From positions 1 to 64,000 of the forward strand of contig CAIVWH010000024.1 of the NCBI GenBank assembly GCA_903909605.1: a stretch of DNA of 64,000 nucleotides, written 5' to 3'. Position numbers and translations under genes: made by a program. This document shows, one piece after another, positions 1 through 64,000 of the stretch. Numbering within the stretch: position 1 is the first letter of the stretch; every line of letters begins with the position of its first letter. The notes beneath the pieces are model-generated. The model was not told the DNA's origin and did no database searches. It was given only the letters and a program-made list of their open reading frames with translations. The DNA is from an uncultured Micrococcales bacterium. Its GTDB lineage: Bacteria; Actinomycetota; Actinomycetes; Actinomycetales; Microbacteriaceae.

Positions 1-2127
1 CTTGTCGCCAAAACTTCTCTTTGGGCGATCACTGAACTTGCGGTCTCCGCCACGCGAACCGCCGCGTGAACCACCGTCGCGTGAGCTGCCACGCGAACCG
101 CCACGACCTCCGCCACGGCTGTCGCCGAAGTCGAGTGCATCCTGGGCTGGCGGTGGCGCAATTGGGCCGGCCAACTCTTCGAGCAGTGCGCTCGTTGGAC
201 GAACATCCGTGTAAAGACCGTCACGCTCGGCGCGATCGAGCATCTGCTCCATGCGACGACGACGGGTGCGCGGAATGAGTGTCACCACAGTTCCGGTTGC
301 TCCCGCACGACCGGTTCGACCGGCGCGGTGCAAGTAGGTCTTGTATTCCTCTGGTGGGTCAACCTGGATGACCAGAGCTACGTCGTCAACGTGGATGCCG
401 CGGGCCGCAACGTCGGTTGCAACTAGAACGCGAACGTTTCCGTTGATGAAGCGCTCGAGATTACGGTTGCGCTGGTTCTGATTTAGGTCACCGTGCAAAC
501 GTGCAGCAGGCACACCGGCTGCGGTCAGTGATTCACTCAAACGCTCTGCGGTCATCTTGGTTCGCGCAAAGATCAACGACTTACCGAAGCCCTGAACGAG
601 GCGCAATAGCACCTGCGAACGGTCTTCCTGGTCGACTAGCAAAACGCGGTGGATGATGTTTGTGGTGTCTTCTTCTTCGTTTGGAACTTCATACACGAAC
701 GGTGCAGGAAGGAATTCCTTGACCAGTGCGTCAACCTCTTTGTCGAGAGTTGCCGAGAAGAGCAGTTTCTGCGAGTCGCCGGTGGCACGCATGATGCGCT
801 TTACCGGCTCGATGAAGCCGAGGTCGCACATGTGGTCGGCCTCGTCAACGACGATGGTCTCAACTTCGCTGAGGTCCACGATTCCCTGAGCCATCAGGTC
901 TTCGAGGCGGCCCGGAGTTGCAACCACGATGTCGGTTCCGCGACTCATCGCGTTCTCCTGCTTGCGCTGAGGCACGCCGCCGTAAATGCAGGTGGTGTAG
1001 AAACCAACCGACTTAGCGAGCGTGTGCGCGGTGCGGTCGATCTGGTCGGCAAGTTCGCGAGTCGGCGCAAGGATGAGCGCGCGCGGCTTTCCTGGCTTGC
1101 GAGGCTGCGAACCTCCCGCAATCAACTTCATGATGACTGGAACGGTGAAGGCAACGGTCTTGCCCGAGCCGGTCTTGCCGCGGCCGAGCACATCCATGCC
1201 GCCAACGGCTGCTGGGATGGTCGCTGCCTGAATCGGGAACGGTGCCTCTGCCCCCATGGCTGCAAGGGCCATGACAAGCTTCGGATGTAGATCCATGTCG
1301 CCGAAGCTGCCGGCCATCTCGACGGTCGAAGCGTCAACGCTTTCTAGGCGCTCAAGCTTCTGGTCTTCGAAGAAAGCCTTCTTGTTTGGGTTTGCGCCAC
1401 GTGCGCGGTCGAAACTCTGGTCGCGGTCGCGATCGCGAGCCACGCGGTCGGCGCGGTGTGGTGCGCGCTCGCCGCGGTCTTCAAACTTGCGCGGTGCGCG
1501 CTCTCCGTCGAACTTTCGGGCTGGGCGATCTGCACGATCGTCGAACTTGCGAGCAGGACGGTCGCCGTCAAACTTGCGAGCTGGGCGGTCATCGCGCTCA
1601 AAGCGCGAGCCACGGGCTGGGCGGTCGGTGCGGTCTTCAAACTTGCGCGGTGCACGGTCGTCGTATGAACGAGCCGGGCGGTCATCGCGCTCAAAGCGCG
1701 AGCCGCGTGCTGGCTTTTCGCGTGGAGACCAGTCGCGACGTCCGTCGCTTGCGGTGCCTCGCGCCGGACGAGCTGGGCGCTCTCCGTCGAACTTGCGTGC
1801 TGGGCGCTCTCCGTCGAACTTGCGTGCTGGACGCTCGTCGTATGAACGAGCAGGACGCTCATCGCGCGAGCCTGCTGCTGCAGCGCGTGGCTTGCGTGCT
1901 GGACGTTCGTCGTCGAACTTGCGGTGAGGAGCACGACCGCCACGGCCGTCTTCCTTTGGCTTGAAAGTGCCCTTGGCCTTTGGCGCACCTGCACGCTTGG
2001 TAGCAGGCGCGGCATCCGAGCCACCCTTGCGGTGTGCCTTCTTAGGCGCTGCCGAAGAGCTTGCGGTTGATGTTTTCTTTGCGCCAGGCTTCGCGGCGCG
2101 CGCGTTTGTCTTGCCAATTTTTGGCAT
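1..2127 (-). CDS. DEAD-box ATP-dependent RNA helicase with RPAR-repeat N-terminal tail (3' end cut by window edge)
   Basis: The frame opens with ATG at 2127 and is still open after 709 codons at the left edge. Residues 1-62 are Lys/Ala-rich. About 62-235 hold some 14 copies of a (D/E)RPAR(K/S)(F/Y)D unit. A standard helicase core follows: Q motif FPIQAATIP (~299), TGSGKT (~318), PTRELA, DEAD (~426), SAT (~453) and HRAGRTGRAG (~600). The visible C-terminus is RGG/SRGG-rich. The family unwinds short RNA duplexes in ribosome assembly, mRNA decay and cold adaptation. The charged, probably disordered tails are inferred to bind RNA. Which DeaD/RhlE subgroup it belongs to is not clear from sequence alone. 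Confidence 0.95.
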   Translation of the reverse strand, partial: MPKIGKTNARAAKPGAKKTSTASSSAAPKKAHRKGGSDAAPATKRAGAPKAKGTFKPKEDGRGGRAPHRKFDDERPARKPRAAAAGSRDERPARSYDERPARKFDGERPARKFDGERPARPARGTASDGRRDWSPREKPARGSRFERDDRPARSYDDRAPRKFEDRTDRPARGSRFERDDRPARKFDGDRPARKFDDRADRPARKFDGERAPRKFEDRGERAPHRADRVARDRDRDQSFDRARGANPNKKAFFEDQKLERLESVDASTVEMAGSFGDMDLHPKLVMALAAMGAEAPFPIQAATIPAAVGGMDVLGRGKTGSGKTVAFTVPVIMKLIAGGSQPRKPGKPRALILAPTRELADQIDRTAHTLAKSVGFYTTCIYGGVPQRKQENAMSRGTDIVVATPGRLEDLMAQGIVDLSEVETIVVDEADHMCDLGFIEPVKRIMRATGDSQKLLFSATLDKEVDALVKEFLPAPFVYEVPNEEEDTTNIIHRVLLVDQEDRSQVLLRLVQGFGKSLIFARTKMTAERLSESLTAAGVPAARLHGDLNQNQRNRNLERFINGNVRVLVATDVAARGIHVDDVALVIQVDPPEEYKTYLHRAGRTGRAGATGTVVTLIPRTRRRRMEQMLDRAERDGLYTDVRPTSALLEELAGPIAPPPAQDALDFGDSRGGGRGGSRGSSRDGGSRGGSRGGDRKFSDRPKRSFGDK
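1440..1930. repeat. Degenerate in-frame tandem repeat inside the helicase gene
   Basis: On the minus strand about 14 units of roughly 24-36 bp encode variants of ERPARKFDG, DRPARSYD, DRPARGSRFE and ERAPRKFE. Some adjacent units are nearly identical in DNA (for example around 1775-1830), which points to recent slippage or unequal crossing-over. Other units have drifted. There are no unique spacers, so this is not a CRISPR array. Confidence 0.85.
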
Positions 2128-2282
2128 TTTGATACCTATTTTTCGTTGTGATCACTAGCCAAATGCCAGAGATCAAGCGCAACGATGCGGATCAATGCAA
2201 ACGACTACCATCGGCAAATCGCCGAATAACTCAAGCCTAGGTGAGCTGGGTCGAAATGAACAGGTTTATTTTGACCGAATTG

Positions 2283-2534
2283 TTACTTGAGCAGGCCACG
2301 AACCGTGAGTTCTGCGTGAAGCTCGGCATCGGTCGGCTCGACCAAGAACTTGCCATCGGCAAACTGAATCACCGGGATGTTCTTACGGCCGGCAATCTCT
2401 TCGGCCTTAGCCGCGAACTCTGGGAACTGCTCGACGTTCTTCTCGTCAAACTCGACACCGAGGGTGTTCATGAGCGACTTCGAACGACGGCAGTCACTGC
2501 ACCAGTCGGCTCCGTAGTAGGTAATCTCGCTCAT
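2283..2534 (-). CDS. Glutaredoxin-like protein (mycoredoxin type)
   Basis: 83 residues with a thioredoxin fold. The redox motif C12-S-D-C15 sits in YGADWCSDCRR, and the cis-Pro of the fold is P54 (NIPV). Actinobacterial glutaredoxin-like proteins of this length reduce mycothiol mixed disulfides. The CSDC motif differs from the CGYC of characterised mycoredoxin-1, so the exact partner is open. The ATG at 2534 follows a purine-rich AAAGGGAAAG ribosome site. It stands alone between the helicase and a HAD gene. If it is a mycoredoxin it could recycle the mycothiol-dependent arsenate reductase encoded at 49015-49422 (inference). Confidence 0.85.
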   Translation of the reverse strand: MSEITYYGADWCSDCRRSKSLMNTLGVEFDEKNVEQFPEFAAKAEEIAGRKNIPVIQFADGKFLVEPTDAELHAELTVRGLLK

Positions 2535-2574
2535 TTTCTTTCCCTTTTGTTCCTTGGATGCTCATCCCGAGGGA

Positions 2575-3222
2575 TCAGCGCAATCGATTTCTATCAGGAA
2601 TAGTAAGCACTTCGCCGTCAAAAGTTATTCCCGAAAGGTCACGAATCACGATGTCGGCCTCGGTTTGCAGGGCGCGCTCGCCGATTCCGACAATTAGACC
2701 AACCCCGGCCTCGGCGGCGGCCTCGACACCGGCAGCCGCATCCTCGAAGACCACGCAGTCAGCGGGGTCGAAGCCCAGGCGCTCGGCGCCAAGCAGGTAT
2801 GGGTCTGGCGCTGGTTTGCCGCTCTTCACGTCGGCCGCCGTCACCAGCTCGGCCGGCACCGGGATGCCCGCGGCCAACAGCCTGGCCCGCCCAAGGTTCG
2901 GATTCGCCGAGGTCACGACGATCCAGCATCCGGGCTTTAGTGACCGAGTGAGTTCGACGGCCCCCGCGAGCGCGATGGTTTGCCCGGCCGAGTCCTGCTC
3001 GAGCTGGTTGATCCGATTGTTGGCCTCTTCGAACAGCTCGGGCGATGCAATCCAGTCGCGAACCATGTCCTCTGCGCGACGGCCGGCGTTGGCCGAATCA
3101 TCCCAGTTCATGTGAGGTGCATATTCGCTGCACCACTGCCCCCAGGCCACAATCGCGGCGCAGTGCGAGTCGACAAGAACCCCGTCGTTGTCGAAAAGCA
3201 GGCCGCTGGCAAAGTATTTCAT
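2575..3222 (-). CDS. HAD-superfamily sugar-phosphatase-like hydrolase
   Basis: 215 residues with HAD subfamily IA motifs: motif I DNDGVLVDS with nucleophile D11 and acid D13, motif II VVTSANP, motif III lysine in SGKPAPDP, and motif IV FEDAAAG. This is the pattern of beta-phosphoglucomutase/2-deoxyglucose-6-phosphatase relatives. The ATG at 3222 was chosen because the fold begins there; the in-frame ATG at 3309 would read into the divergent sugar-kinase gene. The 49-bp gap to that gene must carry both promoters. Pairing with a PfkB kinase suggests sugar-phosphate metabolism, but the substrate cannot be read from the sequence. Confidence 0.85.
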   Translation of the reverse strand: MKYFASGLLFDNDGVLVDSHCAAIVAWGQWCSEYAPHMNWDDSANAGRRAEDMVRDWIASPELFEEANNRINQLEQDSAGQTIALAGAVELTRSLKPGCWIVVTSANPNLGRARLLAAGIPVPAELVTAADVKSGKPAPDPYLLGAERLGFDPADCVVFEDAAAGVEAAAEAGVGLIVGIGERALQTEADIVIRDLSGITFDGEVLTIPDRNRLR

Positions 3223-3259
3223 CTTGGCAGTAACGCTACATTGCCTGCGGCGCGCTAAA

Positions 3260-3265
3260 TAGACT
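3260..3265 (+). promoter_or_regulatory. Leaderless -10 (TAGACT) for the PfkB kinase gene
   Basis: TAGACT lies exactly 6 nt before the ATG at 3272, with no Shine-Dalgarno between. The transcript is inferred to start at the start codon. Confidence 0.6.
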
Positions 3266-3271
3266 GACCGC

Positions 3272-4246
3272 ATGATTCTGGTCATCGGCGAAGCCCTCAT
3301 CGATCTCATCGAAAACCGCTACCAGGCCGGTGGCTTCAACGCCGTGGTCGGTGGCGCAAACGCAAACGTAGCGCTGGCCCTTGCCCGTCGCGGCACACCG
3401 CATCAGTTCCTCGGCCGCATCTCAAACGATCGGTTCGGCAAAATCATCCGCGAGCGCCTCGCAAGCAACCAGGTTTCGCTCGAACATTCCATCAACACGG
3501 ATGAACTAACCACGCTCGCCGTGGTCAGCATCGACTCGGCCGGCGTGCCCTCCTATTCGTTCTACGTGAACGGCACCGCCGACTGGGGCTGGACCCCCGC
3601 GGAGTTGCCAACCGACGTGGAACTTGAAAACATGCACGCCACCGCAATTCAGTTCGGCTGCCTGACTATGGCGATGCAGCCATCCTCGTCGGTGATCGAA
3701 GCCTGGGCGCGCTCGCATTTCGAGCAAAACTCGGTGACCATCTCGCACGACATCAACATGCGGCCGGCACTTGGCTTCGAAGCTGCGGCAGAGCGCATCC
3801 GAGTTGAAAGACTCAACTCGATCTCGCACCTAATCAAGGCAAGCGATGAAGACATCAATTGGCTCTATGGGCTGGATGAAGGTTCGAGTGTCGACGAGAT
3901 CGTTCGCGACTGGATAGGCGACAGTCAGCGCGTGGTGATGGTCACCCGAGGCGCCGAGGGCACGTCGATCTACCGTGCAGATCGCCGAATCGATGTTGCA
4001 TCACGCAAAATCAACGTGGTCGACACCGTTGGAGCCGGCGACACTTTCTGCGCCAACCTGCTTGGTCAGCTCAGCGATGTCGATGCGCTCGGCAGCGACC
4101 CGTTCGACCGCTTCGCCAATCTGAGTGACGAGGCCTTCGCAGAGTTTGCGAGGGTGGCCTCGGTCTCTGCCTCGATTACCTGCGAGCGCGCCGGATGTGA
4201 GCCGCCCACGCTCGAGGATTTGTCTGCGACTCTGCGTAGTCTGTAA
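3272..4246 (+). CDS. PfkB-family carbohydrate kinase (fructokinase/ribokinase-like)
   Basis: 324 residues, the normal family length. The N-terminal substrate signature GGANANVALALARRG is at about 27-41. The C-terminal ATP signature DTVGAGDTF contains catalytic base D257. Family members phosphorylate furanose sugars or related compounds with ATP in the cytosol. The gene is divergent from a HAD phosphatase and is followed after 3 bp by a membrane-protein gene, so those two are probably co-transcribed. Fructose is the most likely substrate from general resemblance, but this is not resolved. Confidence 0.9.
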   Translation: MILVIGEALIDLIENRYQAGGFNAVVGGANANVALALARRGTPHQFLGRISNDRFGKIIRERLASNQVSLEHSINTDELTTLAVVSIDSAGVPSYSFYVNGTADWGWTPAELPTDVELENMHATAIQFGCLTMAMQPSSSVIEAWARSHFEQNSVTISHDINMRPALGFEAAAERIRVERLNSISHLIKASDEDINWLYGLDEGSSVDEIVRDWIGDSQRVVMVTRGAEGTSIYRADRRIDVASRKINVVDTVGAGDTFCANLLGQLSDVDALGSDPFDRFANLSDEAFAEFARVASVSASITCERAGCEPPTLEDLSATLRSL

Positions 4247-4249
4247 GGC

Positions 4250-4735
4250 ATGAACTCAAACTCTTTGCTTGCTGCCCTGCTTCTTGTGTTGGGCCTGGCC
4301 ATCGTGCAGGTCATGATGGTGGCACGCACCGCCCGCAGGAAAGGCCGAAGCGGCAAGGCATGGGGTGTCTACACCTTGGTTTCTCCGGTGATCGCCACCG
4401 GATTTGCGCTCTTCCTCAGGCCTCGATCGACAACTTCGCCGCAGAGCCCCGAACCCCTGAGCTCAGGCACCGGGTTTCTTGGGGCAGCTGGCACCGCGCG
4501 CGCCTATCGCACCAAGCCGCTGTCCATCCTGGCTTACATCGGCGGAATCGCGGTTCAGCTCTGGGCCTTCAACACCCTGCCAATCACAGACACCATGAGC
4601 GACCAGCAGATCGTTGATGCCCTCTCGGGCAGCGCAGGCGTCGGGGCCATTCTGCTTATCGGCGCAGGCATGCTGCTGATGATTGCCGCTGTGGCGAACG
4701 AAAAGTTCAGCGTCGGCGAACCTTCGGTTCAGTAG
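4250..4735 (+). CDS. Small four-helix membrane protein, function unknown
   Basis: 161 residues with four predicted membrane segments at about 4-24, 39-57, 96-116 and 131-151. A basic stretch (TARRKGRSGK) follows helix 1 and a Ser/Pro/Thr-rich linker separates helices 2 and 3. No family is recognised. It starts 3 bp after the PfkB stop, so co-transcription with that kinase is likely. Nothing in the sequence indicates transport or enzymatic motifs. Confidence 0.75.
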   Translation: MNSNSLLAALLLVLGLAIVQVMMVARTARRKGRSGKAWGVYTLVSPVIATGFALFLRPRSTTSPQSPEPLSSGTGFLGAAGTARAYRTKPLSILAYIGGIAVQLWAFNTLPITDTMSDQQIVDALSGSAGVGAILLIGAGMLLMIAAVANEKFSVGEPSVQ

Positions 4736-4900
4736 TCGACCCAATTCCGCCAGCGGCGAACTAAGCCGCTATTGGGGAAGAAAGCCGCTCGGCGTTTCGT
4801 TTCACCTAAATGTCGGGGGTTGGGTGCAACATTGCAATTCTCACAAAACCACCGGTCGGGGCCTCACCCCGTGATCGGTCGACCGCAAAGGAGCTTGCAA

Positions 4901-6370
4901 ATGGATGAATTTGACTACCGCGGCTGGGCTCGCCGCGAAGAAGCGGCCGACTGGGACGACATCACTTCGGGCACCAAAGAACAGCGCGCCGATGCCCTGC
5001 TAAACCGCGCTCAGAACATTGGCCTCTACGAGCCGCACCAACTCGAGCGCGTCATCGGCTACCTCGGCGCTGCCGTCGAGATCAATCGCGAGATTCGTCG
5101 CTCGATTGAGCTGTTCCAATGCCTTCAGATGCTGGCCGAGGCCTACACCAAGCTCAATCGCTGGGATGAGAGCCTCGAAATTCTCGACGACGCCATCCTG
5201 GTTGCTGCTAACGACCTGCAAGACGACCGCATGCGCGCTACCGCGCTCGGCTGGCGTTCGTGGGTCTGCCAGAGCAAGCACGACTACCGCGCCGCGGCGA
5301 AGGGTTATGAGAACACCTCAGAGTTCTCGCGCATCTCGCGCCCAGAATACGCAGCTCGCGACATGAACTATTCGGCCAAGTCCTGGACAATGGTCGGCGA
5401 ATTCGATCACGCAATTGCTGCGGCACTCAAGGCGCTAGAGCTCGCTCGCGAAACCGATCGACTCTGCGATGCGGTTGATGCTCACAACATGTTGACCTAC
5501 TGCTATGCCCGCAAGAACGAAAAACAACTTGCGCGCAAGCACTTCGACCTTGCAAAATCCATCTTTGAAGTAGGCGGCTCAGGGCAAATCAGCTCAGAGA
5601 TCGGCTCGCGCGCCAAAGCCTGGCTCGCAGTCGCAGAGGGCAACTTCGTTGAAGCCGAGCGACTCTTCGTCGAGGCAATTGAAACGCAACGTCGCTCGCG
5701 CGACTCCGAGGGTGCCGCCAATTCAACCTTTGGTCGCGCAGTCTGCGCATACCAAGTCGACGATTACGAACGCGCACTCGAATTGCTGAAGTCAATCATC
5801 GACTCGGCCGAGCAGATTCGCATGAACGCCGACTACATCGAGATCGGCAAGCTCTGCGAAGAAATCTGCGAATACAGCGGTCAAAACTGGCTCGAGGCGC
5901 TCGACATTTGGCGTCGCATTGGTTCAACTATGAAAGCCAACGACCCGTTCAACGAAGACATCGAGTTCTGCAAGATGCGAATAGTCGTGCTTGAGGCCAA
6001 ACTCAGCGAAGACCCGGGGCGCAAGGTCGAGTTACTACGCGAACTGCGCGACGAAATGGGCGACATGTTCTTCAGCCAGTTCGATGCGCTTAGCCAGCTG
6101 GGCCACGCCCTGATTTCCTGCCTAAAGGCCAGCGAGGCTATTCGCCTTGCCGAAGAAGCCTTGGCGCTTCCACAGATGCGCGAGAAATACGCAGAGTTCG
6201 ACTGCAACTGGCTCGAAATCAAGGCAAAGGCACTCGAGGCGCTTGGCGACTATGCCGGCGCCAAGCTTGCCGCCCAGGCCGCATTCGACGGCTACTTCGA
6301 TCTCGACGAGAACGAATCGGCTAAGGCCATGCGAGAGATGGTGCAGCGCCTGGCAAACCAGGCCGCCTAG
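4901..6370 (+). CDS. TPR-repeat protein, function unknown
   Basis: 489 residues, almost entirely helical tetratricopeptide-type repeats (for example around 75-115, 155-225, 245-330 and 375-475), with an acidic start MDEFDYRGW. There is no signal peptide, membrane segment or enzyme motif, so it is inferred to be a cytosolic scaffold or protein-interaction module. The ATG at 4901 is chosen because AAAGGAGC stands 9 nt upstream; an in-frame ATG at 4772 lacks such a site and adds a low-quality 43-residue leader. The 160 bp before it hold the palindrome GGTCGACC (4877-4884) and no other gene. Confidence 0.8.
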   Translation: MDEFDYRGWARREEAADWDDITSGTKEQRADALLNRAQNIGLYEPHQLERVIGYLGAAVEINREIRRSIELFQCLQMLAEAYTKLNRWDESLEILDDAILVAANDLQDDRMRATALGWRSWVCQSKHDYRAAAKGYENTSEFSRISRPEYAARDMNYSAKSWTMVGEFDHAIAAALKALELARETDRLCDAVDAHNMLTYCYARKNEKQLARKHFDLAKSIFEVGGSGQISSEIGSRAKAWLAVAEGNFVEAERLFVEAIETQRRSRDSEGAANSTFGRAVCAYQVDDYERALELLKSIIDSAEQIRMNADYIEIGKLCEEICEYSGQNWLEALDIWRRIGSTMKANDPFNEDIEFCKMRIVVLEAKLSEDPGRKVELLRELRDEMGDMFFSQFDALSQLGHALISCLKASEAIRLAEEALALPQMREKYAEFDCNWLEIKAKALEALGDYAGAKLAAQAAFDGYFDLDENESAKAMREMVQRLANQAA

Positions 6371-6394
6371 ATTTGCGGGTGGTTTTTCGCAAGC

Positions 6395-8158
6395 CTAATT
6401 AACAACAAGCTTGGCGTTGAACTGGTTTCGCTGGTCGTCACCCTTACCCAGACTCCAGCTCAGCGTTAGCTCGTCGAATAGTGCGGTTCCGAAACCTGGC
6501 TTTGTTGCGGCAGCGCCGACCTCGAAGTTACTTCCGTTGTTGCTCACTCGCAATTCAACGATGTCGTTCACCAATTCTGCCGACACCTCAATCTCGGATG
6601 CCTTCGAATGCTTCACGCCGTTTGACACGGCCTCGCGTGCCACCTCGATGAACGCCTCATTGAAATCGGAATCGCGCTTGGCAAGTAAAAACACGCTTTT
6701 GTCGACTTTCAAATAGATCTCGCAGGTGCCAGACCAAACATCAACTATCTGACGAAGCACCTCGCGAAGCGAAGGTGACTGCTGCTTTTCAAAGTCGAGT
6801 TCAACGAGTGCGGCTCGCAATTCGCCACTTACTCGCTCCACTAGTGCGGTGTTTATGCGCTTGGCCTGTGACAGCCGAATTGCAGACGCGTAGAGTCGAG
6901 CCTGAATCGGACCGTGCAGCACAGTGGCCACCTTGCGGCGATAGAGCCAAAGTTCGCGACGCGCCCCTGAAGTGAGCTTCTCGAGTCGATCGTTGATTAC
7001 CTCGAGGGAGCGAGTTGCCGACTCACGTTGCAACTGAAGAATCTGCACGATGAAGAAGGCGGTTCCGATCACAACCACAAAAGTTGTCACTTTGCCGGCA
7101 ACATATTTGCCCTGAGTGAAAGGGCTGATCATGATTGCCAGGTCAACAATGAACCCGATCACTGCATAGCTAAGGATGTGCACGAAAAATGCGCGGTCCT
7201 GCTTTAGAAACAATTTCGCCATACTCACGCGAGCAATCGCTAGCAGGCAAAACGTAAGCACCGCCAGAATCGCAAGTTGCTTAGGGGCGCTCGTCAAACC
7301 AAACGAGTGGAAAGCGGCTGAGGCCGTTAGCACCAGCATGAACAGGGTCATCCACAGAGGGGTGAAAAGCCTGCCGACTGAGACGGGCTCGGCCAGCCTT
7401 GCAAACAACCTGAACTTAGCCTTTGGCTTACCGGTCAGCGCGAGCAAGCCACTGTCCTGGCTGTCTGAAATTGCCAGCGAAAGCGGGCGAATCTCTTGAT
7501 CTACCGCGCTCTTCAGGCTCGCCACGGCCTCGGCGACCGAGCCCGAAACCCGACTGGCCGAAACCTTGGCAATCAACTCTTCAACCATCGGATAAACCAG
7601 TGCCTTTACCCGACCGGCCAACTCGGCCTTCTGCACGGCCAGCTTTTCGCGAAGGTTAATCAGGGCATCCTGCAGGTTGAGCATTTGTTGCTCGAGTTCA
7701 TCTGCTTTGGCGCCGGTGCGAACCGCATTTGAGACCAAAACCGTCACCTGTGCGAGCAGGAACAGCGAATAGACCATCGAGCCAAAGACTCGGTAGGGGA
7801 ATTGATCGGTGGTCACCGCCCCAATAGATAGGCCAAAGAAGTAAATAGTGACTCCACGCGCCAAACCGGCGAGGGCAAAAACTGCCAGAACCGCAAACAG
7901 AGAGAGTCGACGCGAATTCAAGAAGATGAATCGGCCGACAATCAAAACTGCGACAGCCGCTGCGTATCCAGCCGTTGAGATTGCGAGCCAATCCCGGAAG
8001 CTGCCAAACGTGCGGTTGGTGTCATTGATGACGTTAGTGAGAATCGCCAGCAGTCCAAACCCGGCCATGGTCTCAAAGTAAAACGAGTATGGGCTGGCAA
8101 TCAGTCGAAAAAAGCGCGCAGGCGAGGTTCGGTCAAGCAACAATGGGTTTGACATCAT
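6395..8158 (-). CDS. Membrane sensor histidine kinase of unusual architecture
   Basis: 587 residues. Four N-terminal membrane segments (~30-145) are followed by a coiled coil (150-185), a soluble stretch, a second group of four segments (~268-372), and then a kinase core. The likely phospho-acceptor is H415 in VLHGPIQARL. The N-box is REAVSNGVKHS (N513). The G1 box reads NNGSN at about 540, lacking the usual aspartate, and a later G-rich loop is PGFGTAL. This resembles NarL/LiaS-type kinases with a degenerate ATP lid. The start overlaps the stop of the upstream response regulator (ATGA, 8155-8158), so the two are translationally coupled. The stimulus is unknown. Confidence 0.8.
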   Translation of the reverse strand: MMSNPLLLDRTSPARFFRLIASPYSFYFETMAGFGLLAILTNVINDTNRTFGSFRDWLAISTAGYAAAVAVLIVGRFIFLNSRRLSLFAVLAVFALAGLARGVTIYFFGLSIGAVTTDQFPYRVFGSMVYSLFLLAQVTVLVSNAVRTGAKADELEQQMLNLQDALINLREKLAVQKAELAGRVKALVYPMVEELIAKVSASRVSGSVAEAVASLKSAVDQEIRPLSLAISDSQDSGLLALTGKPKAKFRLFARLAEPVSVGRLFTPLWMTLFMLVLTASAAFHSFGLTSAPKQLAILAVLTFCLLAIARVSMAKLFLKQDRAFFVHILSYAVIGFIVDLAIMISPFTQGKYVAGKVTTFVVVIGTAFFIVQILQLQRESATRSLEVINDRLEKLTSGARRELWLYRRKVATVLHGPIQARLYASAIRLSQAKRINTALVERVSGELRAALVELDFEKQQSPSLREVLRQIVDVWSGTCEIYLKVDKSVFLLAKRDSDFNEAFIEVAREAVSNGVKHSKASEIEVSAELVNDIVELRVSNNGSNFEVGAAATKPGFGTALFDELTLSWSLGKGDDQRNQFNAKLVVN

Positions 8159-8796
8159 TCACCCGGTCGCGTTGCCCAAAAGAATTGTTTTGCCGCTTCA
8201 ACGCGAGCGTTACCTTCGGCCTGCACATCGATGCCAAGCGATTCGAAAGTGCGACCGATGATTGCCTCTACCGCGCGAACGCTGCTGTTGCGGGCCTCTG
8301 CGATTTGGTTGTTGGTCAAACCGGATGCAATCTGCCGAAGAATCTCAATCTGCTTGCGTGATAGCTCGGCGAAGGGGCGATCTTTTGAAAGGTCGTGACG
8401 GAACTGGCTGACATCTTCGGCTTTCAGCACCGCGTTCAGTGCATCGACAAGAGTGTTTCCATCCGAGAGATTTGACTTGCGCAAGTAGGCAGCCTGTCGA
8501 GGCACAGCGGTCGAGTCTTTGCCTGCCAACCGAGGGTCTGGAAGGTTGGTCAGAAAGACGATGCCCGTTTCTGGGCTGTCGGCCAGGATAGCCTCAGCCA
8601 GGTCAAACCCATCCGGGCCAGGGCCAAGCTCGATGTCTACAACCATGCCGTCGGGGTCGACGGCCGCAAACGCACGCTTGGCATCGGCGGCATTTGCTGC
8701 TGTAGTCACACTGAAACCGGCGCCCTCGAGGGTCTTGCCGATCAGGTCGCGCAAGAACGACTCGTTCTCAACGACGATGATGTGTCTGGCCAGCAT
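8155..8796 (-). CDS. NarL/LuxR-family response regulator
   Basis: 213 residues. The receiver domain spans about 1-125 with phospho-acceptor D54 (VVDIELG) and conserved K107. A LuxR-type helix-turn-helix is at about 143-195 (LSRKQIEILRQIASGLTNNQIAE). The N-terminal acidic cluster reads VENES, with one acidic pair member replaced. It is coupled by ATGA overlap to the kinase gene downstream. It begins 9 bp after the decarboxylase stop but carries its own leaderless promoter there. Targets are unknown; the neighbouring decarboxylase is one candidate. Confidence 0.88.
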   Translation of the reverse strand: MLARHIIVVENESFLRDLIGKTLEGAGFSVTTAANAADAKRAFAAVDPDGMVVDIELGPGPDGFDLAEAILADSPETGIVFLTNLPDPRLAGKDSTAVPRQAAYLRKSNLSDGNTLVDALNAVLKAEDVSQFRHDLSKDRPFAELSRKQIEILRQIASGLTNNQIAEARNSSVRAVEAIIGRTFESLGIDVQAEGNARVEAAKQFFWATRPGE

Positions 8797-8802
8797 GTCT
8801 AA

Positions 8803-8808
8803 AGCCTA
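8803..8808 (-). promoter_or_regulatory. Leaderless -10 (TAGGCT) for the response regulator, overlapping the decarboxylase stop codon
   Basis: On the minus strand TAGGCT lies 6 nt before the ATG at 8796. Its first three bases are the TAG stop of the upstream decarboxylase. Confidence 0.55.
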
Positions 8809-10260
8809 GTTAGGCAGCACCTTGAGAGTTTTAAGAGTCGGGTCGGCGACGAACTTAATCATGACTCCCATATCTCTGGCCTCGAGCAGCGCACCAAGCG
8901 CGGCCTCTGTGATGCGTTCGCCGGGGCTGAGCACCGGCACACCCGGTGGGTACGGGCAAATCATTTCGGCACTGACTCGGCCAACTGCATCCTTGGCTTC
9001 GACAACCTCATAGTCGCTGAAGAACGCCTCGCGCGGAGTGACCACAACGTCTGGCTCGATTGAGAACGCAGGCAGAATCTTGATTGGGCGGGGAGTGCCG
9101 CGATGTACATCGACAGACTTGATGATTCGCGCAATCAGATCGTCAATGCGGTCTGGTGTGTCGGCAAAGGTGATCATCGGAATCACTATGTCGCGATTGG
9201 CCATCTCGACATCGATATTCGCAGCGAGCAGGTCTGCCTCGACGCGATTGCCATCTGCGCCGCAGCTCGAAAGCAGAATCACGAGCTTGAGCGGGTCGAT
9301 GTATTCACCGTCGATGACGTCGATGCCGGCTGCCCGCAAAGTTGCGCGACCCTTTTCGGTTGCGTCAATCACCGGGTCGATGAGTTCGAAGCCGTGCCGC
9401 TCAAGCAAAGCGCGAGCAGCGTCAATAGAGGCAAGGATGCGTCCACTCATCGAAGTGGTCTGAGTCGAGTCGAACATCTTGTTAAAGCGCGCCAAGTCGA
9501 CATACTGCGAATTGACCAACACGAAACTCGCTTGCGAATAGCTTGGCAAGGTCTTGTGAGCACTGGTTACAACGATGTCTGCACCTTCGGCCAATGGGTG
9601 ATTCGGCAGCTCCGGGTGAAAACCGTAGTGCGCAGCCCAGGCGGCATCGACGACCAGCGGAATTCCGTATTCGTGAGTCACCTTGGCCAGGCGCGGAATG
9701 TTCGACATTGTGCCGACGTAGCTCGGCTCGCCAATCAGCACGGCCTTGGCATCTGGGTGCTTGGCGAGGGTCTCGGCAAGGCGGCTCGACGGCAGGTACT
9801 CTGGCAGGCCGGTGGCTGGGTTGATCTCCGGGCGAATCCAAATCGGGATGACTCCGGCATAAACCATGCCGACCAGCACCGATTTGTGCAGGGTGCGCGA
9901 CACGATGACTTTGTCCCCCGGGCCGGCAACCGCCATCACGGCAGCGTGGTTCGAGCCTGATGACCCATTTACGCCGAAGCGGCACAGGTCTGCGCCCCAC
10001 AGGTTTGCGGCAAGCGCCTCGGCCTCAAGAATCAGGCTCGGCGAAATGCGGTGCGGGTGGTTGCCCGGCAGAACGGGAATGTCGCCATCCACGACGCTAC
10101 CGGTGAGGTCGTTGCGGCCCTTGTGGCCGGGAATCTGGAAGGGCGACCTGTCGGTCTCCATGTCACGAATCCATGCGTCTAATAGAGGTGCGCTGTTGCG
10201 CAGACCCATTGGGTCTTTAGTGTCTAGAAGTGTGGCTGCGCCAAACGCACGCTGTGACAA
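8806..10260 (-). CDS. Orn/Lys/Arg decarboxylase family protein (short, PLP-dependent)
   Basis: 484 residues, the length of the short Gram-positive arginine/lysine decarboxylases (SpeA/Cad type) that lack the N-terminal wing domain. Substrate-cofactor motifs are FQIPGHKGR near 42 and SAHKTLPSYSQ, with Schiff-base lysine K236. The C-terminal PYPPGVPVLSPGE is also typical. It would remove the carboxyl group from a basic amino acid for polyamine synthesis or acid tolerance; which amino acid is not clear. The TTG at 10260 is preferred because GAAAGG stands 9 nt upstream; the ATG at 10209 has no such site. Transcription probably starts from TAGGCT at 10294-10299. Confidence 0.88.
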   Translation of the reverse strand: MSQRAFGAATLLDTKDPMGLRNSAPLLDAWIRDMETDRSPFQIPGHKGRNDLTGSVVDGDIPVLPGNHPHRISPSLILEAEALAANLWGADLCRFGVNGSSGSNHAAVMAVAGPGDKVIVSRTLHKSVLVGMVYAGVIPIWIRPEINPATGLPEYLPSSRLAETLAKHPDAKAVLIGEPSYVGTMSNIPRLAKVTHEYGIPLVVDAAWAAHYGFHPELPNHPLAEGADIVVTSAHKTLPSYSQASFVLVNSQYVDLARFNKMFDSTQTTSMSGRILASIDAARALLERHGFELIDPVIDATEKGRATLRAAGIDVIDGEYIDPLKLVILLSSCGADGNRVEADLLAANIDVEMANRDIVIPMITFADTPDRIDDLIARIIKSVDVHRGTPRPIKILPAFSIEPDVVVTPREAFFSDYEVVEAKDAVGRVSAEMICPYPPGVPVLSPGERITEAALGALLEARDMGVMIKFVADPTLKTLKVLPN

Positions 10261-10301
10261 TATCCCGACCTTTCAAAGACTCTGAACCTGTAAAGCCTAC
10301 G

Positions 10302-10331
10302 AAAAAAGGGCTGGCAAGCGCCAGCCCTTTT
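10302..10331 (-). terminator. Intrinsic terminator of the rplK-rplA operon
   Basis: Arms GGGCTGGC (10308-10315) and GCCAGCCC (10320-10327) enclose a 4-nt loop. On the minus strand the hairpin is followed by TTTTTT. It lies 17 bp after the L1 stop. Flanking A and T runs could let it act in both directions. Confidence 0.9.
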
Positions 10332-10347
10332 CCCTTAACTCTTTGGT

Positions 10348-11049
10348 TTAGAACTCAACCTTGGTCACGTTGGTGTCCAGTGGAATGCCAGGACCGAAAG
10401 TGGTCGAGACGGCACCCTTGATCAGGTAGCGACCCTTCGAGCTCGAAGGCTTCAAACGAAGGATTTCGTCGAGAGCTGCCTCGAGGTTCTGGCCGAGCTG
10501 TTCCTTGGTGAACGAAGCCTTGCCAATGATGAAGTGCAGGTTCGACTGCTTGTCGACGCGGAACTCGATCTTTCCACCCTTGATGTCAGTGACAGCCTTG
10601 GCCACGTCTGGGGTTACGGTTCCGGTCTTAGGGTTTGGCATCAGGTTACGAGGACCAAGGACCTTACCCAAACGACCAACCTTGCCCATGAGCTCAGGGG
10701 TCGAAACGGCCGAGTCGAAGTCGGTCCAGCCAGCGGCTACCTTCTCGATGAGCTCGTCGCCGCCAACCTCTTCGGCTCCGGCTGCGCGAGCAGCGTCTGC
10801 AGCGGCACCTGTTGCAAACACGATCACGCGAGCGGTCTTACCAGTTCCGGCAGGAAGCGATACGGTTCCGCGGATCATCTGGTCGGCCTTGCGAGGGTCA
10901 ACGCCGAGCTTGAATGCAACCTCGATGGTCGAGTCAAACTTCTTCGAGCCAGTCTCACGAACGAGAGTTACGGCTTCGGCTGGGGTGTAAAGCTTGCCCT
11001 CTTTGATTAGGGCAGCTGCGGCCTGGTAGGCCTTTGAGCGCTTTGGCAT
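10348..11049 (-). CDS. rplA: 50S ribosomal protein L1
   Basis: 233 residues, the normal L1 length. It begins MPKRSKAYQ and includes the L1 signature region around [16 protein letters not shown] (residues ~128-143). L1 forms the mobile stalk near the ribosomal E site and in many bacteria represses its own rplK-rplA mRNA. It is the last gene of nusG-rplK-rplA, 92 bp after L11. GGAAAAACAG precedes the ATG. Confidence 0.98.
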
Positions 11050-11141
11050 CTGTTTTTCCTTTTTCTTATTTGGTCACAGTTGTGGTTTGGCAGATCGCGC
11101 GCGATCCTCCCACGACTTTCTTTTTACTTCGGATGACGCGA

Positions 11142-11573
11142 TTAAGCGTCGACGGTGATTCCCATACTGCGAGCGGTGCCAGCAATGATCTTTGCTGCTG
11201 CATCCACGTCGTTTGCATTGAGGTCACTCATCTTCTGCTCTGCAATCTTGTACAGGGCATCCTTCGAGAGGTGTGCAACCTTCACGGTGTGTGGGGTTGA
11301 CGAACCCTTTGGTACTCCAGCAGCCTTCTTGATCAGCTCTGCAGCAGGCGGGGTCTTCAATACGAAGGTGAATGAACGGTCTTCGTAGACGGTGATTTCA
11401 ACCGGAACTACGTTGCCCTTCTGGTCTGCGGTTGCGTTGTTGTACGCAGTGCAGAACTCCATGATGTTTACACCGTGCTGACCGAGCGCAGGTCCGATTG
11501 GTGGTGCTGGGTTAGCAGCGCCCGCCTGGATCTGAAGCTTGATCATGCCAGTGATCTTTTTCTTCGGTGCCAT
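11142..11573 (-). CDS. rplK: 50S ribosomal protein L11
   Basis: 143 residues, standard length. The N-terminal proline-rich segment ([20 protein letters not shown]) and the C-terminal rRNA-binding GTARSMGI are present. L11 is part of the GTPase-associated centre and is needed for stringent-response signalling through RelA-type enzymes. A good AAAGGA site precedes the ATG. It lies between nusG and rplA, the conserved bacterial order. Confidence 0.98.
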
Positions 11574-11620
11574 TTTGTTTATTCCTTTTTGTTGTTGTGG
11601 AACTCTTTGCTAATCGCTGA

Positions 11621-12466
11621 TTAGTTCAGCGCGCCTACCTGCTCGAAGCCGAGCTCGACCGGAGTCTCACGCTCGAACAGCGAAACGAGAACGGTTAGCT
11701 TGCCGCTCTCAGGCTTGATTTCCGAAATGGTTCCAGGCAGACCTGCGAACGAACCATCCTTGATCATGATGCTTTCGCCAACCTTGTAGTCGACGTTGAT
11801 TGGCAGAGACTTGCCCTTGCCGCCCTTGACCACGCCGGTGGCGCGTCCAGGAGTCTTGACGATCTCTTCCTTCGGCAAGCGCTCTTCGTACTTGGCCTTC
11901 TTGAGCATCTCCCACGCTTCGCCTGGGCGCAACGGGGTTGGGTTCTGCGAGTCGCCTACGAAGCCGGTAACCGCTGGGGTGTGGCGAACCAGGTCGCCCG
12001 AGTGCTCGTTGAGTTCCATGCGAACCCAGACATAGCCAGGGATCATGACCTTCTTGGTGAGCTTGCGCTCGCCGTTCTTAACTTCGATGGTCTCTTCGAT
12101 TGGCACAACGATTTCGAAAACGTCGTCGCCGCCTTCGAGCAGCTGTGCACGGTTTTCGATGTTCTGCTTTACGCGCTTCTCGTAGCCAGCGTATGAGTGA
12201 ACGACATACCACTTGCCGGCAAGACCACGGAATTCGCTCTTGAACTGCGCGTAGACATCCTCATCAACTTCTTCGGCTGCGGCCTGGGTTGCAACTTCGG
12301 TGTCTTCAACGATTGAGATCGCTGCCTCTTCGGCACTGAGCTCTACGGTCTCTTCGGCTTCGCGGGCTTCCTCAACTGCGTCGAGGTACTCGTGCTGCGA
12401 CTGCGCCGCCGCCTCGTGGTCGGCCGAAAGCAATTCGTCTAACGCTTCGCGCTCGATATCACTCAT
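11621..12466 (-). CDS. nusG: Transcription termination/antitermination factor NusG
   Basis: 281 residues. The NGN domain ([17 protein letters not shown], from about 86) and the C-terminal KOW domain ([18 protein letters not shown], about 225-281) are both clear. Residues 1-80 form a very acidic Glu/Ala-rich extension absent from E. coli NusG (181 aa) but similar to extensions in other actinobacteria. NusG binds RNA polymerase and affects pausing, Rho action and coupling to ribosomes. The start follows AGGAAATAGCA. It is downstream of secE by 29 bp. Confidence 0.97.
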
Positions 12467-12495
12467 TGCTATTTCCTATCGATCAAAAACTTGAA

Positions 12496-12765
12496 TTATT
12501 TGCCTGGGGTGAAAACCCACTGGACGCCCGTGTAGAACAGCCAGTCGAGAAAACCGATTAGTGCCATCACGACAACTACGAATGCAAGCACCACACCGGT
12601 GTAGTTGCGAAGTTCAGCCCAAGTTGGTCGGGTGACCTTGCGCAACTCGATAACTACCTGCTTGAAAAACAGGGATACGCGAGCGATCGGACCGCGCTTA
12701 GCGGCCTTGTCAGCTTTAGCCTGTTCGACGACATCTTCCGATACCGTTTCGAATTCGTCAGCCAT
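12496..12765 (-). CDS. secE: Preprotein translocase subunit SecE
   Basis: 89 residues from ATG 12765, single-helix type. A cytosolic acidic/basic N-terminus is followed by the conserved VVIELRKVTRPTWAE hinge and one membrane segment (about 57-80). SecE clamps SecY in the Sec translocon. The ATG at 12765 is preferred over the one at 12771 because GAAGGA then sits 5 nt upstream instead of overlapping the start. tRNA-Trp ends just upstream, the usual actinobacterial arrangement. Confidence 0.95.
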   Translation of the reverse strand: MADEFETVSEDVVEQAKADKAAKRGPIARVSLFFKQVVIELRKVTRPTWAELRNYTGVVLAFVVVVMALIGFLDWLFYTGVQWVFTPGK

Positions 12766-12799
12766 GTGCATCCTTCGTACGTTGTTGATGAACTACTCG

Positions 12800-12872
12800 C
12801 AGGGCAGACAGGACTCGAACCTGCAACTTGCGGTTTTGGAGACCGCTGCTCTACCAATTGAACTACTGCCCT
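12800..12872 (-). tRNA. tRNA-Trp (CCA anticodon)
   Basis: 73 nt. The acceptor stem is AGGGCAG/CTGCCCT with discriminator G. The anticodon stem GCGGT/ACCGC carries loop CTCCAAA (anticodon CCA). The T-arm is normal and CCA is not encoded. It stands directly before secE. Confidence 0.96.
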
Positions 12873-13022
12873 TTGCGGGTCTAACAGTCGCCGGCCGCAA
12901 CGGAAACAGACACACTTCTAGATTGAAATCTAAGGTGGGATTTTGCCAAATTAGGCTGCCGGAGTTGTCAAACTCACTTCGTAAAGTCTAGGTTGCCAAG
13001 CCCCATAAGGCAACCTCGGATG

Positions 13023-13059
13023 CCCAGCCCGCCCTTTTCCCGAGCGGGTTCCGGCTGGG
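13023..13059. promoter_or_regulatory. Inverted repeat directly upstream of the aminotransferase -10
   Basis: Arms CCCAGCC (13023-13029) and GGCTGGG (13053-13059) flank a GC-rich centre. The right arm abuts the TAGGCT hexamer at 13060, so it covers the -35 region. It could be an operator or a hairpin. No transcription unit that it would terminate is visible. Confidence 0.4.
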
Positions 13060-13065
13060 TAGGCT
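13060..13065 (+). promoter_or_regulatory. Leaderless -10 (TAGGCT) for the aminotransferase gene
   Basis: TAGGCT, 7 nt, then ATG at 13073, with no Shine-Dalgarno. Confidence 0.55.
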
Positions 13066-13072
13066 TGAGTCC

Positions 13073-14272
13073 ATGACCGAATTCCCTCGAATCTCAAAGC
13101 GAATCGCTGCCATTGCCGAGTCGGCAACCCTGAAAGTGGATGCCAAGGCAAAGGCCCTTCAGGCAGCCGGTCGCCCGGTGATCTCATACGCAGCCGGCGA
13201 ACCAGACTTCGCCACCCCGGCTCACATCGTCGAGGCCGCAGTCAAGGCCGTTCAAGACCCTAAGAATCACCGCTATACCCCGGCAATCGGCCTGCCAGAC
13301 CTGCGCGAGGCCATTGCCCACAAGACCAAGGTCGATTCGGGCACCGAAATCAGCGCCGCCCAGGTGGTTGTCACCAACGGCGGCAAGCAGGCGGTTTACC
13401 AGGCTTTTGCGACCATCGTCGACCCGGGCGACGAGGTTTTGATGCCAACCCCGTTCTGGACAACCTATCCCGAGGCAATTCGCCTTGCCGGCGGCGTGCC
13501 GGTCGAGGTTTTTGCCGGGGCCGACCAGAACTACCTGGTCACTGTCGAGCAACTCGAGGCCGCCCGAGGCCCGCGCAGCAAGGTTTTGCTGTTCGTCAGC
13601 CCGTCTAACCCAACCGGAGCCGTCTACAGCCCCGAGCAGACCGAGGCGATCGGCCGCTGGGCATACGAAAACGGCCTGTGGGTCATCACCGACGAGATCT
13701 ACCAAAACCTCACCTACGACGGCATCAAGGCCACCTCGATCACCGAGGCAGTGCCCGAGCTCATCGACCGCACCATCATGGTCAACGGCGTTGCGAAGAG
13801 TTACGCCATGACCGGTTGGCGACTCGGCTGGATGGCCGGCCCACTCGACGCCATGAAAGCTGCGGGCAACCTGCAGTCGCACCTGACCTCGAACGTCTCG
13901 AACATTTCGCAGCGCGCTGCAATCGCCGCCCTCACCGGCCCGCAAGACGAAGTTCTCGCAATGCGCGAGGCCTTCGACCGTCGACGCAAATTGGCGGTTA
14001 GCGAGCTCAACAAGATTGAGGGATGGCTCGCGCCAACTCCGCAGGGTGCGTTCTATGTCTACTCAGACGTGAGCGAACTTCTCGGTCGCAACTGGGGTGG
14101 CACACAAATCAACACCTCGCTCGAACTGTGTGACTACATCCTCGATGCCGCAGAGGTTGCTCTCGTGCCAGGTGAAGCTTTCGGCCCAAGTGGTTACGTG
14201 CGACTTTCGTATGCTTTGGGCGATGCTCAACTGCTCGAGGGAATTCAGCGCCTTCAAAAACTCTTCGGCTAG
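13073..14272 (+). CDS. Class I pyridoxal-phosphate aminotransferase (aspartate aminotransferase-like)
   Basis: 399 residues, subgroup I-beta/gamma length. Motifs are [12 protein letters not shown] (~183), the [11 protein letters not shown] cofactor loop, and K242 in [14 protein letters not shown] as the Schiff-base lysine. It probably moves amino groups between aspartate or similar amino acids and 2-oxoglutarate in the cytosol. This location, next to the secE-nusG cluster and murB, is usual for the aspartate aminotransferase of actinobacteria. The 200 bp between the tRNA-Trp gene and this one contain only promoter-type sequence. Confidence 0.92.
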
Positions 14273-14298
14273 TTCGAAACGCGCCAGCCGGCACGCAA

Positions 14299-15267
14299 TC
14301 AAAAACCTACGAAGCTCGGTTCTGGTACCAGGTTGATGCCGAAGGTTGCAGCTACTCGTTCTTGAATGAATCGCGCGAGTTCGCCAATCTGCGCTGCGGT
14401 TGCTCCACCGCGATTAGTGATTGCAAGTGCGTGCTTGTTTGAAACCGCAGCCTTGGCTGCGCCAAGCGCGAGCCCCTTGGTAATTCCCGAATGCTCGATT
14501 AGCCAAGCCGCCGAAAGCTTCACCCGATCGCCGTCTTCATCGACATGCCAGCGCGGCGCATCCTCGGGAAGAGTGCGCGCAAAGGTCGCCGTGACGATTG
14601 GGTTCGTGAAGAACGAGCCGCACGAGTGTGTGTCGAGGTCATCTTCGGAAAGCACCATGCCTTTGCTTGCGCGCAGATCGAGAACCTCATCGCGCCGGCG
14701 ATTCAGCAGCTCGCCGCTTGCCGCCGGCAGGTCGACAAGCATTTGCAACTCGACCCAGGTGATAACCCCAACCTTGCCCCGCTTGAAAATACTGTCGCGA
14801 TAGCCGAAGGCGCAGTCCGCCTTCTCAAGAATCTGCACCTCGCCACTGAGGTAGTCGAGAAACTCGCAGCGCACAAAAACATCCGCCAGCTCGGTTCCGT
14901 ATGCCCCGATGTTCTGCACCGGTGCCGCGCCAACAGTGCCGGGTATGCCCGACAGCGACTCGAGCCCGCCGAGGTGGTGATCGACCGTGTAGCGCACCAG
15001 GTCATCCCAGTTTTCGCCGGCCTGCACGCGAATCGAACCGTGACCGGTTTTTTCGATGCCTTTGTTTGCCACTCGGATGATGTGCAGATTGCTGACTTCG
15101 TCTGCGATCACGACGTTGCTGCCACCACCGAGAACAAACCACTCTTCGCCACTTGCCCAGATGCGCTGGCACTCATCGATGATCGCATCGCGGGTGAACA
15201 CCTCGGTGAGCGAGGCAGGTGTGCCACCGACTCGAATCGTGGTTAGTTCACTCAGCGGTTTGGTCAT
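14299..15267 (-). CDS. murB: UDP-N-acetylenolpyruvoylglucosamine reductase
   Basis: 322 residues. FAD-binding segments are VLGGGSNVVIAD (~45) and GAAPVQNIGAYG (~112). The catalytic region SCGSFFTNP supplies the serine proton donor, and the C-terminal motif is SNKHALAITNRGGA. MurB reduces UDP-GlcNAc-enolpyruvate to UDP-MurNAc, the second committed step of peptidoglycan synthesis. It follows the MaoC genes by 24 bp and is probably read from their promoter. It is convergent with the aminotransferase with 26 bp between the stops and no clear terminator. Confidence 0.95.
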   Translation of the reverse strand: MTKPLSELTTIRVGGTPASLTEVFTRDAIIDECQRIWASGEEWFVLGGGSNVVIADEVSNLHIIRVANKGIEKTGHGSIRVQAGENWDDLVRYTVDHHLGGLESLSGIPGTVGAAPVQNIGAYGTELADVFVRCEFLDYLSGEVQILEKADCAFGYRDSIFKRGKVGVITWVELQMLVDLPAASGELLNRRRDEVLDLRASKGMVLSEDDLDTHSCGSFFTNPIVTATFARTLPEDAPRWHVDEDGDRVKLSAAWLIEHSGITKGLALGAAKAAVSNKHALAITNRGGATAAQIGELARFIQERVAATFGINLVPEPSFVGF

Positions 15268-15291
15268 CGTCGTGCCTGCATCCCTCGGCCG

Positions 15292-15714
15292 CTAAATGCG
15301 AACCCGAGCCTGAGCCTTGCCTAGAACCGCCGTGTCGGCAAATGTTGCAGTGATGTCGACTCGAACCACAGAGTTGTCTGCATCGACCTCGCCGATCTTG
15401 CCGCTGACCACAAGCACAGCGCCCTCGACTGCGTCGACAACCACAGGCTTGGTGAAGCGAACTCCGTAGTCGAGAATGCGACCGGGGTCGCCAATCCAAT
15501 CGACAACCAGCTGCACCGACACGCCCATGGTGAGCATGCCGTGCGCGAGCACGCCAGGTAGCCCAACCGAAACTGCGAAGTCGTCGCGATAGTGAATCGG
15601 ATTGAAATCACCCGATGCTCCTGCGTAGCGAACCAGCGAGTCGCGGGTGAGCAAAAATTCGGTCGAACCGATTGTCTGACCAACCTCAAGCGAGGCTAGG
15701 TTGATGTGAGTCAT
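15292..15714 (-). CDS. MaoC-like (R)-specific hydratase/dehydratase, HadB-like
   Basis: 140 residues, single hot-dog fold. The hydratase-2 signature GASGDFNPIHYRD supplies the catalytic Asp/His pair at about 34-39. Start ATG 15714 overlaps the stop of the upstream gene (ATGA). It aligns in type and location with mycobacterial HadB, which with HadA or HadC dehydrates hydroxyacyl-ACP in FAS-II. Microbacteriaceae make no mycolic acids, so the substrate here is unknown (inference). An in-frame start at 15756 is unlikely because it lies inside the partner gene. Confidence 0.88.
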   Translation of the reverse strand: MTHINLASLEVGQTIGSTEFLLTRDSLVRYAGASGDFNPIHYRDDFAVSVGLPGVLAHGMLTMGVSVQLVVDWIGDPGRILDYGVRFTKPVVVDAVEGAVLVVSGKIGEVDADNSVVRVDITATFADTAVLGKAQARVRI

Positions 15715-16157
15715 TCGTCGCCACCTCGAACTACGAGTGTCGAGATTGCGGTGCAAACCAATTCTTTGCGTGCATCGTGAATCTTGGTTTCAAAAGTCAC
15801 CATCGCGTGCGCACCGAGCGCCTTCACGCTAGCCACGGTTAGCGTGCTGGTCAGCTCGTCGCCGGCCACGATTGGTCGAGTGTGAACAAAGCGCTGGTCG
15901 CCGTGAACGACGCGCGAAAAATCGATGTCCGCATCCTTGTCGGCAAGCACCGTGGCCAAGCTGCGTTCTTGGATGACCACTGCGAAGGTCGGCGGCGCCA
16001 CGACGTCTGCATAGCCGGCAGCCTGAGCAGCGAACAGGTCGAGGTTGATCGGGCTGGTCGATTTGACCGCGTGGGCGAATTCGCGGATTTTCTCTCGACC
16101 GACCAGATACGGCGCGGTCTCGGGATAGGTCTTGCCCTCAACGTTTGGATTTACCAC
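15711..16157 (-). CDS. MaoC-like dehydratase partner subunit, HadA-like
   Basis: 148 residues, hot-dog fold with the N-terminal MaoC-dehydratase pattern (EKIREFAHAV, then PPTFAVVI). It lacks the catalytic D-x-N-P-x-H signature found in its partner. In the mycobacterial HadAB pair the subunit of this type supplies the acyl-chain-binding surface. It begins with GTG 16157, exactly 6 nt after a TACGCT hexamer, so a leaderless transcript covering both hydratases and perhaps murB is inferred. Confidence 0.88.
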   Translation of the reverse strand: MVNPNVEGKTYPETAPYLVGREKIREFAHAVKSTSPINLDLFAAQAAGYADVVAPPTFAVVIQERSLATVLADKDADIDFSRVVHGDQRFVHTRPIVAGDELTSTLTVASVKALGAHAMVTFETKIHDARKELVCTAISTLVVRGGDE

Positions 16158-16163
16158 GGTTCA

Positions 16164-16169
16164 AGCGTA
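16164..16169 (-). promoter_or_regulatory. Leaderless -10 (TACGCT) for the hydratase-murB operon
   Basis: On the minus strand TACGCT is 6 nt before GTG 16157, with no Shine-Dalgarno. Confidence 0.5.
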
Positions 16170-16193
16170 GGGCTGGCTCGCCGCAAGGCGGGG

Positions 16194-16221
16194 CTTAAAA
16201 AGAAAAAGGCCCGAAGGCCTT
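16194..16221 (-). terminator. Intrinsic terminator after tRNA-Met
   Basis: Minus-strand hairpin AAGGCC-TTCG-GGCCTT (16206-16221) followed by a T-rich run TTTCTTTTT. The stem is short but has a stable tetraloop. It separates the tRNA pair from the hydratase operon. Confidence 0.75.
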
Positions 16222-16235
16222 CTAGGTGAAACTGG

Positions 16236-16309
16236 TAGCTAGGGCGGGACTCGAACCCGCGACCCCACGATTATGAGTCGTGTGCTCTAACCACCTGAGC
16301 TACCCAGCC
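16236..16309 (-). tRNA. tRNA-Met (CAT anticodon, elongator type)
   Basis: 74 nt. The acceptor stem GGCTGGG/CCTAGCT (with two G-U pairs) carries discriminator A. The anticodon loop is CTCATAA (CAT). A paired 1-72 end argues for an elongator rather than an initiator tRNA. CCA is not encoded. Confidence 0.95.
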
Positions 16310-16334
16310 GGGTAAATCGATTTACACCGATCAG

Positions 16335-16406
<72 letters not shown>

Positions 16407-16430
16407 GTTAGCCAAAAAGGCAACTTCACT

Positions 16431-16460
16431 AGATTACTAGGTTTAGCCCTTGGCAGGCAA
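16431..16460 (-). promoter_or_regulatory. Promoter of the tRNA-Thr/tRNA-Met pair
   Basis: Minus strand: TTGCCT (16455-16460), 18-nt spacer, TAATCT (16431-16436), then about 24 nt to the tRNA 5' end. The -35 lies inside the 3' end of the amylase gene. Confidence 0.55.
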
Positions 16461-18311
16461 ACGCCATATGTTCAAAGACAACGCCTTGCCTGGCAGTTTC
16501 GCCTTGTCGCCAGCGATCGAAATCTTGCCCCCGCCGAGCAGGTTTTCGGCCTTGGCCAAGCCAGCTACGGCGTCTTTTGGCAGGGCAATCTTTGCGTCTG
16601 CACCGCGAGTGACAGCAACCAGGATGGCCTGCTTCGCGTTTTCGCGAACATAGACAATTGCCTCATCGCTCGCATACAAAAAGCGCATCGAGCCATCGTT
16701 GAGCGCCGAGTTCTCGCGGCGAATCTTTGACAGTGCGGCGTAGTGCTCAATCAGGGTCGGGTCGTTCGGGCGCTCGTTGTTCCACGGCAGCGGAGTGCGA
16801 GAGCTCTCGCCGTTGTAGCCGTCGAGACCGAACTCGTCGCCCGCCCAAATTACCGGGATGCCCGGGAAGGTGAACTGCATGCCCGCGGCCACGCGCTGTG
16901 CCCCCGCGATTGCGTAGGTCTTGAAGCGCGGGATATCGTGAGTGTCGAGCGGATTCATGTTGTGAAGTCGCACGTGCCATGGGAAGCCCGCGATGAACTG
17001 CGTATAAGAGGTAACTAGATCGCGACCGCTTGCCTTCGGGTTTCCATCCCACATCGAGAAACCCGGTGCACCCTTGGCAAACTTTCCGCGGGAGCGGTCA
17101 TCCGAGTTGTAGAACCAACGCCAAACCGGCTTCGTGAAGTTCGAGTAGGTCATGGCACCCTGCCAGCCATCGCCCTGCACTTCATAGGCCGCGTCGCCGG
17201 TGTACTCACCCAGCATGATGGTGTTCGGGTTGATCTCGACCATGGTCTGACGCACAACCTGCGAAACCTCGAGGTACATGTCCTCATCGCGGGTGCGGCC
17301 TGTCATGTTCGCAACATCGATGCGCCAGCCATCAATGCCGTAGGGCTTCTTCAACCACTTTGCGACAACCGAATTGCCACCCTGGATGAACCGACGACGA
17401 AGCTCCTTGCTGTTCCAGTTGAACTTGGGAAGGCTCGGAACTCCGAACCAAGCCTCGTACTTCTTGTTGCCATCCGAGAAGTAGTAGAAGCTGCTTTCCT
17501 TGGCCCCGGGCTTCTTGTAGGCGGCCTTGAACCATTCGTGACTGTCGCCCGAGTGATTCGAGGTGAGGTCGCCGATGATTCGCATGCCCTTGCGGTGCAC
17601 GGCCTCGATTAGCGCCTGGTATGCCATGTTGCCACCGAGAATCGAGTCAACTTCGTGGAACGAACTCGCGTCGTAGCGGTGGTTCGACTTGCCTGGGAAA
17701 ATCGGGGTCAGATAGACCAGGTTCACACCCAGCTTCTTCAGATGGTCGAGGTGGTCGATGATTCCCCAGAGGTCGCCCCCGAAAAGCTGCTCAGAAGTGC
17801 CGGGGCCGTGACCGATGACCTCGTCACTCCACTTCTTGGCTATCGCCCATTCTGGAGTCTTGTGCTCATCCGCGTGCTGCGAACGCGCAAAGCGGTCGGG
17901 GAAGATTTGGTACATGATTGCCGAGGCGCCCCACTTTGGCGCCGACGAGAATGTGTTGATTCTGAAATCTTGGATGTCCGGCTGAATCAAATCGTGCAGC
18001 CCCTGAGTGTTGTACCAATAGGTCTGCCCCGAGGTCAGCACGATCATGAAGCGATAGTTCATCTTCGGGTTGTGCATCACGATGGTGGCTTCATACCAGG
18101 CCCAACCACCCTCGCGCTTGATGACCTTTGCCGGTGCCGAAGGAAACGCCTCGCCGCTCTCGCTGTAGCGAATGCGCACTTCTTGCACATTGCCGAGCGC
18201 CTTGTGCACGCGGATGCGGATTTTGATTTTTTCGAGCAGCTTCGGCTTTTGGTTTGGAACGTAAAGCGCGGATCCGTCATGGTGTGGGTGCAAAGAAAAA
18301 TCGAGGGCCAT
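16443..18311 (-). CDS. GH13 maltodextrin hydrolase (neopullulanase/cyclomaltodextrinase-like)
   Basis: 622 residues, no signal peptide, so cytosolic. Residues 1-120 form a beta-sandwich N-domain like that of neopullulanases. The catalytic barrel starts near MYQIFPDRF (~135). GH13 regions are DLTSNHSGD, GIDGWRIDVAN (nucleophile Asp), MLGEYTGD (acid/base Glu) and NPLDTHDIPRF. It should cleave imported linear or cyclic maltodextrins. It is the last gene after malE-malF-malG, 36 bp past malG, but starts from its own leaderless ATG embedded in a terminator hairpin. The first codons ATG GCC CTC GAT TTT TCT TT double as terminator arm and T-tract. Confidence 0.93.
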   Translation of the reverse strand: MALDFSLHPHHDGSALYVPNQKPKLLEKIKIRIRVHKALGNVQEVRIRYSESGEAFPSAPAKVIKREGGWAWYEATIVMHNPKMNYRFMIVLTSGQTYWYNTQGLHDLIQPDIQDFRINTFSSAPKWGASAIMYQIFPDRFARSQHADEHKTPEWAIAKKWSDEVIGHGPGTSEQLFGGDLWGIIDHLDHLKKLGVNLVYLTPIFPGKSNHRYDASSFHEVDSILGGNMAYQALIEAVHRKGMRIIGDLTSNHSGDSHEWFKAAYKKPGAKESSFYYFSDGNKKYEAWFGVPSLPKFNWNSKELRRRFIQGGNSVVAKWLKKPYGIDGWRIDVANMTGRTRDEDMYLEVSQVVRQTMVEINPNTIMLGEYTGDAAYEVQGDGWQGAMTYSNFTKPVWRWFYNSDDRSRGKFAKGAPGFSMWDGNPKASGRDLVTSYTQFIAGFPWHVRLHNMNPLDTHDIPRFKTYAIAGAQRVAAGMQFTFPGIPVIWAGDEFGLDGYNGESSRTPLPWNNERPNDPTLIEHYAALSKIRRENSALNDGSMRFLYASDEAIVYVRENAKQAILVAVTRGADAKIALPKDAVAGLAKAENLLGGGKISIAGDKAKLPGKALSLNIWRLPAKG

Positions 18312-18333
18312 ACCGCAAGTGTATGACCCTCGA
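18292..18333 (-). terminator. malG terminator overlapping the start of the amylase gene
   Basis: Minus strand: arm TCGAGGGTCATAC (18321-18333), loop ACTTGCG, arm GTATGGCCCTCGA (18301-18313), then TTTTTCTTT. All 13 pairs form (one G-U). The second arm contains the amylase ATG (18309-18311), and the T-tract is its codons 4-7. Confidence 0.85.
18318..18323 (-). promoter_or_regulatory. Leaderless -10 (TACACT) for the amylase, inside the terminator hairpin
   Basis: TACACT spans the end of the first hairpin arm and the loop, exactly 6 nt before ATG 18311. A transcript starting at the ATG would lack the first arm and could not form the terminator. Confidence 0.6.
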
Positions 18334-18347
18334 TTGCGATTCTTTGA

Positions 18348-19259
18348 TTAGCCCTTTACGGCGCCTCCGAGCAGACCCGAGACGATGTAACGCTGCAGGA
18401 ACATGAACAGAGTCACAACTGGAATGGCCGCAAGAACTGCTCCAGCGGTAAACATCGACCAGTCCTTCGAGTAAGGGTCTGAGATGAACTGCTGCAGACC
18501 AACTGCAAGAGTCAGGCTCTCAGGCTTCGAAAGCACAACCGAAGCGAGCACGTAGTCCGAGGTGATTCCGATGTAGCTCAGCAGCATCTGAACGGCGAGC
18601 ACCGGCGAAACCAAACGCATGATGATGCCGTAGAAGATCTGGGTGTGGGTCGCACCGTCGAGCTTGGCAGCTTCATCCAGTTCTTTAGGAACAGTGTTGA
18701 AGAAGCCGTACATCAGGTAGGTGCCACCACCGAGCGAGCCGCCCAGATAGATCATGATCAGGCCGAGCACCGAGTCGAGACCGAATGCCGGGAAGATCTT
18801 TCCGATTTCGGTCAGCATGCCGAAGATGGCGACCAAACCGAGAAGCGAAGGGAACATCTGGATGAGAATCAGGCTGAGCAGACCACCACGGCGACCGCGG
18901 AAACGCAGGCGCGAGAAGGCGTATGCAGCCAGAGCCGAGATGAATACCGACAAGACCGAGGTGACCAGACCGATAATCACAGTGTTCATGTACCAGAGGC
19001 CGAATGGGCGGGCCGGGTCGCTGAACAGGTTGATGTAGTTCTGGAACGAAATCGCCGCAAACAGCGTGTTCGTGCCTTCGATGCTGTTATTTGGGAACAG
19101 CGAGGTCGAAAGGATGTAGAGGATCGGGAAGATCGCATACAGGATGAGCGCGAGGCCCACCAGGTGACGCCAGCCCGTGGTCAGGAACCACTTAAGCGGC
19201 GTGCGACGCTTCTTTTTCATCTTTAGTGGCTGCTCAATTACTGCGGTTGCGTTAGCCAT
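18348..19259 (-). CDS. malG: Maltose/maltodextrin ABC transporter permease MalG
   Basis: 303 residues with six membrane segments. The permease EAA loop is at about 195-215 (ELDEAAKLDGATHTQIFYGI), followed by proline- and glycine-rich spacing typical of binding-protein-dependent sugar permeases. It pairs with MalF in the membrane. It overlaps the malF stop by one base (TAATG), implying coupled translation. No malK-type ATPase is in the window, so a shared sugar ATPase (MsiK type) elsewhere is inferred. Confidence 0.93.
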   Translation of the reverse strand: MANATAVIEQPLKMKKKRRTPLKWFLTTGWRHLVGLALILYAIFPILYILSTSLFPNNSIEGTNTLFAAISFQNYINLFSDPARPFGLWYMNTVIIGLVTSVLSVFISALAAYAFSRLRFRGRRGGLLSLILIQMFPSLLGLVAIFGMLTEIGKIFPAFGLDSVLGLIMIYLGGSLGGGTYLMYGFFNTVPKELDEAAKLDGATHTQIFYGIIMRLVSPVLAVQMLLSYIGITSDYVLASVVLSKPESLTLAVGLQQFISDPYSKDWSMFTAGAVLAAIPVVTLFMFLQRYIVSGLLGGAVKG

Positions 19260-21076
19260 TAGTTCACATCCTCAAGGGTACGAGTGCGGCGGAAGCTGAC
19301 TAGCGAGAAGGTTGCGACCAAGATGAAGATCAGGATCGAGAACGCACTCGCCAGACCGTAGTCGCGACCGTGACCGGTCGAGAATGCGATCTTGTAAACG
19401 AAGGTGATCAGGATGTCTGTTCCACCCGCGTCATAACCACTCGTCGTGGAATCGATCGGCCCACCTCCGGTAAGCAGGTAGATCAGCGTGAAGTTGTTGA
19501 AGTTGAACGCAAACGATGAGATCAGCAGCGGTGCCAACGATACGAACAACAGTGGCAGCTTGATCTGACGCAGAATCTGCCAAGGCGTTGCCCCATCGAT
19601 AGTCGCCGACTCAACCAGCTCTGCAGGAATAGCCTGCAGCGCACCGGTTGTGATCAGGAACATGTATGGGAAGCCGAGCCACAGGTTCACTAGTAGCACG
19701 GCGAAACGTGCAGGTGTTTCTTCTGTCAACCATGGGATGTGCGCTCCGTGGAGAATCACCTGATTGATGAATCCCTCATCCTTGTTGAGCAGACCACGCC
19801 AGACGTATGCCGAGAGGAAAGCAGGGAATGCGTAAGGCAGGATCATGAGCGAGCGATAAATCTTCTTGCCCTTCATGCGCTCGTCGTTGAACAGAAGCGC
19901 AATGGCCAAACCGGCAACGAACGTAGTGAACACGGTCGATGCTGCGAAGAGGAAGGTCCAAGAGATGATCTTCAGCAGTGGGGCGCGAAGCTGCTGGTCG
20001 CCGAAGATGGTGGCAAAGTTACGCATGCCGACCTGAACTTCCCAACCGATGTTCAAGCAGTCTGCATCGCCCTCACCACAGGCGCCGAACTTGCCAGGAA
20101 TCTTGCCGTCGATGCGGAAGTAGCCATCCTGTGCAGGAAGGTACTTCTTACCGTCAGCTACGCGAAGGAAGTAGCCCTTCGGGTCGGCATAGATTGCCTG
20201 TGGGTCATTTGGATCGGCCTTCATGCTGCTGACCCAGATGATTTGTGGCTGATAGGTGATTGCGGTTGTGAGGTCCTGGGTTTGCAGGAACAGACTCTGG
20301 TCACTCGAACTTGCTGGGTAGTGACGACCCGCGAGCTTGTTAGAAATGTCAGTCGAAACCTTGTTTGATTCGGCAATCGAGATTGCCTTCCAACCTGGAG
20401 CTGAAATTGCATCTGCAAGATTTGGGCCGAGATCGGTAAGCATCTTCAAACCACACTGGTCTGGAGTGACTGTGGTTGCGTTGGTCTTGATGACCTGCTG
20501 AACCGCGGTGCTACAGGCAGGAATCTCGGTGAGCTTCAGATTCGGATCTGCGAGCAGAACCTTTCCGCCAACCGGATCGGTAAACAGGAAGCCGATGTTC
20601 GAACCGTCTGCGTTCACAGTGCCGGTTGCGCTAACTAGGTGCACGTCGTACTGAACTGAACCATCGACCGGCTGTGAGCCAGCTTCGTTCAATGCAGTAA
20701 CGGCGAGCTGCTCGCTTCCGTTGTGCGAAGAACCGTAGTTGGTGAATGCGGTGTAAGCGCTAAACAGAAGCACGTAAATCTGGAACGCGATCAGAAGGAT
20801 GACACCAGGCGCCAAATACTTAGCAGGCAATCCGCCACGACGAAGGTAGAGGTAGTTCACGACAAGCATCGCAAACAGGCCCACTGCAAATGCAACCCAA
20901 AGGTGCTGCATAAACAAGATGAACAAAACAAAAATCGTTACGGCATCGAGAATTGCGAGCAACGTGATCTTGAACAGCGTGCCGCGAAGACTTGGAGTGC
21001 CTCCGTCATACAAGTTCTTGACCGTCTTGCGCTTCACATTGCTGCGATCCGGACCACCAGCGAGTGGGTTGGTCAT
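19259..21076 (-). CDS. malF: Maltose/maltodextrin ABC transporter permease MalF
   Basis: 605 residues, longer than E. coli MalF (514). Three or four N-terminal helices (~30-115) are followed by a large extracellular loop (about 115-370, Gln/Thr/Ser-rich, corresponding to the MalF P2 domain) and a C-terminal permease domain with EAA loop (ELVESATIDGATPWQILRQI). P2 normally contacts the binding protein. The start is ATG 21076 after GGAGG with 7-nt spacing. It has its own promoter-like sequence and is separated from malE by a terminator, so binding protein and permeases can be made in different amounts. Confidence 0.93.
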   Translation of the reverse strand: MTNPLAGGPDRSNVKRKTVKNLYDGGTPSLRGTLFKITLLAILDAVTIFVLFILFMQHLWVAFAVGLFAMLVVNYLYLRRGGLPAKYLAPGVILLIAFQIYVLLFSAYTAFTNYGSSHNGSEQLAVTALNEAGSQPVDGSVQYDVHLVSATGTVNADGSNIGFLFTDPVGGKVLLADPNLKLTEIPACSTAVQQVIKTNATTVTPDQCGLKMLTDLGPNLADAISAPGWKAISIAESNKVSTDISNKLAGRHYPASSSDQSLFLQTQDLTTAITYQPQIIWVSSMKADPNDPQAIYADPKGYFLRVADGKKYLPAQDGYFRIDGKIPGKFGACGEGDADCLNIGWEVQVGMRNFATIFGDQQLRAPLLKIISWTFLFAASTVFTTFVAGLAIALLFNDERMKGKKIYRSLMILPYAFPAFLSAYVWRGLLNKDEGFINQVILHGAHIPWLTEETPARFAVLLVNLWLGFPYMFLITTGALQAIPAELVESATIDGATPWQILRQIKLPLLFVSLAPLLISSFAFNFNNFTLIYLLTGGGPIDSTTSGYDAGGTDILITFVYKIAFSTGHGRDYGLASAFSILIFILVATFSLVSFRRTRTLEDVN

Positions 21077-21100
21077 GGGGCTACCTCCAGTGGTAAAGCA

Positions 21101-21129
21101 ATCTAGGGAAACTCTATTAGAAAACTCAA
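21101..21129 (-). promoter_or_regulatory. Putative malF promoter
   Basis: Minus strand TTGAGT (21124-21129), 17-nt spacer, CTAGAT (21101-21106), 25 nt before the malF ATG. Just upstream is the inverted repeat CATCAG/CTGATG (around 21133-21153), a possible operator. Confidence 0.4.
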
Positions 21130-21203
21130 GGGCATCAGCCCCAAAATCTGATGTTCGTTATAGATTCGAAAGTTCTCGAGCCGGCAGAAGATTCGGCGCA
21201 CAT

Positions 21204-21237
21204 AAAAAAGTGGGGCCGCGCTTTCGCGAGGCCCCAC
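21204..21237 (-). terminator. Terminator/attenuator between malE and malF
   Basis: Arms GTGGGGCC (21210-21217) and GGCCCCAC (21230-21237) with further inner pairing; minus-strand tail TTTTTT. It lies 18 bp after the malE stop. Confidence 0.88.
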
Positions 21238-21255
21238 CCTTAGTTATGAAACTGA

Positions 21256-22479
21256 TTAGCCCTTGATCAACGCGGTGATTGCGTCGGTCATTGCGGTCCA
21301 GTCAGCAGTTGGGTTGGTCGACTTGCCAGTGATGATCTTGGCTTCAGTCTTGCCCCACTTGTCCCAAACCGAGTCCATTGCTGGGTTGTTTGGCATTGGA
21401 ACTGCGTTCTTACCTGCAGCAGCGAACTCCTTGATTACTGGGTCGTTCGAAGCAACTGCAAGGGCTTCCTTGTTTGCAGGCGAGAAGCTCTCGGTGTTGA
21501 AGTAGTTAACTCCAGCAGCCTTGCCAGCAAGGTAGGTGAGCAACGAGGTAGCGCGCACAACGTCGGTCGATGGGCTGTTGGTGATCATTCCACCCTTTAC
21601 ACCCATGAACTGCTGCGCGGTCTTGCCACCGAATGATGGGATAGCCGAGATAGCGAAGTCCTTGTCGACAACCGACTTTGCGTTACAGGTCGAGTTACCG
21701 CCTTCGATCGCCGAGATAGCCCATGGACCAGTGATCCAGTACTTCAAAGCACCGGTCTTGATTGCACAGACAGTCTTGTCCCAGCTTGCGTCGGCCTTAC
21801 CGAAGAATGCGGTGCCCTTAGCAGCAAGGTACTTAGCGAAGGTTGCACCTTCAGCGCCGTCCATACCAAGGGTGGTGGTCCAGCCCTTTGAGGTCGAGTC
21901 GAATACTGGTGCACCGAACGAGCTCTGGATTGGGTAGAAGTGGTAAGGGTCGCCGCCTACTGAACCGTAGGTACCAACCTGGAGCTCACCGTTCTTGATT
22001 GCTGCACCGTTGGCAGGAACCTTTGGAGCGCTCTTGAGGCTGCGGACTAGGCCGATGTTCTCGGTCCAGAATGGAACGCCGTACTGCTTGCCGTTGTAAA
22101 GGAAGCCAGCCAGTGCGTTCGAAGCGAGGCTCGAGGTCTGTGCTGCCGACAGCGACACTGGACGAACTACACCCGAAGCAACCAGGTTGCCGGTCCAGTC
22201 GTGTGCTGCTGCAAGAAGTAGGTCTGGGCCGGTGCCTGCAGGAACTGCAGTCTTCAGCTGGTCGCGAACTGTGCCGAAGTCTTTTCCAGTTACGGTTACG
22301 GTCACGCCGTTAGCCTTTGCCCAATCAGCAATTGGACCGGTGAAGTCAGCCTTACGTGCGCTGTCAACCCATACGAGGAGGGTTGGGGTGTCTGCGATTG
22401 CTGGAGTGCTTGCTGCGAACAGCGTGCCAACAGCCAAAGTCGCCACTGCGGCAGCGATGCCGCTCTTGCGAATCTTCAT
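21256..22479 (-). CDS. malE: Maltose/maltodextrin-binding protein MalE
   Basis: 407 residues, family 1 extracellular solute-binding protein. The signal peptide ends TPAIA-D (cleavage after ~29). There is no cysteine lipobox, unusual for a monoderm importer. Mature segments such as LLVWVDSARKADF, YGVPFWTENIGLV and YWITGPWAISAIEGG match the maltose-binding group. It delivers maltodextrins to MalF/MalG. The ATG follows AAAGGTAACAC. The upstream region carries three dyads that are candidate sites for a LacI-type repressor. Confidence 0.94.
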   Translation of the reverse strand: MKIRKSGIAAAVATLAVGTLFAASTPAIADTPTLLVWVDSARKADFTGPIADWAKANGVTVTVTGKDFGTVRDQLKTAVPAGTGPDLLLAAAHDWTGNLVASGVVRPVSLSAAQTSSLASNALAGFLYNGKQYGVPFWTENIGLVRSLKSAPKVPANGAAIKNGELQVGTYGSVGGDPYHFYPIQSSFGAPVFDSTSKGWTTTLGMDGAEGATFAKYLAAKGTAFFGKADASWDKTVCAIKTGALKYWITGPWAISAIEGGNSTCNAKSVVDKDFAISAIPSFGGKTAQQFMGVKGGMITNSPSTDVVRATSLLTYLAGKAAGVNYFNTESFSPANKEALAVASNDPVIKEFAAAGKNAVPMPNNPAMDSVWDKWGKTEAKIITGKSTNPTADWTAMTDAITALIKG

Positions 22480-22493
22480 GTGTTACCTTTCGA

Positions 22494-22546
22494 AACTACG
22501 TAGTTGAAGGACTTGCAATCAAGTCCCTACTATCAAACCGCTTTCT
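22494..22546 (-). promoter_or_regulatory. Cluster of dyad elements upstream of malE
   Basis: Three symmetric elements lie in 53 bp: AACTACGTAGTT (22494-22505, perfect, central CG), GGACTTG-CAAT-CAAGTCC (22509-22526, perfect arms), and TCAAACCGCTTTCT (22533-22546), which fits the AAANCGNTTT core of LacI-family operators. These are inferred sugar-responsive operators. No regulator gene is in the window. Confidence 0.5.
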
Positions 22547-22606
22547 GCCCGTTTTTGCCACTTTCTAGGCCCTCTATTTGGTTACGGGTTGGTCACGATT
22601 TCCTCG

Positions 22607-22646
22607 CAACCGGATGAGTTCTTCCCAACCGGATGAACGCATCCGG
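22607..22646 (+). promoter_or_regulatory. Direct and inverted repeats upstream of the alpha-glucosidase promoter
   Basis: CAACCGGATGA occurs twice (22607-22617 and 22626-22636). The second copy is half of a perfect inverted repeat CCGGATG-AACG-CATCCGG (22629-22646), ending 14 bp before the -10. A regulator site is inferred. Confidence 0.45.
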
Positions 22647-22660
22647 CGCGTTTTTGCCCC

Positions 22661-22666
22661 TAATCT
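22661..22666 (+). promoter_or_regulatory. Leaderless -10 (TAATCT) for the first alpha-glucosidase
   Basis: TAATCT is 7 nt before ATG 22674. A GGAGG only 1 nt from the ATG is too close to act as a normal Shine-Dalgarno. Confidence 0.55.
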
Positions 22667-22673
22667 TGGAGGC

Positions 22674-24371
22674 ATGTCGAATTCACCTATCTTGTATCAG
22701 ACCAAAGAAAACCCTGAATGGTGGCGCTCGAGCGTCATTTATCAGATCTACCCTCGTTCGTTTGCCGACGGCAACGGCGATGGCATGGGCGACCTGAAGG
22801 GCATCGAAAAGCGCCTTCCAGCACTTGCAGAGCTTGGAATTGATGCGATTTGGTGCTCACCTTTCTTTAAGTCACCGCAGAAAGACGCCGGCTACGACGT
22901 CAGCGACTACAAGGACATCGACCCGCTGTTCGGCACCCTGGCTGACTTCGACGACCTGGTCAAAGAGGCCGACCGTCTGGGCATCAAGATCATCGTTGAC
23001 CTGGTGCCAAACCACTCTTCAGACCAGCACGAGTTCTTCAAGGCAGCCCTGGCTGCCGGCCCTGGCTCGCCAGAGCGCGAAATGTACATGTTCCGCGACG
23101 GCAAGGGCGAAAACGGCGAACTTCCGCCAAACAACTGGGAATCGGTCTTCGGCGGCATCGCCTGGACCCGCATCACCGAGGCCGACGGCAAGCCGGGCCA
23201 GTGGTACCTGCACATCTTTGACTCATCACAGCCGGACCTGAACTGGGACAACCCGAAGGTTCGGGACATGTTCGATGGCGTGCTGCGCTTCTGGCTCGAC
23301 CGCGGCGCTGCTGGTTTCCGCATCGATGTTGCCCACGGCATGATCAAGCGCGCTGGCCTGCCAGACGTGGCCGTTGCCGACTCGCACATGGGTGGGGCAA
23401 AGAGCGAAGCTCAGATGACCATCCGTGAACTTGAAGAGAAGAACCCGTTCTGGGGTCAGCCTGAGGTTCACGAGATCAACCGTCGCTTCCGCAAGGTTTT
23501 GAACGAGTATGAGGGTCGTGCCATGTGTGGCGAGGCCTGGGTCATGCCGCTCGAGCGCATGGCAACCTGGGTTCGCCCAGACGAGTACCACCAGACCTTC
23601 AACTTCGGCTACCTCGAGACTCCTTGGAACAAGGAGAAGCTACACAAGGTGGTCACCGAGTCGCTGAAGGTCTTCGGCGATGTTGGCGCACCAAGCACCT
23701 GGGTTCTTTCGAACCACGATGTGATTCGCCACGTAACCCGCATGGGCTACGACCAGATCCCGAAGCAGGGCGACGGCATCGGCCCGAACTCGCCACAGCC
23801 AGACGAGGCCCTCGGTCAGCGTCGCGGTCGTGCCGCGAGCGCGTTCATGCTCGGACTGCCTGGCGGTGCCTACATCTACCAGGGTGAAGAGCTCGGCCTG
23901 CCTGAGCACACCACTCTCGGCGAGGCCTACCGCGAAGACCCAACCTTCTTCCGCACCAAGGGCGAGCGCGTTGGCCGCGATGGCTGCCGTGTTCCAATTC
24001 CTTGGGAGGCAGGCGTCAACGAGTCAAACGGCTTCTCTTCAACCGGTGCATCTTGGTTGCCACAGCCTGACTCATACAAGAAGTACGCGCGCAGCAACCA
24101 AGAGGGAGTAGCCGGTTCGACTCTCGAGCTCTACAAGCGCCTGCTCAAAGTTCGTCGCGAACTTTCGATGGGTGCGGGTAACTTCCGCTGGGCTCCTGAA
24201 TACCAGGATGGCAACACCCTCGCCTACATCAACAACGGCGTTCTGGTGCTGAGCAACTTTGGCCCTGACGCAGTTGTTGTTCCTGCCGGCGAGATGCTTG
24301 CCACCACGCAGCACGACCTGCTGATTGAAGGCGAACTCGAGATCGACCAGACCGTTTGGATCAAGCTCTAG
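22674..24371 (+). CDS. GH13 alpha-glucosidase (oligo-1,6-/alpha-1,4-glucosidase type), copy 1
   Basis: 565 residues from ATG 22674; the earlier in-frame start at 22578 adds an unconserved leader. No signal peptide. GH13 motifs are YPRSFADGNGDGMGDLKG, DLVPNHSSDQH, GFRIDVAHG (nucleophile Asp), MCGEAW (acid/base Glu) and VLSNHDVIRH. Such enzymes release glucose from maltose and short maltodextrins in the cytosol. It is divergent from malE and followed after 3 bp by a close paralogue, so the two form an operon with the importer across the shared regulatory region. Confidence 0.94.
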   Translation: MSNSPILYQTKENPEWWRSSVIYQIYPRSFADGNGDGMGDLKGIEKRLPALAELGIDAIWCSPFFKSPQKDAGYDVSDYKDIDPLFGTLADFDDLVKEADRLGIKIIVDLVPNHSSDQHEFFKAALAAGPGSPEREMYMFRDGKGENGELPPNNWESVFGGIAWTRITEADGKPGQWYLHIFDSSQPDLNWDNPKVRDMFDGVLRFWLDRGAAGFRIDVAHGMIKRAGLPDVAVADSHMGGAKSEAQMTIRELEEKNPFWGQPEVHEINRRFRKVLNEYEGRAMCGEAWVMPLERMATWVRPDEYHQTFNFGYLETPWNKEKLHKVVTESLKVFGDVGAPSTWVLSNHDVIRHVTRMGYDQIPKQGDGIGPNSPQPDEALGQRRGRAASAFMLGLPGGAYIYQGEELGLPEHTTLGEAYREDPTFFRTKGERVGRDGCRVPIPWEAGVNESNGFSSTGASWLPQPDSYKKYARSNQEGVAGSTLELYKRLLKVRRELSMGAGNFRWAPEYQDGNTLAYINNGVLVLSNFGPDAVVVPAGEMLATTQHDLLIEGELEIDQTVWIKL

Positions 24372-24374
24372 TCA

Positions 24375-26084
24375 ATGCCCGACCTTTCACACGCGGAGCG
24401 CCATCACTCTTCTAATCGGAATGAGTGGTGGCGCTCTGGCGTTATCTACCAGATTTATCCGCGCTCGTTCTCGGATGCGAATGGCGATGGAATCGGTGAC
24501 CTGGCCGGCATCACCTCGCGACTCGACGCACTCGCAACTCTTGGCGTCGACGCGATTTGGCTTTCACCTTTTTATCGCTCACCGCAGAAAGATGCGGGTT
24601 ACGACGTAAGCGATTACTGCGATGTCGATCCGCTATTCGGTTCGCTGCACGATTTCGACGCGATGCTTTCTCGCGCACACGAACTCGGGCTTCGCGTTTT
24701 GATTGACCTGGTTCCAAACCACACGAGCGATCAACATCTTTGGTTCCAGCGCGCGCTGTCCGCGCATCCGAGTGATGAGGCTCGCGATTTTTATCACTTC
24801 AAGGATGGTCGTGGCGTCGACGGCAATGAACCGCCGAACAATTGGGTTTCGATGTTTGGCGGGCCAGCGTGGACTCGCACCCGCGATGCGCAGGGCAATC
24901 CGGGCCAGTGGTATTTGCACCTGTTCGATTCATCGCAGCCGGATCTGAATTGGGCGAACCCCGCCGTGCAGGCTGAGTTCGAGAAGATTCTGCGCTTCTG
25001 GCTCGACCGCGGAGTCGATGGTTTCCGCGTTGATCAGCCGCACGCGATGGCCAAGGCCGCGGGTCTGCCCGACCATCCAGATGTCGAGCGCGCAGGTGCT
25101 GGCTTCATTGAGGGCGAAGCGTCACCGCCGATGTGGTTTCAAGAAGAGGTGCACCCGATCTTCCGTCGCTGGCGTGAGATCTTGGATGAGTATCCGGGCG
25201 ATCGTGCGATGTGTGGCGAAGCATATGTGTTGCCACTTTCGTTCATGGCCAAGTGGGTTCGCCCAGATGAGTTCCACCAGACTTTCAACTTCAGATTCTT
25301 AGATGCCGGCTGGGATGTCGAGAAGCTTTATTCTGCAATCAACGAATCGTTCGCAGCTTTCGACGGGGTCGGTGCGCCGAGCACCTGGGTGCTTTCAAAC
25401 CACGACGTGATTCGTCACGCATCGCGTTTCGGTGGCGACTATGGTCGCGCAACCGCATCAGATGGCATCGGGCCAAACGATGCGCAACCGGATCGCGCGC
25501 TTGGTCTGGCTCGAGCACGTGCTGCAACTTTGTTCATGCTCGGTCTGCCTGGTGCTTCGTACCTTTATCAAGGTGAAGAACTCGGGCTTCCAGAGCACAC
25601 CACTCTCGCTGGCGAGTTCCGCCAGGACCCAACCTTTGCGCGAACCGGTGGCGCGCGAGTTGGTCGTGACGGTTGTCGCGTTCCGCTTCCTTGGGTTGCT
25701 GGCGATGGCGCGGCAAATGGTTTCAACCAATCGGGCAAGGCATGGTTGCCACAACCTGAGCTCTATCGCGAATACTCGCGCGATCTGCAAACCCAAGACG
25801 AAAACTCGACGCTGCACCTCTACATGAGTGCACTTCGCATTCGTGGCGAACTCGAGCTCGGTTCTGGCTCATTCGATTGGTTGCCGCAGTTCGTGAACGA
25901 TACCGCGCTCGGCTATCGCAATCGCGACATCCTGGTAATTCACAATTTCGGCGACACCGCACTGCACCTGCCGCCGGGTGAGGTCATCCTGCGTTCGCAA
26001 ACAATCAACACGGATGCGCATACAGCGGTCTCGACCACTGACGCAGTTGCCCCGAACGAGACCGTTTGGATTCGCGCCTGCTAA
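24375..26084 (+). CDS. GH13 alpha-glucosidase, copy 2 (tandem paralogue)
   Basis: 569 residues, colinear with copy 1 over the whole length; by eye well over half the residues are identical. Motifs are YPRSFSDANGDGIGDLAG, DLVPNHTSDQH, GFRVDQPHA, MCGEAYV and VLSNHDVIRH. The Asp and Glu catalytic residues are intact, so both copies should be active. Region II differs (VDQPH against IDVAH), which may change specificity. It probably lets the cell handle a second linkage or chain length. It starts 3 bp after copy 1 with no own promoter seen. Confidence 0.93.
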   Translation: MPDLSHAERHHSSNRNEWWRSGVIYQIYPRSFSDANGDGIGDLAGITSRLDALATLGVDAIWLSPFYRSPQKDAGYDVSDYCDVDPLFGSLHDFDAMLSRAHELGLRVLIDLVPNHTSDQHLWFQRALSAHPSDEARDFYHFKDGRGVDGNEPPNNWVSMFGGPAWTRTRDAQGNPGQWYLHLFDSSQPDLNWANPAVQAEFEKILRFWLDRGVDGFRVDQPHAMAKAAGLPDHPDVERAGAGFIEGEASPPMWFQEEVHPIFRRWREILDEYPGDRAMCGEAYVLPLSFMAKWVRPDEFHQTFNFRFLDAGWDVEKLYSAINESFAAFDGVGAPSTWVLSNHDVIRHASRFGGDYGRATASDGIGPNDAQPDRALGLARARAATLFMLGLPGASYLYQGEELGLPEHTTLAGEFRQDPTFARTGGARVGRDGCRVPLPWVAGDGAANGFNQSGKAWLPQPELYREYSRDLQTQDENSTLHLYMSALRIRGELELGSGSFDWLPQFVNDTALGYRNRDILVIHNFGDTALHLPPGEVILRSQTINTDAHTAVSTTDAVAPNETVWIRAC

Positions 26085-26090
26085 TTGGGT

Positions 26091-26119
26091 TTGGCTAAGG
26101 CCACCAATTCGGCTAATCT
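26091..26119 (+). promoter_or_regulatory. tRNA-Tyr promoter
   Basis: TTGGCT (26091-26096), 17-nt spacer, TAATCT (26114-26119), 29 nt before the tRNA 5' end: a well-spaced housekeeping promoter. Confidence 0.7.
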
Positions 26120-26148
26120 AGACAGGTTGTTTGCCTCGGCAAGCACTC

Positions 26149-26230
26149 GGCTAGTTACCCAAGCGGCCAAAGGGATCTGACTGTAAATCAGCCGTCTCAG
26201 ACTTCGGGGGTTCGAATCCCTCACTAGCCA
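26149..26230 (+). tRNA. tRNA-Tyr (GTA anticodon)
   Basis: 82 nt class II tRNA with a long variable arm. The acceptor is GGCTAGT/ACTAGCC with discriminator A. The anticodon loop is CTGTAAA (GTA). CCA is not encoded. Confidence 0.96.
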
Positions 26231-26232
26231 CG

Positions 26233-26266
26233 AAACCCCAGCCCTCCACGGCTGGGGTTTTATTTT
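26233..26266 (+). terminator. Intrinsic terminator after tRNA-Tyr
   Basis: Arms AAACCCCAGCC (26233-26243) and GGCTGGGGTTT (26250-26260) with a 6-nt loop, followed by TATTTTT. Strong. Confidence 0.93.
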
Positions 26267-26382
26267 TCAAATCGCTTAAGGCTCCCGAACAGTTGCCCTA
26301 AGGCCCTTGCACCAGGCGGTCTCGCCCAGCGAATGCGATAACTTCGCATCCGCCTTGGGCTCGGGGTTTTCACTTAAACCGC

Positions 26383-26422
26383 TAGTCTGACCCTTGGCTC
26401 GGCGACCGACGCCGAGACCAAG
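26383..26422 (+). promoter_or_regulatory. satP promoter and 5'-leader hairpin
   Basis: TAGTCT (26383-26388) is a likely -10. Immediately after it, CTTGGCTCGGCG (26393-26404) pairs with CGCCGAGACCAAG (26410-26422), giving 12 bp with one bulged A around loop ACCGA. The mRNA would begin at or inside this stem, which ends 6 nt before the AAAGGAG ribosome site (26429-26435). Confidence 0.6.
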
Positions 26423-26444
26423 TAACACAAAGGAGTGTTATCGG

Positions 26445-27029
26445 ATGAGTTCAAACTCAACAAACGTGGCCCCTGGCCACTCAATCGCAGACCCAGGAGT
26501 TCTAGGTCTCGCGGGCTTCGCACTGACCACTTTCGTGCTGAGCCTTCACAACTCAGGCATCGTGCCATCGGCCGTTTTCGCGGTTCTTGGCTTGGCCCTG
26601 TTCTACGGTGGCATCGCCCAGTTGCTTGCCGGAATGTGGGAATTCGTCAAGGGCAACACCTTCGGCGCTCTCGCCTTCACCTCATACGGCGCCTTCTGGA
26701 TGTCGTTCTGGTACCTGGTTAGCTCGGGCGCAGTCAAGGAAGCCGGAAGCGCCGGCGTCGGCGCCTTCCTTTTGGCCTGGACCATCTTCACCGCATACAT
26801 GACCCTGGCTGCCTTCAAGGGCAGCCGCGTTGTGTTGCTGGTGTTCGTGGCCCTGCTGATCACCTTCGTGCTTCTCACCCTCGGCGCCTTCAACGGCGAT
26901 GCCGCAGGTGCTGGCATGACTCAGATCGGTGGCTACTTCGGTCTGCTCACCGCTGCACTTGCCTGGTATGGCTCTGCCGCTGGCGTGGTCAACTCGACCT
27001 GGAAGCGCAACGTTCTGCCTCTGGGCTAA
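26445..27029 (+). CDS. Acetate/succinate permease of the GPR1/FUN34/YaaH (SatP) family
   Basis: 194 residues with six membrane segments. The family signature near the start of helix 1 appears as ADPGVLGLAGFA (about 15-26), a variant of NPAPLGL. The family imports acetate, and in E. coli also succinate, with protons. ATG 26445 is chosen because AAAGGAG lies 9 nt upstream; the frame extends to 26394 but that segment is the leader hairpin. It is a single-gene unit with a leader hairpin and a following terminator. Confidence 0.9.
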   Translation: MSSNSTNVAPGHSIADPGVLGLAGFALTTFVLSLHNSGIVPSAVFAVLGLALFYGGIAQLLAGMWEFVKGNTFGALAFTSYGAFWMSFWYLVSSGAVKEAGSAGVGAFLLAWTIFTAYMTLAAFKGSRVVLLVFVALLITFVLLTLGAFNGDAAGAGMTQIGGYFGLLTAALAWYGSAAGVVNSTWKRNVLPLG

Positions 27030-27041
27030 TTGCTCGAATCG

Positions 27042-27076
27042 GAAGCCCCGTCACTGAAAGGTGGCGGGGCTTCTGC
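27042..27076 (+). terminator. Terminator after the acetate permease
   Basis: Arms GAAGCCCCGTCAC (27042-27054) and GTGGCGGGGCTTC (27061-27073) pair over 13 bp with one G-T around a 6-nt loop. The tail is only weakly T-rich. Confidence 0.75.
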
Positions 27077-27089
27077 ATTTTGCTCTGAC

Positions 27090-27095
27090 TAAACT
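27090..27095 (+). promoter_or_regulatory. Leaderless -10 (TAAACT) for yajQ
   Basis: TAAACT is 6 nt before ATG 27102, with no ribosome site. Confidence 0.6.
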
Positions 27096-27101
27096 TGCCG
27101 C

Positions 27102-27590
27102 ATGGCTGATTCATCATTCGACATCGTAAGCAAAGTTGACAAGCAAGAGGCGGCTAACGCTCTCACTCAGGCGCAGAAGGAAATCGAGCAACGCTACGAC
27201 TTCAAGGGCGTAGGCGCGAGCGTCGAGTGGTCTGGCGAAAAAGTTCTCATGAAGGCCGCAAGCGAAGATCGCGTTCTCGCAGTGCTCGACGTCTTTCAGT
27301 CGAAGCTGGTCAAGCGCGGCATCTCGCTGAAGAGCCTCGACGCCGGCAAGCCATTCGCATCTGGCAAGGAATACCGAATCGAAGCCAGCCTCAAGCAGGG
27401 CATCGAACAGGATGCAGCCAAGAAGATTTCCAAGATCATCCGTGAAGAAGGCCCCAAGAGCGTGAAGGCTCAGATTCAGGGTGACGAACTTCGCGTGACC
27501 AGCAAGAGCCGCGACGACCTGCAAGAGGTCATGTCGCTGCTGAAGGGCAAAGACCTCGAGGTCGATTTGCAGTTCACTAACTACCGCTAG
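27102..27590 (+). CDS. YajQ-family nucleotide-binding protein
   Basis: 162 residues, full-length UPF0234/YajQ family with two ferredoxin-like halves. It opens MADSSFDIVSKVDKQE and contains EIEQRYDFKG and the ending VDLQFTNYR, all family hallmarks. Some members bind cyclic di-GMP and act on gene expression. Whether this actinobacterial protein does so is unknown. It is a monocistronic unit with a leaderless start and its own terminator. Confidence 0.95.
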   Translation: MADSSFDIVSKVDKQEAANALTQAQKEIEQRYDFKGVGASVEWSGEKVLMKAASEDRVLAVLDVFQSKLVKRGISLKSLDAGKPFASGKEYRIEASLKQGIEQDAAKKISKIIREEGPKSVKAQIQGDELRVTSKSRDDLQEVMSLLKGKDLEVDLQFTNYR

Positions 27591-27609
27591 ACAAAAGGTT
27601 TAGTTAAAG

Positions 27610-27638
27610 CGCTGGGATGCACATCCCGGCGGTTTTTT
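27610..27638 (+). terminator. Terminator after yajQ
   Basis: Arms CGCTGGGA (27610-27617) and TCCCGGCG (27624-27631), then TTTTTT (27633-27638). It ends one base before the stop codon of the convergent MFS gene. Confidence 0.9.
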
Positions 27639-28901
27639 CTATTCGAGTTCTGTGACCTCAAGTGGTCCGGTCATCGGAAATGCGGTCAGCATTTCGTCTT
27701 CATTGCGCTTGGCTCGTGCGACCACGAAGGCGCTGATGATGCCGGCGACGAACAGCGTGATGACCGGGAAGATAAAGGCGAGCTGCATGCTCTGCTGCGC
27801 GAGCGCACCTATCAGGGTCTTTGCACTCAAGATCACGAAGGTGTTGATCATGCTCATGCGCGAGAGCGCTTGCGCCGTGGTGAGCCCGGCGACGTTGCCA
27901 GCCGCGGTGAAGAAGCTTGGCACCATCGGGCCAACGCCAAGGCCGGCAATGCCGAAGAAAGCCGTGGCAACCGCCAGGCCGAGCACTGGGTTCACACCGG
28001 TGAGCAGTGGGCCAAGAAACGTGCCGAGCAGCAGCATCACAGAACCAGCGATGCCGCCCCACTTAGACATCTGCGAGATGTGGAAGCGCTTGGTGACCGG
28101 GCCAATTGAGAGTCGAGCGATGATCATCGCGACCGTGAAGACCGTATAGGGAATTGCGCTGACGCCTGCGCTGGTCAGCAGCGCGCGCTTTGCGAATACT
28201 GAAGACCAGTCGATCATCACGAGCTCAGGCCAGACGCCCGAGAACAGGCCCGCTGTTAGCAACCAAATGAACGCAGGGGTCTTCAGCCAAGAAACTTTCC
28301 TGGCGCGAGCTGCTTCGTTCTGGTGACCGTCATTCGCGGCATCGAGCAGTTGACCACCAGCGAGCTGGAAGCTCACGAGACAGATCGCGGCAACGAGTGA
28401 AATCTGCAGAGTCATCGGCAAGAACGTTGTGAGCACACCGGCGATTGCTGCCGAAGATGCGGCGCCAACACTCCAAGCCGCGTGCATTCCACCGACGATG
28501 GTTCGCTTCATTTTCTTTTGCAGCATCACAGATGATGCGTTGATCGAAATATTGAAAGCGCTGAACGCCATGGTCTGCAGCACCTGAGCCGCAGAGAACG
28601 CAACCCAGCTGTGCGACCAGGGGATGAAGAACATTGCAATCACGCCGAGCGAACCAGCAACGCGAATCACTCGACGGGTGCCGTAATGCGCAACCAGTCG
28701 ATGCGTGAACGTCAGTGGAATCAGCGCACCCAAACCGGTCAATCCGAGAATTGAACCCCACTGGATGAAGTTGACGCCAATTTGGTCAATCAGTTGCGGA
28801 ATCAGCGGCACGAATGCCGTAGCCGCAAAACCCTGAACGAAATACATCAGGACAAGGGCGATCTGCGCCCTGCGTGCTTTTTCCTGAGTGAATTTGCTCA
28901 C
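27639..28901 (-). CDS. Major facilitator superfamily transporter (drug-efflux-like)
   Basis: 420 residues with about twelve membrane segments. The loop 2-3 motif is degenerate (HRLVAHYGTRRVIRV). The fold resembles multidrug-resistance MFS proteins of Gram-positives, but no substrate can be named. It begins with GTG 28901, 24 bp after the ferredoxin-reductase stop. CAGAAT 6 nt upstream may be a weak leaderless -10, otherwise it is translated from an upstream transcript without a clear ribosome site. Confidence 0.88.
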   Translation of the reverse strand: MSKFTQEKARRAQIALVLMYFVQGFAATAFVPLIPQLIDQIGVNFIQWGSILGLTGLGALIPLTFTHRLVAHYGTRRVIRVAGSLGVIAMFFIPWSHSWVAFSAAQVLQTMAFSAFNISINASSVMLQKKMKRTIVGGMHAAWSVGAASSAAIAGVLTTFLPMTLQISLVAAICLVSFQLAGGQLLDAANDGHQNEAARARKVSWLKTPAFIWLLTAGLFSGVWPELVMIDWSSVFAKRALLTSAGVSAIPYTVFTVAMIIARLSIGPVTKRFHISQMSKWGGIAGSVMLLLGTFLGPLLTGVNPVLGLAVATAFFGIAGLGVGPMVPSFFTAAGNVAGLTTAQALSRMSMINTFVILSAKTLIGALAQQSMQLAFIFPVITLFVAGIISAFVVARAKRNEDEMLTAFPMTGPLEVTELE

Positions 28902-28925
28902 GATGTAATTCTGTGACCGTTTGGG

Positions 28926-30281
28926 TTAGCCGCGACCAAGCAAACGCTTGATCTCTTCGCGGTCGAAAAGCTTTACTCGCTCGCGACCCTGCTCGGCACC
29001 GCGGCCCATCTCTTCGTGGTCGAGCTTGAGCCAATCGGCCCAGGTCACGAACTCGACACCCTTGCCCTCGAGCAACGTCACAATGGCCTCTTCGTCTGGC
29101 TGATCTGGGTTCCACCAGGTGGCCTTGTCGGCAATCAGGTTGCCGATGGTCTCGAGCGCATCGCTCTTGGTGTGGCCGATCAGGCCGACCGGGCCGCGCT
29201 TGATCCAGCCTGTGGCGTAAACCCCCGGGATGCCCGACCCAGCCTCATCGAGCACCCGGCCACCGGCGTTGGTGATCACGCCTGCCTTGTCGTCAAAGGG
29301 AATGCCTTCTAGCGGGCTGCCGAAGTAGCCGACAGCGCGGTAGACGGCCTGAACCGGGAAGTCGCGGAATTCGCCGGTTGGGCGAACGTTGCCGGTGCCG
29401 TCGAGCTCGGTGCGCTCGACTCGGAAGGCAACGACCTTGCCGTTCTCGCCGATGATTTCGGCCGGCTGGCTGAAGAAGTGCAGGTGCAGGCGACGACTGG
29501 CCCCGGTGGGCTCTTGGCCGCGCAAGCCCTCAAGGGTGTTGACCATGACGCGAGTTTGGTTGTTGCTCTCGATCTGGGCGTTCGAGCCTTCGTCGTAAAC
29601 GAAGTCCTCCTCGTAAACGATTGTGTCGACGCCCTCGACGTGCACGGCCTCGCGCAACTCGAGCGGCGAGAACTTAACCTGCGCTGGCCCACGACGACCG
29701 AAAACGTGAACGTCGGTGACCGGCGAACTCTTGAGGCCCTCATAGACATGACCGGGGATGTCGGTGCTGAGCATCAGGTCGGCAGGTTTCACCAACACAC
29801 GCGCAACATCGAGTGCAACGTTTCCGTTTCCGATGACGGCAATCTCTTTGGCGTTTAGCGGCCAAGTGCGCGCAACATCAGGATGCGCGTCATACCAGTT
29901 AACAAATTCGGCGGCGCCGTATGAGCCATCGAGATCGATTCCTGGGATGTTTAACTGCGCATCGCGAATCGCACCCGTTGCAAAAATAACTGCGTTGTAG
30001 TGTCGCTTCAAGTCGTCGAGCGTAATGTCACTGCCAAATTTCACGTTTCCGAAAAAGCGAATGTCGCCGCGGTCTAGCACCTCGAATAGCGCGCGAATGA
30101 TTCCCTTGATGCGCGGGTGGTCGGGTGCTACGCCGTAGCGAACCAAACCGTATGGCGCGGGAAGCAAATCGAATAGGTCGATAGAAACATCGAAGTCGCG
30201 AAGCTCAGATTTGATTAGCAAGTCGGCAGCGTAGATTCCCGCCGGTCCGGCTCCAACAATTGCGAGTCTGAGTTTCGACAT
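28926..30281 (-). CDS. NADPH:ferredoxin/adrenodoxin-type reductase (FprA-like)
   Basis: 451 residues, close to Mycobacterium FprA (456). The N-terminal FAD motif is VGAGPAGIYAADLL (~9-22). The NADP-binding VIGNGNVALDVARVL is at about 150, and the C-terminal ATGWIKRGPVGLIGH is family-specific. It passes electrons from NADPH to ferredoxin in the cytosol. It lies 18 bp after the polyprenyl synthase, so an operon menG-polyprenyl synthase-fprA is likely, linking quinone side-chain and redox genes. Confidence 0.93.
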   Translation of the reverse strand: MSKLRLAIVGAGPAGIYAADLLIKSELRDFDVSIDLFDLLPAPYGLVRYGVAPDHPRIKGIIRALFEVLDRGDIRFFGNVKFGSDITLDDLKRHYNAVIFATGAIRDAQLNIPGIDLDGSYGAAEFVNWYDAHPDVARTWPLNAKEIAVIGNGNVALDVARVLVKPADLMLSTDIPGHVYEGLKSSPVTDVHVFGRRGPAQVKFSPLELREAVHVEGVDTIVYEEDFVYDEGSNAQIESNNQTRVMVNTLEGLRGQEPTGASRRLHLHFFSQPAEIIGENGKVVAFRVERTELDGTGNVRPTGEFRDFPVQAVYRAVGYFGSPLEGIPFDDKAGVITNAGGRVLDEAGSGIPGVYATGWIKRGPVGLIGHTKSDALETIGNLIADKATWWNPDQPDEEAIVTLLEGKGVEFVTWADWLKLDHEEMGRGAEQGRERVKLFDREEIKRLLGRG

Positions 30282-30299
30282 CCTGTTTACTTTCGGTCT

Positions 30300-31298
30300 T
30301 TAGTTGTCGCGCTCGACAACTTTTTCGGCAAAGTGAATCAGCGCGCGCTTGGTTGGCGAGTCTGGCAAAACATCGAGCGCGGCCATTGCCTCGCGGCCCC
30401 AGCGCTGGGCCTCGGCAAAGGCAAGTTCGGCAACCGGGTGCTCGCGCAGTGCCTTAACGACATCGGCAAGCTCGGCATCTGAGGTTAGGTCGCCGTCGAT
30501 TCGGGCAACCAGAGCCGCGGCGCTCGGGTCGGTGGCGGCCTGCTTGCGCAGCAGCAGCACCGGCATGGTTGGCACGTGGGCACGCAGGTCGGTGCCGGGG
30601 GTCTTGCCAGATGGGCCGGCCTCCGAGATGTCGATGACGTCGTCGATCAGCTGGAAGGCAACGCCGACTTTTTCGCCAAACTCGGCCAGGGCGTGCTGCT
30701 GTTCAAGGCTGGCCCCGGCAATCTGGGCGCCAAGCACGGCACTGGTGGCAATCAGCGAGCCGGTCTTGTCTGCAAGCACCGAAATGTAGTGGTCAAGGGC
30801 ATGCTCGGCCGAAGGCACAACAGACTCGTTTAGCTGCCCGATGCAAAGGCGCTCGAAGGTGGCCGCCTGCAAACGAATTGCGTCGATGCCCAATTCAACC
30901 GACAACTTGGATGCACGTGCCAGCAGCAAATCGCCAATCAGGATTGCGCGCGAGTTGCCGTAGACGTGTTGCGCGGTTGCGACTCCGCGTCGAGTTGGCG
31001 CATCATCCATGACATCATCGTGGTAAAGAGTTGCGAGGTGCGTGAGTTCGACAACCGTTGCGGCTTCGAGAACTCGACGGTCGACACCGCTGCCGAGTCG
31101 GGAGGCGAGCAAAATCAAAACCGGACGAACGCGCTTGCCACCGGCTGCCAGCAGGTGACGCGCCGCCTCTTGCTGAACCGGATCGACGTGTGCGGTTGCC
31201 TCGAGCAGCATCGCTTCAATCTTTTCGAGGTCGCTCTCTAGTTCATTCAGCAATTCGCGATCAGCGAAGCGCTTAAGTTGTGAAGGCAGTGAAGCCAT
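30300..31298 (-). CDS. Polyprenyl diphosphate synthase (menaquinone side chain)
   Basis: 332 residues, trans-isoprenyl synthase fold. The first aspartate-rich motif is YHDDVMDDAPTRRG and the second LIDDVIDISEAG. These enzymes extend allylic diphosphates with isopentenyl units. Lack of bulky residues just before the first motif fits a long product. Placement directly after menG (one-base overlap, TAATG) argues for making the prenyl tail that MenA attaches. Exact chain length (hepta- to decaprenyl) cannot be read off. Confidence 0.93.
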   Translation of the reverse strand: MASLPSQLKRFADRELLNELESDLEKIEAMLLEATAHVDPVQQEAARHLLAAGGKRVRPVLILLASRLGSGVDRRVLEAATVVELTHLATLYHDDVMDDAPTRRGVATAQHVYGNSRAILIGDLLLARASKLSVELGIDAIRLQAATFERLCIGQLNESVVPSAEHALDHYISVLADKTGSLIATSAVLGAQIAGASLEQQHALAEFGEKVGVAFQLIDDVIDISEAGPSGKTPGTDLRAHVPTMPVLLLRKQAATDPSAAALVARIDGDLTSDAELADVVKALREHPVAELAFAEAQRWGREAMAALDVLPDSPTKRALIHFAEKVVERDN

Positions 31299-31993
31299 TA
31301 GTTTCCTGCCTTGAATCCGATATGAATTGCGACGATGCCAAACGAAAGGTTTTTGTAACTGACTCGCTCAAAACCCGCATCGCGAATCAGGGTCGCGAGT
31401 GCTTGTTGGTTTGGCCAAGCCTCGATGCTCTCACCGAGGTAGTCGTATGCGATTGGGTTCACGCTCGCCATCTTCGCCACAATCGGCATCGCGACCTTCA
31501 GATAAAACTTGTAGAACGGGCGAAGCAGCGGGGTGACTTTCGAGAACTCGCAGATCACGATGCGGCCGCCTGGCTTGGTGACTCGATACATTTCGCGCAG
31601 CGCCTTAGGCACATCGACCACGTTGCGCAGGCCGAACGAAATAGTGGTGGCGTGAAATTCGCCATCCTTGAACGGCAGTTTGGTGGCATCGGCGAAGACA
31701 AATTCGAGTTGCGGGTGGCGCTTTCGCCCCTCGGCAAGCATGCCCTCAGAGAAGTCGCTGGCAACAACCCGCACGCCTGGCTTCAAAAACGAAACCGATG
31801 AGGTTCCGGTGCCGGCAGCCAAATCTAGGATGCTCTGCCCCGACTCTGCGGCCACCGCGGCCCGCACCTTGGTGCGCCACAGTCGGTCTTGGCCGAAAGA
31901 CAGCAGGTCGTTGGTGCGGTCATAGGTTGGGGCGACGGCATCGAACATTGCGGCAACATCGTTCGGTTGCTTGTTCAAGTCGGCTTTGCTCAC
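31298..31993 (-). CDS. menG: Demethylmenaquinone methyltransferase
   Basis: 231 residues, UbiE/MenG family. It includes the SAM-binding VDVAAGTGTSS-like segment LDLAAGTGTSSVSFL (~58-72), family motif YDRTNDLLSFGQDRLWR (~24-40) and ISFGLRNVVD. It methylates demethylmenaquinone, the last step of menaquinone synthesis. GTG 31993 stands 6 nt after TAGACT (leaderless). It is the first gene of an operon with the polyprenyl synthase. Confidence 0.95.
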   Translation of the reverse strand: MSKADLNKQPNDVAAMFDAVAPTYDRTNDLLSFGQDRLWRTKVRAAVAAESGQSILDLAAGTGTSSVSFLKPGVRVVASDFSEGMLAEGRKRHPQLEFVFADATKLPFKDGEFHATTISFGLRNVVDVPKALREMYRVTKPGGRIVICEFSKVTPLLRPFYKFYLKVAMPIVAKMASVNPIAYDYLGESIEAWPNQQALATLIRDAGFERVSYKNLSFGIVAIHIGFKAGN

Positions 31994-31999
31994 TGAGCA

Positions 32000-32005
32000 A
32001 GTCTA
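32000..32005 (-). promoter_or_regulatory. Leaderless -10 (TAGACT) for menG
   Basis: Minus-strand TAGACT, then TGCTCA, then GTG 31993. Confidence 0.6.
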
Positions 32006-32017
32006 ACTTGCGGTGTT

Positions 32018-32605
32018 TTAGTGGTTTTCGGCGCTGTGCCGACGACGCTGAACCAGCAATGCACCAAACAGCGCGATGGCTCCAACCCCCATGAGGCCGA
32101 GACCCAAGCTTGCTGCTTGAAAGAACTTGTCTGCGGGAGTCTTGCCGGTTACCTCATTGAGGTTTGGGTTGATTGGCGGGTTTGCAGCCGGATCGATCTG
32201 GGTCGCATTCTTCAGCCCGGTGTTGCTCTGAGCCGGCAGGTTAGTTGAACCCGAATTGTGGACCGGCCCTCCCGAGTGGTTTGAACCCTTAACAACCAGC
32301 GGCGGCAGAAAAACCTTGTCTACATCGTTGCCGTATTTGTCTTTGATCTCTTGGTGATGGTCGGCATCTCCATCATCGGGTGCGCCGGTTGGTCGAATTG
32401 CCCGATTGGGAACCACGCCGACCTGGTGGCCGGGCATCGAGTCATCCGAGCCTTTGAAGCTTGGCGATGCGCTTGGGTTCGGGCGGTCATCGGCGAAGGC
32501 TGGGGTGTTTGCCAGGACAATGCTGAGGGCAAAGGCTGCACAGGCTGCAGCAAGCGCGATCGAAAGCACCGGCGACGACGCCATACGCCCGAACTGCTTT
32601 GCCAC
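32018..32605 (-). CDS. Secreted/anchored protein with C-terminal membrane segment, function unknown
   Basis: 195 residues. The signal peptide (residues ~10-39) has probable cleavage at AFA-DD. A Pro/Asn/Ser-rich disordered middle is followed by a single C-terminal helix (about 165-185) and the basic tail QRRRHSAENH. The layout imitates a sortase substrate, but no LPxTG-type motif precedes the helix. GTG 32605 follows GAGGAAGG. No family recognised. It sits between menG and the divergent menF and could be transcribed into menG. Confidence 0.75.
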   Translation of the reverse strand: MAKQFGRMASSPVLSIALAAACAAFALSIVLANTPAFADDRPNPSASPSFKGSDDSMPGHQVGVVPNRAIRPTGAPDDGDADHHQEIKDKYGNDVDKVFLPPLVVKGSNHSGGPVHNSGSTNLPAQSNTGLKNATQIDPAANPPINPNLNEVTGKTPADKFFQAASLGLGLMGVGAIALFGALLVQRRRHSAENH

Positions 32606-32713
32606 GATTGCCTTCCTCAGAATTAGGATTTCAGAAGCAAGTTTAACTTTTGAGCTTGGTCGGCAAAACTGCCTTCCGGCATCTCACAGACAACGTTCAG
32701 TAAGGGTGTTCGC

Positions 32714-33937
32714 ATGGCGGCTCGGCAATTGCGCCTGCACACCATTGCCCTCCCGGATGAATCCGGCTTCCGACTAACCGATCACCTGCCTGAACAGCCA
32801 ACAGTTTTTATTCGAGGTGGCGACGGCCTGGTTGGCGCAGGGGTTGCCGCGCGACTGAGCGCAAAGGGGCCGAACCGCATCGCGGAGCTTGCCGCAAAAT
32901 GGCGAGAGCTGGTGGCGGCCACCGAGGTCATCGATGAGGTGCAGCGCCCTGGCACGGGCTTGATTGCATTTGGCTCATTCGCCTTTGCCGCCGACTCCGC
33001 CGACGAGAGCGTCTTGATTGTTCCTCGCGTTGTTCTCGGCACTCGCGACGGCAAGCGCTGGCTCACTCGAGTTGCTGGCGGCGACGATGCAAATTTCTGG
33101 GATCAGGAAACCGCGTATTCAAAGAATCATCCCGTCGTGTTTGCTGAAGGCGCGCAGAGCGGCGAAGGCTTTGCGAATTCTGTGGTTCAAGCGGTTGCGC
33201 GAATTCAGTCTGGCGAGCTTGAGAAGGTCGTGCTCGCGCGAGACCTGATTGCACAGGTTGGCGATTTCGATCTTCGCCCGGCACTCAGTAAGTTTGCCGA
33301 GCGCTATCCAACCTGCTGGACATATTCTGTCGAGGGTTTATTTGGCGCATCGCCAGAGTTGTTGGTGCGAGTTGCGCATAAGCAGGTTTCTGCACGAGTG
33401 CTTGCGGGCACCGCAGCGCGTGGCACAGACCCCGATGTCGACTTCGCAATTTCGACGGCGCTTGCCGCATCTCCAAAAAATGTGATGGAGCATCGCTTTG
33501 CCGTTGAATCGCTGGTTGAGCAATTGCAAAAATTTTGCACCACCGTCGATGCCGATACCGAACCGTTTAGTTTGCAGTTGCCAAACCTGTGGCACCTCGC
33601 CAGCGACGTTCACGGCGTGATAAACGATGAAGCGTCTGCGCTCGACCTTGCTGCCGTGCTGCACCCAACCGCGGCGGTTGCCGGCACACCAACCGATGTG
33701 GCTCAACGAGCCATCGCAGAAATTGAGCCGTTCGATCGAGGTCGCTATGCCGGCCCCGTCGGCTGGCTCGGCGCCGATGGCGATGGCGAGTGGGCCATCG
33801 CACTTCGCGGTGGTCAGCTGCGCGACGGTCAAATTACCGCGTACGCGGGTTGCGGCATCGTGGCCGAGAGCGACCCGAAGTCTGAGCTCGAAGAGACCGA
33901 GCTGAAACTGCGCCCAATTCGCGAGGCCCTGGCCTAA
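32714..33937 (+). CDS. menF: Isochorismate synthase (menaquinone-specific)
   Basis: 407 residues, chorismate-binding fold. Conserved segments are EKVVLARDL (~175), GASPELLVRV, VLAGTAARG and the C-terminal LHPTAAVAGTP plus GRYAGPVGW. It converts chorismate to isochorismate, the entry to menaquinone. It starts at ATG 32714, with AAGGG 7 nt upstream. Its stop overlaps that of the convergent menD by 4 bp. An EntC-type siderophore role is unlikely given the men genes around it. Confidence 0.93.
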   Translation: MAARQLRLHTIALPDESGFRLTDHLPEQPTVFIRGGDGLVGAGVAARLSAKGPNRIAELAAKWRELVAATEVIDEVQRPGTGLIAFGSFAFAADSADESVLIVPRVVLGTRDGKRWLTRVAGGDDANFWDQETAYSKNHPVVFAEGAQSGEGFANSVVQAVARIQSGELEKVVLARDLIAQVGDFDLRPALSKFAERYPTCWTYSVEGLFGASPELLVRVAHKQVSARVLAGTAARGTDPDVDFAISTALAASPKNVMEHRFAVESLVEQLQKFCTTVDADTEPFSLQLPNLWHLASDVHGVINDEASALDLAAVLHPTAAVAGTPTDVAQRAIAEIEPFDRGRYAGPVGWLGADGDGEWAIALRGGQLRDGQITAYAGCGIVAESDPKSELEETELKLRPIREALA

Positions 33938-35532
33938 TCGGCCAGCAGCACCTCGATCAGCACGCGACCGCTGAGCTCCAGAGCGCGCTGCAGTTCCTCC
34001 AGGGTTGACGCCCGCTCGTACTCCCAGCCATAGGCCTGGGCCAGGTGCCAGAAGTCTGCATTCTGCGGGGTGGTGAACACTCGCGAAAGAGTCTGTTCGT
34101 CGACCTGTGACGCCACCTCGAGCTGGGTGAAGATCGTGCCACCACCGTCGTTGCCGACGATTATCTGAAGATTAATCTCGCCATCCATGCGATCAATGGC
34201 CAGTGACGAAATGTCATGCAGCGCGGTGAGGTCTCCCATCACTGCCCTTGTGTAGCCCTGGGTCTCGTGATGTATGTGCGCGTATTCCTGATTGGCGAGA
34301 GCAACGCCGGTTGCGGTGGCAATAGTGCCATCGATGCCGGCTAGGCCACGGTTTGCGAAAATCAAAATCGGTTTAGCGGGAGCAACAAGGTCTGCATCGC
34401 GAATCAAGCGACTTGCGCCAAACACGATGCAGTCGCCCTGCTCTGAGGCCTGGTAGGTAAGACGAATTAAATTTGCTCGATCGAGTTTGTCGCTAAAAAC
34501 AAATGGTGACGCTACGTCGGCTTCTCGCCAGGCCGACAGCCAACCGAAATCGACCTCGCTGTCGACAGAAATTTCATTGACGAACGCGGATGCGCGGTGC
34601 GCGACATCGAAGCGCCCGTGGGTTCGCGATTCAACAACAATCATTTCGATGTTTTCGTTTTTGAAAAGTTCGGTTACTTTGCGGCTCAGTGTTGGTTTGC
34701 CAAAGACAATCACTCGCGCAATCTGATTTACCAACGGATGCCCGTGCTCGAGCAATCGGCGATAGCCGATGATCGCGTTCGCGCCGAAGCGAGCCTCTGA
34801 CGATGGCTCTGCGAACAGCGGCCAGCCGAATGACTCGGCGAGTTCAATTGCGTCATCGGTTGCACCCGCACCCGCAATGACCACAGTTGGAATGGTTCCA
34901 TCAAGAACCACCCACTCTGGTTCGATCGGTTCGGCTTCGATGAGCGCGACGCTCGGCTGCAGTTCTGCCGCATTTGGTTCGGCGCTGGAGAGCGGTTCAC
35001 GGAATGCAAGATTGAGCTGCACCGGGCCAGGCTGATCGAGCAGCGCGCGGGCGGCCGCTTCGGCAACGGTCACGGCGCGAGCAAGGTGGTCGTCGCCAGC
35101 CTCGGGGGCCTCGATGTCAAAAACAGTCGGAACCGCCGAGCCGAAGATGCCCGGCTGATCGGTGGTCTGGTTTGCGCCGACACCGCGAAGTTCGCCTGGT
35201 CGGTCGGCGGTGAGCAGCAACAGCGGAACACCCGAGTGGTGCGCTTCGAGAACCGCAGGGTGCAGGTTGGCAACCGCCGTGCCTGAAGTGGTAATCACGA
35301 TGACCGGGCTCTGGCTGGCCAGCGCCGTGCCGAGGGCACCGAAGCCGCTTGAGCGCTCATCCAAGCGCACGTGAAGTCGCAACTTGCCTGTGCTTGCCAG
35401 CTGTTCGGCCGCGATTGCCAGGGCCTGTGAGCGCGAGCCCGGTGACAGATAGACGTGCCTGGCGCCGGTTGCCTGGGTGAGGTTCACCATGAGCTCGGCG
35501 GCGAAGTGCTGGGCAGGCGAACTACTTGTCAT
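33934..35532 (-). CDS. menD: SEPHCHC synthase
   Basis: 532 residues from ATG 35532. It is a thiamine-diphosphate enzyme with an N-terminal HVYLSPGSRSQALAIAA segment, RLDERSSGFGALG (~48-60), TTSGTAVANLHPAVLEA and a C-terminal ThDP-binding region with GDLTALHD. It condenses isochorismate with the 2-oxoglutarate-derived unit. Start 35532 is chosen because the fold begins directly after it; it overlaps the stop of the small PLDc_N gene by 11 bp, so coupled translation is inferred. The frame extends to 35583 but only within that gene. Confidence 0.94.
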   Translation of the reverse strand: MTSSSPAQHFAAELMVNLTQATGARHVYLSPGSRSQALAIAAEQLASTGKLRLHVRLDERSSGFGALGTALASQSPVIVITTSGTAVANLHPAVLEAHHSGVPLLLLTADRPGELRGVGANQTTDQPGIFGSAVPTVFDIEAPEAGDDHLARAVTVAEAAARALLDQPGPVQLNLAFREPLSSAEPNAAELQPSVALIEAEPIEPEWVVLDGTIPTVVIAGAGATDDAIELAESFGWPLFAEPSSEARFGANAIIGYRRLLEHGHPLVNQIARVIVFGKPTLSRKVTELFKNENIEMIVVESRTHGRFDVAHRASAFVNEISVDSEVDFGWLSAWREADVASPFVFSDKLDRANLIRLTYQASEQGDCIVFGASRLIRDADLVAPAKPILIFANRGLAGIDGTIATATGVALANQEYAHIHHETQGYTRAVMGDLTALHDISSLAIDRMDGEINLQIIVGNDGGGTIFTQLEVASQVDEQTLSRVFTTPQNADFWHLAQAYGWEYERASTLEELQRALELSGRVLIEVLLAD

Positions 35533-35785
35533 CGTTGCTCTCTCGCAGGCGATCGGCCAAGCGTCGAAGGTAGCTCGGGTCATCTGAGTTTTGGGCCTCG
35601 GTCGGCAGTGGGCGGCCGAGAGTCAGGTAGAGAATGCCGCCGATGGGGCTGGTGAGAAGGCAAAGCAGCACCCAGAGGGTCTTTGGCAGCGCGCGAACCG
35701 CGGTCTTGTCGGCTGCCGCCGCGAAAGCTGTGACGAAAACCGTGAACACCACAAGGATGACGACTCCGAACAACTCCAAACGCAT
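35522..35785 (-). CDS. Small membrane protein with PLDc_N domain
   Basis: 87 residues: two membrane helices (about 5-25 and 37-57), the second carrying the SPIGGILYLTLGRP pattern of the phospholipase D nuclease N-terminal (PLDc_N) domain, then a charged tail. Such proteins regularly neighbour menD in actinobacteria; their function is unknown. It has a leaderless ATG (TAGGCT-6-ATG) and is divergent from the DUF4229 gene with 37 bp between start codons. Confidence 0.85.
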   Translation of the reverse strand: MRLELFGVVILVVFTVFVTAFAAAADKTAVRALPKTLWVLLCLLTSPIGGILYLTLGRPLPTEAQNSDDPSYLRRLADRLRESNDDK

Positions 35786-35791
35786 GCTCTA

Positions 35792-35816
35792 AGCCTAACC
35801 AGCCCAAACCTAGACT
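35792..35816. promoter_or_regulatory. Divergent leaderless promoters, PLDc_N/menD (-) and DUF4229 (+)
   Basis: Minus strand TAGGCT (35792-35797) is 6 nt before ATG 35785. Plus strand TAGACT (35811-35816) is 6 nt before GTG 35823. Both genes and both promoters fit in 63 bp. Confidence 0.6.
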
Positions 35817-35822
35817 TGAAGA

Positions 35823-36077
35823 GTGAAGAATCCCGTTGTGACCTATGCCCTGCTTCGACTCGGAGTGTTCGCGGTCGCGCTTGCCTTGATGTTGCTGATC
35901 GGCTTCAACGCATACCTCGCCACAGTCATCTCGGCAGCAATCGCGCTGTCTATTTCGCTGCTGCTATTTAGCAAACAGCGCAACGCCGCTTCGACATACA
36001 TCTATGAAAATCGCAACAAAGCGAAAGACAAAGACACGGATGTCGAAGACTCAGCCACTAACCGCGACGACCGATAG
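35823..36077 (+). CDS. Small membrane protein, DUF4229 family
   Basis: 84 residues: two adjacent membrane helices (about 7-27 and 29-49), then a hydrophilic Lys/Asp tail. The opening TYALLRLGVFAV and length match DUF4229 proteins, which lie beside menA in many actinobacteria. Function unknown; it may assist the membrane steps of menaquinone synthesis (inference from context). GTG start, leaderless. Its last 27 bp overlap the 3' end of convergent menA. Confidence 0.82.
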   Translation: MKNPVVTYALLRLGVFAVALALMLLIGFNAYLATVISAAIALSISLLLFSKQRNAASTYIYENRNKAKDKDTDVEDSATNRDDR

Positions 36078-36959
36078 GCCCCAGCCGAGCAGCACGCCGT
36101 AGGCGAGCGCCGCGAAACTGGTGAGCTTCAAAACCAAGATCAATTCCTTAGGCGTCTTTGCCGTCAGAACAATCAGCGTTGCCGGAGCAATCAGCAGAAT
36201 TGCGCCGATAGCAAAGAAGGTTGCTGGGTAGAGAACGGCGAACAGAAGCCAAATCAACATCGGCAACCAAATCAAAATCAAGAAGATTGCCTTCGACCAG
36301 TTTTTTCCAACCCGAACGGCAAGAGTCTTTTTGCCGACGTGCCTGTCGAGGTCGATGTCTCGGATGTTGTTGACCATAAGCACGGCCGAAGACAGAGCGC
36401 CCATCGCCACCCCGGCAATGATCGAGTTGTTGTCGAAGTAGCCAAGCTGAATGTATGCGGTTCCGACAGTGGCGACCAGGCCGAAGAAGATGAAGACCGA
36501 AACCTCGCCGAGTGCGGCATACCCGTATGGGCTCTTGCCTCCGGTGTAGAACCAGGCGGCGATGATGGCGGCCAGGCCGACTGCGATGAGCCACCAGATT
36601 TGCGTGATCAGCACGATTGCGATTCCTGCGGCGGCGGCTAGGCCGAAGAAAATGAAGGCGGCGCGCTTGACCTTGTCGGCCTTGACGTGGCCACCGCCGG
36701 TGAGGCGAAGCGGGCCGACGCGAGTGGCGTCAGTGCCGCGAATGCCATCCGAGTAGTCATTGGCGAAGTTCACGCCGATTTGCAAAAACAGCGCCACCGC
36801 GAGGGCGAGCAGGGCCAAGCCGGGCTTTGCGCCCTGGGCTGCGGCCGCGGCCCCGTAACCCGCGGCAACCGGGGCGATTGCGAGCGGCAGTGTGCGAAGT
36901 CGAGCACCCTCGATCCAGAGCGAGAGCTCGCGCTTGCGGGCCTTATTTTTGTTTGCCAT
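36051..36959 (-). CDS. menA: 1,4-dihydroxy-2-naphthoate polyprenyltransferase
   Basis: 302 residues, UbiA superfamily with eight to nine membrane helices. The first Asp-rich motif is NFANDYSDGIRGTD (~65-78) and the second NNIRDIDLDRHVGKKT (~198-213). It attaches the polyprenyl chain to DHNA and releases CO2, making demethylmenaquinone. An AGGAG site precedes ATG 36959. It lies 8 bp after menE in the menB-menE-menA operon. Confidence 0.95.
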   Translation of the reverse strand: MANKNKARKRELSLWIEGARLRTLPLAIAPVAAGYGAAAAAQGAKPGLALLALAVALFLQIGVNFANDYSDGIRGTDATRVGPLRLTGGGHVKADKVKRAAFIFFGLAAAAGIAIVLITQIWWLIAVGLAAIIAAWFYTGGKSPYGYAALGEVSVFIFFGLVATVGTAYIQLGYFDNNSIIAGVAMGALSSAVLMVNNIRDIDLDRHVGKKTLAVRVGKNWSKAIFLILIWLPMLIWLLFAVLYPATFFAIGAILLIAPATLIVLTAKTPKELILVLKLTSFAALAYGVLLGWGLSVVAVSG

Positions 36960-36967
36960 TTCGGCTC

Positions 36968-38068
36968 CTAGTTTCTTTCGAACAATTGCCTGATCGCGAC
37001 CAGGTCGTGTTTTTGGCTACTCAATTTTGGCACTCGATCAACCCGGATGACTCTCAGCGGTTTTGCTGCAGGCCCGAGCAGATTGGCAAGCTGCATTGCA
37101 ACCTCGTCGGCAACCTCGGGCGATCCCAAATATGCGATGCCGACGCGCTGACCCCACTCATCGTCGTCGAGCGCAGTTGCGGCAATCTCTACCACTCCTG
37201 CAACGTCTGCGGCGAGCGATTCGACTCGGTCGAGCGAAATCTTAATTCCACCCGAGATGATTACTCGATCTTTCCGACCGAGTACACGAAGTTTTCCGTC
37301 TACGATTTCACCAACATCGTTGGACACGTATTTCGGTTGGTCGGCAATCGAGAGTGTTGGTGAAGCGATTGCGATTCGGTCATCCGGTTCGATTGAAACG
37401 CTCACGCCATCGAGCGGTTCGCCGTTGTAGACCACGCCACCAAAAGTTTCTGCAGAGCCGTAGGTCTCGACCAGGTTGACGTGCAAGTCCTGCAGCTTTG
37501 CCAACAGTGTGGGTGCAACCGATTGACCACCGACCAATATCGCGTCGAAGCTGCGAAGTGCGCGAAGCACATCTTCGTCGTGATCGAGCGCTGCCGCGAG
37601 GCGGGCCAGTTGGGTAGGCACAAGAGCGGTGTAGCGACGGTCATCGCGCATCAACGATGCGCTGCGCACGAATGCCTCCGCGGTGAAACTCACTGCGGTG
37701 TTCATCACCACTGGGGCGGTGTCGGCAACTGCCGAGCGAACCAAGACGTTCAGGCCCGCCACATAGTTAATCGGCAGTGCCAGCAACCATTGCCCGTGAC
37801 CGTCTAGCCGCTTGGCTGCAATCTGCGAAGAATCAAGGGCCGCCGCCGCGGTGTGCTGGATGCGCTTCGGGGTGCCGGTCGAGCCGCTGCTCTCGATGAT
37901 GAAGGCGACGTCATCCGGGGTTTGATCTGGAAGGCCGTGAACCTCTGGCATTAGCCCGGCCGTCTCAGGCGCGGTGATGAACAGGGCCTGGCGGCCGGCA
38001 AGTGCCTCGATGACCGCAAGTTGAGCGCCGATAACGTCGTTAGCGGCAACCAGCTTTAGTAGTGCCAA
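36968..38068 (-). CDS. menE: o-Succinylbenzoate-CoA ligase
   Basis: 366 residues, a short actinobacterial MenE of the ANL family. The ATP loop is SSGSTGTPK (~60), ETYGSAETFGG (~212) is motif A5, and the C-terminal lid has KDRVIISGGIKIS. It activates OSB to OSB-CoA. TTG 38068 lies in the end of menB (13-bp overlap), with no visible ribosome site, so translation is probably coupled. The N-terminal domain lacks its first ~100 residues relative to long MenE proteins, as is usual in this group. Confidence 0.92.
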   Translation of the reverse strand: MALLKLVAANDVIGAQLAVIEALAGRQALFITAPETAGLMPEVHGLPDQTPDDVAFIIESSGSTGTPKRIQHTAAAALDSSQIAAKRLDGHGQWLLALPINYVAGLNVLVRSAVADTAPVVMNTAVSFTAEAFVRSASLMRDDRRYTALVPTQLARLAAALDHDEDVLRALRSFDAILVGGQSVAPTLLAKLQDLHVNLVETYGSAETFGGVVYNGEPLDGVSVSIEPDDRIAIASPTLSIADQPKYVSNDVGEIVDGKLRVLGRKDRVIISGGIKISLDRVESLAADVAGVVEIAATALDDDEWGQRVGIAYLGSPEVADEVAMQLANLLGPAAKPLRVIRVDRVPKLSSQKHDLVAIRQLFERN

Positions 38069-38982
38069 GGAAAGTCAGACCAGTCTGGCTCGCGCTTTTC
38101 AAGGAAGGCGTCTCGCCCCTCTGCCGCTTCAGCCGTGCCATAGGCCAGGCGGGTTGCTTCGCCGGCGAACAGCTGCTGACCGACGAGCCCGTCGTCGACA
38201 GCGTTGAACGCATACTTCAGCAGACGCACCGCCTGCGGCGACTTGCGCAGAATTTCGGCACCCCACTCAATGCCGGTGACCTCGAGGTCGTTGTGATCGA
38301 CAACCGCGTTGACCACGCCCATCTCGTAGGCGCGCTGCGCCGAATACTCCTGGCCGAGGAAGAAGATTTCGCGAGCGAACTTTTGCCCCACCTGGCGAGC
38401 CAGCAACCCACTGCCGAACCCGGCATCGAAGGATGCAACGTCGGCATCGGTCTGCTTGAAGTGCGCGTGCTCGCGCGAAGCGATTGATAGGTCGGCGATC
38501 ACGTTCAGCGAATGTCCGCCGCCCGCGGCCCATCCTGGCACCAGCGCAATTACGACCTTTGGCATGAAACGAATCAGTCTTTGAACCTCAAGGATGTGCA
38601 ACCGACCCGAACGGGCCGCGTCAATTTGCCCTACCTGGTTGGCATCACTCGACGTGCTGTCGTCATACTTGTAGCCGTCTTTGCCGCGCACCCTTTGGTC
38701 GCCACCGCTCGAGAAAGCCCAGCCGCCATCTTTAGGAGATGGGCCGTTGCCGGTTAGCAGAACCACCCCGACCTTCGAATCGGTGCGGGCGTGATCTAGA
38801 GCCGCATAAAGTTCGTCGACAGTCTTAGGTCGAAAAGCGTTGCGCACCTCTGGCCGATTGAAAGCAACTCGAACAATGCCCAGCGTGCTGTGTCGGTGAT
38901 AGGTGATGTCGGTTAGCCCCTCGAAACCGGCTACCTGGTGCCAGACGGCAGCGTCGAACAGCTCGGATACGGGATTGGACAT
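38056..38982 (-). CDS. menB: 1,4-Dihydroxy-2-naphthoyl-CoA synthase
   Basis: 308 residues, crotonase fold. MenB-specific segments are GWAFSSGGDQRVRG (~97-110), GWAAGGGHSLNVIADLSIAS (~160-179) and SFDAGFGSGLLARQVG, plus the C-terminal EKREPDWSDFPWHY. It closes the second ring of the naphthoquinone. ATG 38982 is leaderless, 6 nt after TAGTCT; that hexamer overlaps the -10 of divergent menC. First gene of menB-menE-menA. Confidence 0.96.
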   Translation of the reverse strand: MSNPVSELFDAAVWHQVAGFEGLTDITYHRHSTLGIVRVAFNRPEVRNAFRPKTVDELYAALDHARTDSKVGVVLLTGNGPSPKDGGWAFSSGGDQRVRGKDGYKYDDSTSSDANQVGQIDAARSGRLHILEVQRLIRFMPKVVIALVPGWAAGGGHSLNVIADLSIASREHAHFKQTDADVASFDAGFGSGLLARQVGQKFAREIFFLGQEYSAQRAYEMGVVNAVVDHNDLEVTGIEWGAEILRKSPQAVRLLKYAFNAVDDGLVGQQLFAGEATRLAYGTAEAAEGRDAFLEKREPDWSDFPWHY

Positions 38983-38987
38983 GAACC

Positions 38988-38994
38988 TAGACTA
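38988..38994. promoter_or_regulatory. menB/menC: Overlapping divergent -10 elements of menC (+) and menB (-)
   Basis: The heptamer TAGACTA holds TAGACT on the plus strand (38988-38993; 6 nt to GTG 39000) and TAGTCT on the minus strand (38989-38994; 6 nt to ATG 38982). Only 17 bp separate the two start codons, so two polymerases cannot occupy both promoters at once. Confidence 0.65.
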
Positions 38995-38999
38995 ACAAC

Positions 39000-40013
39000 G
39001 TGGCCCATTTCGATAAACCCTCGCTTGCCGAGCTAGAGGCCGCGATGCGAGTTGTCTGCCTGCCGATGCGGGTCAAGTTTCGCGGGATAAAGATGCGCGA
39101 GGTCGCCCTATTTGAAGGGCCATCCGGCTGGACGGAATGGTCACCGTTTCTCGAATACGAAGCCGACGAGGCTGGCGCCTGGCTCGCCGCCGCAATCGAA
39201 TTCGGCTGGGGCGAAACACCAAAGCTACTGCGCACCTCGGTCGGCATCAACGCCACCTTGGCAGCCGTTGCCCCAGAACAAATCACGGATGCGCTTGGCA
39301 AGTTTGGCGATTTCAACACGGTAAAGATCAAGGTCGCCGAGCCGTCGGCTTCCGGCACAAGTGGCATCAGCGGCATCGAGGCCGATCTGGCGCGCATCCG
39401 TGCAGTGCGTGAGCTCTACCCCGGCGTGCGAATTCGCATCGACGCCAACGGTGGGTTCAGCGTTGAGCAGGCGCTAGCGCTCGCCAAGGAACTTGCCATT
39501 GATGGGATTGACCTGGATTATTTTGAGCAGCCGGTGCGAACCATCGCAGAGCTCGCGGAGCTGCGGGTAAAACTTTCACGCATCGGAATGCGCGTTGCCG
39601 CCGACGAAAGCGTGCGCAAGGTTAGCGACCCGATGGCCGTGGTGCATGCCAATGCCGCCGACGTGCTGGTGCTCAAGGCGCAACCACTCGGCGGAATTCA
39701 ATCGGCCCTTCGCATCATCGACGAGGCGAGGATGCCCGTGACCATCTCGAGTGCGCTTGAGACCTCGATTGGCATTTCGATGGGCCTGCATCTTGCGGCC
39801 GCTCATGAACTGGCGAACCACGATGCCGGGCTCGGCACGGTCGCCCTATTGGACGAAGACATTTGCGACGAACCATTGATCGCAGAGCAGGGCGAACTGC
39901 AGGTTCGCCGAGTGTCACCGAGTGAGGCGCGATTGCAAAAGTTTGCGGCAGGTGAAGACCGTCGGCAGTGGTGGCTGCAACGCCTGCGCGATTGCTACTT
40001 GAGACCGCTGTAA
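39000..40013 (+). CDS. menC: o-Succinylbenzoate synthase
   Basis: 337 residues, enolase superfamily. Catalytic features are KIKVAE (~103), the metal-binding RIDANGGFS, DYFEQPVRT and AADESVRK. It dehydrates SHCHC to o-succinylbenzoate. GTG 39000 is leaderless. The 3' end overlaps convergent ccsB by 19 bp. With menF, D, A, E, B and menG, every step from chorismate to menaquinone is in the window except MenH and the DHNA-CoA thioesterase. Confidence 0.94.
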   Translation: MAHFDKPSLAELEAAMRVVCLPMRVKFRGIKMREVALFEGPSGWTEWSPFLEYEADEAGAWLAAAIEFGWGETPKLLRTSVGINATLAAVAPEQITDALGKFGDFNTVKIKVAEPSASGTSGISGIEADLARIRAVRELYPGVRIRIDANGGFSVEQALALAKELAIDGIDLDYFEQPVRTIAELAELRVKLSRIGMRVAADESVRKVSDPMAVVHANAADVLVLKAQPLGGIQSALRIIDEARMPVTISSALETSIGISMGLHLAAAHELANHDAGLGTVALLDEDICDEPLIAEQGELQVRRVSPSEARLQKFAAGEDRRQWWLQRLRDCYLRPL

Positions 40014-40912
40014 ACGTGCAAGCCCTTGAAGAACAAGTTCACGATTGTGAAGTTGAAGATCACGGCCGCGAAACCAACAAGCGATAGCCAGGCGCTGCGA
40101 CGACCCGACCAGCCGCGGGTTGCATTAGCGTGCAGATAACCGGCATAGATGGTCCAGATGATGAAGGTCCAGACCTCCTTGGTGTCCCAACCCCAGTAAC
40201 GGTGCCAAGCGCGCTCCGCCCAGATGGCGCCTGCAATCAGGGTGAAGGTCCAGAGGATAAAGCCGATGATGTTGAACCGGTATGAGAGCTTCTCGATGCG
40301 GTTTTCCTTAGGGAACACATCCAAGATTCGGCGAATTAGCCCGGCCAGCTTGCCCTTGCGGCTGGCGAACCAGCCGGAGGTCTTGAACAGGTAGGCCACG
40401 GCCAGGGCTGCTGCGATGTTGAAGAACGAGGTGGCCAGCACCGCCACGGTCACGTGGATCACCAGCCAGTAGCTCTGCAGCGCAGGCATCAGGGTCTTAA
40501 CCTGCACATAGAAACTAGTGGTCGCGGCGCCAAGCACCAAGAGCACGAAGGCGTTGACCAAAACGGCGATGATGCGAATGTCTGTGACGAAGAACAGCGA
40601 CAGGATGAAAATTGCCACAATCACGAAACTGCCGCTGATCGAGAACTCGTACATGTTGGCCCACGGCACACGCGACGCAGCAATACCGCGAAGCACAACG
40701 CCGATGCCGTGCGAAACAGAACCAACAATAAGAAGTGTCATGGCGATGCGTTCGATGTTGAATGCACGCTTAGAGACGGCGACATCCTTGCTTGCTCGAC
40801 GGGCTAGGTGCCCGGTGAATAGCAGGAACGAAACTGTGTAGATTGCCATCGCGATAAACACGAACGCGAGTGAAATTTGCGAAAGACCTTCATTGAGCGT
40901 GACGCTAGTCAT
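39995..40912 (-). CDS. ccsB: Cytochrome c biogenesis protein CcsB (CcsA/ResC-type)
   Basis: 305 residues with about eight membrane segments. The haem-handling WWD-like region is WAERAWHRYWGWDTKEVWTF (about 210-230), with flanking conserved histidines. With ResB it exports haem and ligates it to apocytochrome c outside the membrane (System II). ATG 40912 overlaps the resB stop by 8 bp; longer in-frame starts up to 41029 lie inside resB. Last gene of the maturation operon. Confidence 0.94.
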   Translation of the reverse strand: MTSVTLNEGLSQISLAFVFIAMAIYTVSFLLFTGHLARRASKDVAVSKRAFNIERIAMTLLIVGSVSHGIGVVLRGIAASRVPWANMYEFSISGSFVIVAIFILSLFFVTDIRIIAVLVNAFVLLVLGAATTSFYVQVKTLMPALQSYWLVIHVTVAVLATSFFNIAAALAVAYLFKTSGWFASRKGKLAGLIRRILDVFPKENRIEKLSYRFNIIGFILWTFTLIAGAIWAERAWHRYWGWDTKEVWTFIIWTIYAGYLHANATRGWSGRRSAWLSLVGFAAVIFNFTIVNLFFKGLHVYSGLK

Positions 40913-42455
40913 TTTCTGCCTGTCTGATTTCGTTTGCCAATTCTTCGATGACCTTTTCAAGTGTAGGGTCGTCACCGCGAGCCAGGGCGGCCACTTCGAA
41001 TCCGCCATCAACCTTGCGAACCCAAACACGACGACGCGGGATGAGCAGCGACATGATCAAGCCGCCGAGTGCGCTCAGTGCGAAGAATAAAATCCAGCCC
41101 TCGCCGGGGTTGTAAGAAATGTCGAGCGAGGCAAAACGCTTCAGACCATCGAAGGTCATGGTGCCGAGCGTGCCCGGCAGTTTCACGGTCTGCCCGATGG
41201 CCAAGCGAAGCCCCTTGATCGGTGAGGTCGGGCCTGCCACCTGCTTCATTTTCTTAATGTCGAGCGAGTAGACGTTCTGCGGCACTCCCGAGTTCAACCC
41301 CAGGTCGCCCACATAGACATTCGCGGTGAGCAGCGGGTTGACCGGGGCAGGGAACTGCGAGGTGAGGGCTCCGGTGCTGAGCTTGGCGGCCGTTGGGTAG
41401 AAAAATGAGATCAGGCCGAACTGGGTCTTGGCATCTGGCACCTTAATTACCCCGAGCGACGTGTAGTTGGCGTCCTGTGGAAGGAAGGCCGTGGCCCCCG
41501 AGAAGGTGATGTTGCCCTGGGCATCGCGAATCGTGATCTGCGGGGCATAGCCGTTGCCGGTCAGATAGACATTGGCGTGAGGCAGACTCAGCGGCTCATT
41601 CACTCGGATGACAGACGTTGCTGGCTTGCCATCCTGGCCGACCTGGCTGGTGACGGTGGCTTTGAAGTCGAGCGGGGTGCCGATGTTGGTTCGGTTCTTC
41701 AAATCGAAACTCGCGGCAAAGCGATCGAGGGTCACCTTGAACGGAACCAGTTGGCTCTCGTTGAAGAATGCGCCCGGCGAAATCGAGTCGTAGCCGGTGA
41801 GGTTATCGACGAAGGTCTCACCCTCGACCAAAACGCGCTGCCCGCTGTAGCTCAAACCACCACCAACACCAACGGCAATCAAGACACCGATGAGCGACAG
41901 GTGAAAAATCAGGTTGCCGGTTTCGCGAAGGTAACCGCGCTCTGCAGAAACCGAGTTGCCGGTTACGACGACGCGATAACGCTGTTTGCGCAAAACTGTC
42001 GCTGCCATGTCAATGAGACCCGCGCGGCGCGATTTGAAAGTTGCGTGCGCCGGCATCCGAGAAAAGATTTTGGGAGCCGCAGGAGGGGCAGCTCGAAGCG
42101 CATCGAAGTGCACACGAGTGCGAGGAAACACGCAACCGATTAGCGAGAAGAAAAGCAAAATGTAGATTGCGCTGAACCAAGTCGAGGTGTAGACATCGAA
42201 GAGTTGCAGTGCGTCGAGAAACTTGCCTAGCTGTGCGTTGTTGTCGAGAAATTGCGCGACTCCGTTTGGGTCTGCGGTGCGCTGAGGATAAATCGAACCT
42301 GGGATTGCAGCCGCGGCAAGAAGCAAAAGCAGCAGCAGCGCGGTGCGCATCGAAGTTAGTTGACGCCAGAACCAGCGCAGCCAACCACGAGCGCCGAGCT
42401 CAGGAAGCTCGACGTCTTCGCCGCGCGAATATTTAGAGCGCTGGGACGAAGCCAC
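40905..42455 (-). CDS. resB: Cytochrome c biogenesis protein ResB (Ccs1)
   Basis: 516 residues. Three N-terminal helices (about 35-55, 88-108 and 185-205), a large extracytoplasmic domain (205-455) and a final helix (~455-475) match ResB/Ccs1. It forms the haem-delivery complex with CcsB. GTG 42455 lies within the end of ccdA (23-bp overlap), giving translational coupling. The N-terminal ~25 residues are hydrophilic. Confidence 0.94.
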   Translation of the reverse strand: MASSQRSKYSRGEDVELPELGARGWLRWFWRQLTSMRTALLLLLLLAAAAIPGSIYPQRTADPNGVAQFLDNNAQLGKFLDALQLFDVYTSTWFSAIYILLFFSLIGCVFPRTRVHFDALRAAPPAAPKIFSRMPAHATFKSRRAGLIDMAATVLRKQRYRVVVTGNSVSAERGYLRETGNLIFHLSLIGVLIAVGVGGGLSYSGQRVLVEGETFVDNLTGYDSISPGAFFNESQLVPFKVTLDRFAASFDLKNRTNIGTPLDFKATVTSQVGQDGKPATSVIRVNEPLSLPHANVYLTGNGYAPQITIRDAQGNITFSGATAFLPQDANYTSLGVIKVPDAKTQFGLISFFYPTAAKLSTGALTSQFPAPVNPLLTANVYVGDLGLNSGVPQNVYSLDIKKMKQVAGPTSPIKGLRLAIGQTVKLPGTLGTMTFDGLKRFASLDISYNPGEGWILFFALSALGGLIMSLLIPRRRVWVRKVDGGFEVAALARGDDPTLEKVIEELANEIRQAEND

Positions 42456-43158
42456 TGTTCACCACCTGAATCCACTCGATGACGTTGTTCCAAACGCCGG
42501 TCACCAAAAGCAACCCGAGCAACACCAAAAGCATTCCCCCGGCGATGTTGAACTGGCGAATGTGCTTTCGCACGAAGGCAATCGAGCGCGTTGCCCATGA
42601 TGCCCCGGCGGCAATCAAAATAAACGGGATGCCCAAACCGAGCGAATAGGCGATGGTCAGGATCACCCCGCGAGCAACCTGCCCCTGGTCGAGGCTGAGC
42701 GCCAACACTGAGGCGAGGGTCGGGCCGATGCATGGCGTCCAGCCGAGGCCAAAGACGATGCCGAGCAGGGGCGCGCCAACCAGCCCCATGCGTGGGCGCC
42801 ACTGCGCCTTGAAGGTGCGCTGCATGAAGCCGAATTGGCCGACCATGACGAGGCCGAGCAAGATCACCAGTACCCCGAGAACTCGCTGAACCACCACGGC
42901 ACCACCGAGTTTGGTCATGGCGGCAAAGCCACCGAAGGCCGCGCCGAGCGACACGAACACCGCGGTGAAGCCGAGCACAAACAGACTTACCCCGAGCACA
43001 ACTCGCGAACGCTCCGACGCCTGTGCCGAGACATAACCGAGGTAGCCGGGCACCAGCGGCAGCACGCACGGGCTCAAGAACGAAACCAGGCCCGCCAAAA
43101 GTGCAATCGGAATCGCTAGGGCCATCGACCCACCGAGAATTACCGATCCGAAGTTCAC
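42433..43158 (-). CDS. ccdA: Thiol-disulfide transport protein CcdA
   Basis: 241 residues with six membrane helices, DsbD-transmembrane family. The conserved cysteine pair lies in helix 1 (FLSPCVLPLVPGY) and helix 4 (GWTPCIGPTLA). It carries reducing power from cytosolic thioredoxin to TlpA/ResA-type proteins outside. GTG 43158; an ATG 12 codons later (MALAIPIAL) is an alternative. It follows the thioredoxin-like gene by 16 bp. Confidence 0.94.
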   Translation of the reverse strand: MNFGSVILGGSMALAIPIALLAGLVSFLSPCVLPLVPGYLGYVSAQASERSRVVLGVSLFVLGFTAVFVSLGAAFGGFAAMTKLGGAVVVQRVLGVLVILLGLVMVGQFGFMQRTFKAQWRPRMGLVGAPLLGIVFGLGWTPCIGPTLASVLALSLDQGQVARGVILTIAYSLGLGIPFILIAAGASWATRSIAFVRKHIRQFNIAGGMLLVLLGLLLVTGVWNNVIEWIQVVNSGFVPAL

Positions 43159-43174
43159 GCGTTTACCGAATCGC

Positions 43175-43792
43175 TCACTGCTCGCCGACTACGCGACTGA
43201 TCATCGCATCAAGGGTGCCTTTTTCAAATCGACCCAGGATGCGCGCAGCCACCTTGCCGTGCTTGTCAATCACAATCGTGGTCGGCACGGCCTGCGGTGA
43301 AACGACGCCGGTGAATGCGAGCAAGACCGAGCCCGATGCGGAATCCATGATGCTCGGCCAGTTGATTTTGAAAGACCGATCGAATGCGATTGCCGTTGCC
43401 GCGGTGTCGCGCACGTTGACTCCGACGAACTGAGCGCTGTTCCCATACTTCTTATTTAGCGCAACCAGGTCGCTCGCCTCTGCGCGACAGGGTGCGCAGC
43501 CGGCATACCAAAAGTTCATTACCACGACAACGCCACTGAGCTGGTCGCTCGAAAGGGCCTGCCCGCTCTCGGTAGTTCCAGACCACTTCACAGCGGCGAG
43601 ACGGTCGGCCTTTGCGAATTCGATAACCGTGCCATCGCCGGCGATGTAGTTTTTGTTGTCACCCGACTTGAACTGATTTGCCAAACCGTCGTTCGATGCA
43701 CAGGCACTCAGTACCAACACGGATGTCGCCGCGAGCGCGATAGCAACCACACGCTTGAGTGCGGCAAGTTGCAAAACCGAACGCTGAGTCAA
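43175..43792 (-). CDS. TlpA/ResA-like thiol-disulfide lipoprotein
   Basis: 205 residues. The lipoprotein signal has lipobox LSAC at about 30. The thioredoxin-like domain carries the active-site motif CAPC in NFWYAGCAPCRAEAS. It reduces apocytochrome c cysteines before haem attachment, fed by CcdA. TTG 43792 overlaps the stop of the upstream phosphatase gene by 4 bp (TTGA). The gene order phosphatase-TlpA-CcdA-ResB-CcsB is standard in actinobacteria. Confidence 0.92.
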   Translation of the reverse strand: MTQRSVLQLAALKRVVAIALAATSVLVLSACASNDGLANQFKSGDNKNYIAGDGTVIEFAKADRLAAVKWSGTTESGQALSSDQLSGVVVVMNFWYAGCAPCRAEASDLVALNKKYGNSAQFVGVNVRDTAATAIAFDRSFKINWPSIMDSASGSVLLAFTGVVSPQAVPTTIVIDKHGKVAARILGRFEKGTLDAMISRVVGEQ

Positions 43793-44424
43793 ACTGCACC
43801 TTTATCTTTCGCGCGCCGTGGAGCCGCGGGGTCTCGATAGTCGACCTCAACCCATTTTGCGCCACGCTTCTCGATCGTGGTGATCGAAGAAAGCGCACAG
43901 CGTCGCCGGTTCGGGTTGTGGGCAAGCGGCAGGCCAACCAGGGCGAGGTGGGTCGTCCAGATTGGCAACTGGTGGGTAACCAAGACCAGGTCACCGGATG
44001 GCGTTGCCTCGGCCTGCTCCTCTATTAATGCGGTCATGCGGCTAAGCACCTGCTCGTAGGGCTCTCCCCATGAAGGCCGGTATGGGTTGCGCAGGTGAAA
44101 GAACAGGTGCGGCCGAACCAAGACGTGGCCAGGGGTCATCTTGCGACCCTCGAAGATGTTGAACGGCTCGATGAGGCGGTCATCAAGCTCGACCGTCAGG
44201 TCAAAGGCCTGGGCAACTGGTTTTGCAGACTGTTGTGTGCGAAGCAGCGGGGATGCCACCAGTCGGGTTACTGCACTTCCGGTGCCTTGAAGTGCGAGCG
44301 CCGCATCCGTGGCCATCTGCTCGCCGAGCTCACTCAGTGGAAAGCCATCGAGCCTGCCGTAGAGCACACCCTTCGGGTTAAACACCTCACCGTGACGAAT
44401 CAAGTGAACGCGGGAGGCAGACAT
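43789..44424 (-). CDS. Histidine phosphatase family protein (phosphoglycerate-mutase-like)
   Basis: 211 residues. The catalytic RHGE motif is VHLIRHGEVFNP (~6-17), with a second conserved His in VLVTHQLPIW. The family includes small phosphatases acting on sugar phosphates or nucleotides; the substrate here is unknown. It is first in the cytochrome c maturation operon, where such a gene is regularly found in actinobacteria. Leaderless ATG 44424, 6 nt after TAAACT. Confidence 0.9.
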   Translation of the reverse strand: MSASRVHLIRHGEVFNPKGVLYGRLDGFPLSELGEQMATDAALALQGTGSAVTRLVASPLLRTQQSAKPVAQAFDLTVELDDRLIEPFNIFEGRKMTPGHVLVRPHLFFHLRNPYRPSWGEPYEQVLSRMTALIEEQAEATPSGDLVLVTHQLPIWTTHLALVGLPLAHNPNRRRCALSSITTIEKRGAKWVEVDYRDPAAPRRAKDKGAV

Positions 44425-44430
44425 ACCCCA

Positions 44431-44450
44431 AGTTTACCCTCGGCTAAACT
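44431..44450. promoter_or_regulatory. Divergent -10 elements: phosphatase/ccs operon (-) and aspS (+)
   Basis: Minus strand TAAACT (44431-44436) is 6 nt before ATG 44424 (leaderless). Plus strand TAAACT (44445-44450) would start aspS RNA near 44457, giving a leader of about 43 nt with its own ribosome site. Confidence 0.55.
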
Positions 44451-44499
44451 TGGCGAGAATCGCCTATTCAGGCATCACCCAGCCGAAAGCAAGGACAAA

Positions 44500-45825
44500 A
44501 TGCGCGAGCGCACTCTCGTTAAAGAACTGGCAGCCCGCCAGGACGGACCGGTCACCCTCGGTGGTTGGGTCGAGAAGGTGCGCGATCAGAAGCGCATCCA
44601 GTTCGTGATTCTTCGCGACGAGTCCGGCGACGTTCAGGTCACCTACCCTCGCCCCGTCATCGGCGATGCCCCGGATGAGAACGATGCGCTGGCTGCCAAG
44701 ATCTCGACTCTCACCTCCGGCTCATTCGTTTGGGTACACGGCAACCTGGTGCACGACGAGCGCGTGAAGCTCGGCGGCCTGGAAATTCAGCTGCGTGACA
44801 TCGAAATCATCTCGCTTGCCGACCCAATCAGCCCGATTGCCGACGATACCTCCATCGACAAGCGTCTCGACTGGCGCTTCCTCGACATGCGCCGCAGCGA
44901 AATGAACCTGGTTTACCGGGTGCAGTCGACCATCGAAGCAGCTTGGCGCTCATACTGGCGCGAAAACGGCTTCACCGAGATTCACTCGCCGAAGTTGATG
45001 GCCAGCCCTTCCGAGTCGAACGCCGAGTTGTTCAAGCTCGAGTATTTCGAGACCCACGCCTACCTCGCACAGAGCCCACAGTTCTACAAGCAGATGGCGA
45101 TGATGGCCGGCCTCGGTCGCATCTTCGAGATCGGCCCTGTGTTCCGCGCTGACCCATCGTTCACCTCGCGTCACGCCACCGAGTTCGTCTCGGTCGACAT
45201 CGAAGTTTCATGGATTGATTCGCACGAAGACATCATGGCCATCCAAGAGCAGTTGATGCAGCGCGCCATTCAGGCCGTCAAGGATGAGCACGGTGATGAG
45301 ATCAAGAAGCACTTCGACATTGACGTCGTCGTTCCTTCGATTCCGTTTCCTCGGGTGCCACTTGCCGAGGCGGTCGAGATCATCAAGGAGCGTGGGCACA
45401 CTGTCGAGCGCGGCGGCGACCTAGACCCTGAGGGCGAGCGCCAGATTGCGGCTTGGGCCGCCGAGAAGTTTGGCCACGAGTTCGTCTTCGTCACCGACTA
45501 CCCGGCGACCGTTCGCCCGTTCTACCACATGCGTCACCCAGAGAACCCGGCGCTCACCAAGAGCTACGACCTAATCTGGCGCGGCACCGAGATCACCACC
45601 GGCGCTCAGCGTGAGCACCGCCTCGACGTGCTGATTGAGCAGGTAAAGCAGAAGGGGCTCGAGCCTGAAGGCCTGCAGACCTACCTCGACTTCTTCAAGT
45701 ACGGCGCCCCTGCGCACGGTGGCTTCGGCATGGGTCTGATTCGCGTGCTGATGTTGCTGTTGCACCAGCCAAACATTCGCGAGGTCGGCTTCCTGTTCCG
45801 CGGACCAAACCGCCTCGAGCCTTAA
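44500..45825 (+). CDS. aspS: Aspartyl-tRNA synthetase, archaeal/eukaryotic-type (AspRS2)
   Basis: 441 residues, class IIb. An N-terminal OB fold (VTLGGWVEKVRDQKRIQFVI) is followed by a catalytic core with motif 2 (EIGPVFRADPSFTSRHATEF) and motif 3 (GGFGMGLIRVLMLLL). It lacks the ~120-residue GAD insertion and C-terminal extension of bacterial AspRS (~590 aa), so it belongs to the archaeal-like subclass, whose members can be non-discriminating and charge tRNA-Asn with Asp. ATG 44500 follows AAGGA; the frame is open upstream to 44095 but only antisense to the phosphatase. Amidation would need GatCAB elsewhere. Confidence 0.92.
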   Translation: MRERTLVKELAARQDGPVTLGGWVEKVRDQKRIQFVILRDESGDVQVTYPRPVIGDAPDENDALAAKISTLTSGSFVWVHGNLVHDERVKLGGLEIQLRDIEIISLADPISPIADDTSIDKRLDWRFLDMRRSEMNLVYRVQSTIEAAWRSYWRENGFTEIHSPKLMASPSESNAELFKLEYFETHAYLAQSPQFYKQMAMMAGLGRIFEIGPVFRADPSFTSRHATEFVSVDIEVSWIDSHEDIMAIQEQLMQRAIQAVKDEHGDEIKKHFDIDVVVPSIPFPRVPLAEAVEIIKERGHTVERGGDLDPEGERQIAAWAAEKFGHEFVFVTDYPATVRPFYHMRHPENPALTKSYDLIWRGTEITTGAQREHRLDVLIEQVKQKGLEPEGLQTYLDFFKYGAPAHGGFGMGLIRVLMLLLHQPNIREVGFLFRGPNRLEP

Positions 45826-46070
45826 GCCTTATTTGGTTTCTTATCTTTGGCGATAACAGACCAAACATAATCAAGCTCTTTTTGGGTGACTGGGCCGAAC
45901 TCCAGGTAAACCCGTTCGTATTCCATAAGAAGAGAAATTACTCTCAATCCTGGCAACGTCGGCCGGATGGAGATTGCGTTGTCTACCATTTCGATTTTTG
46001 CATTTCCGAGATCGTATGAAAACTCGTCAGGGAATACAACGTTGTCGAAAGCGCTTTTCCTTTTTGCCAT
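45822..46070 (-). CDS. Small protein of unknown function
   Basis: 82 residues from ATG 46070, soluble, of mixed alpha/beta character, ending in a Lys-rich tail. No family recognised. The frame continues upstream to 46202 only by reading through the end of a broken HTH gene, so the later ATG, preceded by AGAGAG, is preferred. Its stop overlaps that of convergent aspS. The upstream remnant suggests it was once the second gene of a regulator-plus-target pair. Confidence 0.55.
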   Translation of the reverse strand: MAKRKSAFDNVVFPDEFSYDLGNAKIEMVDNAISIRPTLPGLRVISLLMEYERVYLEFGPVTQKELDYVWSVIAKDKKPNKA

Positions 46071-46072
46071 TT

Positions 46073-46217
46073 CTAACTCTCTTCTTCGAGCTTGAAAACC
46101 TGCTCGACTTTTGCCGAGCGCGGCTGCGATCTTGAGCGTGAGCACGAGGCTCGGGCTGTATTCGTCGAGTTCGAGGTATCCGATGGTTTGGTAATGCAAC
46201 AACGTTTCGGCGTGTCG
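46073..46217 (-). pseudogene. Remnant of a small XRE-type HTH regulator
   Basis: The minus strand encodes QTIGYLELDEYSPSL then VLTLKIAAALGK, the second half of a YozG-like XRE helix-turn-helix. Reading on after dropping one A from the AAAA run at 46109-46112 gives VEQVFKLEEES and a stop at 46073, exactly the expected family ending. The N-terminal half is absent; an in-frame TAG at 46218-46220 lies directly before. Thus the gene is both truncated and frameshifted. Confidence 0.7.
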
Positions 46218-46343
46218 CTATCTGAAGGTCTTGACGACCTTGTGAGTTTTCGCTGCCCACTCGTGCTTGCGCCCTAGCCGGCCAAGCAGCCAAATCAGGA
46301 TTGGCAACCAGAACATCTTTAGTGCCCACTTCGCCAATTTCAT
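46218..46343 (-). CDS. 41-residue membrane-associated peptide, coupled to the upstream glutaredoxin
   Basis: MKLAKWALKMFWLPILIWLL forms a hydrophobic N-terminal helix followed by a basic tail ending KVVKTFR. Its ATG overlaps the stop of the glutaredoxin-like gene (ATGA, 46340-46343), the usual coupling signature, which is the main argument that it is translated. It stops in the same frame as the HTH remnant that follows, so it could also be debris fused to that pseudogene. Function unknown. Confidence 0.4.
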   Translation of the reverse strand: MKLAKWALKMFWLPILIWLLGRLGRKHEWAAKTHKVVKTFR

Positions 46344-46636
46344 GCCTGGGACCCTCCGTTTGCGGCAGTTACAAGCGCCTCGAGTAGGCGGGGCCTGTCG
46401 ATCCGCCAATAGTTGTGCACCTTGCCGTCAATCAGCAAGACGGGTATCTCTTCGCTGTAGCGAGCCATGAGGTCAGCCGAGTCGAGCAGGTTCAAGTGTT
46501 CGAGTGTGACCGTTGTGCCATTCAACACGGATGGGTCAGCCGCCAACTGCTCAAGCACGTCAGCGATGGCGACTTCCGCGTCGTCGCAGAGGTGACAGCC
46601 GGGCTTGCCGATCAGCGTTAGTGCGATTGTGGTCAC
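46340..46636 (-). CDS. Glutaredoxin-like protein with CHLC motif
   Basis: 98 residues. Thioredoxin fold of the DUF836/glutaredoxin-2-like type: GKPGCHLCDDAE gives redox pair C14/C17, and EEIPVLLIDGKV carries the cis-Pro. Such proteins are common in actinobacteria beside a HAD-IB phosphatase; partner unknown. GTG 46636 is leaderless (TAGTCT-6-GTG) and divergent from the HAD gene with 34 bp between starts. Confidence 0.88.
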   Translation of the reverse strand: MTTIALTLIGKPGCHLCDDAEVAIADVLEQLAADPSVLNGTTVTLEHLNLLDSADLMARYSEEIPVLLIDGKVHNYWRIDRPRLLEALVTAANGGSQA

Positions 46637-46642
46637 GGCTAA

Positions 46643-46663
46643 AGACTAACCGCTGTCTAAACT
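46643..46663. promoter_or_regulatory. Divergent leaderless promoters, glutaredoxin (-) and HAD-IB phosphatase (+)
   Basis: Minus TAGTCT (46643-46648), 6 nt to GTG 46636. Plus TAAACT (46658-46663), 7 nt to GTG 46671. Confidence 0.6.
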
Positions 46664-46670
46664 TGAGACC

Positions 46671-47378
46671 GTGCCAAAGCCCAAGCCAGAGAAAGTCGAA
46701 GCAGCGTTCTTCGATGTCGACAACACGCTAGTTCGTGGCTCGTCGACCTTCCTCTTCGGCAAGGCCGCATTCAAGAAGCGCTTCTTCAGTCGCAAGGACC
46801 TGTGGAACTTCGCCTGGCATCAGGCCCGCTTCATCGCTCGCGGTGAAACAGCGAAGACTTTGAATCAAATCAAGGATCGCGCCCTCGGACTGGTGGCCAA
46901 CCACCGCGTCGAGGAGCTCTCATCGCTCACCGACCTGGTTTACGACGACTACATCAGCCCGAAGCTCTGGCCAGAAACAGTTCGCCTAGCCAAAGAGCAC
47001 ATCGCCAAGGGGCGCGAGGTTTGGCTGATCACAGCAGCCCCTGTCGAAATCGCAAACGTTATTGCGCAGCGCCTCGGGTTAACCGGAGGACTCGGCACCA
47101 TCGTCGAGCGCAAAGACGGAATTCTCACCGGCAAGTTGGTTGGCAAGCCGCTGCACGGAAGAGCAAAGTACAAGGCGATGAAGCAGCTTGCCGAAGAGCG
47201 CAATATCAGCCTGAAGCGCAGCTATGCATACAGCGATAGTTACAACGACCTGCCGATGCTCACCCACGTCGGGCACCCGGTTGCCGTAAACCCCGACAAG
47301 GTGCTCAAGACTCACGCCAAAGCAGCCGGATGGAAAATTCTGGACTTCAAGAAGCGCGAACTGCGCGCCAACCGTTAA
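46671..47378 (+). CDS. HAD-IB family phosphatase (SerB-like)
   Basis: 235 residues. Motif I is FFDVDNTLVRGSS (nucleophile Asp ~16), motif II LITAAP, and motif IV AYSDSYNDLPML, the exact HAD-IB subfamily pattern shared with phosphoserine phosphatase. The helical cap (residues ~30-95) and Lys/Arg-rich tail are typical. Substrates of these actinobacterial proteins are undefined; serine phosphate is only one possibility. GTG 46671, leaderless. Confidence 0.9.
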   Translation: MPKPKPEKVEAAFFDVDNTLVRGSSTFLFGKAAFKKRFFSRKDLWNFAWHQARFIARGETAKTLNQIKDRALGLVANHRVEELSSLTDLVYDDYISPKLWPETVRLAKEHIAKGREVWLITAAPVEIANVIAQRLGLTGGLGTIVERKDGILTGKLVGKPLHGRAKYKAMKQLAEERNISLKRSYAYSDSYNDLPMLTHVGHPVAVNPDKVLKTHAKAAGWKILDFKKRELRANR

Positions 47379-47435
47379 CGGCACCCTCGCGCCAACGAAC
47401 TTCGTCACGGCACACGTCATCCCGGTTTAAATGCG

Positions 47436-47457
47436 AAACCCGCCCTTTCGGGGCGGG
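47436..47457 (-). terminator. Terminator after the bL37 gene
   Basis: Arms CCCGCCC (47439-47445) and GGGCGGG (47451-47457) with a 5-nt loop; minus-strand tail TTTCGCATTT. It lies 25 bp past the stop. Confidence 0.75.
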
Positions 47458-47482
47458 AAACACAAAATTTCTCGAAGTACTT

Positions 47483-47581
47483 CTACTTCTTATTGCGACG
47501 CTGGTGGCGAGTCTTGCGAAGCAACTTGCGGTGCTTCTTCTTCGACATACGCTTGCGGCGCTTCTTGATTACGGAACCCAT
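47483..47581 (-). CDS. Small basic ribosome-associated protein bL37 (AURKAIP1/COX24 domain)
   Basis: 32 residues, beginning [19 protein letters not shown] and ending RRNKK, almost entirely Lys/Arg. This matches the short AURKAIP1/COX24-domain protein found in nearly all actinobacteria and seen as bL37 in mycobacterial 50S structures. A GAGG sits 5-6 nt before ATG 47581. The gene is short enough to be missed by automatic calling. Monocistronic, with terminator. Confidence 0.92.
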
Positions 47582-47659
47582 GAAGACCTCACATTTATTG
47601 GCTGACCGCTAGCGGGGCCAGCGAACAAAACAGAGTTCCATCCTACTCGGCGGCCGCCA

Positions 47660-47665
47660 TACACT
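47660..47665 (+). promoter_or_regulatory. Leaderless -10 (TACACT) for the SOUL gene
   Basis: TACACT, then CAAAGG, then ATG 47672. The AAAGG abuts the ATG and is too close to act as a usual ribosome site. Confidence 0.5.
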
Positions 47666-47671
47666 CAAAGG

Positions 47672-48202
47672 ATGACCGAACAGCAACCATTTGAGCTCAT
47701 CGCCAAGCATGGCGACATCGAGATTCGCCGCTATCCCGCCTATGTATTGGTGCAGGCCAAGAGCCGCGGCGAATTCATGCGGGCGGGCAACCGCGCCTTC
47801 AACCCGCTGCTCAGTTACATATCGGGCAGTAACTCAGGTGCGCAAAAGATCGCCATGACCGCTCCGGTGCTGCAATCGACCGAAAACCAGGATCAACACA
47901 CAGTCAGCTTCGTGATGCCCGCCGGTTTCAAGCCCGATGCCTCGGCCAAGCCACTGAGCTCAGCGTTGCAGGTTGTGCCAGTTGACGAACATTACGCGGC
48001 GGCCATTCGATTTAGGGGCTCTTGGGATGCCGAGCGTTTCGAGGCAATGGGTCAAGAATTGATGCGAAGGGTTCACGAACTCGGATTGCAGCCCATCGGT
48101 GATCTTTACTGGGCACGCTTCGATCCACCATTCAAACCCGGCTTTATGAAGAGAAACGAGGCAATCATCAAGATTGCCGAACCATCAAAGGAGATTCGTT
48201 GA
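47672..48202 (+). CDS. SOUL-family haem-binding protein
   Basis: 176 residues. The SOUL domain covers nearly all of it: IRRYPAYVLVQAK near the start, KIAMTAPVLQS (~70) and SFVMPAGFKPDASAKP (~91). Family members bind haem or porphyrin weakly; the bacterial role is unclear. No signal peptide, so cytosolic. It is followed by an aquaporin gene whose TTG start overlaps its stop, so the two are one transcript. Confidence 0.92.
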   Translation: MTEQQPFELIAKHGDIEIRRYPAYVLVQAKSRGEFMRAGNRAFNPLLSYISGSNSGAQKIAMTAPVLQSTENQDQHTVSFVMPAGFKPDASAKPLSSALQVVPVDEHYAAAIRFRGSWDAERFEAMGQELMRRVHELGLQPIGDLYWARFDPPFKPGFMKRNEAIIKIAEPSKEIR

Positions 48203-48933
48203 ATATCAGTCCACTTATGCGCAAGGCCTTCGCAGAGTTCCTAGGCGTCGCATTCTTTCTAACCGCAATCATGGGGGCAACCTCTTCAGGTTCGGCTCTC
48301 GCGGTTCCTGCACTCGCAACTGTTCTTGGCTTGGCAATTCTTGTCACCGCAGGAATTTCTGGCGGCCACCTAAACCCTGCGGTATCGCTTTACTTCTACT
48401 CGCGCAAAGCAATCTCGGCAACCGAGTTGGTTGTCTACATCGTTGCTCAATTGCTCGGCGCAATTCTCGGAACCTGGGTTGGCCTTTCTCTCTGGGGAAG
48501 TTTGATGACCTTCAACACCGTTGACCACTCGGGCAGCTCGTCGTTCATGCTTGGTGAACTGGTTGCAACCGGCGGATTGGTTTGGTTGGTTGGTCGACTG
48601 GCTTCAACTAACCGCGGCAACATCATCCCGGTTGCAGTCGGACTCTGGGTCATGGCTGCAGCAGTTTTCACTCAGTCGGGCGCAGAGGCTAACCCAGCCG
48701 TTGCATTCGGTCTGTTGTTCCACGGTCACTCGGGCAAGGAGACCCTGATGGTCATCTTGATGCAGTTGCTCGGAATGTTGTTTGCGTCAATCTTCGTGAC
48801 GATCTTCGCTGAGCCTGTTGCCAAGACCGTTGCTGCTCCTGCTGTTGCGGCCGCTTCGGCAACCGCAGCGAAGAAGCCTGCAGCGAAGAAGGCTCCTGCT
48901 AAGAAGCCTGCGGCGAAAAAGACCACAAAGTAA
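48199..48933 (+). CDS. Aquaporin / MIP-family channel with Lys-Ala-Pro-rich tail
   Basis: 244 residues, six membrane helices plus two NPA half-helices: GGHLNPAVSLYFYS (~55) and EANPAVAFGLLFHG (~160). Residues ~215-244 are a tail of AAKKPA-type repeats, unusual for a channel. It conducts water or small neutral solutes; proximity to arsC suggests arsenite efflux as in rhizobial aqpS operons (inference). TTG 48199 is chosen because AAAGGAG stands 5 nt upstream and overlaps the SOUL stop; ATG 48217 is the alternative. Confidence 0.9.
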   Translation: MNISPLMRKAFAEFLGVAFFLTAIMGATSSGSALAVPALATVLGLAILVTAGISGGHLNPAVSLYFYSRKAISATELVVYIVAQLLGAILGTWVGLSLWGSLMTFNTVDHSGSSSFMLGELVATGGLVWLVGRLASTNRGNIIPVAVGLWVMAAAVFTQSGAEANPAVAFGLLFHGHSGKETLMVILMQLLGMLFASIFVTIFAEPVAKTVAAPAVAAASATAAKKPAAKKAPAKKPAAKKTTK

Positions 48934-48947
48934 ATCGGTTCATCGAG

Positions 48948-48975
48948 CGGGGATGGCTTCGGCCATCCCCGTTTC
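48948..48975 (+). terminator. Terminator after the aquaporin gene
   Basis: Arms CGGGGATGGC (48948-48957) and GCCATCCCCG (48962-48971) with TTCG loop, tail TTTCG. Confidence 0.85.
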
Positions 48976-49002
48976 GTTTAACCTCTCTTTACTGAGGGCT
49001 GG

Positions 49003-49008
49003 CATAGT
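49003..49008 (+). promoter_or_regulatory. Possible leaderless -10 (CATAGT) for arsC
   Basis: CATAGT is 6 nt before ATG 49015. It deviates at the first base from the TANNNT seen elsewhere. Confidence 0.35.
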
Positions 49009-49014
49009 TGAGGC

Positions 49015-49422
49015 ATGACAGCCAAAGCATCGGTTCTATTTGTTTGCATTCACAATGCTGGACGTTCGCAGATGGCCGCGGGTTTCCTTCGTGAACTCGG
49101 CGGCGACCTGGTCGAGGTGCGTTCGGCTGGAACTCAGCCCGGTGACCGAGTGAACCCTGTCGCGGTCGATGCAATGGCCGAAGTTGGCATCGACATTTCG
49201 CAGAACTTTCCGCACCGTTTGACCGACGACGCCGTGAAGGCCAGTGATTACGTGATCACAATGGGCTGCGGCGACGCCTGCCCTTACTTCCCGGGCAAGA
49301 CCTACCTCGATTGGCCACTGAACGACCCTGCCGGTCAGGGTCTCGAGGCGGTTCGACCGATTCGCGATGAGATTCGCGAGCTGGTCGCAAACCTCGTCGA
49401 CGAAATCAAGGCTTCGAGCTAA
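49015..49422 (+). CDS. arsC: Arsenate-mycothiol transferase / low-molecular-weight phosphatase-type arsenate reductase
   Basis: 135 residues. The P-loop is C11-IHNAGR-S with R17. The ITMGCGDACPYFPGKTYLDW segment (C85, C89) and VRPIRDEI are diagnostic of the actinobacterial ArsC1/ArsC2 group, which joins arsenate to mycothiol before mycoredoxin releases arsenite. A mycoredoxin-like gene is at 2283-2534. It lies between an aquaporin and a convergent ArsR-type regulator, supporting an arsenic role; a protein-tyrosine-phosphatase function is less likely. Confidence 0.88.
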   Translation: MTAKASVLFVCIHNAGRSQMAAGFLRELGGDLVEVRSAGTQPGDRVNPVAVDAMAEVGIDISQNFPHRLTDDAVKASDYVITMGCGDACPYFPGKTYLDWPLNDPAGQGLEAVRPIRDEIRELVANLVDEIKASS

Positions 49423-49970
49423 GCCTTCTTGGTCGGCTTCTTGGTCGCCGGTTTCTTCGCTTCAGGCTTCTTGGTGACTTCCTGAACCTTGGCCTTAACC
49501 TCTTTTACTGCCTTGCTGACAGTGTCACCAAGTTCATCGTTCGCAGTCTTCTTTGCATCGGCAAAGAAACGACCTAGCTCTTTTGCAAGACCTTCGATAT
49601 CGGTTGCCTTCGATTTCGGGTTGAACTTCTTCGCCAACCATGCCGAACCCTGGTTTGCCAAAACTCCGGCCTTGTCTGCCAACTCCCTTGCGCGTGCCTG
49701 GAACTCCGCGTTCAGTTCGGCACCGGCAAACTTTGCGACCCAAACGCCAAGCGCCTTAAGCGCAGCAGGGTTCGAAGAGTAGACGGCGGTCTTTGCGCGG
49801 CTGGCCTTAACCAAACCTGCGTCAACCAAAATGGTGAGGTGCTTGTTTACCGAAGCCAGGGTTTCCCCGGTAGTTGTTGCGAGTTCTGTTGCAGTCTGCG
49901 ACTTCACGGCAAGCGACTCGAGCACATCGCGGCGCTTGGCATCTGAGATTGCTACAAAAACATCTGACAT
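49419..49970 (-). CDS. ArsR-type HTH protein with long helical, Lys-rich C-terminus
   Basis: 183 residues from ATG 49970 (AAAGGA upstream; the frame continues to 50084 inside proC). Residues ~1-75 form a winged HTH (AISDAKRRDVLESLAVK; SVNKHLTILVDAGLVKASR). Residues ~80-165 are an Ala/Lys-rich amphipathic helix reminiscent of phasins, and the tail is KKPATKKPTKKA. There is no cysteine anywhere, so it cannot sense arsenite by the usual Cys mechanism. Convergent with arsC (4-bp overlap of stops) and 19 bp downstream of proC. Confidence 0.82.
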   Translation of the reverse strand: MSDVFVAISDAKRRDVLESLAVKSQTATELATTTGETLASVNKHLTILVDAGLVKASRAKTAVYSSNPAALKALGVWVAKFAGAELNAEFQARARELADKAGVLANQGSAWLAKKFNPKSKATDIEGLAKELGRFFADAKKTANDELGDTVSKAVKEVKAKVQEVTKKPEAKKPATKKPTKKA

Positions 49971-49989
49971 TTGATTTCCTTTGTTCGGT

Positions 49990-50820
49990 TTATTTTCCTG
50001 CTGCAATTTCACGAGCGCGTCGAAGCGCCGCGTCGGTTGCTTCTGCAAAAACTTGGTCGAACTGAGCCTGCTCCATGCGCGCAATCGCCTGCATGGTTGT
50101 GCCGTTCGGACTGGTCACCTGTCGGCGAAGTTCGGAAGGTGACTTGTGGCTCGCCAGCAACAAGTCGATTGCACCGCGGAAGGTCTCGTTGACCAACTCT
50201 GTGGCTTCTGCGGGAGTAAAGCCCTGGTGCTCGGCCGCCTTGGTGAACTGCTCGATCAAAAAGAAAACGTATGCCGGCCCACTTCCGCTGATCGTGCTTA
50301 GCGCATCGATGCGGGGTTCGTCGAGAATCATCGTCTTGCCAACCGCGGCAAAGAGCTGGGTGGCTAGTTCGAGGTGGCCAGCCTCGGCCCGCGAGCCTGC
50401 CGAGATGCCTGTCATGGCGCGGCCAACAATGGCGGGGGTGTTTGGCATGGCGCGAATCACGGCCGTGGCCGCAGGCAGGGTCTGCTCCATCGCCTGAGTG
50501 GTGATGCCCGCAGCAACCGAGATGACAAGGGCTCCAGGCTTCAAACTCGTGGCTACCTCGCCGAGGACCTCCAGTACGTAGGCCGGCTTGACGGCAACCA
50601 GCACGACGTCGGCTTGGTCGACAGCCAGGATGTTCGCATCCGAGTCGAGTTCTTGAGAATAGGCGTGAACGCCGAGCCGGTTGTTGAGGGCGTTGCCCGC
50701 AGCGGCGGACTTGGTGCTGACGGCAATGTGGTCGGCTGGGGTGCCCTTAGCGATCAACCCGTCGAGGATGGCGGTGCCCATTGAGCCCGAGCCGAGGATT
50801 GCGATTCGCAAGTTGTTCAC
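49990..50820 (-). CDS. proC: Pyrroline-5-carboxylate reductase
   Basis: 276 residues. The N-terminal NAD(P) motif is ILGSGSMGTAILDGL; conserved RAMPNTPA (~127) and the C-terminal dimer segment SGSGPAYVFFLIE, QVTSPNGTTMQAI. It makes proline from P5C. GTG 50820 is preferred over TTG 50826 because a TAAACT hexamer lies exactly 6 nt upstream (leaderless). Divergent from radA with 50 bp between starts. Confidence 0.95.
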   Translation of the reverse strand: MNNLRIAILGSGSMGTAILDGLIAKGTPADHIAVSTKSAAAGNALNNRLGVHAYSQELDSDANILAVDQADVVLVAVKPAYVLEVLGEVATSLKPGALVISVAAGITTQAMEQTLPAATAVIRAMPNTPAIVGRAMTGISAGSRAEAGHLELATQLFAAVGKTMILDEPRIDALSTISGSGPAYVFFLIEQFTKAAEHQGFTPAEATELVNETFRGAIDLLLASHKSPSELRRQVTSPNGTTMQAIARMEQAQFDQVFAEATDAALRRAREIAAGK

Positions 50821-50826
50821 ATTCAA

Positions 50827-50864
50827 AGTTTAGGCAAATCGGTGTCGCCGGTGCAGGGTAGTTT
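50827..50864. promoter_or_regulatory. Divergent leaderless promoters, proC (-) and radA (+)
   Basis: Minus TAAACT (50827-50832), 6 nt to GTG 50820. Plus TAGTTT (50859-50864), 6 nt to ATG 50871. Confidence 0.6.
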
Positions 50865-50870
50865 TGTTTC

Positions 50871-52199
50871 ATGGCCCCCAAAACTTCTTTCAGCTGCAGT
50901 GAGTGCGGCTGGTCATCGGTGAAATGGGTTGGCCAGTGCGGCGAATGTGGCTCATGGGACACAATGCGTGAAGGCAGCGCGTTGGGCAAAGGCCTTGGCG
51001 CCTCGAAGTCGATCAAGCCGAACGTCATCGTGGGTTCGAGTGCCGCTCGCCCGATTACCGAAATTTCCACGGCGGCAGTTGCAAGTCGTTCAACCGGTGT
51101 TGCCGAGTTCGATCGCGTTCTCGGTGGCGGGCTGGTTCCTGGCGCGGTCGTTTTGCTAAGTGGCGAGCCGGGTGTTGGCAAGTCAACACTGCTACTCGAG
51201 GTGGCGGCTCGCACGGCCGACTCCGGCGTTCGCGTGCTCTACGTCAGCGGTGAAGAATCAGTCGGGCAAATTCGCCTGCGAGCAGAGCGCACCGGTGCAC
51301 TCAATGAAAATCTTTTTCTCGCAAGCGAAACAGACTTGGCCAATCTGCTCGGTCAGGTCGAAGCTGTGCAACCGGGGTTGCTAATTGTTGACTCTGTGCA
51401 AACCATCGCTCACGCCGAGCTCGACGGAGCAGCCGGTTTGCCGTCGCAGGTTCGCGAGGTCGCAAGCAACTTGATTCGCGTTGCGAAGGCAGAGAACATC
51501 CCGGTGATTTTGGTTGGTCACGTCACCAAGGATGGCAACATCGCAGGCCCGCGCGCACTCGAGCACCTGGTCGATGTGGTGTGCCACTTCGAGGGCGATC
51601 GCCAAACCTCGCTGCGCTTTGTGCGTTCGCAAAAGAATCGCTTCGGCCCAACCGACGAGGTTGGCTGCTTTGAGATGACCGGCGACGGCATCCGTGAGGT
51701 GCCCGATCCGAGTGGCCTGTTTCTATCTCGAGCCGAGATTCCCGTCTCAGGCACTTGTGTAACTGTGTCAATGGAGGGCAAGCGAGCCTTAATCGCAGAG
51801 GTTCAGGCGCTAGTGGTAAAAAGCTCGTCTCCTCAACCACGCCGCGTCACCAACGGGGTTGATTCGTCGCGCGTTGCCATGATTCTGGCGGTTCTTGAGC
51901 GTCGCGCCGGGCTGCGCCTCAGCGAGGTCGATGTTTATGTCTCTACCGTGGGTGGCGTCAAAATCGTTGAACCGGCAGCCGACCTGGCCATCGCAATCGC
52001 CATTGCCTCGGCCGTCAACGACAAGCCGGTATCTCACAACCTTGCCGCCTTTGGCGAAATCTCGCTCGCCGGTGAAATTCGCCCGGTCAGCAACAATAAG
52101 CTTCGCAAGAACGAGGCCGAGCGACTCGGATTTGTTCGCAGTGTCGACAATTCTGTTGGCGGGCTTAAGCAGGCTCTCGCACTTGCCCTCAACTGGTAG
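50871..52199 (+). CDS. radA: DNA repair protein RadA/Sms
   Basis: 442 residues. The N-terminal four-cysteine zinc finger is CSECGWSSVKWVGQCGEC (residues 8-25). The Walker A is GEPGVGKST (~99), the RadA-specific KNRFG motif is in SQKNRFGPTDE (~254), and the C-terminal domain is Lon-protease-like. It drives branch migration of recombination intermediates. Leaderless ATG. The gene after it is convergent, with no strong terminator in the 41-bp gap. Confidence 0.96.
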   Translation: MAPKTSFSCSECGWSSVKWVGQCGECGSWDTMREGSALGKGLGASKSIKPNVIVGSSAARPITEISTAAVASRSTGVAEFDRVLGGGLVPGAVVLLSGEPGVGKSTLLLEVAARTADSGVRVLYVSGEESVGQIRLRAERTGALNENLFLASETDLANLLGQVEAVQPGLLIVDSVQTIAHAELDGAAGLPSQVREVASNLIRVAKAENIPVILVGHVTKDGNIAGPRALEHLVDVVCHFEGDRQTSLRFVRSQKNRFGPTDEVGCFEMTGDGIREVPDPSGLFLSRAEIPVSGTCVTVSMEGKRALIAEVQALVVKSSSPQPRRVTNGVDSSRVAMILAVLERRAGLRLSEVDVYVSTVGGVKIVEPAADLAIAIAIASAVNDKPVSHNLAAFGEISLAGEIRPVSNNKLRKNEAERLGFVRSVDNSVGGLKQALALALNW

Positions 52200-52240
52200 G
52201 GCTTGCCCTCAACCTAGATTCTTGCGCGCAACTATTTGGG

Positions 52241-52879
52241 CTAGTTCAACATGAACTGAACATCACTCGACGTGATGCCATTCACCGTTGCCACCAGGTG
52301 ATACGAGGCGCCCTTTGTCGGCACTGCCTTCTGACCCGTCGAACAGCCGGTGGCTGAAGAGAACACCTTCATCCAGGAAGACGGTTGAGATGAAACCGTT
52401 GCACCCGGCTGCAACACGGTTGGGCTAGACGTGTCCTGAGTTCGATCACACTGGTGAGAGTCCCAGATCACGGTTGAACCGCTGGTGATCTTGTAGAACG
52501 AGACCGCGGTACCTGCATCAAAGGTGCAAGGCGAAGAACTGTTGTTGGTCAACTGGAACCAAAGGTATGGGCTGTCGGTTGCCTTGAAGGAGTTCGCACT
52601 CTGCTCACCCTGGTTACCGATTCCGGCAATCACAGTTACGGCACCGGCTGGGCAGGCGGCACTTGGGTTTGCGCTCACCGATACTGAACTTGACGGCGAT
52701 GCCGCCGAGGCTGAGTCGTGATGGAAGAAGCCACCAATAAATCCGGCAATAGTCGAGAAGATCCACCACACTAGAGTTGCGATCAGAAGCAAACCGACCC
52801 CGACCACAATGCGGCGGCGGCGATAGACCTCAGGGGTTAGTTGTTGTGGGCGGCGGGGATTATTGCGTGGGTTCGACAT
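52241..52879 (-). CDS. Single-pass membrane protein with extracytoplasmic domain, function unknown
   Basis: 212 residues. A short Arg/Pro-rich cytosolic start, one membrane helix (about 26-50), a Ser/Ala linker, then a beta-rich Thr/Ser/Gly extracellular domain with cysteines in pairs (about 75, 119, 143 and 180). Similar proteins occur widely in actinobacteria; no function is known to me. ATG 52879 is leaderless (TAACCT-6-ATG). The palindrome AGCAGGCCTGCT (52895-52906) sits 3 bp upstream of the -10 and overlaps the stop of argA. Confidence 0.75.
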   Translation of the reverse strand: MSNPRNNPRRPQQLTPEVYRRRRIVVGVGLLLIATLVWWIFSTIAGFIGGFFHHDSASAASPSSSVSVSANPSAACPAGAVTVIAGIGNQGEQSANSFKATDSPYLWFQLTNNSSSPCTFDAGTAVSFYKITSGSTVIWDSHQCDRTQDTSSPTVLQPGATVSSQPSSWMKVFSSATGCSTGQKAVPTKGASYHLVATVNGITSSDVQFMLN

Positions 52880-52885
52880 GCATTC

Positions 52886-52906
52886 AGGTTAACCAGCAGG
52901 CCTGCT
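52886..52906 (-). promoter_or_regulatory. Leaderless -10 (TAACCT) with adjacent palindrome
   Basis: TAACCT (52886-52891) is 6 nt before ATG 52879. AGCAGGCCTGCT (52895-52906) is a perfect 12-bp palindrome where an operator would be expected; it also overlaps a GCCTGC/GCAGGC stem around the argA stop codon. Confidence 0.4.
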
Positions 52907-53411
52907 AAAGCAGGCGAAGCATGCGGGTGTTGCCAAGCGTGTTCTGCTTCACACGGGCGAGGTCGAGAAACTCGGCCACGCCATCGTCGGTTGAACGTGC
53001 CAGCTCGGCGAAGGTCGCCTCGTCGACCGGAACGTCGCTGATTTCGACAAAACCGTGACGGCCGAAGAACGAAGTTTCGAAAGTCAGGCAGAACAGGCGC
53101 TGAATGCCGAGTTCACGCGCCAGATCTACCAGGGCCTCGAGTAACAGGCCGCCAATGCCGTGGCCGCGCAGGGTGCCATCGACCACGATTGACCGCACCT
53201 CGGCAAGGTCGCTCCACATGACGTGCAGGCCACCGGCGGCCACCACGCGGCCCTCGGCGTCAACGACCACGCGGAATTCGGGCAGCTTTTCGTAGAGCGA
53301 GACCAGCTCGTGGTGCAGCAGTACGCGACCCTCATCAGGCGCGCGAAGCGCCTGAATGGCAGGAACGTCGCTAGTTCGTGCAGCGCGAACCCGGTACTGG
53401 CTAGAAGGCAT
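52905..53411 (-). CDS. GNAT N-acetyltransferase, likely amino-acid N-acetyltransferase (ArgA-like)
   Basis: 168 residues, single GNAT fold. The acetyl-CoA loop is RGHGIGGLLLEALVDLARELG (~82-102 region), followed by LTFETSFFGRHGFVEIS. Length and pattern match the short actinobacterial N-acetylglutamate synthase (mycobacterial ArgA, ~174 aa), which starts arginine synthesis. Other GNAT roles remain possible. Leaderless ATG 53411. It lies 2 bp after the clpC stop but has its own -10. Confidence 0.82.
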   Translation of the reverse strand: MPSSQYRVRAARTSDVPAIQALRAPDEGRVLLHHELVSLYEKLPEFRVVVDAEGRVVAAGGLHVMWSDLAEVRSIVVDGTLRGHGIGGLLLEALVDLARELGIQRLFCLTFETSFFGRHGFVEISDVPVDEATFAELARSTDDGVAEFLDLARVKQNTLGNTRMLRLL

Positions 53412-53413
53412 TG

Positions 53414-55870
<2,457 letters not shown>

Positions 55871-55909
55871 CTTTACTCCTTGGATGCCCAATCACGGGCA
55901 CTAATAAAG

Positions 55910-55959
55910 ATGGTAGGTCGAACCTCCCCCACTAAATAGGGCTGTTCGCTGATGGCAAA
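55910..55959 (-). promoter_or_regulatory. clpC promoter region with ClgR-like operator
   Basis: TTCGCTGATGGCAAA (55945-55959) matches the core CGCYNANRGCG recognised by the actinobacterial activator ClgR at 10 of 11 positions (consensus recalled from corynebacteria). TACCAT (minus strand, 55910-55915) is a possible -10 about 40 nt before the ATG, placing the site where an activator would bind. Confidence 0.45.
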
Positions 55960-55971
55960 CCTGCCGATTCC

Positions 55972-56817
55972 TTATGCTGCTCGCCTGAGGCCCACAAACA
56001 CAGCTGCTATGACTGAAATAACGGTCCATCCGAGCAAGACAGCCAAATTTTGGCCCGGCGAGAGTTGAAGTTGCGCGAGGTTTATGTACTGAGACATTTG
56101 CGCATTAGGCCCTAGCCATTTATCAGTGACTCCGACCGAGGGAAAGGCCCAATTGAGGTTGTAAATGGCTAGCGCGAAGTCGTTGTTTGAGATAACTAGG
56201 GCCGATCCAAAAATGGCTTTAGTGAAAACGAAAAGAGACAGCAATGAAAAAAGAGCCTTGCCCCAGCTTCCAAGAATTGATGCCATTGCATATCCAATCA
56301 AGGCGCAGCTTGAAAGTGCGAGTGGAGTTACCCACAGGTGCCAAAGAATGGAATCAGAGATGACCTGCAAGGAATAGTGTCCAGTAGAGAGCGTCACGTA
56401 TGTCTGAAGCGCATTCACGATGAGGGCGACCACTACAACCACAGTCGAAGTAATGGCGATCATCGTAAATTTCGAGATCATATGGAGCAGTCGATCCGGT
56501 GTCGCCAGCAGTTCTAAACGTCGCGCGCCTGAGACATGCTGTTGAAGAAATACGGCGGCTCCAAAGAAAGCAAATAGGAGCTGGCCGATGCCATCGCCAG
56601 CGACGAGTGCATCACTTCTAATGCTCTCGATGTCAAGAATGCCTGCCTGGGGTATCGCGGCAAGTTGAATCAAAGAACGTTGAAGGACGCTTGAACAAAG
56701 CAGTATGTAACTCAAAGGCATGATGACCAGGAACGCCAAACCCAACTTCGTAGAAGTGACGCCTATTAAGCCCGCCCTTAGCTCTCGGACAAACCTAACC
56801 GAACTTTGAGCCCTCAT
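55972..56817 (-). CDS. ABC-2 type transporter permease subunit (second of pair)
   Basis: 281 residues from ATG 56817, which overlaps the stop of the upstream permease (ATGA). Six predicted membrane segments with a long first loop; the N-terminal RAQSSVRFVRELRAG is basic. The pattern fits ABC-2 permeases used for peptide, lantibiotic-immunity or drug export. Codon use is richer in A/T third positions than neighbouring housekeeping genes. It is last in the cluster that begins with a small secreted peptide. Confidence 0.82.
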   Translation of the reverse strand: MRAQSSVRFVRELRAGLIGVTSTKLGLAFLVIMPLSYILLCSSVLQRSLIQLAAIPQAGILDIESIRSDALVAGDGIGQLLFAFFGAAVFLQQHVSGARRLELLATPDRLLHMISKFTMIAITSTVVVVVALIVNALQTYVTLSTGHYSLQVISDSILWHLWVTPLALSSCALIGYAMASILGSWGKALFSLLSLFVFTKAIFGSALVISNNDFALAIYNLNWAFPSVGVTDKWLGPNAQMSQYINLAQLQLSPGQNLAVLLGWTVISVIAAVFVGLRRAA

Positions 56818-57608
56818 TGACGATGCCTTGATTTCACAATCGCCCAAACAAATGCGATAGCACCCCACGCGGCTACTACGTAAAGCCCAGCTTGCGGAGA
56901 CAAGTCGGAAAGCGCCATTCCCTCCAAAGGGAATCCGTGTGCGGGTTTGACAGCAGCCAACGCCTGAACCGCTGATATCGAAAAGACGTCTCCTATTGCC
57001 GAGACTTGCCCAAATACCAAAGATGTCGCCGGAGGAATGACAGCCAGAACTCCGCCAATAGAGAGCAGTGCCAGAGTGGGGCTAAGTGCTGATCCTAGAG
57101 CCAATCCGAACTGTGCAAAAAGCGTGAAACCCAATGTGGAAAACACGATTTGTTCCCATTGTCTAGGTTCAAGTTCTAGGACAGGGCTCCAAGCCTGGGT
57201 CACAACCAAATGTGCCAGAGTGGCGCCAATCAATGAGGCAAACCCCACCATCAAAGTCAACACAGTACTTTTCGCAAGTAGCAGCGAGACCCCTCTAGGT
57301 ACCGCCAAGCGAGACAGCGTATTAGTGCTGAACCGTTTTTCTGAGGCAGAGCTGTTTGCGCCATGAAAGGAAAAGGCGATTGCTAACGGCACTGCCAGAG
57401 ACGAAATTCCGTCGAAACCGCCTTCATGAAGCGAGCCTGCTTTAGTCGCATTGGCCACCGCATCTCGAGCAATTGAGTACAGAGGCAGTCCAATAACTAC
57501 CAAGACCAGAAACAATGGATTCGACCTAAGCCCAAAATACTTAAGTGTTTCAGATCGAATTATGAGAATGAAGTTTTTGGACTCTCTCGCAAGCCGTGAG
57601 TCGTTCAT
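56814..57608 (-). CDS. ABC-2 type transporter permease subunit (first of pair)
   Basis: 264 residues with six membrane segments (first at about 29-47). A SEKRFSTNTLSRLAVPRG segment between the helices is typical of ABC-2 permeases for drug or lantibiotic export. ATG 57608 overlaps the ATPase stop by 4 bp. Two different half-size permeases with one ATPase suggest a heteromeric exporter, as in bacteriocin immunity systems. Lower G+C than the flanks. Confidence 0.85.
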   Translation of the reverse strand: MNDSRLARESKNFILIIRSETLKYFGLRSNPLFLVLVVIGLPLYSIARDAVANATKAGSLHEGGFDGISSLAVPLAIAFSFHGANSSASEKRFSTNTLSRLAVPRGVSLLLAKSTVLTLMVGFASLIGATLAHLVVTQAWSPVLELEPRQWEQIVFSTLGFTLFAQFGLALGSALSPTLALLSIGGVLAVIPPATSLVFGQVSAIGDVFSISAVQALAAVKPAHGFPLEGMALSDLSPQAGLYVVAAWGAIAFVWAIVKSRHRQ

Positions 57609-58333
57609 TGGGTGGCGGTGTGAGATTGATGTGGATGGGATATTGCTAAATATGCGTCTTCAAGGCTCTGGTCATCACCTAGATACTGTTGATTGAAGTC
57701 AGCCAAAGTGCCCTGAAAAAGAACTTCTCCTTTGCCGAAAATGACTAAGTTTTGTGCAAGTTTTTCAACTTCAACCATTGAGTGCGAGGAAAAGATTATT
57801 GTCTTGCCTCTAGCAACCAAACTTTGCACTAGGTTTCGAAACCAAACAATTCCATCGACGTCCAAGCCATTGGTCGGTTCATCAAAAACCAGGTACTGAG
57901 GGTCGCCCAACAACGCGAAGGCAAGACCCAATCTCTGACGCATGCCTAAGGAAAAAGTTCCTACCCGCCTTTTTGAAACTCCGCCTAAGCCCACCATTTC
58001 AAGAACTTCCGCGACCCTAGCTTTTGTGATTCCATGCGTTATAGCTGCTGCCCAAAGGTGATTGAAGGCCGTGCGACCAGGATGAAAGTTGGACGGATCC
58101 AAATGAGCGCCAACATGCTGAAGTGGTTGGTCGAGACGGTTGTACGGAGTCCCGTCCCAAAGAACCTCCCCCTCAGATGCTTCAAGCAGACCTAGCGCGA
58201 CCCTCAAGAACGTAGTTTTACCTGAACCATTGGGGCCCAATAGCGCGGTCACCGTTCGTGGCTGGATTGTAAATGAAACCCCATCTAGCGCACGAACGGC
58301 TCCGAAGTCCTTGATGACCTGAAGAGCTTTCAT
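57605..58333 (-). CDS. ABC transporter ATP-binding protein (drug/bacteriocin export type)
   Basis: 242 residues. Walker A GPNGSGKTT (~33-41), signature FSLGMRQRLGLA (~128), Walker B YLVFDEPTNGLD (~150) and a switch His in IIFSSHSMVEVE. The segment HLDPSNFHPGRTAFNHLW is characteristic of actinobacterial antibiotic and bacteriocin self-resistance exporters. ATG 58333 begins 26 bp after the peptide gene. It powers the two permeases encoded next. Confidence 0.92.
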   Translation of the reverse strand: MKALQVIKDFGAVRALDGVSFTIQPRTVTALLGPNGSGKTTFLRVALGLLEASEGEVLWDGTPYNRLDQPLQHVGAHLDPSNFHPGRTAFNHLWAAAITHGITKARVAEVLEMVGLGGVSKRRVGTFSLGMRQRLGLAFALLGDPQYLVFDEPTNGLDVDGIVWFRNLVQSLVARGKTIIFSSHSMVEVEKLAQNLVIFGKGEVLFQGTLADFNQQYLGDDQSLEDAYLAISHPHQSHTATQ

Positions 58334-58359
58334 ATCAAATCTTCAAAGACTGTTCAGCG

Positions 58360-58686
58360 CTACTGGATCTGCAACACGTTTGTAAGAGGTGCGGCGCAGT
58401 ATGCGTGGTCGTTGGTCACAAGAATCGAGGTGCCGTGAACCGTGAACCAAGAACCGTAGTCGGTCCAGACGGGAAAAGGCCAGATTGCGTTGCAAGTTGT
58501 GACGATTCGTGCCGAACCCGAAGTTCCCTGACAAACAGTCGAAGCCTGAGTCCCATTGTCTGAAATCGGCAAGAAGCAGGTAATGCCCGCCGCCTGCGAG
58601 GCTGTCGCACCAGCGACAGCAAAGCCAATCCCGAGCATGCCCGAGATGAGCAATTTGGTACCAATTTTCTTAGTTGTGATTCTCAT
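58360..58686 (-). CDS. Small secreted four-cysteine protein (candidate exported peptide/bacteriocin)
   Basis: 108 residues. A clear Sec signal peptide (basic start, hydrophobic 11-30, ATASQA-AG cleavage near 32) leaves a mature chain of about 76 residues with Cys 37, 52, 65 and 97, Trp/Pro-rich centre (NAIWPFPVWTDYGSWF) and no recognised domain. GGGGGA precedes ATG 58686. It heads the operon peptide-ATPase-permease-permease. A bacteriocin or signalling peptide with dedicated transporter/immunity is inferred from context; other small secreted proteins of actinobacteria look broadly similar without known activity. Confidence 0.7.
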   Translation of the reverse strand: MRITTKKIGTKLLISGMLGIGFAVAGATASQAAGITCFLPISDNGTQASTVCQGTSGSARIVTTCNAIWPFPVWTDYGSWFTVHGTSILVTNDHAYCAAPLTNVLQIQ

Positions 58687-58781
58687 GATTCCCCCGTGAG
58701 ATAGTGATTGGGCGAGGGAAACCCCACCCCTTTGCTTAACTTAGTGGAACTTCAACCACGAACTGACAAATTTAAGCCTTG

Positions 58782-58961
58782 TTATTTCTTGTTTTTGGCC
58801 TCGAGCTCAGCTCTGAGTTCAGCCTCAATCTTCGAGTAGGCCTTGCGCTCGTTGCGGTCAGCGCGAACGATTGAGCGAAACAGCAGCCAAACCAGAACCA
58901 TCATTCCCAGCACCGGGATGGACGTCCAGAAGGCGTCGCTCAGCCACTGCCCGACGGTCAT
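58782..58961 (-). CDS. Small single-helix membrane protein downstream of lysS
   Basis: 59 residues: one membrane helix (about 13-32), then a highly charged Glu/Lys/Arg-rich helix ending EAKNKK. Its ATG overlaps the lysS stop by one base (TAATG), strongly suggesting translation from the lysS mRNA. The gene is below the usual size cut-off. Similar short proteins follow lysS in relatives as far as I recall; function unknown. Confidence 0.75.
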   Translation of the reverse strand: MTVGQWLSDAFWTSIPVLGMMVLVWLLFRSIVRADRNERKAYSKIEAELRAELEAKNKK

Positions 58962-60457
58962 TACTTCACCAGCGGGAACATGATGGTCTCGCGTATGCCA
59001 AGACCGGTGAGGCTCATCAGCAGGCGGTCGATGCCCATACCCATGCCGCCCGAAGGTGGCATGCCGAACTCGAGGGCCTTCAAGAACTCCTCATCGAGCT
59101 TCATGGCCTCTGGGTCGCCGGCGGCGGCCAAAGTCACCTGCTCAACGAAACGCTCGCGTTGAATAACTGGGTCGACCAGCTCCGAGTAGGCGGTCGCCTG
59201 CTCGTAGCCACGGATGTACAAGTCCCACTTCTCGACAACGCCATCCTTGCTGCGGTGGTTTCGAGTCAGCGGCGACGTGTCAACCGGGAAGTCGATGACG
59301 AAGGTTGGCTTCTCGAGGCCGGTCTTTACGAAGTGCTCCCACAACTCTTCGACGTACTTGCCGTGCAGTGGGTGCTCGATTTCGATGTCGACCGACTTAG
59401 CGAGATTCTTCAGCTCGTCAATCGGAGTGTTTGGAGTGATCTCGACACCGGCCGCCTTCGACAGCGACTCGAACATCGAGATGCGCGGCCAGTCGCCACC
59501 CAGGTCGTTGATGGTGCCGTCTTCGAGGGTCACCTGGTGAGTGCCGAAGACATCCATGGCTGCGTTTTGAATCAAGCGCTGAGTTAGATCGGCCATGGTG
59601 TTGTAGTCACCGTATGCCTCGTATGCCTCGAGCATCGCGAACTCTGGCGAGTGGGTGCGGTCGGCACCTTCGTTTCTAAAGTTGCGGTTGATCTCGAAGA
59701 CTCGGTCGATGCCGCCGACTACTGCGCGCTTCAAGAAAAGTTCTGGTGCGATGCGCAAAAACAGTTCGGTGTCGAACGCGTTCGAGTGAGTCTTGAACGG
59801 GCGAGCACTCGCGCCACCGTGAATGGTCTGCAGCATCGGGGTCTCGACCTCGGTGTAGCGAGCCTCATCGAAAGTGCGGCGCAACGACTTCATTACATTC
59901 GCGCGAATCTGCACGACCTCGCGCGCACGGTCGCGCACGATCAGGTCGATGTAGCGGTGGCGAACGCGGTATTCCTCGCCGAGTTCGTTGTGCAGGTTTG
60001 GCAGCGGGCGAATGGTCTTTGCGGCCATCTTCCACTCTTCGACCATGATCGAAAGTTCGCCGCGCTTCGAGGTGATGACCTCGCCGCGAACGAACAGGTG
60101 GTCGCCGAGGTCGACGAGCTCCTTGTAGAGCTCGAGTTGCTCTTCGCCAACCTTGTCGAGCGAAAGCATTGCCTGGATGCGCTCACCGCCTCCCGACTGA
60201 AGCGTCGCGAAGCAGAGCTTTCCGGTGTTGCGCTGGAACATCACGCGGCCGGCGAGGGCAACGGTGTCGCCGGTGGCAACGTCGATTTCGAGGCTCGGGT
60301 ACTTGGCGCGCACGGCCTCAATGGTGTCGGTGATCGGCAGGCTGACTGGATAGGCGTCGCCGAGTTCGTTCAGGCGCTCACGCTTGGCAAGTCGAACGGC
60401 AATCTGCTCAGGCAGGTCCTGCTCAAACTCGTCAAGCTGGCCCAGTTCGTCGCTCAT
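58961..60457 (-). CDS. lysS: Lysyl-tRNA synthetase, class II
   Basis: 498 residues. An N-terminal OB-fold domain (about 60-165) is followed by a class IIb core: motif 2 FEINRNFRNEGADRTHSPEF (~263-282) and motif 3 GMGIDRLLM near the C-terminus. It charges tRNA-Lys. AGGGG precedes ATG 60457. It lies 9 bp after panC in a long operon that begins with the folate genes. Confidence 0.97.
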   Translation of the reverse strand: MSDELGQLDEFEQDLPEQIAVRLAKRERLNELGDAYPVSLPITDTIEAVRAKYPSLEIDVATGDTVALAGRVMFQRNTGKLCFATLQSGGGERIQAMLSLDKVGEEQLELYKELVDLGDHLFVRGEVITSKRGELSIMVEEWKMAAKTIRPLPNLHNELGEEYRVRHRYIDLIVRDRAREVVQIRANVMKSLRRTFDEARYTEVETPMLQTIHGGASARPFKTHSNAFDTELFLRIAPELFLKRAVVGGIDRVFEINRNFRNEGADRTHSPEFAMLEAYEAYGDYNTMADLTQRLIQNAAMDVFGTHQVTLEDGTINDLGGDWPRISMFESLSKAAGVEITPNTPIDELKNLAKSVDIEIEHPLHGKYVEELWEHFVKTGLEKPTFVIDFPVDTSPLTRNHRSKDGVVEKWDLYIRGYEQATAYSELVDPVIQRERFVEQVTLAAAGDPEAMKLDEEFLKALEFGMPPSGGMGMGIDRLLMSLTGLGIRETIMFPLVK

Positions 60458-60466
60458 GCGTAGCCC

Positions 60467-61324
60467 CTAAATCGTGATGCTGAGGTTGTCTATCAGTCGG
60501 GTGTTGCCCACCTTGGCTGCAATGAGCAGCAAGGCCTGGCCTGAAAAACTGTCGTCGACAGCCTCGAAACTGCTCGAATCAACCAGGGCAACGTAGTCAA
60601 GTCTAACTTGGGGCTCGGCGGCTAGCAGTTGGGCAGCGGCTTGGATGCGCACACTCGCGTTGCCCGTTGTGGTTGCCGCAGCTCGCATTGCTGCCGACAG
60701 GGTCAGGGCCGCCCGATGCTCCTCGTCGCTCAAGTAACGGTTGCGACTTGAGCGGGCCAATCCATCTGGCTCGCGAACAGTTACACCCTCGATGATCTGC
60801 AGCGCATGCCAACGCTGTGGGTTGGTCGTGCGCTCGGATGCCACCATCTGCTTGATCAAAAACAGCTGCTGGGCATCCTTGGCGCCGAACACCGCGAAGT
60901 CTGGCTTCACGACATCGAAAAGTCGCGCAACAACGGTGAGCATGCCGTCGAAGTGGCCGGGGCGCGAAGCTCCCTCGAAGGTCTCACCGACAGCACCCGC
61001 ATGTTCGAGCACCTGTTGCCCGTTCGGGTACACGTCTTCAACACTCGGAGCAAACAGAACGTCGACGTCGCGCGCCGCAAGCAACTCGGCGTCGCTTTGC
61101 AGAGTGCGCGGATATTTATCGAAGTCTTCGTTCGCACCAAACTGCAGCGGATTCACAAAAATGGAAACCACCACCACGTCGGCTTGATCGCGAGCAATAT
61201 CGACAAGCGACATGTGGCCATCGTGCAAAGCACCCATGGTTGGCACGAAGGCAATAGTGCTTTTCTTTTCGCGCGCTAGCGCGACGAAATTTTTTAGATT
61301 TTCAGCCGAGGTGATGATTTGCAC
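60467..61324 (-). CDS. panC: Pantothenate synthetase
   Basis: 285 residues. HIGH-type motif in PTMGALHDGHMSLV (~29-42), IFVNPLQFG (~57), FGAKDAQQLFLIKQMV (~145) and SSRNRYLS (~182). It joins pantoate to beta-alanine using ATP. GTG 61324 shares a base with the stop of the DUF2520 gene (TAGTG). No panD or coaX gene follows, unlike the mycobacterial cluster. Confidence 0.96.
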   Translation of the reverse strand: MQIITSAENLKNFVALAREKKSTIAFVPTMGALHDGHMSLVDIARDQADVVVVSIFVNPLQFGANEDFDKYPRTLQSDAELLAARDVDVLFAPSVEDVYPNGQQVLEHAGAVGETFEGASRPGHFDGMLTVVARLFDVVKPDFAVFGAKDAQQLFLIKQMVASERTTNPQRWHALQIIEGVTVREPDGLARSSRNRYLSDEEHRAALTLSAAMRAAATTTGNASVRIQAAAQLLAAEPQVRLDYVALVDSSSFEAVDDSFSGQALLLIAAKVGNTRLIDNLSITI

Positions 61325-62034
61325 TACTGCTCCAACAATTCATCCGGGTCAACATCGACGTGGCCGTCGCGCAACGCCGCATCGACGCTCGAGCGAATGA
61401 CCGGGCCGATCACGCCTCGGGCACTCTCGATGCCGATGCCCTCGAGCAAACCAATCGACTGATTCACAATCATCGCCGAAAAATTCTGCGCCACCGAAAC
61501 CGCCTCGAAATAGGCACCGCGATTTTGCGGCTCTATAACAATTGGCTCTGCACCCATTTCGATCACAAGTGCCTGAGCAATCGGCAGCGCGATGTTCGGG
61601 GCCGCCACCGCGAAGAAACTTTCGTGCAGGTGTGCGATGTCGATGCTGGTTCCGGTGAATGCCATCGCGGGATGAATCGCCAGAGTAATCGCTCCGGCAT
61701 CGCTGGCCGGTTGCAACACTTCGATGCCGAACTTGCCCGCGGTGTGGGCAACCAGTTGCCCTTGACGCCAGAGCCCAGCGGCGGCGGCCCCCGCGACGAA
61801 CCCGGCCACTTCGCCATCCGGAATAGCAATCAGCACAAGGTCGGCAAGCTCGATCAGGTCGTGCGGGGCCATGGCCTTGACTCCCGGCATCAGGGCGTCA
61901 GCGCGCTCCAGGTTGCGTTCATCGGTCGAGGCAATGCCGATGATGATGTGCCCGGCCGATGCCAGGGCACGACCCAGGACACAGCCAACCGGGCCGGCAC
62001 CGATTATGCCGACGCTCAGACGCTGCGGCTTCAC
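61324..62034 (-). CDS. Rossmann-fold/DUF2520 oxidoreductase-like protein
   Basis: 236 residues. An N-terminal nucleotide-binding GIIGAGPVGCVLGRALASAGH is followed by the DUF2520 domain (AIHPAMAFTG; QNRGAYFEAVSVAQNFSAMI). It resembles ketopantoate reductase/F420-dependent dehydrogenases and is always next to panC in actinobacteria, so a part in pantoate supply is plausible but unproven. GTG 62034 overlaps the previous stop (GTGA). Confidence 0.9.
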   Translation of the reverse strand: MKPQRLSVGIIGAGPVGCVLGRALASAGHIIIGIASTDERNLERADALMPGVKAMAPHDLIELADLVLIAIPDGEVAGFVAGAAAAGLWRQGQLVAHTAGKFGIEVLQPASDAGAITLAIHPAMAFTGTSIDIAHLHESFFAVAAPNIALPIAQALVIEMGAEPIVIEPQNRGAYFEAVSVAQNFSAMIVNQSIGLLEGIGIESARGVIGPVIRSSVDAALRDGHVDVDPDELLEQ

Positions 62035-62552
62035 GCCGGGTTCGTTTCTGCGTTTGCCTCGGCCCCGGTCTGTGCATCCGGTTCAGGCAATTTGCATGCC
62101 CGTTCGATCAAGAGGGCGAGGGCAATTAGAACCAGGGATACAACTGCCGCCACAACGTTTCGCCAAATTGATTGTGGAATTACTGGCAGCGTCAACTGCG
62201 CGACCAAGAGGGCGGCGACGAAGCCGAAGTAGAGCGCGGCAAAAATCGCCGTGGCCTTCACCAGAGCCAGGAGCCTCACGGCATAGAAAGAATCAACCCG
62301 ACGGATGCGCTTTGCCTGACCATTTGGATTCTTTGAGTTTTTGGCGAATGACTGCAGGTCTCTGCGAAAACGAAATACCGGAATCGCAAGAAACAGTTCC
62401 ACAACTCCCGTGGCCAAAAGTGAAACATCGAGCGAAGGTGGAATGGTGGCGACACCGCCGCCGCTTGCAAGCGACAACTTGGTGCCTACGAAGTTGAGCG
62501 CAAAACCAAGTGCGGCAGCAAGAACCAGGTTGATGAACTTCGTCGGTTTCAT
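62031..62552 (-). CDS. DUF3180 family membrane protein
   Basis: 173 residues with four membrane segments in two pairs (about 5-24, 35-55, 82-105 and 113-135), then a Glu/Asn-rich tail. Location between folK and the DUF2520 gene identifies it as the DUF3180 protein conserved in actinobacterial folate clusters; function unknown. ATG 62552 overlaps the folK stop (ATGA), the start best supported. Confidence 0.85.
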   Translation of the reverse strand: MKPTKFINLVLAAALGFALNFVGTKLSLASGGGVATIPPSLDVSLLATGVVELFLAIPVFRFRRDLQSFAKNSKNPNGQAKRIRRVDSFYAVRLLALVKATAIFAALYFGFVAALLVAQLTLPVIPQSIWRNVVAAVVSLVLIALALLIERACKLPEPDAQTGAEANAETNPA

Positions 62553-63061
62553 TTCACCACCCAAACATCATTCTTCATCTGCTCAGCAATGGTTGCGACG
62601 CGTCCGTGACCGGGCAGCACGGCATCCGGTTCGATCATCGACCAGGGCACCATCACGAACGCACGACCAAATGCCCTGGGATGCGGCACCTCGAGTTTCT
62701 TTTTCGCGATCACTCGATCGGCATAGGTGATGATGTCGATGTCGATGGTGCGCGAACCCCAACGCTCCACTCGAATTCGACCAAGCTCAGATTCAATTCG
62801 GCGAAGTTCGCGAAGCAGTCGCTTCGGCTTTAGGCGGGTGTCCACTCGAAGCACCGCGTTGATGTAATTCGGCTTGCTCTCATCCACGCCGGCCAGCGTG
62901 ACGGCGAACGATTCGACCATTGGCGACAGCTGCCCCGCGCGAATGCCTTTTGTGGCATCGATCGCCTCAACCGCCGCCAGGATGTTCGCCTGGCGGGCGC
63001 CCAGATTGCCGCCCAGCGCCAGAATGGCCGGCTGGTAATCGCGCTTGCCGGCCTTGCTCAT
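62549..63061 (-). CDS. folK: 6-Hydroxymethyl-7,8-dihydropterin pyrophosphokinase
   Basis: 170 residues. The N-terminal LALGGNLGARQANIL and the signature RWGSRTIDIDII (~100) followed by VPHPRAFGRAFVMVPW are diagnostic. It transfers pyrophosphate from ATP to the pterin, preparing it for FolP. ATG overlaps the folB stop by 4 bp. Confidence 0.96.
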   Translation of the reverse strand: MSKAGKRDYQPAILALGGNLGARQANILAAVEAIDATKGIRAGQLSPMVESFAVTLAGVDESKPNYINAVLRVDTRLKPKRLLRELRRIESELGRIRVERWGSRTIDIDIITYADRVIAKKKLEVPHPRAFGRAFVMVPWSMIEPDAVLPGHGRVATIAEQMKNDVWVVK

Positions 63062-63435
63062 CGCTTCCCCTTCACGGTCACCGAGACGTCGGCAAACTCG
63101 TGGTTGATAGGTGCGTTTGGCTTGTGAACAGTGACTTTGGCCTTGCGAACGATGCCGGTGGTAGCCCCGCCGCCGAAATCCAGCACCAGCGCGAGAAGGC
63201 GACTTGCCAGGGTTTCGAGCAGGTCAACCGGATCGGTCTTGGCATTGGCAACCAGAGCGTCGGCGAGTGCTCCGTAATTTACGGTGGCGGCCAGGTCGTC
63301 GTTCGCTGCAGCCGCCTCGGCATCTACCCAAACATCGCAGTCAATAAAGAAGTCTTGGCCGTAGGCGCGTTCGAATTCAAACACGCCGTGATGAGCGAAC
63401 ACCCGCAACCCGCGGATGCTGATTTTTGTGGCCAT
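63058..63435 (-). CDS. folB: Dihydroneopterin aldolase
   Basis: 125 residues, T-fold subunit. Conserved ISIRGLRVFAHHGVFEFER (~5-23), YGALADALV (~57) and PVDLLETLASRLLAL, with the catalytic Lys in KVTVHKPNAPI (~100). It cleaves dihydroneopterin to the FolK substrate. It lies 14 bp after folP and is coupled to folK by ATGA. Confidence 0.96.
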   Translation of the reverse strand: MATKISIRGLRVFAHHGVFEFERAYGQDFFIDCDVWVDAEAAAANDDLAATVNYGALADALVANAKTDPVDLLETLASRLLALVLDFGGGATTGIVRKAKVTVHKPNAPINHEFADVSVTVKGKR

Positions 63436-63449
63436 GGGTTAACTCTGCC

Positions 63450-64000
63450 CTATGAATTGTCGCCCGCGCGCAAGGCTTCGACCACGTCTATTGCATCGGC
63501 CGTGGTCAGCACGTTGTGCACGCGAACGCCCCAAAGTTTGCGTTGCAGCAGCAGTGCGGTGAGCACCGCGGTGGCAACATCGCGACGCGAGTTGCTTACC
63601 TCGCCGTTTTCGTCTGGCTCTAGAACTCCGGCGATGAATCTCTTTCGCGAAGCCCCAACCAGGATGGGCAGGCCGAGCTTCTCGAGTTCATCGAGGCGAG
63701 CAACCAACTTCCAGTTCTGCTGCATGTCCTTTGCGAATCCGAGCCCGGGATCAATCACGATTTTTTCGCGTTTCACTCCAGCCGCAATTGCAGCTTCGAC
63801 TCGGTTGCTCAGCTCAGCAGCTACGTCGCGCGCGACATTCTCGTAAGCGGTGAGCGTGTTCATAACATCGCTAAAACCCCGCCAGTGCGAGATCACCAGG
63901 GTGGCACCTGTCTGAGCTGCAACCGAAAACATTTCTGCGTCGGCTAACCCACCAGAAATATCGTTGATGATTGTTGCGCCTGCTGCGACCGCCGCTCGGG
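63450..64000 (-). CDS. folP: Dihydropteroate synthase (5' part beyond the window)
   Basis: The C-terminal ~183 codons are present; the start lies past the right edge. Visible family motifs are AGATIINDISGGLAD at the edge, VISHWRG, IVIDPGLGFAKDMQQNWKL, GASRKRFIAGVL and the C-terminal VRVHNVLTTADAIDVVEAL. It joins p-aminobenzoate to the pterin pyrophosphate; target of sulfonamides. First visible gene of the folP-folB-folK operon. Confidence 0.96.
   Translation of the reverse strand, partial: RAAVAAGATIINDISGGLADAEMFSVAAQTGATLVISHWRGFSDVMNTLTAYENVARDVAAELSNRVEAAIAAGVKREKIVIDPGLGFAKDMQQNWKLVARLDELEKLGLPILVGASRKRFIAGVLEPDENGEVSNSRRDVATAVLTALLLQRKLWGVRVHNVLTTADAIDVVEALRAGDNS

Follow-up and report, generated by a model that had tools for sequence, protein, structure and literature searches.

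The minus strand of the window, by which we mean the whole 64,000-nt stretch of DNA analysed, carries the maltose-transporter genes followed by a GH13 gene (malE 22479–21256, malF 21076–19259, malG 19259–18348, GH13 gene 18311–16443). The 36-nt gap that separates malG from the GH13 gene, together with GH13 codons 1–7, contains an element that we consider probably to be a compact boundary between two co-directional genes: it would terminate the incoming RNA, hide the AUG in RNA that reads through, and restart transcription as a leaderless amylase RNA. This genome (labelled G000) comprises 1.34 Mb in 31 contigs. The host bacterium and the relatives that carry the GH13 gene probably come from fresh water, judging by sample names, and the named records among those relatives (12 loci) are metagenome-assembled genomes under the titles Microbacteriaceae, Micrococcales or Actinomycetota. 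The malG protein matched the NCBIfam MalG model at 2.5e-58, yet under the curated cut-off, and the top NCBIfam model for the GH13 protein was maltodextrin glucosidase (4.8e-122, under the model's cut-off). Directly 3′ of the amylase gene, tRNA-Met and tRNA-Thr lie on the same strand at 16233–16406 (minus). The features of the junction, with the differences in a second copy present in the congener G070, are as follows.

18348–19259, minus strand: malG, encoding a maltose-type ABC permease and ending upstream of the element (open reading frame; Pfam BPD_transp_1).
18350–18348, minus strand: malG stop codon (read directly, located by script).
18336–18347, minus strand: 12-nt spacer from the malG stop to the stem, containing CAAAGAA, which can pair with UUCUUUG of the T-tract.
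18321–18335, minus strand: hairpin arm 1, AATCGAGGGTCATAC, non-coding; the G070 copy is the same but for one paired change.
18318–18323, minus strand: TACACT, predicted -10 element 6 nt before the ATG; same hexamer in G070.
18314–18320, minus strand: hairpin loop ACTTGCG; ACTTGCT in G070.
18299–18313, minus strand: hairpin arm 2, GTATGGCCCTCGATT, containing the start codon (fold, script location).
18309–18311, minus strand: ATG of the GH13 gene, with the predicted leaderless RNA 5′ end at 18311 (first start; spacing rule).
18291–18300, minus strand: T-tract TTTTTCTTTG, running from the third base of codon 4 to the end of codon 7 (read directly).
16443–18311, minus strand: GH13 alpha-amylase/maltodextrin glucosidase-like gene, 622 aa (open reading frame; Pfam Alpha-amylase 4.2e-49).

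Read along the minus strand, the parts follow in the order spacer, arm 1, loop, arm 2 and T-tract, with TACACT (18323–18318) made up of the final three bases of arm 1 and the initial three of the loop. Most of this layout had been described in an initial annotation, which correctly gave one G-U pair, a 7-nt loop, the ATG of the next gene within the second arm, a T-tract at codons 4–7 and TACACT 6 nt before the ATG; its 13-bp stem, read directly, is a stem of 15 bp including the one U·G pair (arms 18335–18321/18313–18299). This stem can be extended by an outer helix of 7 bp (CAAAGAA/UUCUUUG) in folds of longer RNA. The T-rich synonyms TTT.TCT.TTG of the T-tract have a joint frequency of 0.004 in this genome. 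Arm 1 with CAAAGAA (18336–18346, minus strand) resembles the reverse complement of the first 20-odd bases of the GH13 gene, hinting that the hairpin arose when the start region was duplicated in inverted orientation.

Folding of the 47-nt strand gave −24.1 kcal/mol (z −7.4), and none of 200 shuffles was as stable. A promoter/terminator scan found a terminator at the element, and the form is that of an intrinsic terminator, i.e., a stable stem-loop with a U-tract directly after it, located 12 nt past the malG stop on the same strand. Across 733 kb, the genome contained 81 stems with at least 13 pairs, and 30 of these had a T-tract; three Markov-1 random sets contained 16, 18, and 14 such stems, with a single T-tract stem in each. 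This excess of T-tract stems, together with the fold, backs the earlier view of a terminator-like hairpin, and we consider that it likely works as a terminator. The malG/amylase element is the sole one of the 81 stems to overlap a called start, start positions being approximate because the gene calls were our own (a codon-usage ORF caller taking the first ATG/GTG/TTG). Rfam covariance models run on 18150–18450 matched nothing at the element; the one match (18229–18255, E 0.62) fell below the gathering score.

A leaderless promoter at 18311 is very likely, because TANNNT stands exactly 6 nt before 84 of the 544 first starts in the sample of this genome and before only 16 of 7628 internal ATG/GTG codons, making this arrangement about 73 times commoner at first starts. 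Other spacings between 0 and 34 were each found at 0–8 starts, with about four at most positions and an exception of 12 at spacing 7. The spacing-6 peak recurs in G070 (27/193 starts) and G006 (39/293); the same arrangement precedes 22/150 starts in G017, 19/147 in G059, 11/88 in G062, 10/70 in G069, and 13/112 in five genomes of other genera. With about 12–15% of first starts preceded by TANNNT-N6 in this genome and six congeners, leaderless genes appear to be common in the genus. The amylase start (TACACT-TGCGGT-ATG) obeys the rule exactly, as the initial annotation of a leaderless promoter would require; that TACACT is itself an uncommon -10 here (2 of the 84 gap-6 starts) counts against the promoter. 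Counting from the upstream in-frame stop, the ATG at 18311 is the earliest possible start, with no Shine-Dalgarno sequence in reach; GAGGG lies 15 nt from the ATG, inside the stem. A scan for a sigma-70 -35/-10 pair at the element found none and no good -35, which also counts against the promoter. Leaderless promoters of actinobacteria generally have a weak -35, and we therefore do not hold its absence to be defining.

These properties resemble those of sigma-A leaderless genes in other actinobacteria, in which ATG or GTG stands at the RNA 5′ end with no leader or Shine-Dalgarno sequence, as described in the accessible parts of reports on Corynebacterium glutamicum (PMC3890552) and Mycobacterium (PMC4633059). 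In C. glutamicum, TANNNT, the -10 form shared with the amylase start, precedes about 97% of mapped starts and 33% of mRNAs are leaderless (PMC3890552), and in mycobacteria an ATG or GTG at the RNA 5′ end is necessary and sufficient (PMC4633059). Unlike the amylase start, the leaderless genes in those parts of the two reports are not described with a -10 and start codon inside the terminator of the preceding gene.

The way in which the element would work, with its insulation, termination, 5′ end, AUG occlusion and separate control, is inferred from sequence and can be put as follows. Polymerase arriving from malEFG would make the 15-bp hairpin and U-tract 12 nt past the malG stop and terminate. 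In RNA that reads through, the amylase AUG would lie inside the stem with no usable Shine-Dalgarno sequence and would be poorly translated. A sigma-A type promoter, with TACACT in the arm-1/loop region as its -10, would start RNA at the A of the ATG, and the resulting leaderless mRNA, lacking arm 1, would form no hairpin and be translated. Predicted folds support this logic, which the initial annotation had proposed: the AUG is paired in both 47-nt and 151-nt folds of RNA coming from malG, and a 60-nt RNA starting with the AUG has little structure (z +1.55, most shuffles being more folded). Termination, AUG hiding and an own leaderless start would together cut the amylase gene out of the maltose-transporter operon and make it controllable alone.

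The junction was compared across the genus. In a DNA search of 67 genus genomes with 241 nt of junction, the top match apart from this genome itself was G070 (76% along the full query), and G023, G020, and G085 aligned over most of its length at 66–68%. A protein search with the N-terminal third of the GH13 protein matched 39 of the 67 genomes, and the amylase start was readable in 37, a contig cut accounting for the other two. The malG gene lies just upstream in 27 of these 37, and the element is found in two of them (G000 and G070); tblastn of the upstream 0.8–1.5 kb placed no malG there in 10 of the 37. Junction classes, assigned by eye from printed sequences, comprised a one-base stop/start overlap (TAATG or TAGTG) in 14 genomes, abutting genes in one, a gap of 4–13 nt in six, and a gap of 34 nt in two, including G068 with TAGGTT-N6-ATG. 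By position, the first three classes, which make up 21 of the 27 congeners that have malG upstream, look co-transcribed. In G001 (L165) and G077 (L168), a terminator-like hairpin (GTGGGCCC...GGGTCCAC; −19.8 and −20.0 kcal/mol) is followed directly by a Shine-Dalgarno sequence and ATG. From these classes, the fused form is rare (2/27) and uncoupling of the GH13 gene has come about by several routes; the hairpins of G001 and G077, the TAGGTT-N6-ATG of G068 and the 10 genomes lacking an upstream malG lend help to the uncoupling reading. The initial annotation had named loss of the dyad in close relatives, with gene order kept, as a ground for refuting it, and here the outcome is divided: the dyad is absent from 25 of the 27 genomes with malG upstream, including the nearest amylase relatives, yet it is kept in the non-sister G070 with a double change that preserves pairing.

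The G070 copy occupies the same place and consists of AATCGAGGGACATAC-ACTTGCT-GTATGTCCCTCGATT, a T-tract and TACACT-N6-ATG. Its hairpin is longer than that of this genome (19 bp, −29.1 kcal/mol, z −10.6). The two copies differ at three of 47 positions, namely both sides of one pair (A-U in G070, U·G in this genome) and one loop base. When three random substitutions were made, no pair was lost in 10.6% of trials, and in 0.9% none was lost although one pair had changed on both sides; since intact pairing is this frequent by chance, information comes only from the double-sided change. This single event, as modest evidence, points to RNA pairing rather than DNA symmetry as the property maintained. 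Codons 3–7 do not differ between G000 and G070, for which conserved residues elsewhere give an expectation of 0.013. We set aside the notion that this identity proves purifying selection, since recent transfer gives the same identity; likewise, low divergence of the copies alone is not proof of constraint, because a recent transfer may be shared. Because a more distant relative has nearly the same element at the corresponding position, it is probably functional rather than accidental.

The two copies are not explained by inheritance between sister lineages. In a 31-row amylase tree (starting at the PHHDG motif, thus excluding the element, and omitting six of the 37: G067 and G034 with <500 residues, and G075, G080, G068, and G084, which the script did not extract), G000 grouped with G035, G022, and G087 (98/95) and G070 with G002 (100/99). 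Forcing G000 and G070 together lowered lnL by 101, and vertical inheritance as sisters was rejected (AU p 3.7e-64). Trees were made for the amylase only, and malG was compared by identity windows. Between G000 and G070, identity is 44/48 from −24 to +24 around the ATG, falling upstream to 6/12 in the adjacent stretch and then 17/24, and downstream to 30/36 from +24 to +60, then 25/40 and 29/50; the flanks adjoining the element are thus 50–83% identical. In 100-nt windows over 900 nt upstream and 1000 nt downstream, identity ranges from 46–81%. G022, G035, and G087 are closer to G000 in most windows, yet in them stop and start overlap as TAATG, and the N-terminus is different and longer. G002 has MPDFSLQPHHDG, resembling MSLDFSLQPHHDG of G070 and MALDFSLHPHHDG of G000. 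Because the two genomes are non-sister on the tree and their adjacent flanks are this diverged, the data suggest transfer of a very short tract (the element plus first codons) into the G000 line as the simplest account, or, as an alternative history, an old element retained in two lines and lost in many. With two copies to compare, the abrupt edges of identity may reflect a short recombination tract or strong selection confined to the element.

A bolder extension of the boundary-element reading, which we offer as speculation and think unlikely, is that the 47-bp element acts as a stand-alone splitter of operons and has passed from one species to another by recombination of very short tracts. 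Taking the place of a TAATG junction, it would in one step convert a gene that was co-transcribed and coupled in translation into a leaderless gene with a start of its own, and the polymerase may be handed on while the RNA is broken. Because terminator and promoter share bases, a released polymerase would be about 20–30 bp from the next -10 and could reach it by one-dimensional diffusion. Dispersal as a repeat or mobile element was rejected, the element being single in this genome: a repeat search gave one match in its own genome at E <= 10. In 398 family genomes, among which G070 was not drawn, a 29-mer searched with up to three mismatches matched only this genome. Among the 67 genus genomes, a 19-mer was exact only in G000 and G070 (four matches in all, the two elsewhere having two mismatches).

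Other explanations of the junction assign the hairpin a different role or none. It may be that a promoter and an occluding hairpin act with little termination, blocking translation of operon read-through, with the T-rich codons incidental. The AUG in the 3′ arm and the promoter inside the hairpin fit this, as does the precedent of phage T4, whose I-TevI, segB, and mobE hairpins work in this way according to the part of PMC2988022 available. We nevertheless rate it rather unlikely, given that the T-tract directly follows the stem despite the infrequency of that codon combination, that the hairpin lies 12 nt past the stop like several other T-tract hairpins in these samples, and that G001 and G077 have terminator-like hairpins at this junction too. 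A leaky terminator or attenuator within an operon, with amylase translated from malEFG read-through and the -10 match due to chance, seems improbable: the AUG would be buried in a −24 kcal/mol fold with no Shine-Dalgarno sequence in reach, the 6-nt spacing is far commoner at first starts than inside genes, and hexamer and spacing are identical in G070. This is so even though most congeners with malG upstream look co-transcribed and the -35 is missing.

Two further explanations are a DNA operator and a neutral duplication. Operator-like inverted repeats are frequent in sugar operons, and a long inverted repeat does cover the promoter here, so that the dyad might be a DNA site for a protein; however, usual operators are unlike 15-bp arms with a T-tract, the U·G pair keeps RNA pairing while breaking DNA symmetry, and the element is single in this genome, with a separate operator-like site present in G070. 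We regard an operator as very improbable. Hardly credible is a functionless inverted duplication of the first 20-odd bases of the gene by template switching: in both genomes arm 1 closely resembles the start region read as its reverse complement, but pairing, -10 hexamer and spacing are intact in two non-sister genomes that diverge in the adjoining flanks.

The separate site in G070 is GTAAGCGTTTAC, located between the malG stop and arm 1, just before the hairpin (L111:138-149), and a close relative of it, GTAAGCGCTTAC, lies 66 nt before malE (L110:16000-16011; malE from 16078). By their look, we take both to be putative LacI-family operators. Their likeness is as expected for a separately controlled promoter. 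The same motif scan at the malG-amylase junction of this genome gave no operator-like site, an absence that counts against the boundary-element reading. Similar TGTAATCG-TTT sites precede amylase genes that do not adjoin malG (e.g., in G011, G016, G021, G026, and G027). In the window, an inverted repeat, ACTTGATTGCAAGT, is located before malE at 22511–22524 (minus strand) and occurs exactly also in L063, L066, L069, L070, L110, and L111 (230 loci scanned); it is perhaps a candidate regulator site of maltose genes.

The proximity of terminators to leaderless starts extends beyond this locus. Among leaderless starts with a same-strand stop no more than 200 nt upstream, a hairpin with at least four T in or near the interval was found at 7/34 in G000 (element included), 4/13 in G070 (own element filtered out) and 3/18 in G006. 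In G006, these hairpins end 7, 10, and 17 nt before the start, so near that in two cases the -10 shares stem or T-tract bases; at L144 (~11715-11765, minus strand) and L154 (~3825-3876, plus strand), the stem end or T-tract reaches or enters the -10 of the next leaderless gene. Terminator and leaderless start often lie close together in this genus, and the malG/amylase element is the extreme of the range. Stop-to-start gaps in the leaderless-pair listing for G000 show an excess at 9 nt (16, compared to 5 at 8 nt and 1 at 10 nt), and in 9 of the 34 leaderless pairs the upstream TAG or TAA stop supplies the TA of the next -10, a sharing that may be partly chance because the stop codon itself brings TA.

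Hairpins with a start in the 3′ arm after TANNNT-N6, which the initial annotation had proposed searching for in related genomes, are not widespread. We surveyed 2.18 Mb from seven genus genomes, this one included, and five of other genera. A T-tract hairpin held the start in its 3′ arm at 1 of 220 leaderless starts, or 2 of 221 counting the G070 copy, which the script left out, its start being <200 nt from the end of the stretch. The corresponding count among other starts was 3 of 1340, with stem lengths of 13, 17, and 20 pairs and with start calls that are uncertain, and a hairpin over a called start is therefore not unique by itself. One site, at ~11994-12040 of L142 in G006 (minus strand), has a 20-pair hairpin and T-tract over a called GTG lacking TANNNT, a start call that may be wrong. 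No site in this survey combined such a hairpin with TANNNT-N6 besides the G000 and G070 copies.

The closest known systems are hairpin-regulated late genes of phages T4 and Aeh1 (I-TevI, segB, mobE; also soc and e), as described in the part of PMC2988022 available. There, as predicted for the element, RNA initiated upstream hides the translation start, and a promoter in or beside the hairpin yields RNA without the 5′ arm, which is translated. In the element, likewise, the start lies in the 3′ arm and, judging from positions and folds, the promoter would give RNA without the 5′ arm. Unlike the T4 hairpins, which hide a Shine-Dalgarno sequence and whose late RNA keeps a leader, the element has no Shine-Dalgarno sequence to hide and no leadered short RNA is predicted; moreover, its hairpin has terminator form, and in that part of the source the T4 hairpins are not described as terminators (PMC2988022). 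Based on this absence of a Shine-Dalgarno sequence, its predicted leaderless short RNA and its terminator form, the element is outside the T4 set. For polymerase diffusion and restart at a nearby promoter after intrinsic termination, the accessible part of PMC6978380 reports in vitro observations; according to its authors, restart was yet to be observed in vivo.

In its GC-containing stem, short loop and U-tract just past a stop codon, the element is like bacterial intrinsic terminators; unlike the usual ones, it has codons 1–7 of the downstream gene as its 3′ arm and U-tract. For yeast, terminator-promoter bifunctional elements have reportedly been designed (PMC10298055), short parts that close one unit and open another, as would be the case here; these are man-made and eukaryotic, with an unrelated mechanism. 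In the open-licence PMC literature, we found no terminator arm holding the start and promoter of the next gene, which does not prove its absence from print. The parts are known, and their combination is apparently new, with an unusual shared history in two non-sister lines.

If the element works as read, a single stretch serves as terminator, promoter, start codon and seven codons, a case of signal overlap in a streamlined genome. It would offer a testable case for how genes leave operons in evolution, and for whether polymerase restarts at an overlapping promoter after termination in cells. If this holds true, the element would also be a ready-made and very short insulator.
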